Assembly: GCA_001791045.1 (NCBI GenBank)
Contig: MGDT01000004.1
Coordinates: forward strand, 1-34,615
DNA: 34,615 nucleotides
Direction of reading: 5' to 3'
Origin: Candidatus Uhrbacteria bacterium RIFCSPHIGHO2_01_FULL_63_20
Lineage (GTDB): Bacteria; Patescibacteriota; Patescibacteriia; UBA9934; GWF2-40-263
A model generated the notes under the pieces. That model was not told the DNA's origin. It ran no database searches and was given only the letters and a program-made list of their open reading frames with translations. Both the position numbers and the translations under genes were made by a program. Positions 1 through 34,615 of this stretch are shown here, one piece after another (position 1 is the stretch's first letter; each line of letters opens with the position of its first letter).

Positions 1-1016
1 ATGTCGTCAATCTTGATCCCTTCGCGCATCATGAGGGTGCGCTCCACGCCCCAGCCGAAGGCGAAGCCGGTGACCTTCTCCGGGTCGAGTCCGCCCGCGT
101 TCAGCACGTTCGGATGCACCATGCCGGCGCCGCCGAGCTCGAGCCAGCCGGACTTGCACAAGCGGCAGGTCACGCCTTCCTTGCCGGAGCAGTTGTCGCA
201 CGAGACGTCGACTTCGAACGACGGTTCCGTGAAACGGAAGTGGTGCGGGCGAAGACGGATCGAACGGCCCGCGCCGAAAAAGCCGTGCGCGAAATGGTCG
301 AGCACTCCCTTGAGGTGCGCCACGGACAGCCCAACGCCCACCATAAGCCCCTCGAACTGGTGGAACATGGGGACGTGCGTGATGTCGGACTGCCTCCGAT
401 ACGTCCGGTTGATGTTGATCATCCGGATGGGCAGCTTCCCTTTTTCCATCTCACGCACCTGGCTGTTGGAGGTGTGAGGCGTGAGCACGATGCGGCCCTG
501 CTTGCCTTCGGAGCATTGCGACTCCGTCGGCGCCACGAAAAACGTTTCCCAATCATCGCGAGCGGGGTGGTCCTTGGGCATGTTGAGCGACTCGAACGCG
601 TACCAGTCCCAGTCGATCTCGGGCGCGCGCACGCGCGTGAACCCGATGCGGGCGAAGATGTCGGTGACCTCCGCGATGGCGGTCGAGACCGGATGCAGGT
701 GGCCTTCCTCGGGCGCAAGGCCCGGCTCGGTGACGTCGATGCGCTCCGTCTCGGCCACGGCGAGCGCCTCGGCGCGCGACACGGAAGATTCGGCCCCCGC
801 GAACGCGGTCTCGACCGCGAGCTTCACCTCGTTCGCCAATTTCCCCACCGTCTTTCGCTGCTCGTCGGTGAGCTCGCCCATGCGTTTCATGAGCTCGGAC
901 AGCTTCCCCTTGCGGCCCAAGAGCTCCACGCGCAACGCTTCGAGCCTGTCGCGGTCCGCGACCTTCGCGAGCGCGGCAAGCGCGTCCTTTTTCAATTTCT
1001 CGAAATCATTCTTCAT
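1..1016 (-). CDS. pheS: Phenylalanine-tRNA ligase alpha subunit (partial, C-terminus off the left edge)
   Basis: This is the catalytic alpha chain of the (alpha-beta)2 enzyme that charges tRNA-Phe. Reading from ATG at 1014-1016 gives 338 codons without a stop. The N-terminus is a short coiled-coil tRNA-binding arm (MKNDFEKLKKDALAAL). The class II catalytic core follows, with GHLHPVS, RTYRRQSDITHVPMFHQFEG (motif 2 region), FRFTEPSFEVDVSC and GGAGMVHPNVL. A four-cysteine knuckle (CDNC...CRLC) sits just before the GMVHP motif, as in many bacterial PheS. The last residues seen (FGWGVERTLMMREGIK) belong to motif 3, so only a short tail is missing. A purine-rich GGGGGAGAAGG stretch lies upstream of the start. 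rseP is immediately upstream and ends 22 bp away. pheT is probably beyond the left edge, but that cannot be seen. Confidence 0.96.
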   Translation of the reverse strand, partial: MKNDFEKLKKDALAALAKVADRDRLEALRVELLGRKGKLSELMKRMGELTDEQRKTVGKLANEVKLAVETAFAGAESSVSRAEALAVAETERIDVTEPGLAPEEGHLHPVSTAIAEVTDIFARIGFTRVRAPEIDWDWYAFESLNMPKDHPARDDWETFFVAPTESQCSEGKQGRIVLTPHTSNSQVREMEKGKLPIRMININRTYRRQSDITHVPMFHQFEGLMVGVGLSVAHLKGVLDHFAHGFFGAGRSIRLRPHHFRFTEPSFEVDVSCDNCSGKEGVTCRLCKSGWLELGGAGMVHPNVLNAGGLDPEKVTGFAFGWGVERTLMMREGIKIDD

Positions 1017-1020
1017 ACTC

Positions 1021-1053
1021 TTATCACCCTTCTCCCCCTTAAAACCCTTGTCC
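1021..1053. repeat. AAGGG-type nonamer repeat between rseP and pheS
   Basis: On the minus strand this stretch is a run of AAGGG units spaced about 9 bp apart (AAGGGTTTT, AAGGGGGAG, AAGGGTGAT). It supplies the last codons and TAA stop of rseP and the purine-rich ribosome-binding region of pheS. The same unit types occur inside the 602-residue gene around 27747-27790. This suggests a dispersed low-complexity family rather than a chance ribosome-binding site. Confidence 0.55.
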
Positions 1054-2130
1054 GATCATCCGCACCACGTCCTTATACGTGATGAACACGACGAGCGTCA
1101 TGAGCAGCGCGAACCCGATGTTGTGCAAGATCGCTTCAGACCGTCCATCGAGCGAGCGACCACGCGCCTTTTCGATGAGGAGGAGCGCGAGGCGTCCGCC
1201 GTCGAGCGCCGGGAGCGGCAGCACGTTCACCACGGCGAGGTTGATGGACAGGAGCGCGGTGAATTGCAGGAGGTGGACGAACCCGAGCGACGCCGCCTCT
1301 CCGGTGAGCACGGCGATCCCCACCGGGCCCGACAGATCCACGCCGGCCCGCTGCTCCACGATCAGGTTCCGGACGAGCCCCACGAACGCGCCCACCACCT
1401 CTTTCGTGTATTCGCCGGTCGCGAGCACGCCGTGCACGAACGCCAGATGGAGGGGATATGACACGAGCCCGGTCTTCACGATCCCGACCCCGATGCCGTG
1501 CACGCCCACGCTCGCGATGTCCTCGCTCTTCGCCGTGACGTTATAGAAGGTGCCGTCCTCGCGTCCCATCACCATCATCACCTCGTCGTCGCCGTGGAGC
1601 GCGATGTAGGCGCGCGCGTCGTCGGCGTCCGCGAACGCCTGGCCGTCCACGGACACGAGCGCGTCGCCCCCCTTGATCCCCGCGCGTTCGGCCGGGCTCC
1701 CCGGCGCGACCGTCACGATGCGAAGTTCCGCTTCACGCACCGTCGCGGACGGCGAGATGTTTTCGTCGATCATGCTCGGCAGCCCCATGGTGAATCCCGC
1801 CGTGAGCAGGATCGCGGCAAGCACGAGGTTCATCACGACCCCCGCCGCGAGCACGGCGAACCGCCACGCTCCGGACTTCGCGGCGAAGCTGTCGGAGTGG
1901 TCGCGCCAGAGCCCGCTCTCCCCCTTGATCTTCACGAACCCGCCCAGCGGGATCAGGTTCACCGAATAGGTGGTCACGCCCCGTCTCCATCCCCACAACC
2001 GCGGCGGGAACCCGAACCCGAATTCCTCCACGGCCATCCCCGCCTTCTTGGCCATGATGAAGTGACCGAACTCATGCGCGAGCACGAGCACGGCCAGGAC
2101 GACGATGAAGAGGAGGATGGTGGAGAGCAT
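1039..2130 (-). CDS. rseP: RseP-like M50 site-2 intramembrane metalloprotease
   Basis: This is an inner-membrane zinc protease of 363 residues, a usual length for bacterial RseP/RasP. Residues 19-23 are HEFGH, the zinc-binding HExxH inside the first membrane helix. The second family motif, NVLPLPALDGGRL, lies near the C-terminus within another helix and supplies the third zinc ligand. A single PDZ domain (about residues 120-210, around GSPAERAGIKGGDALVSVDG) lies between. The family cuts membrane-bound anti-sigma factors and leftover signal peptides. I chose ATG at 2128-2130 because MLSTILLFIVVLAVLVLAHE is the classic family N-terminus. The frame is open further upstream, but those codons are repeat and antisense sequence. 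The start codon directly abuts a GGGAGTT heptamer array, with no clear Shine-Dalgarno. It lies between the phosphohexomutase and pheS and is probably co-transcribed. Confidence 0.93.
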   Translation of the reverse strand: MLSTILLFIVVLAVLVLAHEFGHFIMAKKAGMAVEEFGFGFPPRLWGWRRGVTTYSVNLIPLGGFVKIKGESGLWRDHSDSFAAKSGAWRFAVLAAGVVMNLVLAAILLTAGFTMGLPSMIDENISPSATVREAELRIVTVAPGSPAERAGIKGGDALVSVDGQAFADADDARAYIALHGDDEVMMVMGREDGTFYNVTAKSEDIASVGVHGIGVGIVKTGLVSYPLHLAFVHGVLATGEYTKEVVGAFVGLVRNLIVEQRAGVDLSGPVGIAVLTGEAASLGFVHLLQFTALLSINLAVVNVLPLPALDGGRLALLLIEKARGRSLDGRSEAILHNIGFALLMTLVVFITYKDVVRMIGQGF

Positions 2131-2166
2131 GGGAGTTGGGAGCTGGGAGTTGGGAGTTGGTATGCG
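2131..2166. repeat. GGGAGTT heptamer array touching the rseP start codon
   Basis: Four head-to-tail heptamers lie at 2131-2158 (GGGAGTT, GGGAGCT, GGGAGTT, GGGAGTT), followed by GGTATGC. A second array with the same unit and the same GGTATGC right flank lies at 3278-3311. The array fills most of the 44-bp gap between the phosphohexomutase stop and the rseP start. Heptamer arrays of this kind (short tandemly repeated repetitive sequences) are well known from cyanobacteria. Their presence here is read directly, but no function is known to me. Confidence 0.85.
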
Positions 2167-2174
2167 CGGGAATT

Positions 2175-3566
2175 CTAAGTTTTTTTGATGATTTCTGCAA
2201 TCTCCCGCATCTTGGCGGACAACAGTTCCGGAGAGGCGGCTTCGGCGTTCACGCGGATGAGCGGCTCGGTGTTGGACTTGCGCACGTTGAACCACCAGTC
2301 CGCGTATTCGTATCGGGCCCCGTCGAGACGCTCCACGGCCGCGGCTCCCGGCGCGTACGTCGCCTCCAGGGCGGCAAGCGCCTTCTCCTTGTCGTACACC
2401 TCGAAGTTGGTCTCGGGGCTGCGGGCGTATGCGCGGAACGGGGCGATGAGCGCGGAGAGCGGCTTGCCGGACTCGGCGATCGCTTTCAGGACGAGCAGCA
2501 TGGTGAACTCGCTCGATTCCATGCCGCCGAACTCCGGATAAAAGTAATGCGCGCTCACTTCGCCGCCCAAGATCGCCCCTTCGGATTGCACGCGCTTGAT
2601 GATGTTGGTGCGCCCGACCTTCTCCCACAGCCCGCGTCCGCCGTTGTCACGGATGGCGTCTCGCACGGCCCAGCTCGCGTTGGGGCTCCAAATGACCACC
2701 CCCTCGGGGTGCTCCTTCAGGCGCAACGCGGCAAGCAGCGCGAGCATCTGGTCCCCGCCGATGGGGTCCCCCTGCTCGTCCACGAATCCCACGCGGTCCG
2801 CGTCCCCGTCGAACGCGACGCCCACGGCGGCCTTCTGCTTCTTCACGGCTCGCACGAGATCCTTGAGCGTCTCGGTCTTGATCGGATTCGCCTCGTGGTT
2901 GGGAAACGTGCCGTCCGGATCGAAATAGAGCGCGGTGAGTTTCGCGTCGAGCCGATCGAACAGCTTCGGGAGGATCACCCCGGCCATCCCGTTCCCCGCG
3001 TCCACCGCGACCTTCATCCCGTCGAGCCTGGGCATCTGCGCGAGCGCGAACAGGCGCTCAAGGTAGGGTCCGGAGACGTCGAGGTGCGTAACGGAAGACG
3101 TGGAAGGCTCGTAGGCCCGTAGGCCCTCAGGCTTTCCTGCGTGCCTGCGTGCCTCGGACGCCTCGATCGTCTCCCTGATCTCCTCCCCCGAGATCGGCAT
3201 CGCGTCCCCGCGCGTCACCTTGAACCCGTTGTACTCGGCCGGGTTGTGCGAGGCCGTGACCATGACGCCGGCGGTTTGGGAGTTGGGAGTTGGGAGTTGG
3301 GAGTCGGTATGCAAAACGGCGAAGTTGAACATGGGCGTGGTGCACTCCCCGATGTCCACCACCTCGGCGCCCGCCGCGACCGCTCCTTTGGCAACGGCCC
3401 GCGCGAACGCCGGGCTCGTGCCGCGCATGTCGCTGCCCACCACAACGGTCTTGGCCCGGGTCTTCGCGACCACGGCGCGGCCCACGGCGAACGCGAGGTC
3501 CTCGGACAATTGGTCCGTGGTGCCGCGGATATCATAGGATCGGAATATTTCCGCTGGGAATCGCAT
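2175..3566 (-). CDS. manB: Phosphomannomutase/phosphoglucomutase (alpha-D-phosphohexomutase), with a repeat-derived insertion
   Basis: This enzyme interconverts hexose 6- and 1-phosphates for sugar-nucleotide and envelope glycan synthesis. It has 463 residues, normal for the PMM/PGM group. All four signature loops are visible. TASHNP has the phosphoserine at S106; DGDADRVGF is the Mg2+ loop; GGEVSAHYF is the sugar-binding loop; RKSNTEPLIRV is the C-terminal phosphate-binding loop. The N-terminus MRFPAEIFRSYDIRG fits the family and fixes the start at 3564-3566, although no strong ribosome-binding site is seen. Just before the active-site loop, about ten residues (DSQLPTPNSQT, residues 88-98) have no counterpart in usual family members. 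They are encoded by the heptamer array at 3278-3305. Preference for mannose or glucose cannot be decided. It is the first gene of the manB-rseP-pheS group. Confidence 0.93.
   Translation of the reverse strand: MRFPAEIFRSYDIRGTTDQLSEDLAFAVGRAVVAKTRAKTVVVGSDMRGTSPAFARAVAKGAVAAGAEVVDIGECTTPMFNFAVLHTDSQLPTPNSQTAGVMVTASHNPAEYNGFKVTRGDAMPISGEEIRETIEASEARRHAGKPEGLRAYEPSTSSVTHLDVSGPYLERLFALAQMPRLDGMKVAVDAGNGMAGVILPKLFDRLDAKLTALYFDPDGTFPNHEANPIKTETLKDLVRAVKKQKAAVGVAFDGDADRVGFVDEQGDPIGGDQMLALLAALRLKEHPEGVVIWSPNASWAVRDAIRDNGGRGLWEKVGRTNIIKRVQSEGAILGGEVSAHYFYPEFGGMESSEFTMLLVLKAIAESGKPLSALIAPFRAYARSPETNFEVYDKEKALAALEATYAPGAAAVERLDGARYEYADWWFNVRKSNTEPLIRVNAEAASPELLSAKMREIAEIIKKT
3278..3311. repeat. GGGAGTT heptamer array inside the phosphohexomutase gene
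   Basis: Three exact GGGAGTT units and one GGGAGTC unit lie at 3278-3305, followed by GGTATGC, the same right flank as the array at 2131-2166. Three heptamers make 21 bp, so the reading frame is kept. On the coding strand the array reads as SQLPTPNSQ. Confidence 0.88.
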
Positions 3567-3574
3567 AGTTTTGA

Positions 3575-3603
3575 TTGACGAAAACGCCCGAAAACGGTAT
3601 CGT
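3575..3603 (+). promoter_or_regulatory. Predicted sigma-70-type promoter for lemA-htpX-clpC
   Basis: TTGACG at 3575-3580 is followed by a 17-bp spacer and TATCGT at 3598-3603. This is a good match in sequence and spacing to the housekeeping -35/-10 pair. Transcription would begin near 3610, about 30 bp before the lemA start. It lies in the only intergenic gap upstream of the long plus-strand run of genes. Confidence 0.55.
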
Positions 3604-3641
3604 CAGTGTAGTGGAACGCCCTTAATTTCGCTAGCGTCCTT

Positions 3642-4196
3642 ATGGATATCCTCCTTTGGGTCATCGTCGGCGTCGTCGTGGTGGTCGCCCTCTGGCTCGT
3701 GCTCACGTATAACGGCCTCATCCACGGTCGCAACCGCGTCGACGAGGCGTGGTCCGACATCGAAGTGCAGCTCAAGCGCCGCTACGACCTCATCCCGAAC
3801 CTGGTCGAGACCGTGAAGGCGTACGCCACGCACGAGGAGGGCGTTTTCGAGAAGGTCACGCGGGCGCGCGCCGCGGCCATGGGAGCCACCACCCCCGCCG
3901 AGCACGCCAAGGCCGAGAACGTGCTCTCGGGCACGCTCAAATCCCTGTTCGCCGTCGCCGAAAGTTATCCCTCCCTGCAGGCCGCGGGCAATTTCCTCGA
4001 CCTCCAGCAGAACCTGACCGACGCCGAGGACAAGATCCAGGCCTCGCGCCGGTTCTACAACGGCAACGTGCGCGACTACAACACGAGGGTGCAATCCTTC
4101 CCCGCGAACCTGGTCGCCGGATCGCTCGGGTTCAAGCAGCGCGACTTCTTCGATGCACCGGACGTGGCCGCCGAACCTCCGGCAGTTAAGTTCTAG
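3642..4196 (+). CDS. lemA: LemA family protein
   Basis: This is a 184-residue protein with one N-terminal membrane helix (residues 3-24) and a four-helix-bundle cytoplasmic or periplasmic domain. The family signature is clear: YNGLIHGRNRVDEAWSDIEV, then RRYDLIPNLVETVKAY, then SYPSLQAAGNFLDLQQNLTDAEDKI and RRFYNGNVRDYNTRVQSFP. LemA's biochemical role is not established. It very often sits beside an htpX-type M48 protease, as here, which starts 3 bp after its stop. ATG at 3642 gives the expected hydrophobic N-terminus, but there is no evident Shine-Dalgarno. Confidence 0.95.
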   Translation: MDILLWVIVGVVVVVALWLVLTYNGLIHGRNRVDEAWSDIEVQLKRRYDLIPNLVETVKAYATHEEGVFEKVTRARAAAMGATTPAEHAKAENVLSGTLKSLFAVAESYPSLQAAGNFLDLQQNLTDAEDKIQASRRFYNGNVRDYNTRVQSFPANLVAGSLGFKQRDFFDAPDVAAEPPAVKF

Positions 4197-4199
4197 ACC

Positions 4200-5072
4200 A
4201 TGTACGCGGACATCGCCTCCAACAAGCGCAAAAGCGTCGTCCTCATCTCGCTGTTCGCGGCCATCGTGATCGCGCTTGGATGGGGATTCGGCCTTTACGC
4301 GGGGAACGGACGTGCCGGCATCGTCATCGCGGCGCTCGTCGCGACCGTGATGACGCTCGTGGGCTATTACAAGGGCGATGCCGTCTCGCTCGCCGCCTCC
4401 GGCGCCAGGCGCGTCGAGAAACGCGACGCGCCGGAACTCTGCGTGCTGGTCGAGAACCTCTCGATCGCCGCCGGGCTCCCCACCCCCGCGACGTACGTGA
4501 TCGACGATCCCTCGCCCAACGCGTTCGCCACGGGACGCGACCCGCGCCACGCCTCGGTCGCGGTCACCACCGGGATGCTCGCCATGCTCGAGAAGCAGGA
4601 GCTCGAAGGGGTGCTCGCGCACGAGCTGTCCCACATCGGCAACTATGACATCCGCGTGATGACGCTCGTGGTCGTGCTCGTGGGGGTCATCCTGCTCCTC
4701 TCCGACTGGATGCTGCGGCTCGGGTTCCGGCGCGATGAGAAATCGCATCCGGCGCTCCTCGCGATCGCCCTCGTGCTCGCGCTCCTCTCCCCGCTCTTCG
4801 CCCAGCTCATCAAGCTCGCGGTGTCGCGCTCGCGCGAGCATCTCGCCGACGCCTCGGGCGCCCTGCTCACCCGCTACCCCGAGGGGCTCGCGCGCGCGCT
4901 TCAGAAGATCGCGACGGCGGACCTCCCGCTGCGTCGCGCCAACCATGCGACCGCGCACCTGTTCCTGGCCAACCCGTTCGACCCGCACGTGACCAAGAAG
5001 TTCGAACACTGGTTTTCCACCCACCCGCCCATCGAGGAACGCATCGCCCGTTTGCGCGCGATGGGTGTATAA
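4200..5072 (+). CDS. htpX: HtpX-like M48 membrane zinc metalloprotease
   Basis: This is an integral membrane protease of 290 residues that degrades damaged membrane proteins in the HtpX family. Two membrane helices lie at about residues 14-56. The zinc-binding HELSH (about residues 140-144, in LAHELSHIGNYD) is followed by two more helices (about 150-205). The third-ligand glutamate is in SREHLADASGA. The C-terminus STHPPIEERIARLRAM is the typical HtpX ending. It follows lemA by 3 bp and precedes clpC by 9 bp. This makes a protein quality-control trio that is probably translationally coupled. Confidence 0.95.
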   Translation: MYADIASNKRKSVVLISLFAAIVIALGWGFGLYAGNGRAGIVIAALVATVMTLVGYYKGDAVSLAASGARRVEKRDAPELCVLVENLSIAAGLPTPATYVIDDPSPNAFATGRDPRHASVAVTTGMLAMLEKQELEGVLAHELSHIGNYDIRVMTLVVVLVGVILLLSDWMLRLGFRRDEKSHPALLAIALVLALLSPLFAQLIKLAVSRSREHLADASGALLTRYPEGLARALQKIATADLPLRRANHATAHLFLANPFDPHVTKKFEHWFSTHPPIEERIARLRAMGV

Positions 5073-5081
5073 AGGGGGTAC

Positions 5082-7583
5082 ATGCGAGACATCACGGAAA
5101 AATTCACCACCCACCTGAAGAACGTCCTCACCCGGGCGCTCATTTTCGTGGTGGAACGCGGCGTCCAAACCGTGAAGCCCGAGCACCTGCTGTGGGCGCT
5201 GGGCACCCAGAAAGGATGCATCGGCGGCGAGCTCCTCTCGCGCGTGAACGTGTCGGGCGCGCGCCTGCGCGATCTCGTGGGCGCCACGGGTCAGGAGCGC
5301 TCCGAGGTGACGAGCGCGGCGTTCGCGCTCAAGCTGTCCGAACCGGCCAAGCGCATCCTCGAGAAGGCGGTGCTGACGGCCAACGTGTACAACCACCGCT
5401 ACATCGGCACCGAGCATCTGCTCTCGGCCATGCTCCAGGTGAAGGATCCGGGGATCGAGACGTTCTTCGCGACCGAGCAGGTGGACCTCAAGGAACTGCG
5501 CCGCCAGACCGCGGTGGTGCTCAAGGGGTCCTCGTCGTTCACGGAGATGGCCTCGGTGATCCCGTCCGAGCCGGCGGAAGTGAAGGAGAAAGGGGGCGAG
5601 GGCGTCGAGGAGAAAGCGGGGGTCGAAGCCGGTGAATCCGACAAGAAGAAGACCCCGGCGCTCGATTTCTTCGGGCGCGATCTCACCAGCGCCGCGGTGC
5701 AGGCGAACATCGACCCGGTGATCGGGCGCGAAGGGGAGATCCAGCGCGTGATGGAGATCCTGTGCCGACGCACCAAGAACAATCCCCTGCTCTTGGGCGA
5801 AGCGGGCGTGGGAAAGACCGCCATCGCCGAAGGGTTCGCGAAGCGCGTGATGGAAGGGGCGGTGCCGCCGACCTTGCGCGGCAAACGGATCGTCGCGCTC
5901 GACATGGCGGGCATCGTGGCCGGCACCATGTACCGCGGCGAGTTCGAAGGGCGGTTGCGCCAGATCATCGAGGAGGCGCGCGCCAACAGTGACGTCATCC
6001 TGTTCGTGGACGAGATCCACGCGATCGTGGGCGCCGGATCCGCGTCGGGATCGATGGACGCCGCCAACATCCTGAAGCCGGCGCTCGCGCGCGGCGAGAT
6101 CCGCTGCATCGGCGCGACCACGCACGCGGAATACAAGAAGCATTTCGAGACCGATCCGGCGCTCGAGCGGCGGTTCGGCGGCGTGCACGTGGAGGAGCCC
6201 TCGGTGGAACGCGCGCTCGAGATCCTGCGCGGCGTGGTGCCGCACTACGAGGCGTTCCACGGCGTGCGCATCACCCCCTCCGCGACCGAGGCCGCCGTGC
6301 GGCTCTCCGTGCGCTATCTGAACGACCGCCGGCTCCCCGACAAGGCGATCGACCTCATCGACGAAGCGGCCGCGAGCGCGCGCGTGGCCAGCGAGGAACC
6401 CGGGCCCGCCGAACATCGCCGCGCGCTTCGCGCCCGGCTCGACGAGGTGTCCGAGGCCAAACGCTCGGCCGTGGTCGAGGAGCGGTTCGAGGACGCCATG
6501 ACGCTCAAGGCGGAAGAAGAGAAACTGCGCGACGGGATCACGAAAGAGGAACCGCGGGTCCCGTCGAAGCTGCTCACCGTGGACGAACGCGACATCGCCC
6601 GCGTGGTGGCGCGCGCGACCGGCATCCCGCTCGCCGACCTCGTCGAAAGCGAACGCGAGCAGATCACGCGGCTCGAAGAGACCATCACCGAACGCGTGAT
6701 CGGCCAGGACCGCGCCGTGAAGGCGGTGGCCGAAGCGCTGCGCCGCGCGAAAGCGGGCCTCTCGGCCCCGAACCGCCCGCTCGCGAGCTTCCTGTTCCTG
6801 GGTCCCTCGGGCGTGGGGAAGACCGAGCTCGCCAAGGCCGTGGCCGCCGCCGCGTTCGGCGACGAAAAGGCGTTGACGCGCCTCGACATGTCGGAATTCT
6901 CCGAGGCGTTCACGATGAGCAAGCTCATCGGCTCCCCCGCGGGCTACGTGGGCTACCGCGAAGGGGCCAAGCTCACCGACGCGGTGAAGACGAGGCCCTA
7001 CTCGGTGGTGCTGTTCGACGAGATCGAGAAAGCGCACAAAGACGTGCAGAACCTGCTGTTGCAGATCCTGGAGGAGGGCGAGCTCACGGACGCCACCGGG
7101 CGCAAGATAAGCTTCCGCCACGCGGTCATCGTGCTCACGAGCAACGTGGGGCTCGAACGGTTCGAGCGCTCCGGGATGGGGTTCGCGAGCAGCGCCGAAG
7201 ACGCGCGCGCGACGCTCGAGAGCGACTTGAAGACCGAGCTCAACGAACGGTTCCGCCCCGAGATGGTGAACCGCATCGACCGCGTGTGCGTGTTCGAGCC
7301 GCTGGGGAAGGAGGTGCTCGCGCGCATCGCGTTGCGCGAGCTGTCCAAGGCCGTGGTGCGCGCCTCCGAACGCGGGGTCATGCTCGCGATCGGCGCCGGG
7401 GTCGCGGACCGCATGGCGGAGCTCTCCGACCCCAAGATCGGCGCGCGCGACGTGCGACGGCTGGTGCAGGAACAGGTGGAATCGAAACTGGCCGACCGAT
7501 TGCTCTCGGGCAAGGCTCCCAAACGATTGACCGTGGCCGTGAAAGGCAAGGAGATCGTCCTGAAGGACGGACGCACGCGATGA
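5082..7583 (+). CDS. clpC: ClpC-type AAA+ protease ATPase (double Walker)
   Basis: This is an HSP100 unfoldase of 833 residues. Domains in order are: a Clp N-domain with two repeats (about 1-150); a charged linker (KEKGGEGVEEKAGVE); AAA-1 with Walker A GEAGVGKT and Walker B ILFVDEIHAI; a UVR-like coiled region (EERFEDAMTLKAEEEKLRDG); AAA-2 with GPSGVGKTEL and FDEIEKAHKD; and the C-terminal D2-small domain. The middle region is short, so it is ClpC/ClpA-like, not ClpB. MGF in the loop after LTSNVG matches the ClpP-binding tripeptide position, suggesting it feeds a ClpP peptidase, which is not in this window. The start is supported by AAGGGGG just upstream of ATG at 5082. Confidence 0.95.
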   Translation: MRDITEKFTTHLKNVLTRALIFVVERGVQTVKPEHLLWALGTQKGCIGGELLSRVNVSGARLRDLVGATGQERSEVTSAAFALKLSEPAKRILEKAVLTANVYNHRYIGTEHLLSAMLQVKDPGIETFFATEQVDLKELRRQTAVVLKGSSSFTEMASVIPSEPAEVKEKGGEGVEEKAGVEAGESDKKKTPALDFFGRDLTSAAVQANIDPVIGREGEIQRVMEILCRRTKNNPLLLGEAGVGKTAIAEGFAKRVMEGAVPPTLRGKRIVALDMAGIVAGTMYRGEFEGRLRQIIEEARANSDVILFVDEIHAIVGAGSASGSMDAANILKPALARGEIRCIGATTHAEYKKHFETDPALERRFGGVHVEEPSVERALEILRGVVPHYEAFHGVRITPSATEAAVRLSVRYLNDRRLPDKAIDLIDEAAASARVASEEPGPAEHRRALRARLDEVSEAKRSAVVEERFEDAMTLKAEEEKLRDGITKEEPRVPSKLLTVDERDIARVVARATGIPLADLVESEREQITRLEETITERVIGQDRAVKAVAEALRRAKAGLSAPNRPLASFLFLGPSGVGKTELAKAVAAAAFGDEKALTRLDMSEFSEAFTMSKLIGSPAGYVGYREGAKLTDAVKTRPYSVVLFDEIEKAHKDVQNLLLQILEEGELTDATGRKISFRHAVIVLTSNVGLERFERSGMGFASSAEDARATLESDLKTELNERFRPEMVNRIDRVCVFEPLGKEVLARIALRELSKAVVRASERGVMLAIGAGVADRMAELSDPKIGARDVRRLVQEQVESKLADRLLSGKAPKRLTVAVKGKEIVLKDGRTR

Positions 7584-7584
7584 T

Positions 7585-7655
7585 ATGCCCCGTACTACAA
7601 CATTGCAGGACAACCTCCAGATGTTTCTAAATCAGCCGACGTTGTAGTACGGGGT
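7585..7655. repeat. 14-bp perfect inverted repeat with 39-bp loop, containing a 20-codon reading frame
   Basis: CCCCGTACTACAAC (7588-7601) is exactly complementary to GTTGTAGTACGGGG (7641-7654). The element fills the clpC to next-gene gap, beginning one base after the clpC TGA and ending at the next ATG (7656). It has no T-run, so it is not a classical terminator. A short frame, ATG at 7585 to TAG at 7645-7647, encodes 20 residues starting MPRTTTLQDN and lies almost entirely inside the element. Whether this frame is translated is unknown. The element could be a mobile palindromic unit or an mRNA stem that exposes or hides the next start. Confidence 0.7.
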
Positions 7656-8240
7656 ATGGCCGAAGAAGGAGGATTCGAGGAGGAGCAGGAGGCCGATGAG
7701 GAAGGGCTGACCGCGGCCGGCTTGCGTTCGCGATTCCTCGCGAACAAGCAGCAAACGAAGGTCGCGCAGGAGCGTGCCGCGCAGGAGCAGCGCGCGCGGG
7801 AACAGGCCGCCGGGCCGAGCACGTCGGCGGCCGCGATCTCGCAGGGCGCGTTCGCGTTCAACCAGATCGCGAGCAAGGCGGCGCTCGCCTCATTCGTGCT
7901 GGCGTTCCTGTGGTTCCCGTTCAAGCTGGTGGTCGCGGATCTCTCGAAATGGGGGAAAGGCCTCATCCTGCCCGTGACCTGGGACGACCTGTGGCCCAAG
8001 TTCGGGAGGTTCCTCCCCAACTTCCTTGCCAAGGGCGTGGCCGGCTTCATGCTCGCCGTCGACCTGGTCATCGTGCCCCTGGTCGCGCTCCTGTCGATCC
8101 TGACCCTCTACCTGTACGCGAAATCCCTCGAGGATCCGTACGGCACCATCATCATGGCCAAATCCATATTTGGTGAATTCGCCTGCACTGTATTAACATT
8201 GATGGGACACACGGTCACGGCTTACTTGTGTTCGATCTGA
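7656..8240 (+). CDS. Multi-pass membrane protein of unknown function
   Basis: I do not recognise a family. The 194-residue protein starts with an acidic segment (MAEEGGFEEEQEADEEG). A basic, glutamine/alanine-rich probable coiled coil follows (about residues 28-65). After it come hydrophobic stretches: about 76-97 (ASFVLAFLWFPFKLVVADL), about 128-157 (a long FMLAVDLVIVPLVALLSILT helix) and the C-terminus (about 168-194). The start sits directly at the right arm of the inverted repeat, with GGGG close to the ATG. The 3' end overlaps the next gene by 13 bp. Position between clpC and a propeller/DsbA/pilin-like group suggests an envelope or secretion-associated role, which is inference only. Confidence 0.7.
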   Translation: MAEEGGFEEEQEADEEGLTAAGLRSRFLANKQQTKVAQERAAQEQRAREQAAGPSTSAAAISQGAFAFNQIASKAALASFVLAFLWFPFKLVVADLSKWGKGLILPVTWDDLWPKFGRFLPNFLAKGVAGFMLAVDLVIVPLVALLSILTLYLYAKSLEDPYGTIIMAKSIFGEFACTVLTLMGHTVTAYLCSI

Positions 8241-9439
8241 AACGGCTGCTGCTCATCGGCGCGTTCGTGCTCTCGGCCATCGCCATCGGGACGGGGTTGT
8301 ATTTCGCCTTCTTCCGCGCGGTCGTGACCGAGCCGTCGCAACCAGCCGCCGTCACGCGGCCGGGCGCCGCCGGATTACCCGCCGCGGGCGAAGGCGCCCC
8401 GACGCCGTTCGTCCCCGCCCGGAGAGAGACGCTTCCGCAAGCCGACGCGGTCGCGGGCGGCGGCGTCACGCGCGCGATCGCGCTCTCCGCGTCGTCGGTG
8501 GGCGCGGTCTCCCCCACCCCGTCTGGCGCCAACTACTATGACCCGGGCGACGGACGCTTCTACGGCGTGGACAAGGACGGCAACGTGACGGCACTTTCCG
8601 CCGCGCAATTCCCTTCCGCTTCGGACGTCGAGTGGAGCCCGCTCTCCGACAAAGCGATCGTGGAATTCCCCGACGGGAGCAACGTCGTGTACGACTTCGC
8701 CACCCAGACCCAGGTGACGCTCCCGTCCCACTGGGAGGACTTCGCCTTCACCCCCTCGGGCGAGGAGATCGTGGCGAAATCGATCGGGCTCGACCCGAAC
8801 AACCGCTGGCTCGTGGTCAGCAACGCCGACGGGAGCAACGTGAAGAGCGTCCAGCCGCTGGGCTTCAACGCCTCGCTCGTGAAGGTCGCTCCCTCCCCCA
8901 ACGACCAGATCGTGGCGTTCGCGGACACCGCCGCGCCGCTGCAGGGCGGCCTTGACCGCAAGATGATCGTGCCGATCGGACGCAACCAGGAGAATTTCCG
9001 CGGGCTCGCGATCGAGGGGCTCGGGTTCACCCCCAAGTGGTCGCCCGACGGCTCCAAGCTCCTCTACTCTGCCGCCGGCGACTACAGCGCGAACGAACCG
9101 CTCTTGTGGATCGTGGACGCGAGTCCGGCCACCTTGGGCGAGAACCGCCGGTCGCTCGGGATCAACACCTGGGCGGACAAGTGCGCGTTCCACGGGACCC
9201 AAGCGCTCTACTGCGCCGTGCCGCGCGGCCTCCCGGCCAACGCCGGGCTCCAGCGCGCGATCGCCGACGGCGTGCCCGACGACCTCTACCGCGTGGACCT
9301 CGTGACCGGCGAGGCCGCGCTCGCGGCGATTCCCGACGCGGACATGCGCATGGATGACCTCATGGTCGCCGCCGACGGTTCCTCCGTGTTCTTTACCGAC
9401 GCGTTCACCGGGAAGCTTCAGACGATTCGCCTGAAATAA
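8228..9439 (+). CDS. Membrane-anchored TolB/WD40-like beta-propeller protein
   Basis: This is a 403-residue protein with one N-terminal anchor helix (about residues 5-27, LLLIGAFVLSAIAIGTGLYF), a low-complexity Pro/Ala linker, and repeated propeller-type strands. PKWSPDGSKLLYSAAGD is a textbook TolB/PD40 blade, and VEWSPLSDKAIVEF, FAFTPSGEEIVAK and MVAADGSSVFFTD are weaker copies. The start is GTG at 8228-8230, inside the 3' end of the preceding gene, which implies translational coupling. Such extracytoplasmic propellers usually bind proteins or peptidoglycan-associated partners, but the ligand here is unknown. Confidence 0.72.
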   Translation: MFDLKRLLLIGAFVLSAIAIGTGLYFAFFRAVVTEPSQPAAVTRPGAAGLPAAGEGAPTPFVPARRETLPQADAVAGGGVTRAIALSASSVGAVSPTPSGANYYDPGDGRFYGVDKDGNVTALSAAQFPSASDVEWSPLSDKAIVEFPDGSNVVYDFATQTQVTLPSHWEDFAFTPSGEEIVAKSIGLDPNNRWLVVSNADGSNVKSVQPLGFNASLVKVAPSPNDQIVAFADTAAPLQGGLDRKMIVPIGRNQENFRGLAIEGLGFTPKWSPDGSKLLYSAAGDYSANEPLLWIVDASPATLGENRRSLGINTWADKCAFHGTQALYCAVPRGLPANAGLQRAIADGVPDDLYRVDLVTGEAALAAIPDADMRMDDLMVAADGSSVFFTDAFTGKLQTIRLK

Positions 9440-9440
9440 C

Positions 9441-9529
9441 CACATGTCATTGCGAGCGACCGAGGGGAGCGAAGCGATGCCGGAGATTGCTTCGTCGGCC
9501 TACGGCCTCCTCGCAATGACAGACGTGTG
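9441..9529. repeat. Dispersed palindromic element of the TGTCATTGCGAG type
   Basis: TGTCATTGCGAG (9445-9456) pairs exactly with CTCGCAATGACA (9510-9521). CACA and TGTG extend the ends imperfectly. Inside are smaller stems, GAAGCGAT/ATTGCTTC and GGCC-TAC-GGCC. Palindromes with this ATTGCGAG...CTCGCAAT core are widespread as repeats in unrelated bacterial genomes. This copy lies between two same-strand genes, and its right edge contains the GTG start of the DsbA-like gene. Confidence 0.85.
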
Positions 9530-10162
9530 AAATACCCCTGGCTCATCTTGCTCTCCATCGCCACCGCCGGGCTCATCGTGCTCGGCTTCTTCGCGATCCA
9601 GCTCACCCCGGTCCGCGCCCCGCGCGAGGCGGCGGACGCGGTCGTGCCGCTCACGCAGCCGAGCGCGACCTTCGTGAACCCGTCCAGGGGGCCGGCGAGC
9701 GCCCCCGTGACCATCGTGGCGTTCGGCGATTTCCAATGCGCCGCCTGCGCGCAGCTCGCGCAGGCGCTCGACCAGGTGCTCGCGGATCGCCCCGACGTGC
9801 GCGTCGTGTGGAAGGACGCGCCCGACGAGGCCTCCCATCCGTTCTCGTCGCTTGCCGCGGTGGCCGCGCACTGCGCCGACCGCCAGGGGAGGTTCTGGGA
9901 GTACCACGACAGGCTGTTCGCGCGGCAGGCGTTCCTGTCGGAGGGGACGTTCGTCCCGCTCGCGCGTGAGATCGGGCTCGACGAGGCGTCGTTTACCGCA
10001 TGCTTCGACGGCAAGGAGACCCTCCCCATCGTGCGCAAGGACTTCGACGAGGCGCGCGCGCTCTCGCTTACCGCGATCCCGACCATGTTCATCGGCGGCA
10101 CGCGCGTCGAAGGCGCGCCCTCCTTGGAAGAACTCATCCGGTATGTGGACCAAGCGAAGTAA
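9527..10162 (+). CDS. DsbA-like thiol:disulfide oxidoreductase, membrane-anchored
   Basis: This is a 211-residue thioredoxin-fold protein with one N-terminal helix (residues 4-25) and the catalytic domain outside the membrane. FGDFQCAACAQL carries the active-site pair C71 and C74 (CAAC). The cis-proline loop is AIPTMFIGG near the C-terminus. The overall pattern, VTIVAFGDFQC...FIGGTRVEGAP...LEELI, is that of the DsbA/BdbD group (thioredoxin_4-type), which forms or isomerises disulfides in exported proteins. The start is GTG at 9527, within the edge of the palindromic repeat and lacking a Shine-Dalgarno. The stop lies 20 bp inside the next gene, a cysteine-rich exported protein that is a likely substrate. 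Confidence 0.88.
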   Translation: MKYPWLILLSIATAGLIVLGFFAIQLTPVRAPREAADAVVPLTQPSATFVNPSRGPASAPVTIVAFGDFQCAACAQLAQALDQVLADRPDVRVVWKDAPDEASHPFSSLAAVAAHCADRQGRFWEYHDRLFARQAFLSEGTFVPLAREIGLDEASFTACFDGKETLPIVRKDFDEARALSLTAIPTMFIGGTRVEGAPSLEELIRYVDQAK

Positions 10163-11465
10163 CCTGCCGCTCGCGTGTCTCGCTTTCGCCCTGACGGCGG
10201 TATTCGCGTTCGCGCTCCCCGTCCGGGCCGCGACCGACGGGACATGCATATGCAGGGAGGATGACGCGTGCGTGCCCGAGCTCAATCCGGACGGGACTTT
10301 CATCACGTTCGAGTTCCCATCCACGGCGACCGCCGAGGAGATCGCGCAAGGCGTGCTCCGAACCTGCACGTACGTCTGCCGCAACCACGACGGCGTCTAC
10401 GGGGGCGTGCACGATTCGAACGTCAGTCGTTTGAGTTCGACGGTCAAGCTCGGCTGCGAGAACGACACGGATTTCCTCCAAGGATACGTCGGGACCCTGA
10501 AGTCGCTCGGGCTAGGCTCCGGCGAATTGAGCACTCCTCTGGAAAAGAAGGAGGTGCTCACGTTCGTCAAGCCCACCCTCTCCTTCGACATCCCCGGGCT
10601 CAAATTCGCCGAGGTGCTGCAACAGGGGGATTTCCTGGAGGTGAATTTCCTCGCCGACTACATCACGGCCGTGTACCGGATGCTCCTTGGGGTCTCGCTC
10701 ACCGTCGCCATCGTCATGATCATGGTGGGCGGGGTGCAGTACGTGATCGGCGCCGGCACCGGCGAGGTGAAAGCGGCCAAGGAACGCATCAAGAACGCGG
10801 TGATCGGGTTCGTGCTCATGCTCTCCGTGTACGTGATCCTGTTCACGGTGAACCCGCAGCTCACGCTCCTGCCGTCGCTCAGGATCGAGATGATGGAGCC
10901 CGTCGAGTTCGTGTCCGAGGACGACGTGGTCTCGGGGACCGTGGCGGTCGACTTCAAGAAGCCCTCCGGGGGAAACATCCGCGGGCGCGGAGCCAGCCAG
11001 GTCCCCAGCGGCCTGACGGCATCCATCGAGGCCGTGGCCAAGAAGCTCGACACGCAGGGGTACGGGATCAGCATCGCGTCGAGCTTCCGCAGCGTCGAGA
11101 AGCAGGTCGCGCTCATCAAGCAGAACTGCCAGAATCCGCCCGGCTCCTCTACCTGCAACCCAAAGCCGGGGCGGCCGCAAACCTGCATCCTCAAGGGGAT
11201 GGACCCGGCCAACTGCCCGCACACCACGGGGCACGCGCTCGACATCTGGGCGACCAAGGAGACCTCGGACGGGATTCCCGTGCAATGCGTGAGCCAGGAA
11301 ACGTGTCTCAAGAAGGGGAACATGCCGGCTTGTTTCAACGACCCGTGCCAGAAGGCGCTCATCGACGCGATGAAGGCCGAGGGGTTCAAGGCCGAGGGGT
11401 TCTGCGTGCTCGCGAGCGAAGCGTGGCACTTCGAGAAACCGAAGATGTCCTCCAACTGCAACTGA
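10143..11465 (+). CDS. TrbC/VirB2-like membrane segment fused to a VanY-type D,D-carboxypeptidase (M15)
   Basis: The predicted protein has 440 residues in three parts. First is a signal peptide (residues 7-30, LACLAFALTAVFAFALPVRA) and a cysteine-containing region beginning CICREDDAC. Second, about residues 166-236, are two membrane helices with a short basic turn (MIMVGGVQYVIGAGTG...KERIKNAVIGFVLMLSVYVI). This is the layout of TrbC/VirB2-like pilin subunits, where GG-x-YxxxAG is common. Third, about residues 290-440, is a LAS-family carboxypeptidase with SSFRSVEKQ, the zinc motif HTTGHALD (S/x-H-xx-G-x-A-x-D) and EAWHFE near the C-terminus, so the metal ligands look complete. It would trim D-Ala stem peptides near a secretion pilus. 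ATG at 10143 overlaps the dsbA-like stop. The fusion is unusual. Confidence 0.82.
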   Translation: MWTKRSNLPLACLAFALTAVFAFALPVRAATDGTCICREDDACVPELNPDGTFITFEFPSTATAEEIAQGVLRTCTYVCRNHDGVYGGVHDSNVSRLSSTVKLGCENDTDFLQGYVGTLKSLGLGSGELSTPLEKKEVLTFVKPTLSFDIPGLKFAEVLQQGDFLEVNFLADYITAVYRMLLGVSLTVAIVMIMVGGVQYVIGAGTGEVKAAKERIKNAVIGFVLMLSVYVILFTVNPQLTLLPSLRIEMMEPVEFVSEDDVVSGTVAVDFKKPSGGNIRGRGASQVPSGLTASIEAVAKKLDTQGYGISIASSFRSVEKQVALIKQNCQNPPGSSTCNPKPGRPQTCILKGMDPANCPHTTGHALDIWATKETSDGIPVQCVSQETCLKKGNMPACFNDPCQKALIDAMKAEGFKAEGFCVLASEAWHFEKPKMSSNCN

Positions 11466-11471
11466 CCGCGT

Positions 11472-12767
11472 ATGTTCCATTGCGCGAAATGCGACGCCCA
11501 AACGCCCAAATGGGCTGGCCGATGCGCCGAATGCGGCGCCTGGGGGACGGTCACGGCGGAGGAGGAAATCTCCTCCGTTGTGGCATCAAAAGGGGTAAAG
11601 GCGAAACCGCGTGCGAGCGCGCCGCTTTCTGGCGCCTCCGCTGCGCCCAAAGGCCGCATCGCGACCGGCGTCTCCGAGATGGACCGCGTGATCGGGAACG
11701 GGCTCGTCCCCGGGAGCTTGGTGCTGCTTTCCGGAGAACCGGGGATCGGGAAGTCCACGCTGGTCGCGATGGTGGCGGGGACGGTAGGCACGAAGGCCTC
11801 AGGCGGACAAGGCCCGCAGGTCCTGTACGTCTCCGGGGAGGAATCGGCGTCGCAGCTCGCGAGCCGGTTCGTCCGTGTCGGACTCGACCCGGCGAAGATC
11901 AATTTCCTCGAACCCTACCCGGTCGAGACGATCATCGCGACGATCGAAAAGGAGAAACCGGCGCTCGCCGTGATCGATTCGGTGCAGACCTTGTCGTCGG
12001 AAGCGGTCGAAGGGACCCCCGGCTCCCCGGCGCTCGTGCGCTACGCGACCGCGCTCCTGCTCGAAGCGTGCAAGCGCACCGACGCCTGCGTGCTGCTCAT
12101 CGGGCAGGTCACCAAGGACGGCGCCGTTGCCGGACCCAAGACGTTGGAGCACCTGGTGGACGTGGTGCTTTCGCTCGAAGGCGATCCCTCGCACAGCTAC
12201 CGCCTGTTGCGCGCCACCAAGAACCGGTTTGGCTCCACCGACGAAGTGGGCGTGTTCGAGATGGCCGGCAACGGGTTACTCCCCGTCGAAAACCCCAGCG
12301 CCAAATTCCTCGAGGAACGCGCCGCGGTCCCGGGCTCGGTGGTGGCCGCCTCGCTCGAAGGGAGCCGCGTGTTCTTGGTCGAAGTGCAGGCACTGGTCGA
12401 AAAAAGCGGGTATGGCACGCCGGTGCGCCGCGCCTCGGGGTTCGACGGTAACAGGCTCCAGATGCTGTGCGCCATCCTGTCACGCCGCGCGAACCTGGAT
12501 CTTTCGGACAAGGACGTGTTCGTAAACGTGATCGGCGGGCTCACCCTCTCGGAGCCGGCCGCGGACCTCGCGGTATGCGCCGCGATCGTCGGGGCCGCCA
12601 AAGGGACCGCGTCGGAGGTTCCCGTGCTGTACGCCGGCGAAGTGGGATTGGGCGGCGAGGTGAGAAGCGTCCCGCATCTGGATCGCCGGCTCTCGGAAGC
12701 GAAGCGGCTCGGGATCGAGACGCATGTGACCCCGAAGACGATGAAGGTCGTGAAGGACCTATTCTAG
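11472..12767 (+). CDS. radA: DNA repair protein RadA/Sms
   Basis: This RecA-related ATPase acts as a hexameric helicase in recombination and branch migration. It has 431 residues, slightly shorter than the usual ~450. The N-terminal C4 zinc finger is C4-x2-C7...C18-x2-C21. Walker A is GEPGIGKST (about residues 89-97), and the RadA signature KNRFGSTDEVGVF lies at about residue 249. The C-terminus is the Lon-protease-like domain (NVIGGLTLSEPAADLAVCAAI). It starts 6 bp after the previous stop, with no obvious Shine-Dalgarno. Its last 9 bp overlap the convergent recG. Confidence 0.96.
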   Translation: MFHCAKCDAQTPKWAGRCAECGAWGTVTAEEEISSVVASKGVKAKPRASAPLSGASAAPKGRIATGVSEMDRVIGNGLVPGSLVLLSGEPGIGKSTLVAMVAGTVGTKASGGQGPQVLYVSGEESASQLASRFVRVGLDPAKINFLEPYPVETIIATIEKEKPALAVIDSVQTLSSEAVEGTPGSPALVRYATALLLEACKRTDACVLLIGQVTKDGAVAGPKTLEHLVDVVLSLEGDPSHSYRLLRATKNRFGSTDEVGVFEMAGNGLLPVENPSAKFLEERAAVPGSVVAASLEGSRVFLVEVQALVEKSGYGTPVRRASGFDGNRLQMLCAILSRRANLDLSDKDVFVNVIGGLTLSEPAADLAVCAAIVGAAKGTASEVPVLYAGEVGLGGEVRSVPHLDRRLSEAKRLGIETHVTPKTMKVVKDLF

Positions 12768-14807
12768 GTGCACCCGATCGAAACTCGCCTTCACCTTTTC
12801 CTTGAGGCCCGGATGCCGTGCAAGTTCCGGGTCGTTTTCGAGCACGCGCGCGGCGTGGTCGCGGGCGGTCTTCATGAGGTCCACGTCCGCGAGGGTGGCG
12901 AGCTTGAAATCCGGGAATCCGCTTTGCGCGTTGCCGAACAGGTTCCCTGCCCCGCGCAATTCCAGATCCTTTTCCGCGAGCGCGAACCCGTCGTCGCTCT
13001 CCACCATGGCACGTAGCCGGGCTTCTCCTGCTTTCGTGAGATCGTCGGGCAGCAGGAAGCACCAGGATTGCATGTCAGACCTCCCGACCCGTCCGCGCAG
13101 CTGGTGCAGTTGGGCGAGCCCGAAGCGTTCGGCGCCCGCGATCGCGATGACCGTGGCGTTCGGGACGTCCACGCCCACTTCCACCACCGTGGTAGCCACG
13201 AGCACGTCGATCTGCCCTGCGCGGAACAGGTCGATCGCCTCGGCCTTGTCGTCGCTCGAGAGTTTCCCGTGCAGGATGCCGATCCTCAACCCAAGCAAGT
13301 CCCCTTTCGACAGGCTCTTGGCCATCTCCTCCACCGACTTGGCCCCGCTTCTGTCGCTCTCCTCGATGAGCGGACACACCACATACGCCTGACGCCCGGC
13401 GGCCACCTCCTCGCGCACCTTTTCCCACACGGCCTTCCGGTCGCGTCCCTTGGCGAGGAACGTGGCGATCGGTTTCCGCCCCTTCGGCCGGTCCTGGATG
13501 ATCGAGAGTTCCAGGTCGCCATACAACGTGAGCGCGAGCGAACGCGGGATCGGGGTCGCGGTCATGGAGAGGAGATGCGGCGCCGGGTCGGAATCGAGGA
13601 GCGCGCGACGCTGCTCCACCCCGAATCGATGCTGCTCGTCGACCACCACGAACCCCATGTCCGGGAGATCCACCCCGCCCTGGAACAGCGCGTGCGTCCC
13701 GACCACGCAGCGGACGTCGCCGGCCCGGATCGCCTGGAACAGCTCGTCGCGGGAGACGGGTGCCTCGCGCACCAGGCATTGCGCGCCGGTGAAGAGCGCG
13801 ACCGGCGAGGCGGGAAAGAATCTGCAGAACGCCGCGTGCTGCTGAAGAGCCAAGATCTCCGTGGGGGCGAGATAGGCGACGCCGAACCCCGCGTTGAGCG
13901 CCGAGGAAGCGGCGATCGCCGCGACCGCGGTCTTCCCGCTCCCGACGTCTCCCTGGAGCAGCCGGTTCATGGGATGAGCGTTCGCCATGTCCTTCACGAT
14001 TTCCCACGCGGCGCGGCGCTGCCCCGGGGTGAGCGCGAACGGCAATGTCTTCACGAACGTCTTCAGCTGGTCCTCGTCCACCGCGATGCGTCGCGCGTCG
14101 CGCTTGGCGACTTGGCGGCGGACGTCGGCATACTGCAGTTGGTGGAGGAACAGCTCGTCGAACTTGAGCCGGTTCACGGCCGCGGCGAGCGCTTCGCCGG
14201 ACTCCGGAAAATGGATGTCCGCGATCGCTTGCGGATAACTCGGGAATCCTACCGACGACACGATCTCCCGTGGAAGCCATTCCTCGAACTCGACGGTGGC
14301 GGGGAGCGCGGCCTTGATCGCCGCACGCAGGCGCCGTGCCGTGAGCGACCGGGTGAGCGAGTACACGGGCACGAGCCGACCCGTATGCGTGCGCGCCCCC
14401 TCGGGTTCCCACACCGGGTTCACGAGCGTGCGGCCTCCGAACTTGGCGTCCACGCGACCGGCGAGCGACACGCGTGTCCCCTCGCGCAAGGTCTTCGCGA
14501 GATACGGCTGGTTGAACCACATGACCTTGATGGAGCCCGATTCATCCTCGACCATCGCTTCGGTGATGGTGAGCCGCTTGTTCTTGGACGGACGCGAAGC
14601 GATCGAGGTCACCTTCCCCGTCACGGTGGCCGTGACGTCGTGGCGCAACGACGCGATGGGGAGCGCACGGGAATAGTCGTCGTAGCGGAATGGGAAATAG
14701 AACAGCAGGTCGCGCACCGAGGCGACATCGAGCGTCTTCAGGTCCTTGGCCGTCTCGCTCCCCACTCCCGGGAGGGCGGTGACCGGCGTTCCCAGATGCA
14801 AGGCCAT
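12759..14807 (-). CDS. recG: ATP-dependent DNA helicase RecG
   Basis: This branch-migration and fork-reversal helicase has 682 residues from the chosen ATG at 14805-14807 (MALHLGTPVTALPGVGSETA), the usual RecG length. The wedge/OB domain comes first (VTATVTGKVTSI...). Helicase motif I is LLQGDVGSGKTAVA, motif II is VVDEQHRFG, motif III is LLSMTATPIPRSLALTLYGDL. The C-terminal helicase motifs are VATTVVEVGVDVPNA and QLHQLRGRVGRS, and the TRG-type region is ELRGAGNLFGNAQSG. A GTG start 39 bp upstream (14846) is also open, but the shorter form fits the family better. It is convergent with radA, and the two stops overlap. Confidence 0.95.
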   Translation of the reverse strand: MALHLGTPVTALPGVGSETAKDLKTLDVASVRDLLFYFPFRYDDYSRALPIASLRHDVTATVTGKVTSIASRPSKNKRLTITEAMVEDESGSIKVMWFNQPYLAKTLREGTRVSLAGRVDAKFGGRTLVNPVWEPEGARTHTGRLVPVYSLTRSLTARRLRAAIKAALPATVEFEEWLPREIVSSVGFPSYPQAIADIHFPESGEALAAAVNRLKFDELFLHQLQYADVRRQVAKRDARRIAVDEDQLKTFVKTLPFALTPGQRRAAWEIVKDMANAHPMNRLLQGDVGSGKTAVAAIAASSALNAGFGVAYLAPTEILALQQHAAFCRFFPASPVALFTGAQCLVREAPVSRDELFQAIRAGDVRCVVGTHALFQGGVDLPDMGFVVVDEQHRFGVEQRRALLDSDPAPHLLSMTATPIPRSLALTLYGDLELSIIQDRPKGRKPIATFLAKGRDRKAVWEKVREEVAAGRQAYVVCPLIEESDRSGAKSVEEMAKSLSKGDLLGLRIGILHGKLSSDDKAEAIDLFRAGQIDVLVATTVVEVGVDVPNATVIAIAGAERFGLAQLHQLRGRVGRSDMQSWCFLLPDDLTKAGEARLRAMVESDDGFALAEKDLELRGAGNLFGNAQSGFPDFKLATLADVDLMKTARDHAARVLENDPELARHPGLKEKVKASFDRVHLE

Positions 14808-14832
14808 ACGGGGGCATCCTAGCACGACATGC

Positions 14833-14861
14833 TTGATTTTTCCCACGTTTTCTCTTAGGAT
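14833..14861 (+). promoter_or_regulatory. Predicted promoter for the tRNA-Ser pair
   Basis: TTGATT (14833-14838), a 17-bp spacer and TAGGAT (14856-14861) lie 23 bp before the first tRNA-Ser gene. Both hexamers match the housekeeping consensus at four of six or better. Initiation would fall near 14868. Confidence 0.6.
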
Positions 14862-14883
14862 TTAGACGCCCCTTAGAGAACCC

Positions 14884-14977
14884 GGAGAGGTACCCAAGAG
14901 GCTGAAGGGGCGGGTTTGCTAAACCTGTAGGTCGGGGTTTTCCCGGCGCGAGGGTTCGAATCCCTCCCTCTCCGCCA
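14884..14977 (+). tRNA. trnS(gcu): tRNA-Ser (anticodon GCU)
   Basis: The acceptor stem GGAGAGG pairs with CCTCTCC, followed by discriminator G and encoded CCA. The anticodon loop TTTGCTAA lies inside the stem GGG-TTTGCTAA-CCT and gives anticodon GCT. A long variable arm (GGTCGGGG...TCCCGGC region) marks it as serine type. The T-loop is GGTTCGAATCC. It reads AGC/AGU codons. Confidence 0.97.
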
Positions 14978-15022
14978 GCGTTGATCGTTTGAACCGGTCG
15001 AACGATGAAGGTTGGTCACAAT

Positions 15023-15110
15023 GGAAAGGTGGCCGAGTGGTTGAAGGCACTGGTCTTGAAAACCAGCAGGCCGCAAGGTCTCGTGGGTTCGAATCCCACC
15101 CTTTCCGCCA
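15023..15110 (+). tRNA. trnS(uga): tRNA-Ser (anticodon UGA)
   Basis: The acceptor stem GGAAAGG pairs with CCTTTCC, then discriminator G and encoded CCA. The anticodon stem-loop CTGGT-CTTGAAA-ACCAG gives TGA. The long variable arm (CAGGCCGCAAGGTCTC) is the serine class hallmark. The T-loop is GGGTTCGAATCCC. It lies 45 bp after the first tRNA-Ser and probably shares its transcript. serS, the cognate ligase gene, is at the right end of the window. Confidence 0.97.
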
Positions 15111-15120
15111 GAACTATCTT

Positions 15121-15627
15121 ATGGAGGAGAAACAACAGCAAGACGACGCGATCCACGCCGGGGAACATCTGCTCTCCTGGGAAGTGGACGAGTATCCGCG
15201 CCATGAGCGCTCGAAGCGGTGGTACGTGATCGCGGCGATCGTGGGCGTGCTGCTCATCGTCTACTCGATCTGGACGGCCAACTTCATGTTCGCGCTAATC
15301 GTGCTCATGCTCGGGATCATCATCCTGTTGTCCACGTTCAAGGAACCAGACCGCATCGCGGTAATCCTCACCACGAACGGCCTGGTGCTGGGCGAGGCGT
15401 TCTACGAGTACCGCAACCTCAAGGATTTCGCCATCGTGTACGAACCGCCGACGGTCAAGAACCTGTACATCGATTTCGCGTCGAAGTGGCGGCCGCTCCT
15501 CACCATCCCGCTCGAGGACACGGATCCCAACCGGGTGCGTGAGGCGATGCTGCCGTACCTCAAGGAAGACCTGGAACGCACCGGGGAAACCTTGACCGAC
15601 GTGCTTCAGAGAGTGTATAAGCTGTAG
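15121..15627 (+). CDS. Small two-helix membrane protein, PH-like C-terminal domain possible
   Basis: The predicted protein has 168 residues. It has a polar N-terminus (MEEKQQQDDAIHAGEHLLSW) and two closely spaced membrane helices (about residues 36-55 and 57-78, YVIAAIVGVLLIVYSIWTA and FALIVLMLGIIILLSTF). A soluble alpha/beta domain follows (DRIAVILTTNGLVLGEAFYEYRNLKDF...IPLEDTDPNRVREAMLPYLKEDL). The strand pattern followed by a C-terminal helix resembles bacterial PH-like membrane proteins, but I cannot assign a family with confidence. ATG at 15121 begins 10 bp after tRNA-Ser(UGA), so it is probably read through from the tRNA promoter. No strong ribosome-binding site is visible. Confidence 0.8.
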   Translation: MEEKQQQDDAIHAGEHLLSWEVDEYPRHERSKRWYVIAAIVGVLLIVYSIWTANFMFALIVLMLGIIILLSTFKEPDRIAVILTTNGLVLGEAFYEYRNLKDFAIVYEPPTVKNLYIDFASKWRPLLTIPLEDTDPNRVREAMLPYLKEDLERTGETLTDVLQRVYKL

Positions 15628-15643
15628 GCTCCGAGAGAGAAAC

Positions 15644-15720
15644 GCGCCCGTAGCTCAGTTGGATAGAGCATCAGCTTGCGGAGCTGAGGGTCGCACGTTC
15701 GAGTCGTGCCGGGCGCACCA
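15644..15720 (+). tRNA. trnR(gcg): tRNA-Arg (anticodon GCG)
   Basis: The acceptor stem GCGCCCG pairs with CGGGCGC, with discriminator A and encoded CCA. The D-arm is GCTC-AGTTGGATA-GAGC. The anticodon stem-loop TCAGC-TTGCGGA-GCTGA gives anticodon GCG at 15678-15680. The T-arm is GCACG-TTCGAGT-CGTGC. A at position 20 and C at 35 are standard arginine identity elements and support the assignment. Most bacteria use ACG (inosine-modified) for CGU/CGC/CGA, so GCG is unusual. It lies 16 bp after the membrane protein gene and is followed by a strong terminator. Confidence 0.95.
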
Positions 15721-15749
15721 TCGACGACTTCTTTGAACCTCAAGGAACT

Positions 15750-15785
15750 CAAGCAAAACGCGCCTTCAATGGCGCGTTTTGCTTG
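15750..15785. terminator. Bidirectional intrinsic terminator
   Basis: A perfect 15-bp stem (CAAGCAAAACGCGCC at 15750-15764, complement at 15771-15785) closes a TTCAAT loop. The GC-rich core is flanked by AAAA on one side and TTTT on the other, so it can end transcription both of tRNA-Arg (plus) and of the accessory operon coming from the right (minus). Confidence 0.9.
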
Positions 15786-15873
15786 CAGGTAGACATGACC
15801 AATTTCGCGTAGCGCCATCCGCTGTGGATAACTGGCACATAAAAACGAGCAGAGAACCTGCTCGTCCGTCGGG

Positions 15874-16068
15874 CTACTGCATCTCAGCCCGACCGCCAGA
15901 AATCTTGGCTGTTGAGATGTAGAGTCTCTCCATGTTCTTCGCGATCAGCTCCTGGCTCTGAACGACCGGCCCGATGTCGTTCGAGAGCCAGATGGTCGGC
16001 AGTCCGACTCGGCGTGCCTTGGCTGCGCGTCGCCTCTTCTTCGTCGCGGCCTTCTTCTTTTTAGCCAC
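15874..16068 (-). CDS. 64-residue basic protein, last gene of the accessory operon
   Basis: A GTG start at 16066-16068 is well supported by an AAGGAGG Shine-Dalgarno at 16074-16080. The N-terminal third is almost all Lys/Arg/Ala (VAKKKKAATKKRRRAAKARR), typical of nucleic-acid-binding or ribosome-binding tails. The rest (VGLPTIWLSNDIGPVVQSQE, then ...RLYISTAKISGGRAEMQ) is a compact mixed sequence with no membrane helix. I do not recognise it. It begins 2 bp after the stop of the cyclase-like gene, so the two are almost certainly translated together. A longer form starting further upstream is open but would overlap the cyclase gene and lacks this ribosome-binding site. Confidence 0.75.
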   Translation of the reverse strand: MAKKKKAATKKRRRAAKARRVGLPTIWLSNDIGPVVQSQELIAKNMERLYISTAKISGGRAEMQ

Positions 16069-16070
16069 CG

Positions 16071-17507
16071 TCACCTCCTTGCCCGCTTCTTGGCGAGAGT
16101 CTTGTTTGTGCGATCCTTCGACGTCGGGGGACGTCGCTTCTTTCCGTTGCGAGTGGGCGGGATGCTCGCGACGCGAACCTTCTCCAACGCCTCGCTCCGC
16201 ATGACGCAGGTCTGGTAGAGGGAACCAAGGAGCGAGGCGGCGGCTTCCGCCCATGCGCAGTCTTCGAGCGAAAAGGCGTTCGGCAACGACGACGTGATGT
16301 TGAGAACACCGACCGGCTTGAACGGAGACCTGCCGTCGGGATCCGAGTCGGCGGACGTCGACCGGAGAATCGCCGCGGAGAGGATCGCCCGATACGGCGG
16401 CTTCTCGTCGTCCTTGGCGGGACGATAGATGCCGGGCACGGTCTCGATCTCGTACGACCCGATCTCCTGATCCTTGGAAGACTTGCGTCCGAAGTACACG
16501 ATATCGGTCGATTCATGGACATCAGGCGCTACCGCGACGCCCAAGTCCCGCTCGATGTTCTTCCATACTGAATATACCGCAACCCCGCATTTCTTTCCAG
16601 GTGAGGTCACGCCACCGGCGGCGTTCATCGCCAGCTTCATCGGCGGCACCCACTTCTTGTGCTCCGGATTCGTGGGCGCCATGACCATCTTCAGCTTGCC
16701 TGCATCATCGAGCTCCAGCACGTCAGCCTCGAGCCGGGACACCTTCCCCTCCCGTCGTGCCGGCAGGCGCAGCGCTTTCAAGATCGCATGGTGATATCGC
16801 TTGAATGACGCTTTCAGCTTCGACGCTGGAAGGCCGACGCTGTGGTGGTGGAAGCGCTCTACGTAGTCGTTGATCCCGCGCAGGCTGAAGAGGCGCGCGC
16901 GAGCCTCCGGGGATGAGTGCGAATACTGCAATGCCGCGACGTTCGCAGGCGGGTCGTCCTTGTCCCCGCCAAGCCAGTAGACCTCCCGAGAGCCGGCGCC
17001 CTTGAGGAGCTCGATGCGCCCGATGGGGGCAAGACGCGCCCGAAGGTTCTTGTTCGAGATGGCGGGTTGGAGCTGCTGCGCGACCTCCTCGGTGCACCAG
17101 ATCTGGTTGGTGGCGGCCATCGGCTCGATGCGAGCCGGAATGACGATTCCCGGCCCATACCGATGCTCACCGGATCGCGCGAGCGAGCGGACGGGATCAT
17201 CGCCCTTCTCCAGATCCTGGACGTGCATCGCGATGCGGATCGCCAGGTCCGAGAGCGCCTTCTCCTTCCACTCGTGGGTCATGACGAGGTTGCGGATGGC
17301 GAGAGCGAACTTCGCGGCGTCCCGCGTGTCGTCGAAGACGGCGATGATCGAGTCGCCCCACGTGTTCGCGTCGAGCGGGCGCGTTCCGCCTTCCTTCTCG
17401 AGGAGTCTTGCTGCTTCTGGAAGGAGCTCGGTGAACACGGCCTTCTGCCCCTCCTCGTTCAAGCTACTGAAGCCCTTCAAGTCGAGCAGAACGATGGCCT
17501 GCGGCAC
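16071..17507 (-). CDS. Class III nucleotide-cyclase-like protein with a GAF-like C-terminal domain
   Basis: This is a soluble protein of 478 residues. Residues about 3-160 follow the adenylate/guanylate cyclase fold. LLDLKGFSSL holds the first metal aspartate (D9), NTWGDSIIAVF the second (D52), and YGPGIVIPARIEPM the dimer/transition-state segment, keeping R126. Two usually conserved residues are changed. The base-selecting lysine position before GD is N48, and the catalytic asparagine before the arginine is V122. Residues about 240-430 end in KPVGVLNITSSLPNAFSLED, the hallmark end of a GAF sensor domain. The tail (about 445-478) is very basic. GTG at 17505-17507 has GAGGGAGG upstream. It could make a non-standard cyclic nucleotide, or be a catalytically dead sensor. 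Pycsar-type cyclases are the nearest precedent for stand-alone soluble members in defence. Confidence 0.8.
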   Translation of the reverse strand: MPQAIVLLDLKGFSSLNEEGQKAVFTELLPEAARLLEKEGGTRPLDANTWGDSIIAVFDDTRDAAKFALAIRNLVMTHEWKEKALSDLAIRIAMHVQDLEKGDDPVRSLARSGEHRYGPGIVIPARIEPMAATNQIWCTEEVAQQLQPAISNKNLRARLAPIGRIELLKGAGSREVYWLGGDKDDPPANVAALQYSHSSPEARARLFSLRGINDYVERFHHHSVGLPASKLKASFKRYHHAILKALRLPARREGKVSRLEADVLELDDAGKLKMVMAPTNPEHKKWVPPMKLAMNAAGGVTSPGKKCGVAVYSVWKNIERDLGVAVAPDVHESTDIVYFGRKSSKDQEIGSYEIETVPGIYRPAKDDEKPPYRAILSAAILRSTSADSDPDGRSPFKPVGVLNITSSLPNAFSLEDCAWAEAAASLLGSLYQTCVMRSEALEKVRVASIPPTRNGKKRRPPTSKDRTNKTLAKKRARR

Positions 17508-17576
17508 ACGAGCCTCCCTCGCGGAACGGCACAGACCGTACGACGAGGGTGCGGACGCAGCAAGGAAGGTGCCGTA

Positions 17577-20500
17577 TCACGGCGCGTACCTCCCTCCGTC
17601 GTTGAGCAGCGTCCCGCCCGGCCCCTCGCCGCCCCAGACGATCACGTCGGAACCCGCAGCCGTCACCGACATCGAATGGCGCACCGTCGGCGCGCCGATC
17701 GCGTCGAGCGGTTGCCAAGTGTCGGTCGTCGGGTCGTACGCGCCTCCGTCGTCGAAGAATACGTTACCCGGCGGGCCGAGCCCTCCCCAGACGACGAAGC
17801 GGTTCACCGGCGCGCCGATCCAGTCGCCGGAGACCTTCACGCGTGGCGATGGCGCGTTCACCGTCGTCATGGGCGTCCACGTATCCGTGGCGGGGTTGTA
17901 CCGACCGCCGGTGTCGGTCTGCTGGGTGTCGCCGTAGCCGCCCCAGACGAGGAACTCCTGCCCGCTCCACGCGTATGCCATGAAGAAGCGGCCCGTAGGC
18001 GCGTTCGTCGTCGACATGAGCGTCCAGCTGTTGTTCGACGGGTTGTACAGCGCGCCAGTGTTCGGGTACGTCCCCCCGGCTCCGATGCCCTCGCCTCCCC
18101 ACACGAGCATGCGCGAGCCCGTCCAGAGGGCGGCGGGTTGGGAACGTCCCGAGTTCACGTCGAACACGCCCGGGATCGCGGTCCAGGTGTTCGTGGAGGG
18201 GTCATACTCCCCGCCGTCTCGGAACCCCGTCGCGTCGTTGCGGCCGCCCCACACGAGCATGAGGCTCCCCGTCCACACGGCACCAGGAAGTCTTCGAGGC
18301 GTGGGCGCTCCAGTGGTCGACAGCGCCGTCCACGAGTCGATCCCCGGATTGTATGAGCCGCCGTCGTTCAGGTGCCCCGCGACGCTGTTGACACCGCCGA
18401 ACACGAGCAGGCGCGTCCCGGTCCACACGCCAGCGGCGCCGTCGCGCTTGAGCGGCGCGCCGGTGGTCGTCATCGTCGTCCACGTGTTCGTCGACGGGGT
18501 GAGGCGACCGCCCGTATTCTTGTTGAGGCCGCCCCAGACGATGAGCTCGGCGCCGGTCCACGCGGCGATGTGCCCGGTCCGGGCGGCCGGCGCGCCGGTG
18601 ATTGCCGTGGCGCTCCACTGCGAGCACAGCCCATCGACGGTGCAGGTCGCATTCGCGCCGCAGGTGCCGCACCCGTCGGCAAGGCCGCACCCGTCGTCGC
18701 CGCACTCCTTCGCGAGGCAGTCCGGCGCGCACGTGGCGACGCACTGGCCGGTGGCGGTCTCGCAGGCATCCGTGCCCGAGCAACTGCCGCAGCCGTCCGG
18801 GTCGCCGCACCCGTCGTCGCCGCAGACCCTGCCCGCGCAGGCGGGCTGGCAGATGCACTGCCCCAGCTCGCAGGCGAAGCCGCCGGGACATGCGCCGCAG
18901 CCCGTCGCGTTTCCACACCCGTCGTCGCCGCAGGTCACGCCGCCGCATTGCTGGCGACAGACGCAGAAGTTGCCGAGGCAGTCGTTCGCCGGCGCGCACG
19001 TGCCGCAGGATCGACCGCACCCGTCCACGCCGCACTGGGCACCTGCCGGGCAGGTGAGCGTGCATTGGCACTGGCCGAACCCGTCGCAGAAATCGTTGGC
19101 TCCTGGGCAGCTTCCGCAGCCGCTCGGGTCGCCACAGCCGTCGTCGCCGCACTCGCGTCCAGCGCATTGCTGCGGACACACGCAGTACCCGTCGACGCAC
19201 GTGTCGCCAGGAGCGCAACCGCTGCCGCAGCCGCCCGCGTTGCAGCCGTTGGGATCCGGGCCGCACTCGCGGTCACCGCACGGCGCGGGAGCGCAGCAGG
19301 CGCTGTTGCGGCAGCCGAACTCGCAGTTGACGATGTTCGGCGACCAGACGCACTGCCCATCGAAGCACGCCCCAGAGTTGAGCTGATACTCGCGCACGCG
19401 GTTCTCGTCGAAGCACTCGCTCGGCGGCGTGCCGTCGCACGCGGTTGGCGGGCCGCATGCGCCGCCGCAGCCGTCGTCGCCGCAGACGGCTCCGCGGGCG
19501 GCGCAGTCGGAGAGGCAGTCGACAGCGCATACGGCGGTCGTCGAGCTGGTGTCCTCGCAGTGTTCGCCTGAGTTGCAGACCTCGAAGATGTAGAGGCCGT
19601 CGCCGTTGGCATCGAGGGCCCACGGGTAGATGGCGTCGCCAGCGTTCGGTGCCCAGCACTGCACGGTGTCGGGCGTCGTGCAGATCGGCACGCCAGCGCA
19701 GTCGGGATCGGCGCACCCGATGAGGCCGTCCCCATCCTCGTCGGTTCGTGCGTCGGTGCATTCCTGCGGTGGCGCAGCGCAGTCCTGCGGACACGTCGAG
19801 AAGGACTCCGCGAGGCTTGAACAAATGTCGTCGCCGCAGATCGGTCCTTCTGGAGGATTCTCGACGACAACGAGCCCGCCGCAGTCGTCAGCGACCGAAG
19901 GCTCCCAATCGTCGACGTCGTCGAGGTGAACGTGCACAATTGCACCGTCCCACCACATCTGATTTTGGACGAAGTCGCGATTGAAGTCCTGCGTCGGAAA
20001 CGGGCCGATGACCAAACCTTCGTCGTCGAGCCTAATCGCCGAATATTCCTCGGTGGCGGGAAGGCCAACGATTCGAGGGCCTCCAAAGCTCCCCTGCTCG
20101 TCACGCAAACATTTGTATGCAGCCCAGAAACCGGATCTCAGAATAAAAGACTGAGGATCGAGGGCCTGCTCTCCGTACTGTCCTATGTAAATTGGCGACG
20201 GGACAGGAGCAGGGTTATCGATAATAGCCCAACTAGCTCCACTGTCGTCCGCCGGGCATTCGGAACTCTCGCAAAAATCCTGCAGAACCGCGCCGTTTGC
20301 ACCGTGGACGGCCAATCCGCCGCCGTTGTCGCACGGAACGCCCCGCTCATCTTCAGGAAGGGCGCTCCACCTGGTACGGATCCGTTCTGCGGGAACGGCC
20401 AAGAGGCCCGAGGTCGCGATGCCGAGACACTTCTCCCGATTCGCATCAGTTGAAGCCGTTGTACATGCTGGAGCCCAGCCGAACGTCTCCGAGCCATCTG

Positions 20501-21347
20501 GTCCGCAGATTTCGGAACCTGAGCCGTCCACGGATGCGTCCGTTGCTCCGTCCGATTCACACTGGTCCCGACTGGTGCAGGTTTCAGAGAGATCGCAGAC
20601 GCCGTCAAGGATCAGATGAGGATCGGCGAACGGACACAGAGCGTCGCGTGCGCACGAATAGCCGCGATACTTCCATCCCGTCATCTCGCCGCCGTCAGCG
20701 CACCGTTCAGTCTCCTGTGATTCAGTGGCGGAGTATGCACCGTAACGAAGCGTTACATGCAGATGTGGCCCGTAGTTGCCGCCGTTGCGGATTCTTCGCG
20801 CGATTGTTCCCAGTCTCGCGCCCGCGACAACTTCAATATCGGGTCGACTCGTGAGAGACGGAACTTCAGAAATGTGTTCGAGGATGCCCGTGCATCGAGA
20901 CCCGGACACATGACCGGCACACTTCGCCGGATCATCTGAGCAGCCAGCGTCGCATTCAAGATGGCCAAGTAGAACGGAATATCGTCTATCAAGGGATTCG
21001 AGGATTGCGATGCCGCCGTAACCTCCTGCCCATCTCGCTTCACGAACAATCCCGGCGAATGGTGCATGAACAGGATCGCCGGGTTCCGCCACGAGATCGA
21101 CAGCGGTATGAACAATGAGACCAGGGCCGTCGAAGCAACTTGAGCAATAGGTTCCGACCCCTTCGTCGCTGCATCCACAGCATTGACAGTTGAAGTTACA
21201 GACATCGCTGCTCATCCGGCAGCCGCCAGCGGTTCCAGGCAGCGGATTCGAAGGCTGGGCAAGGCCAGCACTGTTGAAGAGCAGGAAACACCATGCGACG
21301 CGCGCAGGGAGAGCGAGCGCAGGTGTGGGTCGACTCAGCGGGAGCAC
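17577..21347 (-). CDS. Giant secreted protein: M23 peptidase + Cys-rich repeats + seven Kelch repeats
   Basis: The predicted protein has 1256 residues. A signal peptide covers about residues 10-31. An M23 (LytM-type) domain spans about 70-205, with all expected metal and catalytic positions: HTAVD (H80, D84), GHL (H129) and HLH (H195, H197). A middle region (about 210-540) has a GFWAAYKCLRDEQGSFGG...DFVQNQMWWDG pattern that resembles surface-binding repeats. Then come about six CGDDGCG-type cysteine repeats (about 610-905), of a style common in myxobacterial exported proteins. At the end are seven Kelch-like blades (about 915-1256), each TGAPxxR...WTGxxLLVWGG...YNPxxxTWTxM, which would close one propeller. 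The start is GTG at 21345-21347, just after the lipoprotein stop. Cleavage of peptidoglycan and binding to a surface partner are inferred. No sorting anchor is seen. Confidence 0.82.
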   Translation of the reverse strand: MLPLSRPTPALALPARVAWCFLLFNSAGLAQPSNPLPGTAGGCRMSSDVCNFNCQCCGCSDEGVGTYCSSCFDGPGLIVHTAVDLVAEPGDPVHAPFAGIVREARWAGGYGGIAILESLDRRYSVLLGHLECDAGCSDDPAKCAGHVSGSRCTGILEHISEVPSLTSRPDIEVVAGARLGTIARRIRNGGNYGPHLHVTLRYGAYSATESQETERCADGGEMTGWKYRGYSCARDALCPFADPHLILDGVCDLSETCTSRDQCESDGATDASVDGSGSEICGPDGSETFGWAPACTTASTDANREKCLGIATSGLLAVPAERIRTRWSALPEDERGVPCDNGGGLAVHGANGAVLQDFCESSECPADDSGASWAIIDNPAPVPSPIYIGQYGEQALDPQSFILRSGFWAAYKCLRDEQGSFGGPRIVGLPATEEYSAIRLDDEGLVIGPFPTQDFNRDFVQNQMWWDGAIVHVHLDDVDDWEPSVADDCGGLVVVENPPEGPICGDDICSSLAESFSTCPQDCAAPPQECTDARTDEDGDGLIGCADPDCAGVPICTTPDTVQCWAPNAGDAIYPWALDANGDGLYIFEVCNSGEHCEDTSSTTAVCAVDCLSDCAARGAVCGDDGCGGACGPPTACDGTPPSECFDENRVREYQLNSGACFDGQCVWSPNIVNCEFGCRNSACCAPAPCGDRECGPDPNGCNAGGCGSGCAPGDTCVDGYCVCPQQCAGRECGDDGCGDPSGCGSCPGANDFCDGFGQCQCTLTCPAGAQCGVDGCGRSCGTCAPANDCLGNFCVCRQQCGGVTCGDDGCGNATGCGACPGGFACELGQCICQPACAGRVCGDDGCGDPDGCGSCSGTDACETATGQCVATCAPDCLAKECGDDGCGLADGCGTCGANATCTVDGLCSQWSATAITGAPAARTGHIAAWTGAELIVWGGLNKNTGGRLTPSTNTWTTMTTTGAPLKRDGAAGVWTGTRLLVFGGVNSVAGHLNDGGSYNPGIDSWTALSTTGAPTPRRLPGAVWTGSLMLVWGGRNDATGFRDGGEYDPSTNTWTAIPGVFDVNSGRSQPAALWTGSRMLVWGGEGIGAGGTYPNTGALYNPSNNSWTLMSTTNAPTGRFFMAYAWSGQEFLVWGGYGDTQQTDTGGRYNPATDTWTPMTTVNAPSPRVKVSGDWIGAPVNRFVVWGGLGPPGNVFFDDGGAYDPTTDTWQPLDAIGAPTVRHSMSVTAAGSDVIVWGGEGPGGTLLNDGGRYAP

Positions 21348-21351
21348 GTTG

Positions 21352-21918
21352 TCACCGCCGAAGGTCCGTGGTTTCTATGATTGCAATGATCGCGTCTAAG
21401 AAGAGCTGCTCGTCGCTCTCCTGAAAATCGATGAACGCGACCCCGCCGCGAACGGACGAGATGTAGTTAATACTCGGTGAAATAGATGAGATCCCTGTCA
21501 GTCGAAAGCAGTCAACAGGCCCAGTGAATCCACAAACAGAACGCTGAATGCCAGGGTGTACAAGGAGTTCTGAAAACTCCACTTCCGCGCTATTTGTCGT
21601 CGGGAAGAGTAGAACGCGAGCAAGGGGCTGACGAGGATCATCCACAACGACAAGAAAGAACTCGTATCCGGGCTCTCCGTCCTGTCGGGTACCCGATGCG
21701 ACTTCATGGGGGGCCGCTTCAGGGTTAGCTGGCAGCGCGTACTTTTCAGGAATGTTGGCTAGCACCTGGCCGGACGCGGTTGCGACGACTCGCCCCCGTG
21801 CTGGCGGCGGGGGATCCTGCGGGGTCGTCTCGTGGCAGCCTCCGCCCGCGAGGAGGAGCGCGATCGCAAGCGCCATCCACGCTCGCGTTGAAGTCGTCGG
21901 TGTTGTTGCGCTCCGCAT
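21352..21918 (-). CDS. Predicted lipoprotein of unknown function
   Basis: The predicted protein has 188 residues. The N-terminus ends in MALAIALLLAGGGCHET, a lipoprotein signal with the modified cysteine at residue 28 from the first ATG. A shorter start at residue 15 would still leave a signal. A proline linker (QDPPPPARG) follows, then a mixed alpha/beta domain with two further cysteines (SVCGFTGPVDCF) that could form a disulfide. I do not recognise the domain. It is the first gene of the minus-strand accessory operon, with only 4 bp between its stop and the start of the giant M23-Kelch protein, so the two are probably made together. By eye the gene is less GC-rich than its neighbours. Confidence 0.68.
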   Translation of the reverse strand: MRSATTPTTSTRAWMALAIALLLAGGGCHETTPQDPPPPARGRVVATASGQVLANIPEKYALPANPEAAPHEVASGTRQDGEPGYEFFLVVVDDPRQPLARVLLFPTTNSAEVEFSELLVHPGIQRSVCGFTGPVDCFRLTGISSISPSINYISSVRGGVAFIDFQESDEQLFLDAIIAIIETTDLRR

Positions 21919-22137
21919 AGCTTGTCGATGTTACAGCGATGAGCAGATCGGGGTCGGCGCGCCCGCGCTTGCGTCCGGACTGCGCCCTCCGATAGATGAG
22001 GCGCAGCCCACACGTCGGTGATGCTCGCACCTTCATGGTGCCCGACGTCGTCGACATCGTCCAGCCAGGCGCCGCGAACGGCGCCGTTGCATCTAGACTG
22101 CGCCGTTCTTCTCGATACTGTGTCCAATAGAATCTGG

Positions 22138-22752
22138 TCACCCCTTCGCCACCGCGAATCCGTGGATCTCCTTCGCCCCCGCGTCCCTGAGGGTCCGTGC
22201 GGCCGCGGCCATGGTGGCGCCGCTCGTGAACACGTCGTCGCACAACAAGATGCGGGAGAGCATGCGAGGGTCCGCGACCTCGAACACGCCATCAAGGTCT
22301 CCGAAACGGCGATCGGTGCGTCCCACCCGCGAGCGCGGAGGAGTGTGCAGCGTGCGCTTCAGGAGCGGGAGGCACGGCACGCCCAGCGTCTCTCCTGCCG
22401 CGAGCGCGATCGCTTCGGCCTGGTCGAACTCGCGGGCACGAAACCGTTCGGCCGAGAGCGGGACCCATGTGACCGCATCCACCACGTGCGGCGCCGTGGC
22501 GTAGAGCGCGCGACGCACGCGCTTCGCGATGGCCGCGGCGGCCTGCGCGTCCCCGTCGTATTTCCACGCCCCGATGAGCCGGCGCATGGTCGGGTCGCCA
22601 TACGGCCCGCCCGTCGTCAGCGTCGCAAGCGACGCGATCGGGGCGGTCTCGTGCGAGGGCGTCGGGAGGAACGCCTCGTCGCACTCCGAGCATAGCGTGG
22701 CCCCCTCGCGCTCGCAGCGGACGCAAAAACGCGGGAAGAGAGCGTCGAGCAT
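22138..22752 (-). CDS. comFC: ComFC-like phosphoribosyltransferase, competence/DNA-uptake protein
   Basis: This is a 204-residue ComF-family protein. MLDALFPRFCVRCEREG...LCSECDEAF forms the N-terminal zinc ribbon (two CxxC pairs). The middle carries the family segment MRRLIGAWKYDGD. The PRPP-binding loop is ILLCDDVFTSGATM, and a C-terminal strand (KEIHGFAVAKG) ends the fold. ComFC acts in the cytosol during natural transformation and is thought to help bring in single-stranded DNA. I chose ATG at 22750-22752 because a strong AAGGAGG lies upstream and the family starts there. An ATG at 22794 is also in frame and overlaps the preceding gene. It is the last gene of the type IV secretion-like cluster. 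Confidence 0.92.
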   Translation of the reverse strand: MLDALFPRFCVRCEREGATLCSECDEAFLPTPSHETAPIASLATLTTGGPYGDPTMRRLIGAWKYDGDAQAAAAIAKRVRRALYATAPHVVDAVTWVPLSAERFRAREFDQAEAIALAAGETLGVPCLPLLKRTLHTPPRSRVGRTDRRFGDLDGVFEVADPRMLSRILLCDDVFTSGATMAAAARTLRDAGAKEIHGFAVAKG

Positions 22753-22784
22753 CCACTCGAGAGCCTCCTTCCCGCGTTTCGCTT

Positions 22785-23336
22785 CTACAACCATGTCGCC
22801 CCGGAGACCTTCCACTCCCCCCCGACCTTCTCGAGCGTCACCGTGATGTCCTGGTATTTCACGCTCACGTCCTGCGCCGATCCTACGGCTTCCTGCCGCT
22901 GCGTGGTCGCGGCGTAGGACGCCCGCCCGGCGGCGGCGTCCATGTCGAACGAGGTCGTGGCGATCACGCGCGTGGTCACCCCGTAATACTCGCCGCCCTT
23001 CTGCCCCGCGTCGATCGTCGCCTGCAGCTGCGCGGCGAAGGCGGGAGTGGCGAGCGCGATCACGTCGCGGAGGTTGCCGAAGTCGCTTTCGGTGGAATAG
23101 CTCCCGTACCGCTCGATGAAGATGCGCGCCGTGGTCTCGGGGAGTGAGTTCTGCACGCGCACTTCGACCCGCTCGGTCTCCTCGGGAGTGGAAATCACCC
23201 CGTCGTTGTTCGACGGGACCACCACCGGCTGCGCCGGCACGCTCGGCGGCGTGGCGCGCCACATGAGGAGCAGGAGCAGCAAGATCACCAACAGGACCAG
23301 CCCCGCGATGATCAGGATCTTCTTGCGTCGGGTCAT
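22785..23336 (-). CDS. Single-pass membrane protein, VirB8/TcpC-like candidate
   Basis: The predicted protein has 183 residues. A basic N-terminus (MTRRKK) precedes one very strong membrane helix (residues 6-27). A proline linker follows, then an extracytoplasmic domain (about 55-183) with RIFIERYGSYSTESDF, a helix-rich part, and alternating strands ending in YQDITVTLEKVGGEWKVSGATW. This anchor-plus-NTF2-like pattern matches VirB8/TcpC-type components of type IV secretion systems, which form the periplasmic collar. The similarity is structural in style, not a clear motif match. It starts 1 bp after the virB4-like stop, and its 3' end runs up to comFC. Confidence 0.7.
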   Translation of the reverse strand: MTRRKKILIIAGLVLLVILLLLLLMWRATPPSVPAQPVVVPSNNDGVISTPEETERVEVRVQNSLPETTARIFIERYGSYSTESDFGNLRDVIALATPAFAAQLQATIDAGQKGGEYYGVTTRVIATTSFDMDAAAGRASYAATTQRQEAVGSAQDVSVKYQDITVTLEKVGGEWKVSGATWL

Positions 23337-23337
23337 A

Positions 23338-25386
23338 CTAGCTCATGAGTCCTGATTTGATCTTCTCAAGCTCCGCTTTGGCCGCTTCCTCCTTTGGCGG
23401 CTCCACCTTCTCCTCCATCGCCTTTTCTGGCGCGACCTCAAGCTCTTCAAGCTCCTCTGGCTCCTTTTTCTCTCCCCCCCCCAACTGCTTCTCGAATTCC
23501 CGCTTGGCCGCCTCGATCTCAAGGAGCTGCGCCGGATTGGTGGTCACCACCTGGTCCTCGGTGTAGGAGGCCACCACCTTGATCGCCGCGTGCTTGGCCC
23601 CCGCGAAGAAGATCCCTTCGCCCACCCCGGACTCGAGCAGCAGGTATTTCTCCCCGTCGGTCAGGTTGAACGTCTTCTGGATGAGGTCCATCGCCGCGGG
23701 CGACTGCTTGAGCAACAGCTGCAGGGAGGAGTTGGTGACGATCGCCTGGCCGTAGGGAGAGCGCAGGAAGTCGTTCACGTCCTGCGTGATGGTGGTGACG
23801 CCGAGGAAGTACTTGCGGCAGCGCTTCACCAGCGCGAAGACGAACTTCGCCGAGTCGTCGTACTGCATGAGCCACCAGGCCTCGTCGATCACCAGGATGC
23901 GCTTCTTGCGGACGCTCCTCACCACGTTCCAGATGTAGTTCACGATGGAATACACGGCGACCGGGCGCAGCTCGTCTTCGAGGTCGCGCACCGAGAACAC
24001 CACCAGCTGGTTGTCCATCTCGACGGTGGTCGGGGAGTTCAACAGCCCGCCGAACGTCCCTTCGGTGTACTTCTTGAGCCGGGCCACCAGGTCCGCGGTC
24101 CCTTCCATCCCTTCCAGGATGTCCTGCAGGTCCTGCATGGTGGGCACTTCCACGGCGGAGAGGTCGAGCGTCTCGGCCGTGATGTCCTTCTTCGCGTACG
24201 TCTCGATGAGCGCGCGGTCGAGCAGCGAATCCTCTTCGGGCGTGAACCCCATCTTCCCGGCCTCGCCCAAGGGCTTCCCGATCATGATGCGCATGAGCCC
24301 TTTGATGGTGATGACCGCGCTCCGGATCACGTCCTCCACGCGCGTCCCTTCGCCCACCGCGCGCGGCAGGTCGAACGGGTTCACCTTGGCCGGGGAGGCG
24401 AGCGACACGTTGATGTAGGTGCCGCCCACGGCGTCGGAGAGGTGCTTGTACTCCATCTCCGGGTCGATCACGATCACGTCCACCCCCATCATGAGCGAGC
24501 GCAGGATCTCGAGCTTGATGGCGTAGCTCTTGCCCGCGCCGGAGGTGGCGAACACCACCGCGTTCGCGTTCTGCAGGCTGAAACGGTCGAACAGGATGAG
24601 CGAGTTGTTGTGCCGGTTGATGCCGTAGAGGATGCCGTTGTCGCTGGTCAGGTCGCTGCTGATGAACGGGAAGCTCGCCGCGATGGGCGAGGTGTTCATG
24701 TTGTAGGTGATCATCAGCTCGTCGTTGCCCAGCGGGATGGTGGAGTTGAACCCCTGCTCCGTCTGGTAGTAGCCGGCCTTGGAATAGATGAGCTTGCTCC
24801 CGAACATGGCCTCGATCTCCTGGCTCAAACGGTCGAGCTCCGTTTCGCTCGAGGCGTACAGCGTGATGTAGAAGGCGAACTGGAAGAAATGCTCGATCCC
24901 CTGGGTCAGCGCGTCGCGCAGCGCCTCGATGTCGCGCAACGCGGTCTCGCGCAGCGGGTCGCGCGGCGCCCCCTTCTCGGCGTCGCCCAGGATGCCGGCC
25001 TCGAGCACGCCCACCTTCTTCTGCAGCTGCTTGAGGATGATCTCGGCCTTGATCGGGTAGAAATACATCGAGATGTCGAACGTCTTGTTGAGGTTGATGA
25101 ACGGCGCCGACCAGCCCAGCCCGATGTGGCGCGGATAGGTGATGACGAAGATCGTGCGCACGAACACGCCCGAGAGCCTCAAGGTCGTCGGCGTCGTCTC
25201 GAACGAGGCCGGGCTGATGAGGTCGCGGACCGTGACCACGCCCTTGCGGTAGACGCGCTCCTCCTCGAGCGCGATCTTCTCGGCCGCAACGCGCGCCTCC
25301 TCGGCCTTGGGCTTTGGCGGCTCCTTGGGCGGCGCTTTGGGCGCGGGGGCGGCGCTTTTCGCGAGTTGTTCGAGTTCAATTGCCAT
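23338..25386 (-). CDS. virB4: VirB4-like type IV secretion ATPase
   Basis: This is a 682-residue motor ATPase. The N-terminal part (about 60-260) is the TraC/VirB4 structural domain, with Walker A FATSGAGKSYAIKLE at about residue 281. Walker B is RILVIDEAWWLMQ at about residue 498, followed by TTITQDVNDFL, which carries the VirB4 motif Q. The family pattern STIPLGNDELM...NNSLILFDRFSLQNAN is also clear. A charged Glu/Lys coil forms the C-terminus (about 625-682) and a Pro/Lys-rich segment the N-terminus. MAIELEQ at 25384-25386 is chosen because it follows the preceding stop as TGATATG. The extra codons further upstream overlap that gene. The upstream 228-residue gene probably supplies a second N-terminal-type domain. 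Confidence 0.95.
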   Translation of the reverse strand: MAIELEQLAKSAAPAPKAPPKEPPKPKAEEARVAAEKIALEEERVYRKGVVTVRDLISPASFETTPTTLRLSGVFVRTIFVITYPRHIGLGWSAPFINLNKTFDISMYFYPIKAEIILKQLQKKVGVLEAGILGDAEKGAPRDPLRETALRDIEALRDALTQGIEHFFQFAFYITLYASSETELDRLSQEIEAMFGSKLIYSKAGYYQTEQGFNSTIPLGNDELMITYNMNTSPIAASFPFISSDLTSDNGILYGINRHNNSLILFDRFSLQNANAVVFATSGAGKSYAIKLEILRSLMMGVDVIVIDPEMEYKHLSDAVGGTYINVSLASPAKVNPFDLPRAVGEGTRVEDVIRSAVITIKGLMRIMIGKPLGEAGKMGFTPEEDSLLDRALIETYAKKDITAETLDLSAVEVPTMQDLQDILEGMEGTADLVARLKKYTEGTFGGLLNSPTTVEMDNQLVVFSVRDLEDELRPVAVYSIVNYIWNVVRSVRKKRILVIDEAWWLMQYDDSAKFVFALVKRCRKYFLGVTTITQDVNDFLRSPYGQAIVTNSSLQLLLKQSPAAMDLIQKTFNLTDGEKYLLLESGVGEGIFFAGAKHAAIKVVASYTEDQVVTTNPAQLLEIEAAKREFEKQLGGGEKKEPEELEELEVAPEKAMEEKVEPPKEEAAKAELEKIKSGLMS

Positions 25387-25387
25387 A

Positions 25388-26074
25388 TCACGCCAGGTCG
25401 TCCGTCCGGATCTTCGCGAGATCATTGAGCTTCTCGCTGTCGAACAGGTCCGGGTTGTACGCGGTGTAATACACCTCGATGAGGCTTTGGGTGTCGAGGC
25501 GCACCGCGGAAAGGCTCATGCTCCCGAGCTGCCCCGAGATGATGTCCACCCGCCGCGCGAGCTGGTCGCGCCGGTCCGCGAGCTGCTTCTGGTTCAATTT
25601 CGCGGCCGCGACCGGCGACATCGCTTCGCCCAGGCGGGTGAAGAAGTTCTTGCGCTTGTTTGAGACCGGGTCGTAGGGCACCACCAGGTAGAACCGCTTC
25701 TGCATGATCTCGCCGAGCGTCACGAGCTCGGTCACGAACGTGCGGTAGTCGGCGATCTGCGCCTTCAGGAGATCGTTCGTCGACTTCTTCTGCTGCTCGT
25801 TGAGCTGCGCGATGTAGGCGTCGATGTTCATCTTGCGCGACTGGATGACGATCTGGATCGGGTATTCGAGCGCGTTCAGGAAGGTCATGTACGCCTGGAT
25901 GATCGCCTCCTGTTCCTCGCCGGACTTGAGCGCGAAGTTGATGCTGCTGATAAGCAACACCGCCCGGACGGTGCCGTCCTTCAGGATGACCATGTCGTCG
26001 CGGATCTCGGCGATGTCGAGGTACCGCTGCGTGGCCGGTCCGGGCTTTGGTTTTGCCAGCTTCTTGGATTGCAT
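25388..26074 (-). CDS. TraC/VirB4 N-terminal-domain-like protein of the secretion cluster
   Basis: The predicted protein has 228 residues, mostly alpha/beta with long helices and no membrane segment. It begins with a basic patch (MQSKKLAKPKPGPATQRYLD) and then the pattern IAEIRDDMVILKDGTVRAVLLISSINFALKSGEEQEAII. That pattern is typical of the N-terminal domain of TraC/VirB4-type proteins that precede the ATPase in Gram-positive and Patescibacteria systems. The gene immediately precedes virB4 with 1 bp between them, so the two are made in equal amounts. It probably docks the motor to the membrane channel. Confidence 0.82.
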   Translation of the reverse strand: MQSKKLAKPKPGPATQRYLDIAEIRDDMVILKDGTVRAVLLISSINFALKSGEEQEAIIQAYMTFLNALEYPIQIVIQSRKMNIDAYIAQLNEQQKKSTNDLLKAQIADYRTFVTELVTLGEIMQKRFYLVVPYDPVSNKRKNFFTRLGEAMSPVAAAKLNQKQLADRRDQLARRVDIISGQLGSMSLSAVRLDTQSLIEVYYTAYNPDLFDSEKLNDLAKIRTDDLA

Positions 26075-26080
26075 ATGGTT

Positions 26081-26151
26081 GAGTGCGTAGTGCGTAGATC
26101 GTAGTGCGTAGATGACTGTCCTACGTACTACTCCCTACGTACTACGCACTC
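26081..26151. repeat. Long imperfect inverted repeat between two secretion genes
   Basis: Arms of 31 bp at 26081-26111 and 26121-26151 match at 26 of 31 positions, with a 9-bp loop. Each arm is built from GTAGTGCGTAG- or GTAGTACGTAG-like subunits in tandem. The element fills the 80-bp gap between the PrgI-like gene and the TraC-like gene. In RNA it would form a very stable hairpin. There is no T-run, so an RNA-processing, attenuation or mobile-repeat role is more likely than a classical terminator. Confidence 0.85.
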
Positions 26152-26154
26152 CAT

Positions 26155-26583
26155 TCACTCCGGCTTATACACGCCGCCCGTGTTCACGACGAGGGAGAGC
26201 TCCGCGAGCTTGGACGCCGACACCGGGGCCTTGCGCGCCGGCGGCGGAGGCGGAGGCGGCGTCACGTCCTTCATGAGGTCCTTGATCTCGGCGGTCGTGA
26301 GCGACTTGTCCCACACCCGCAGCTGCGGCTTCCGGAAGGTCTGGGTCAGGTTCAAGATGAAATAATGGAACGGCTGTCCGTTGATGCGCACGAAGGCGAC
26401 CACCCCGCCCACGATGATGATCGGCACGCCCAGGAGCAGGAACCAGATGAACGGCACGAGCTTGTAGAGCACCGCGACCGTGAGGAACGCGACGAGCATG
26501 ATGATGAACTGGCGCGCCGTGACCGGCCCCAGGATCTTGTCTTCCGCGTCGATGAACTGTGGCACGACGAACTGTTCTGGCAC
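26155..26583 (-). CDS. PrgI family protein
   Basis: This is a small membrane protein of 142 residues found next to virB4 in Gram-positive and Patescibacteria secretion and conjugation clusters. VVPQFIDAEDKILGPVTARQ is the family opening. Two closely packed membrane helices follow (about residues 25-45 and 47-67, FIIMLVAFLTVAVLYKLVPF and LLGVPIIIVGGVVAFVRING), then QPFHYFILNLTQTFRKPQLRVW. A proline run (PPPPPPP) leads to a short cytoplasmic tail. The start is GTG at 26581-26583. It is a part of the inner-membrane platform. Confidence 0.9.
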   Translation of the reverse strand: MPEQFVVPQFIDAEDKILGPVTARQFIIMLVAFLTVAVLYKLVPFIWFLLLGVPIIIVGGVVAFVRINGQPFHYFILNLTQTFRKPQLRVWDKSLTTAEIKDLMKDVTPPPPPPPARKAPVSASKLAELSLVVNTGGVYKPE

Positions 26584-26597
26584 AACGCTTCATTGTA

Positions 26598-28406
26598 TCA
26601 AAATCTGAGCTCCGCGTTGAGTTTGGGGATCACCGCGAGCTCTTCGGAGGTAAACAGGCCCGGATCGGAACGCCTGCGCTCCTCGGCCACCTGCGTGATG
26701 CTCTTCCCCGTGGCAAGCGCCTCCTGCGAGAGCGTCACATACAGCCGGTTCACCGGGGATTCGCGCCAGGCCTTCACCGCGGCGATCTTCTGGTCGTAGC
26801 CCTGGTCCTCGAGCAGCGCCACCTTGGCTCGCACCTTGCGGGCGGCATCGGCGGGGTCCTTCCCCAACCGGCGGAAATCGGCGAGCGTCATCACGCGAAG
26901 CTCGTCCACGGGTCCGGCGAGGCGTTGCGCGAAGCGGACGTCTTCCACCCTCGGACGGCCGGGAGCGGACGGGACCGTGGAGGCGGACATGCGCGCGACG
27001 GAGGCGGCGCGCATGGCGTCGGGTCCCACGCTCGGGACCGACGCGTCTGCCTGGCCCGTGATCTCGGCGTAACGCTTGGCAAGCGCCGCGTCCTCGTCCT
27101 TGCGCCGCGTGATCTCACGCTGGCGTCTTTCGTCCGCTTCCTTGGCCACGAACGCCTTCCGGTCCTTCGAGGCTCCCAGGTCCAAGGCGTCCTGCCGTCG
27201 CGACACCAGCTTCTCAAGCGCCTCCACGACGTTCGCGAGCTTCGCGCCCGTGACGCCGAGCCCGCCCTTCTCCACCGGCTGCTCAAGGAGCGCGCGCGTC
27301 TCGAACGCGTCGCGCACGTCGCGCACGCGTGCGTCCACGGCGAGCGCGAACCGCTTTTGCAGGTCCGGCGAGGCGAACGTGAGTCCGACCGTCTGCGCCA
27401 CGGACGCGGCGATCTGGCCAGGTTCCAAGATGGCCCCGGTCCCGGCGGGAGGGATGTTCTTTTTCGAGGCGATCCCGACCGCTTCCTGTTCATCCTCGTC
27501 GGTGGGCGCGTCCACGACTTTGCCGGCGATGGGTTTGGGGACGGGTTTCGGAGGGGGAGCGAGCCGCGGCGCGCTACCTCCCCCTAGATTAGGGGGAGTA
27601 TGAGGGGGTACCGCGGGAGTCGGAGGGGGTACGCGCGGCGCGGGTTTGGGCGCGGGAGAAGGAACGGGTTTTAAAGGTTGTAAGGGTAGTAAGGGTAGTA
27701 AGGGTAGTAAGGGTGGTGGAACAGCCGGCTTTGCTGCCGACTGACCTTCACCCTTCAAACCCTTCTCCCCCTTATCACCCTTATCCCCTTTCTCTTCCCC
27801 GAAACTCAGCTTCACGAATGCCAGGCGATCGGCGAGCGCGGACACGAGGCCCATCGCCTCCATCTCGTTCATGTCGAGCCCTCCCACCTTGCTGGGCCTG
27901 CTCATCATCATCGCGGCCTCGGATTGGTCGCGTACTCCTTTCACGAATGAGACGAGCACGAACTCCAGCCGCTTCTGCAACACGTCGCTTGGAAGCTGTG
28001 CCTTCCGTTCCGCCAGGAATCCTGACACGAACGCCTCGGCCGTGACCTGCGGGAGCACCACCTTGGTCTCCCCTTTCACGGCCCCCACGTCCCCGCCCCA
28101 CAGCGACACCTGGCCCGCGACGTCTCCGACCACGCCGGCGACCGGGAGCAGCCTATGGAGCGCGAGCTCCGAAGCGGCCGCCTTGGCTTTGTCTTCGCTC
28201 ACCCCGATGTTTTTGAGCGCGAGAGGGAGATCGGCGAGCGCGACCGAGCCCAAGACGACCGCATCCACCAGATTCGAGACCAGCTGCGGGTCGTTGATGC
28301 CGTGGCGCGTGGCGTAGTCGCCGGCGAATTCGAATCCTGGGAGGTCGCCCAAGAATTCGACCACTTCGTCGGGAAGATCCGCGTACGTTTTCACTCCCTG
28401 TGCCAT
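26598..28406 (-). CDS. Proline-rich two-domain protein of the secretion cluster, unknown function
   Basis: The predicted protein has 602 residues and no membrane helix. An N-terminal helical domain (about 1-205) is followed by a low-complexity hinge. The hinge starts with a collagen-like run (GDKGDKGEKGLKGEG, about 206-224), then LLP repeats and a long proline-rich stretch (about 230-300). A C-terminal helical domain follows (about 330-602), with RVRDVRDAFETRALL, a charged coiled coil (KEADERRQREITRRKDED) and DELRVMTLADFRRLG. I do not recognise a named family. The ATG at 28404-28406 is preceded by AAGGAGGT almost without spacing, which is odd. It sits between the VirB6-like gene and prgI, so a role as a cytoplasmic secretion factor or substrate adaptor is inferred. 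Confidence 0.8.
   Translation of the reverse strand: MAQGVKTYADLPDEVVEFLGDLPGFEFAGDYATRHGINDPQLVSNLVDAVVLGSVALADLPLALKNIGVSEDKAKAAASELALHRLLPVAGVVGDVAGQVSLWGGDVGAVKGETKVVLPQVTAEAFVSGFLAERKAQLPSDVLQKRLEFVLVSFVKGVRDQSEAAMMMSRPSKVGGLDMNEMEAMGLVSALADRLAFVKLSFGEEKGDKGDKGEKGLKGEGQSAAKPAVPPPLLPLLPLLPLQPLKPVPSPAPKPAPRVPPPTPAVPPHTPPNLGGGSAPRLAPPPKPVPKPIAGKVVDAPTDEDEQEAVGIASKKNIPPAGTGAILEPGQIAASVAQTVGLTFASPDLQKRFALAVDARVRDVRDAFETRALLEQPVEKGGLGVTGAKLANVVEALEKLVSRRQDALDLGASKDRKAFVAKEADERRQREITRRKDEDAALAKRYAEITGQADASVPSVGPDAMRAASVARMSASTVPSAPGRPRVEDVRFAQRLAGPVDELRVMTLADFRRLGKDPADAARKVRAKVALLEDQGYDQKIAAVKAWRESPVNRLYVTLSQEALATGKSITQVAEERRRSDPGLFTSEELAVIPKLNAELRF
27578..27598. repeat. Short perfect palindrome in the proline hinge
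   Basis: CTCCCCCTA (27578-27586), then GAT, then TAGGGGGAG (27590-27598). It is read in frame on the minus strand as part of TPPNLGGGS. Palindromes of this CCCCCTA/TAGGGGG form recur as dispersed repeats in other bacteria, so this one may have been inserted rather than evolved in place. Confidence 0.7.
27673..27717. repeat. AAGGGTAGT nonamer array in the proline hinge
   Basis: Four near-identical nonamers lie at 27682-27717 (three AAGGGTAGT, one AAGGGTGGT), preceded by a degenerate copy at 27673-27681. Nine bases keep the frame, and on the minus strand each unit reads as Leu-Leu-Pro or a variant. Confidence 0.88.
27747..27796. repeat. AAGGG-type repeat, opposite orientation, encoding a collagen-like run
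   Basis: On the minus strand this is a series of AAGGG-led units (AAGGGTGAT, AAGGGGGAG, AAGGGTTTG, AAGGGTGAA) translated as Gly-x-Lys triplets. The same units occur at 1021-1053. It lies 30 bp from the array at 27673-27717 but in inverted orientation, so the two could pair in the mRNA. Confidence 0.75.
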
Positions 28407-28423
28407 ACCTCCTTACCCGCGGC

Positions 28424-31117
28424 TTATGCGGACGTTCCGCCTCGGCTACGATCTTCGGCTTCTTTCACCGATTGCGCGACCCGTTGCTCATTGGCTACCG
28501 CGCGGACGTTTTCCAATTCCTCCCGAAGCGCGTCGCGACGAGTGCTTGCCTCGCGGATACGCGCGCGAGCGGCCGCCTGGTCGTTCCTCCATCGATCCAG
28601 CATGTCGACATCCGCCAGTCCCTCCTTCGTCTGCTCCTGTTGGATCTGCGCCGTGAGGCGGTTCAGGTCCTCGTTGAGCGTCTGGGCCTCGCGCGCCAAG
28701 GCGTCGTCCTGCGCCGTGAGTTCGGCCAATCGCCCCTCGACGCCGCTCGTGCCTCCGGGCGCCCCTGATCCGCGCGCACGCCCGGCTTCGGCGTCAAACC
28801 ACTTGCTCAATCCGCGCGCCTCTTCCGTGCCCGCGTTCAACACCGCCGTGCGGGCGTTCCCCAGCGCGGACTCGAGCCTCGCGCGTTCTTCGGCGGAGCC
28901 CTTCTTGTACTTGGTCAGGATCTTGTTGAGCCCGTCCTTGCCGAGCGCGGTCGTGATGGCGCCCGAGGTGCCGGCCGACATCGTCTCCGGCTTGAAGTTC
29001 CCGAGCGCGAGCGGGTTCTCCTTCACGAACTTCTCGAAATCCGCCGGGTTCGTGATCGCGTTTGACTTCACGTCGAAGCCGATCCCCTTCATCGCCGCCT
29101 CGTAGACGGGCCTGTCATCGAGCTTGGCTCGGATCTCCGGAATCTCGCTCTTCAGGATCTTCTGCGCGATCTTCTCGCCTCCGGGCTTGTTGAGCATCTC
29201 GGCCGTCACGTGCGGGGCCAGCTCCTTGATGTCCTGCTTGGCAAGCTCGTCGGGCGACATCTTGGAGAACAGGCCCGACAGTCCCTTGTCGAACGCGTCG
29301 AACTTCTTGCCGCCCGCGCGACCCTGGACGAACGCCTCGTAGAGCGACTGGCGCGTACCGTCCTCCTTCGCGAATCCGGAGTCGAGCCCCTTGAGCTGGT
29401 CCTCGAACTGCTTCTTCGCCGCCTCGTCGCTCCCGATCGTCCCGAACGCGCGTTCGTCCATGGCCTTGAGGTCCTCGACGGACGTGATCGAAGAGAAGTC
29501 CTTGGTGACGTCCGGCCGCAGCGCCTTGAGCTGCTTCAGGTTCCCGGAGAGGTCCTTGTCCCCCTTGAACTTTGCTTCCATCTCCTTGCCGCCCAACCCA
29601 TCGTGGAGCGTGGAGAACGTGCCGGCCTGGTCGAGCGCCTTGCGCGCGTCCTTGTCGCCCACGAGTTCGGCATACAGCGCCTGGCCCTGCTGTTTCTCGC
29701 GACCCGACAGCTGCTCGCCCTTCTTCATCTTCTCGCCCATGGCGAGCAGCGCCGCGGTCTTCGCCTCCTTGCTGAAATCCCCGAACGGCGCGGCCGCGGT
29801 CTTGGCGGATTCGGTGATCTTGCCCTGCAACGCCTCGGCCTTGGCGAGCGTCTTGGCGCGATCCAACGGGCTCGCCTGGGTGGCCGCCTTGGTACGCAAC
29901 GCCTCGAGCTGGGCCTGGCGGCGGTTCTGGATGAGGTCGCTGCCGCCCACGCGCCCGGCGACCGCGCCGGCCGCCTTGCCGCCGCCCTTGAGCGCGAGCC
30001 GACCGCCCTTCGCCGCGCCCGCGAGGCCCAATCCGCCCAAACCCAGTGCCACGGCCTTGCCCGCGCCCTCTCCCTTCTTCAGCAAGCCGCTCACCATGCC
30101 CGAGGCGCCGCCGCAGAATTCGCTCGCGGCCTGGAATCCGGCATAGATCATGGCCATCGCGATGACGAAAGTCATGAGGTGCACGGGCTCGAACAGCTCG
30201 ATCGGGATGTCCCCGACCTTTTCCGCCGTGCTGAATTTCTCCAGTCCCTTGCTGGCGGCAAGGTTCCCGGCCCCGGCCACGGTGAGCGTGAGCCACAGGA
30301 AGAAGGTGAGGATGGGTCCCACGGCCACGGCGCAAGTGAACTGCTTCCACCAATCCTCGTACGCGTGGCTGCTCGTGACGCCGCGCGCGCCTCCGATGAA
30401 CCAGGTGAGCGGGGCGATGGTGATGAGCACCCACAGCCACACGACGCGCCAGACGAGGATGGCGAGCAGGATGAGGACGGTGACGAACACCCAGACGGAC
30501 GCGACGAGCGCGGCGGCGGATCCCAGGAACAAGTCGAAGGTCTGCAGCGTGCTGTCCTGCGAGACGTTCATGGAGGAAATGGCAAACAGCTGGAGGAAAT
30601 TCCCCGCCATCACCGCCTGCAGCGCGTTCGCGAAGGTGAGCATGATCACCTGCCCCGCGTCGATCAGGATCCCGCAGATGGTCTTGGAGAAATTGATCAC
30701 GATCGCGAACAGGAGGAGCCGGGGCACCTGCTGGCGCCAGTCGAAGCGGTGGCTTCCGAAGATGGTGAACAGCGCGATCACGATGAGCACCACCACGAAG
30801 AACATGTTGACCGTGTCGCGCACGATCGCCCAGCCCGCGCTCACCACCGGGGAGTCGGTGAACCCGTTGTACGACATGATCATGATCGTGAACTGGAGCA
30901 AGGCGGCGGTGATCGAGTTCACGAGGCCCGTGATCCATGCGAGGAAGTTCGCGAGCATCAGGAACAGGGAATCGATCACGCTGGGGTCTTGCGTCCCCAA
31001 TGTCGTAGGCGGCTGTTCGACCGCGAACGCGGCGAGCGGGACGCCGGCGCCAAGGACAGCAAAAAACCCAATCAGGGCCGAACGGATACGCAAGAATGGC
31101 TGCCTCCGAAGCCGCAT
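28424..31117 (-). CDS. VirB6/TrbL-like polytopic secretion channel protein with long C-terminal domain
   Basis: The predicted protein has 897 residues. A signal-like helix (about residues 12-32) and about seven further membrane helices fill the first ~350 residues, including LLQFTIMIMSYNGF, MFFVVVLIVIALFTIFGSH and VWVFVTVLILLAILVWRVVWLWVLITIAPLTWF. This arrangement and the loop around VPRLLLFAIVINFSKTICGI fit VirB6/TrbL-type channel proteins of Patescibacteria. The rest (about 360-897) is a cytoplasmic or extracellular helical, Lys/Ala/Glu-rich domain ending in a coiled coil (about 800-880). ATG at 31115-31117 lies only a few bases after the predicted transcription start. TTG at 31091-31093, with GGAGG 9 bp upstream, is a plausible alternative (protein starting at codon 9). 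It heads the secretion operon. Confidence 0.87.
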   Translation of the reverse strand: MRLRRQPFLRIRSALIGFFAVLGAGVPLAAFAVEQPPTTLGTQDPSVIDSLFLMLANFLAWITGLVNSITAALLQFTIMIMSYNGFTDSPVVSAGWAIVRDTVNMFFVVVLIVIALFTIFGSHRFDWRQQVPRLLLFAIVINFSKTICGILIDAGQVIMLTFANALQAVMAGNFLQLFAISSMNVSQDSTLQTFDLFLGSAAALVASVWVFVTVLILLAILVWRVVWLWVLITIAPLTWFIGGARGVTSSHAYEDWWKQFTCAVAVGPILTFFLWLTLTVAGAGNLAASKGLEKFSTAEKVGDIPIELFEPVHLMTFVIAMAMIYAGFQAASEFCGGASGMVSGLLKKGEGAGKAVALGLGGLGLAGAAKGGRLALKGGGKAAGAVAGRVGGSDLIQNRRQAQLEALRTKAATQASPLDRAKTLAKAEALQGKITESAKTAAAPFGDFSKEAKTAALLAMGEKMKKGEQLSGREKQQGQALYAELVGDKDARKALDQAGTFSTLHDGLGGKEMEAKFKGDKDLSGNLKQLKALRPDVTKDFSSITSVEDLKAMDERAFGTIGSDEAAKKQFEDQLKGLDSGFAKEDGTRQSLYEAFVQGRAGGKKFDAFDKGLSGLFSKMSPDELAKQDIKELAPHVTAEMLNKPGGEKIAQKILKSEIPEIRAKLDDRPVYEAAMKGIGFDVKSNAITNPADFEKFVKENPLALGNFKPETMSAGTSGAITTALGKDGLNKILTKYKKGSAEERARLESALGNARTAVLNAGTEEARGLSKWFDAEAGRARGSGAPGGTSGVEGRLAELTAQDDALAREAQTLNEDLNRLTAQIQQEQTKEGLADVDMLDRWRNDQAAARARIREASTRRDALREELENVRAVANEQRVAQSVKEAEDRSRGGTSA

Positions 31118-31127
31118 AACTTGGGGA

Positions 31128-31133
31128 AGTATA
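31128..31133 (-). promoter_or_regulatory. Predicted -10 box (TATACT) for the secretion operon
   Basis: TATACT on the minus strand lies 11 bp before the VirB6-like ATG, after a terminator, in the only gap that could hold the operon promoter. No convincing -35 hexamer is seen. With initiation near 31121, the ATG at 31117 would be almost leaderless, while the TTG at 31093 would have a leader with a ribosome-binding site. Confidence 0.4.
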
Positions 31134-31171
31134 GCACGGAAATGATGCGAAGGCTTGGGGAAAACCGGCCA

Positions 31172-31202
31172 AAAGAAAAACCCCGGGCAAGGCGCCCAGG
31201 GC
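31172..31202 (-). terminator. Intrinsic terminator after the M23-like lipoprotein gene
   Basis: On the minus strand CCCTGGGC and GCCCGGGG form a GC-rich stem with one G-T pair around a short loop. TTTTTCTTTT follows. It begins about 7 bp after the lipoprotein stop, isolating that gene from the secretion operon. Confidence 0.85.
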
Positions 31203-31208
31203 CGTGGT

Positions 31209-32918
31209 TCACGGGATGATCAGATTGAGTCCGCATCCCGTCGTTTCTCCGCTCGGATCCCCGTTCGTTTGGATGGCGATCGCCGTGCCATCCACGTCGG
31301 CGACCGCCGTCCCCTGCCTGGTGCCGTACTGCCCCTGGCTCGCGTCGTAGGGACCGATGCACGACCAGCTCATGTCGCCGTCGAGCGCCTCGAACTCCAC
31401 CGAGAAGCGGAAGGCGTCGCCGCTGCCCACGCCGTCGAGGTCGTAGGCAAGCGTCGCGACGTTCGCGACCTCCGCGAGCTCGTGCCAGAAGAAGCCGTAG
31501 CTCCCGTCCGCGAAATGGTACTCGCCGCTCAAGGTGATGCGGGCGGCCGGCGCCGAGAACGGCGCGGTCCAACTCACATGGAGCGCGCGAGGCGCGCCAG
31601 GAGCTCCCGCTCCCTGCGCGCTTCCTCCATCGTCCTCGGTCCCGTCCTCGTTACCGCCATCAGCCGGAACGTCGCGATCAGCAGGCGCATCCTGCTCACC
31701 TTCATCGGGGGATTCGTCATCTTCTCCGTCTTGGGTTCCATCGTCTTCCTCCTCCTCTTCCTGTTGCTCATCCACCGGCCCGCCGATCCCGCCGTCCTCG
31801 GAGGCTCCGAAGGCGAACGGGGCCGCGCAGGTCGACGTCAAGGCGCGCGTGATACACCCGAACCCGCTCACGCAGTCGCCCATCGGGAGCCCCGAGCGGG
31901 CGAACGTGCCGTCCGCCACGAAGCGGATTCGAGCGGGGTCGTAGCCGAGCAGGAGGAGCGTGCGCCAGTCCTCGACAGGCATGAGCCCGAACGCGGTCAC
32001 GGCGTACACGTCGCTCCGGCTCGCTTCCCGCGTCAGCGTCCCGACCGTGAGGCCCGCGACCGGCGTCCACGCGAGGTCCGCCGCGGAACCGATCGCGGCC
32101 CCCTGCTCGTAGCAGGCGAACTCTTCCTCCGCGATCAAGACGACGTCCCGGAAGTCGTACCCGAGTGCCATGAACGCCTGCTCGTCGACGACGTGCCGCG
32201 CCATGCCCCCGTCAAGCTGGTACACGCGGGGGTCGCCGGACACCTGGACGAGGCTGCCGTCCGGATGCCGGTTGACCGCCGCGAGCGCCGAGGCGTAGCG
32301 CGTGCCGTCGCTGACGCCGCAATCGAGTTGTGCGGCATCCAAGAGGTCCATTTCCCCGTCTTCGTCGCGCAGGATGAGGCTCATGGGGATCGAGATCCCA
32401 TGCTCCGCGCCCTGCGAGGCGTCGCCCTCCATGAGGGAGAGGTGCACGTGGTCGCCGCTGCACGCGCCCGTGCATCCCTCGATACCGATCAGCGTCCCCT
32501 CGGCCACCTCGGCCCCGTCCTTCACGATCACCCGTTTCAGGTGCGCGATGACCGCGTAGGTGCCGTCGAGCCGATCCACGTTCACGTGGATGCCGAACGG
32601 CGAGGCGGGATCGTCGTGGACCCGGGCGATGCCCGAGCTCGGCGCGTACACCGCCTGGTCGCGGTCGTTGGGCGTGTCGAGGTCCACCGCGTTGCGCGTG
32701 GAGCGGAAATGGTGGGAGTGCTCGCCGCCCACCCCTTGGGTGCACAGCATGCGCGTGCGGTCCGCGACCGGGAGGTTCAACACCCCGCGCGTGACCCCTC
32801 CGCCCACGTCACCGGTGCCCGGTGGGATCGGCGTTCCCCCTCCTCCGGTATCCGTGGCGCATCCGCCGCCAAGCATGGGGGCGATGATGAACCACGGGAG
32901 AACGAATCTCTGTCTCAT
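31209..32918 (-). CDS. Secreted lipoprotein with an M23-like domain lacking one zinc ligand
   Basis: The predicted protein has 569 residues. A lipoprotein-type signal ends at C20 (MLGGGC). An M23-like domain covers about 55-165: YAPSSGIARV, AHLKRVIVKDGAEVAEGTLIG and GDHVHLS (H157, H159) fit the family. However, the first HxxxD ligand is R75 in RNAVD, so catalysis may be lost. Two tandem ~45-residue repeats follow (about 212-345): DPRVYQLDGGMARHVVDEQA and SDVYAVTAFGLMPVEDWRT, each with LGYD and a closing G. This type recurs in Patescibacteria surface proteins. Then comes a highly acidic linker (about 380-440) and a C-terminal beta-rich domain (about 450-569). ATG at 32916-32918 has AAGGAG seven bases upstream. 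Confidence 0.83.
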   Translation of the reverse strand: MRQRFVLPWFIIAPMLGGGCATDTGGGGTPIPPGTGDVGGGVTRGVLNLPVADRTRMLCTQGVGGEHSHHFRSTRNAVDLDTPNDRDQAVYAPSSGIARVHDDPASPFGIHVNVDRLDGTYAVIAHLKRVIVKDGAEVAEGTLIGIEGCTGACSGDHVHLSLMEGDASQGAEHGISIPMSLILRDEDGEMDLLDAAQLDCGVSDGTRYASALAAVNRHPDGSLVQVSGDPRVYQLDGGMARHVVDEQAFMALGYDFRDVVLIAEEEFACYEQGAAIGSAADLAWTPVAGLTVGTLTREASRSDVYAVTAFGLMPVEDWRTLLLLGYDPARIRFVADGTFARSGLPMGDCVSGFGCITRALTSTCAAPFAFGASEDGGIGGPVDEQQEEEEEDDGTQDGEDDESPDEGEQDAPADRDVPADGGNEDGTEDDGGSAQGAGAPGAPRALHVSWTAPFSAPAARITLSGEYHFADGSYGFFWHELAEVANVATLAYDLDGVGSGDAFRFSVEFEALDGDMSWSCIGPYDASQGQYGTRQGTAVADVDGTAIAIQTNGDPSGETTGCGLNLIIP

Positions 32919-33245
32919 CTGTTAACTCCTTGTGAAGGTTCCCTGCGAGACGATCCGTTCGACCGCCTCGCCCGGCGCGCCAGTACTTTCGCGCCGCGGC
33001 GAGAGCATTCGACAAGTGACCCGTCTTGTCGCTGATTCCCCGACCGTCCGCCTTCCGTCCGACCCGATGTGCCGCGCGTTTCGACGCCTCTCGTATCGTT
33101 CGTTGTCGAAACGCTCGTGCAGGACAGGTTGTGGACTGGAGGTTGCGTGCGATCTTGCATTCACTTCATCAATTTTTTTTGATGTTGTCAACCGATTTTT
33201 GGCTGAAGTTAGCCACAATTCGTTGTCATGTCAGATAGACAGAAC
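32919..33245 (-). promoter_or_regulatory. Long gap: 5' region of the M23-like lipoprotein gene
   Basis: No convincing gene lies in this gap of more than 300 bp. The minus strand contains a perfect TTGACA (33186-33191), but the hexamer at 17-bp spacing is only TGAAGT (33163-33168), so the promoter is weakly supported. A small AT-rich stem (CATCAA...TTGATG, 33167-33184) overlaps it. If transcription starts there, the leader is over 200 bases long, ending in AAGGAGTTAACAG before the ATG. Short open frames of 81 and 98 codons exist, but none has a ribosome-binding site or recognisable content. Confidence 0.4.
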
Positions 33246-33274
33246 AAAACGAAACACGGCCGCGCGGCCGTGTG
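33246..33274 (-). terminator. Intrinsic terminator of serS
   Basis: A GC-rich palindrome (ACACGGCCG paired with CGGCCGTGT, 33254-33273) is followed on the minus strand by TTCGTTTTGTT. It starts 24 bp after the serS stop. Confidence 0.82.
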
Positions 33275-33297
33275 ATTCGCGGAAATATTTTGTCTGG

Positions 33298-34569
33298 CTA
33301 CATTGACTCCTTCGGGTGGATAACATCTTTTCCCATCCATGGCCGGAGCACTTCTGGCACCAAGACGGATCCATCCTTCTGCTGGTTGTTCTCAAGGATC
33401 GCCGCGATGGTGCGCCCGATCGCGAACGCCGTACCGTTCAACGCGTGCGCCAACCCCTTAGTCCTTCCATCCTTGTAGCGCACGTTCAACCGACGCGTCT
33501 GGAAATCGGTGGTGTTCGATGTCGAGTGCGTCTCGCGGTAGCGCCCCTGGCTCGGGAACCAGGTCTCGATGTCATAGGTGCGCGCGCTGGGCGCCCCGAT
33601 GTCGCCCGAGCACAGCTGCAACACGCGATGCGGAAGCCCGAGTCCCTGCATCAGCTTCTCTTCAATCGACAACAGGAGCGCGTGTTCGGCGTCCGAATCC
33701 TCGGGCTTCGTGAACGAGAACATCTCCACCTTGTCGAACTGGTGCATGCGGATGATCCCCTTCACGTCTTTCCCGTAACTCCCGGCCTCGCGGCGATAGC
33801 ACGGGGAGATTCCCACGTACCGAAGCGGGAGCGACTTGGCGTCGAGCGTCTCGTCCATGAGCATGGGGCCGATCGCCTGTTCGCTCGTCCCGATCAGCAC
33901 CAGATCGTCGTTCTTCAGGTGATACACCTCTTCTTCCCCGCCGTGGTCGAGGTACCCCATGGATGCCATGGCGCGGGTGGAGATGAGATGCGGCGGGGCG
34001 ACCGGCACGAACCCCTCCTTGAGCAAGACGGACAGGGCGTACTGGATGAGGGAGAGCTCGAGCGTGACCGCGTCGCCGGTGAAATACGCGAACCGCGCGC
34101 CGGACACCTTGGCGCCGCGTTCGACGTCGATCATGCCAAGCGCCGTACCCAGCGTGAGGTGATCCTTGGGCTCGAAATCGAACGCGGGGATGTTCCCGTA
34201 CGTGCGCAGCTCCTTGTTGTCCTCCTCGCTTTTCCCTTCGGGGACGTCGTCGCGCAGGAGGTTGGGGTACATGCGCAACTCGCGCTCAAGCTCGGCCTCG
34301 ATCCGGGAAAGCTCGGCTTCGAGCGCCTTGGCCTTCTCCTTCACCTCCTTCCCTTCGGCCACCAACCCGGGGCGGTCGGACGCCGAAGCGCTCGGGATGG
34401 CCTTCGCGATCTCGTTACCGCGCTCGCGCAGGGCGTCAATCTTGCCGATCTTCTTGGCGCGTTCGGCGGACAGCTTCGCCGCCATGTCCACGTCGATGGG
34501 CTTGCCTCGCTTGCGGTTGTTCTCGGCGACCAGTTCGGGCCGTTCCAGGAGCAGTTTCGGGTCGATCAT
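33298..34569 (-). CDS. serS: Serine-tRNA ligase
   Basis: This class II synthetase charges tRNA-Ser, and two such tRNAs are encoded at 14884-15110. It has 423 residues, the normal length. An N-terminal antiparallel coiled coil that grips the long variable arm covers about residues 25-110 (AERAKKIGKIDALRERG...EAELSRIEAELEREL). Motif 2 is CYRREAGSYGKDVKGIIRMH with QFDKVEMF, and motif 3 is LNGTAFAIGRTIAAILEN. GTSEQ is the serine/ATP-site loop. ATG at 34567-34569 (MIDPKLLLERPELV) matches the family N-terminus. A TTG 21 bp upstream is also in frame but adds residues not seen in the family. Confidence 0.97.
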   Translation of the reverse strand: MIDPKLLLERPELVAENNRKRGKPIDVDMAAKLSAERAKKIGKIDALRERGNEIAKAIPSASASDRPGLVAEGKEVKEKAKALEAELSRIEAELERELRMYPNLLRDDVPEGKSEEDNKELRTYGNIPAFDFEPKDHLTLGTALGMIDVERGAKVSGARFAYFTGDAVTLELSLIQYALSVLLKEGFVPVAPPHLISTRAMASMGYLDHGGEEEVYHLKNDDLVLIGTSEQAIGPMLMDETLDAKSLPLRYVGISPCYRREAGSYGKDVKGIIRMHQFDKVEMFSFTKPEDSDAEHALLLSIEEKLMQGLGLPHRVLQLCSGDIGAPSARTYDIETWFPSQGRYRETHSTSNTTDFQTRRLNVRYKDGRTKGLAHALNGTAFAIGRTIAAILENNQQKDGSVLVPEVLRPWMGKDVIHPKESM

Positions 34570-34615
34570 ACGAGCGCCATGGTGCCTCAACGGGCGAAAA
34601 AATGGAAGAAAAACG

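What the first reader, a model, noticed from the sequence alone, without database searches (positions are those of the whole stretch)
15874..21918. Four-gene accessory operon joining a cyclase-like sensor to a secreted wall-acting giant
Four minus-strand genes lie with gaps of 4, 69 and 2 bp and share one terminator: lipoprotein, 1256-residue M23 + Cys-rich + Kelch protein, class III cyclase-like + GAF protein, and a 64-residue basic protein. I know of no described system with this set. A nucleotide-signalling module co-transcribed with two exported proteins suggests signal-controlled surface attack, attachment or defence. The small basic protein could be an effector or regulator.
Basis: partly seen in the sequence, partly recalled or inferred. 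Interest (0 to 1): 0.65.

Follow-up and report, generated by a model that had tools for sequence, protein, structure and literature searches.

The report
Two-part accessory insert beside tRNA-Arg
A bacterium with a very small genome carries, inserted next to a tRNA gene, what look like two separate cargo modules - a secreted wall-cutting giant with its lipoprotein, and a nucleotide-signalling enzyme related to ones found in bacterial immune gene clusters - rather than one four-part weapon, and that enzyme carries a rare sensor-like domain that I could find in only one other protein.

Summary
The four minus-strand genes are real, tightly spaced, and form a 6.4 kb insertion: in relative G009, tRNA-Arg and comF are about 32 bp apart. 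They do not look like one system. Module A is a 170-nt structured leader, a lipoprotein gene and an M23/Cys-rich/Kelch giant. Same-genus genome G001 has the same layout (leader 75% identical; M23/MopE/FG-GAP giant) and no cyclase homolog. Module B is the cyclase gene plus a 64-codon gene. The cyclase has a class III fold and both metal aspartates, and groups with 'TWGD' cyclases; many of these are fused to TPR-S and sit beside RyR and TIR genes or PycTM. Its C-terminal domain has no Pfam match ('GAF' is unproven) and was found in one other protein: a domain-CHAT fusion in another class member, about 6 kb from a CD-NTase gene. Best reading: a rare cyclase-sensor variant of nucleotide-signalling conflict systems beside an unrelated secreted wall hydrolase. 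The 64-residue protein is an orphan with at most a faint RyR resemblance. Product, defence function and co-transcription are untested.

The parts
15721..22137 (.). accessory insertion between tRNA-Arg and comF
   Evidence: about 32 bp between tRNA-Arg and comF in G009 (L109); the RecG/tRNA/VirB8/VirB4 neighbourhood without any of the four genes in G001, G008, G009, G003. Exact ends unknown; no tRNA 3'-end repeat found within the window.
21925..22095 (-). 170-nt leader with hairpin-forming repeats, upstream of the lipoprotein gene
   Evidence: 75% identical to the leader of the G001 lipoprotein-giant locus, E 2e-29; one copy per genome at that level; shared hairpins in the two-sequence fold, though the single fold is not unusual against shuffles (z -1.42); no Rfam match; a 10-nt gap within the alignment argues against coding.
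21352..21918 (-). lipoprotein, 188 aa (module A)
   Evidence: signal peptide with lipobox LAGGGC; weakly similar to the G001 lipoprotein, E 0.003 over the first 45 residues; no Pfam match.
17577..21347 (-). secreted giant, 1256 aa: M23 peptidase, shared middle region, Cys-rich repeats, Kelch beta-propeller (module A)
   Evidence: Pfam M23 3.6e-8, Kelch 2e-44; HxxxD and HxH motifs; residues 403-908 shared with the G001 giant, E 1e-89, which also has M23 and, instead of Kelch, FG-GAP repeats.
16071..17507 (-). class III cyclase domain (res. 1-182) + rare sensor-like domain (res. 204-433) + basic tail (module B)
   Evidence: fold search, profile search of solved structures, tree; C-terminal domain shared with the G178 CHAT protein, E 1.5e-31 and 2e-31; 15 of the last 38 residues are K/R.
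15874..16068 (-). small basic protein, 64 aa, pI 11.4 (module B)
   Evidence: 2-bp gap and own ribosome site; no Pfam, PADLOC, phage or plasmid match; PDB and PHROG hits only at E 0.9 and 0.13 or worse; predicted two helices at modest confidence.
15838..15872 (-). terminator hairpin after the last gene
   Evidence: 10-pair stem including G-U, followed by a U run; z -3.75.

Best explanation
The block is an accessory insertion next to tRNA-Arg made of two modules. Module A (leader, lipoprotein, M23/Cys-rich/Kelch giant) is an exported envelope-acting pair: the lipoprotein is anchored at the cell surface and the giant is secreted, probably to cut or bind peptidoglycan of the cell itself or of a neighbouring host. 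Module B is a nucleotide-signalling conflict (most likely anti-phage) unit: the C-terminal domain of the cyclase protein senses a trigger or ligand and switches on the N-terminal class III cyclase, whose nucleotide product, or conformational change, acts through a partner that may be the 64-residue basic protein. Shown: the insertion, both modules' domains, the separate occurrence of module A, the sharing of the sensor-like domain with a CHAT protease. Inferred: sensing, cyclase activity, defence role, partner role of the small protein, direction of action of the giant.
For: Empty site in relatives. Module A layout with M23 giant in G001 without any cyclase homolog in that genome. Cyclase fold; both metal Asp (D9, D52) and the transition-state Arg (R126) kept. 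Tree places it in a 17-row set, 16 of them with the TWGD motif (97/87), whose largest well-supported subgroup is cyclase-TPR-S. Cyclase-TPR-S, RyR and TIR genes in a row in Syntrophomonadaceae (L012-L015, L017), and cyclase-TPR-S near PycTM in Priestia and Metabacillus. The sensor-like domain is fused to CHAT in G178, about 6 kb from a CBASS-type CD-NTase gene (PADLOC E 2.7e-26) followed by a gene that reads like Cap15 (naming from memory). Published precedent for displacement of a caspase-like peptidase by a cNMP cyclase on one scaffold (PMC7159879, System 4).
Against: The cyclase lacks the transition-state Asn (V122) and canonical purine-reading residues, so it could be inactive or use another substrate. 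No cNMP-binding domain (PF00027) was found in G000 (controls rang), so no ordinary receptor. No recognised effector (TIR, PycTM) in the block. PADLOC has no model matching the cyclase. Only one other protein with the sensor-like domain was found, so linkage to defence rests on few cases. The cyclase-small coupling is seen once only.
Confidence: 0.55

Rival explanations
1. One functional four-gene system: a cyclase-based sensor controls expression or release of a secreted wall-acting giant and its lipoprotein.
For: Tight spacing, same strand, single strong terminator at the end; all four absent from this site in relatives.
Against: Module A occurs without a cyclase in the same genus; no secreted giant beside the cyclase's relatives inspected. 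A 69-bp gap with a 7-bp inverted repeat separates the modules.
Confidence: 0.12
2. The cyclase protein is an ordinary housekeeping regulator (a cAMP/cGMP-type cyclase with a ligand-binding domain) unrelated to conflict.
For: Many bacterial class III cyclases carry GAF or TPR domains and do routine signalling (general knowledge); the domain's homolog resembles GAF weakly (Pfam E 0.09).
Against: Patchy: full architecture in no other of 96 relatives or 380 phylum genomes; no cNMP receptor domain found in the genome; the domain's other partner is a CHAT protease near CBASS-type genes.
Confidence: 0.2
3. Module B is decaying cargo: the cyclase has lost activity and the 64-codon ORF is not a real gene.
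For: Missing catalytic Asn, long branch (1.73), near-zero codon score of the small ORF, no homolog of the small protein.
Against: The cyclase ORF is intact at 478 codons with GC3 0.81 and positive codon score; metal Asp and Arg kept; the small ORF has its own ribosome site and precedes the terminator.
Confidence: 0.13

Closest known systems
Cyclase-TPR-S / RyR / TIR gene sets (Syntrophomonadaceae L012-L015, L017) and cyclase-TPR-S near PycTM (Priestia aryabhattai plasmid, Metabacillus bambusae)
   Same: TWGD-type class III cyclase at the N terminus, sensor-like domain at the C terminus, similar length (469-490 vs 478 aa); in the Syntrophomonadaceae sets and in Priestia a short gene follows directly.
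   Different: C-terminal domain is not TPR-S; the short protein is not a recognisable RyR domain; no TIR or PycTM gene follows; the window cyclase lies outside the 11-member TPR-S group (99/96).
Pycsar (pyrimidine cyclase PycC with PycTM or PycTIR)
   Same: Class III cyclase; relatives of it lie near PycTM.
   Different: No PycTM/PycTIR in the block, no PADLOC PycC match, no cNMP-binding domain found in the genome; product unknown.
Domain-CHAT protein of G178 (P0006), CHAT region closest to SAVED_CHAT in PADLOC
   Same: Same rare domain (34-38% identity), also beside a K/R-rich stretch.
   Different: Fused to a CHAT protease instead of a cyclase, and in front of it rather than behind.
G001 lipoprotein + 1654-aa M23/MopE/FG-GAP giant
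   Same: Leader, gene order, lipobox protein, M23 N terminus, shared region of about 500 residues.
   Different: FG-GAP repeats instead of Kelch; divergent tyrosine recombinase next to the leader; no cyclase gene.

Membership tests
Class III nucleotide cyclase | cyclase catalytic fold | tested here: met
   Foldseek best E 8.4e-11 against CyaB; 154 matches at E<=0.001
Class III nucleotide cyclase | two metal-binding aspartates | tested here: met
   D9 and D52, invariant in a 13-sequence alignment
Class III nucleotide cyclase | transition-state Asn and Arg | tested here: inconclusive
   R126 kept, Asn replaced by V122; the Rhizobium relative shares the loss
Class III nucleotide cyclase | makes a cyclic nucleotide | not testable with these tools
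   needs an enzyme assay
Pycsar | adjacent PycTM or PycTIR effector | tested here: not met
   no such domain among the four genes; not searched genome-wide
Pycsar | cyclic-nucleotide-binding (CNBD) receptor, as in PycTIR | tested here: not met
   PF00027 not found in G000, rings in 11 of 14 controls
Pycsar | pyrimidine product | not testable with these tools
   needs an enzyme assay
Cyclase-TPR-S/RyR/TIR set | TPR-S domain after the cyclase | tested here: not met
   no PF20308 hit while five relatives tested have it
Cyclase-TPR-S/RyR/TIR set | RyR-domain gene directly downstream | tested here: inconclusive
   no Pfam RyR hit; a local RyR model scores it above all but 2 of 913 scored shuffles, over residues 25-52 only
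Cyclase-TPR-S/RyR/TIR set | TIR-domain gene next in line | tested here: not met
   terminator then tRNA-Arg follow the small gene
GAF domain | recognisable GAF profile or fold | tested here: inconclusive
   no hit for window, E 0.09 for homolog; model pLDDT about 35 there
Secreted M23 peptidase | HxxxD and HxH metal motifs, export signal | tested here: met
   H80, H195; hydrophobic N terminus read from sequence; export itself untested

The most novel reading that the evidence does not exclude
A previously undescribed sensor domain is used interchangeably in ultrasmall (Patescibacteria-like) bacteria as the trigger of two alternative immune outputs, a class III nucleotide cyclase (with a tiny basic partner protein) or a CHAT protease, giving a minimal nucleotide-signalling defence system.
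Probability: 0.3. Interest if true: 0.65.

Novelty: new variant of a known kind. Interest (0 to 1): 0.42.

Why it matters
If module B works as inferred, one rare domain couples to either a cyclase or a CHAT protease, a direct handle on how conflict systems swap outputs, in a genome of under 0.9 Mb in which no ordinary cyclic-nucleotide receptor was found. The recurrent leader-lipoprotein-M23 giant module is a candidate tool by which ultrasmall bacteria act on the envelopes of cells they live on.

Tried and rejected
Relatives of the full cyclase in IMG/VR and phages: none. C-terminal domain in plasmids and IMG/VR: none; in 398 genomes of L016's phylum: none, though without a positive control there. 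The G031 hit was a generic cyclase-TPR-like protein with only the cyclase domain in common. Rfam for the leader: no match. Island ends by tRNA 3' repeat: none within the window. Two ~62-aa paralogs near the G178 CHAT gene are not related to the 64-aa protein (shuffle fractions 0.25 and 0.97). The three weak hits of the 64-aa protein that were inspected overlapped other, longer ORFs and were dropped. Profile comparison with one GAF domain: no signal, but both profiles were too thin to judge. Structure of the C-terminal domain: low confidence.

Full report
What is there. The four minus-strand ORFs, their gaps (4, 69, 2 bp) and a terminator after the last are confirmed. The window lies in an 862,982-base assembly, 98% complete. 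That size, and the ~1 Mb genomes of its class, fit Patescibacteria/CPR; this is inference, as no tool named the organism.

Insertion. RecG, a tRNA-Ser/Ser/Arg cluster and the VirB8/VirB4 genes stand together in relatives. In G009 tRNA-Arg ends at L109:10154 and the comF-like gene ends at 10187, about 32 bp apart; in the window that gap is 6.4 kb (15720 to 22138) and holds this block. I found no repeated tRNA 3' end inside the window, so the mode of entry is unknown.

Module A. The giant has Pfam M23 and Kelch, both metal motifs of M23 and a Cys-rich middle. In G001 a leader 75% identical over 170 nt precedes a 195-aa lipoprotein with a lipobox and a 1654-aa protein with M23, MopE and FG-GAP repeats. 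The giants share about 500 residues (E 1e-89), the lipoproteins only weakly (E 0.003). G001 has no cyclase homolog. So module A is inherited or moved without module B. A tyrosine recombinase lies divergent from the leader in G001, and a relative of it lies between wall-hydrolase-like genes in G009.

Module B, cyclase. Pfam is marginal, but the predicted structure is a class III cyclase and a 13-sequence profile finds solved cyclases (3mr7, E 1.4e-14). Both metal Asp and the Arg are kept; the Asn is Val. A scan of one genome for each of 84,980 species gave 160 confirmed loci, of which 80 were kept. In a tree of 49 domains the window falls in a 17-row set, 16 with TWGD (97/87), but outside the 11-row group that holds the TPR-S fusions, and on a long branch, so its exact place is unsure. 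Members of that group lie in rows cyclase-TPR-S, RyR, TIR or near PycTM. RyR genes were found in L004, L012, L013, L014, L015 and L017.

Module B, C-terminal domain. It has no Pfam match. One other protein carries it, in G178 of the same class, fused to CHAT. Searches of 96 relatives, 380 phylum and 381 class genomes (overlapping draws), and 41 of G178's order, found only these two. G178's protein lies about 6 kb from a CD-NTase gene that overlaps a 229-aa gene reading like Cap15 (from memory), with a recombinase and, by eye, a transposase-like gene nearby. Nearness is not an operon.

Small protein. Orphan; polybasic N terminus, two predicted helices. A local RyR model scores it above all but 2 of 913 scored shuffles over 28 residues; several comparisons were tried, so this is a lead only.

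Mechanism and limits. I infer that the C-terminal domain senses and the cyclase signals. Displacement of a caspase-like peptidase by a cyclase domain is published for other systems (PMC7159879). The base-reading residues described for PycC enzymes (PMC11224242) are not matched in an obvious way, so the substrate is open. No PF00027 receptor was found in the genome. Co-transcription, enzyme activity and defence are untested.

Noticed in passing
window 14884-15720; L107, L109, L111, L112: The tRNA-Ser/Ser/Arg segment has opposite orientation relative to RecG in G001 and G008 compared with the window, G009 and G003; G003 has a 3.6 kb gap between tRNA-Arg and tRNA-Ser.
   Followed up: partly
L108:11185-12159; L110:3655-4746: A related tyrosine recombinase lies beside secreted M23 or amidase-like genes in G001 and G009.
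   Followed up: partly
L007:8322-8510 and 13835-14026: Two paralogous ~62-aa proteins (MS.RP.IIF..SLVSMMQP) in G178, one 52 bp upstream of the CHAT gene.
   Followed up: partly
window 31209-32918 (-): A second M23-domain gene in the window, beyond the VirB4-like genes.
   Followed up: no
L018:8001-10749: Two tandem TWGD cyclase genes in a Melainabacteria-type genome.
   Followed up: no
L005:4980-6053; L084:1-873: Cyclase-NUDIX fusion in Rhizobium and, by eye, a SLOG-like N terminus on a cyclase fragment in L084 (no Pfam match).
   Followed up: partly
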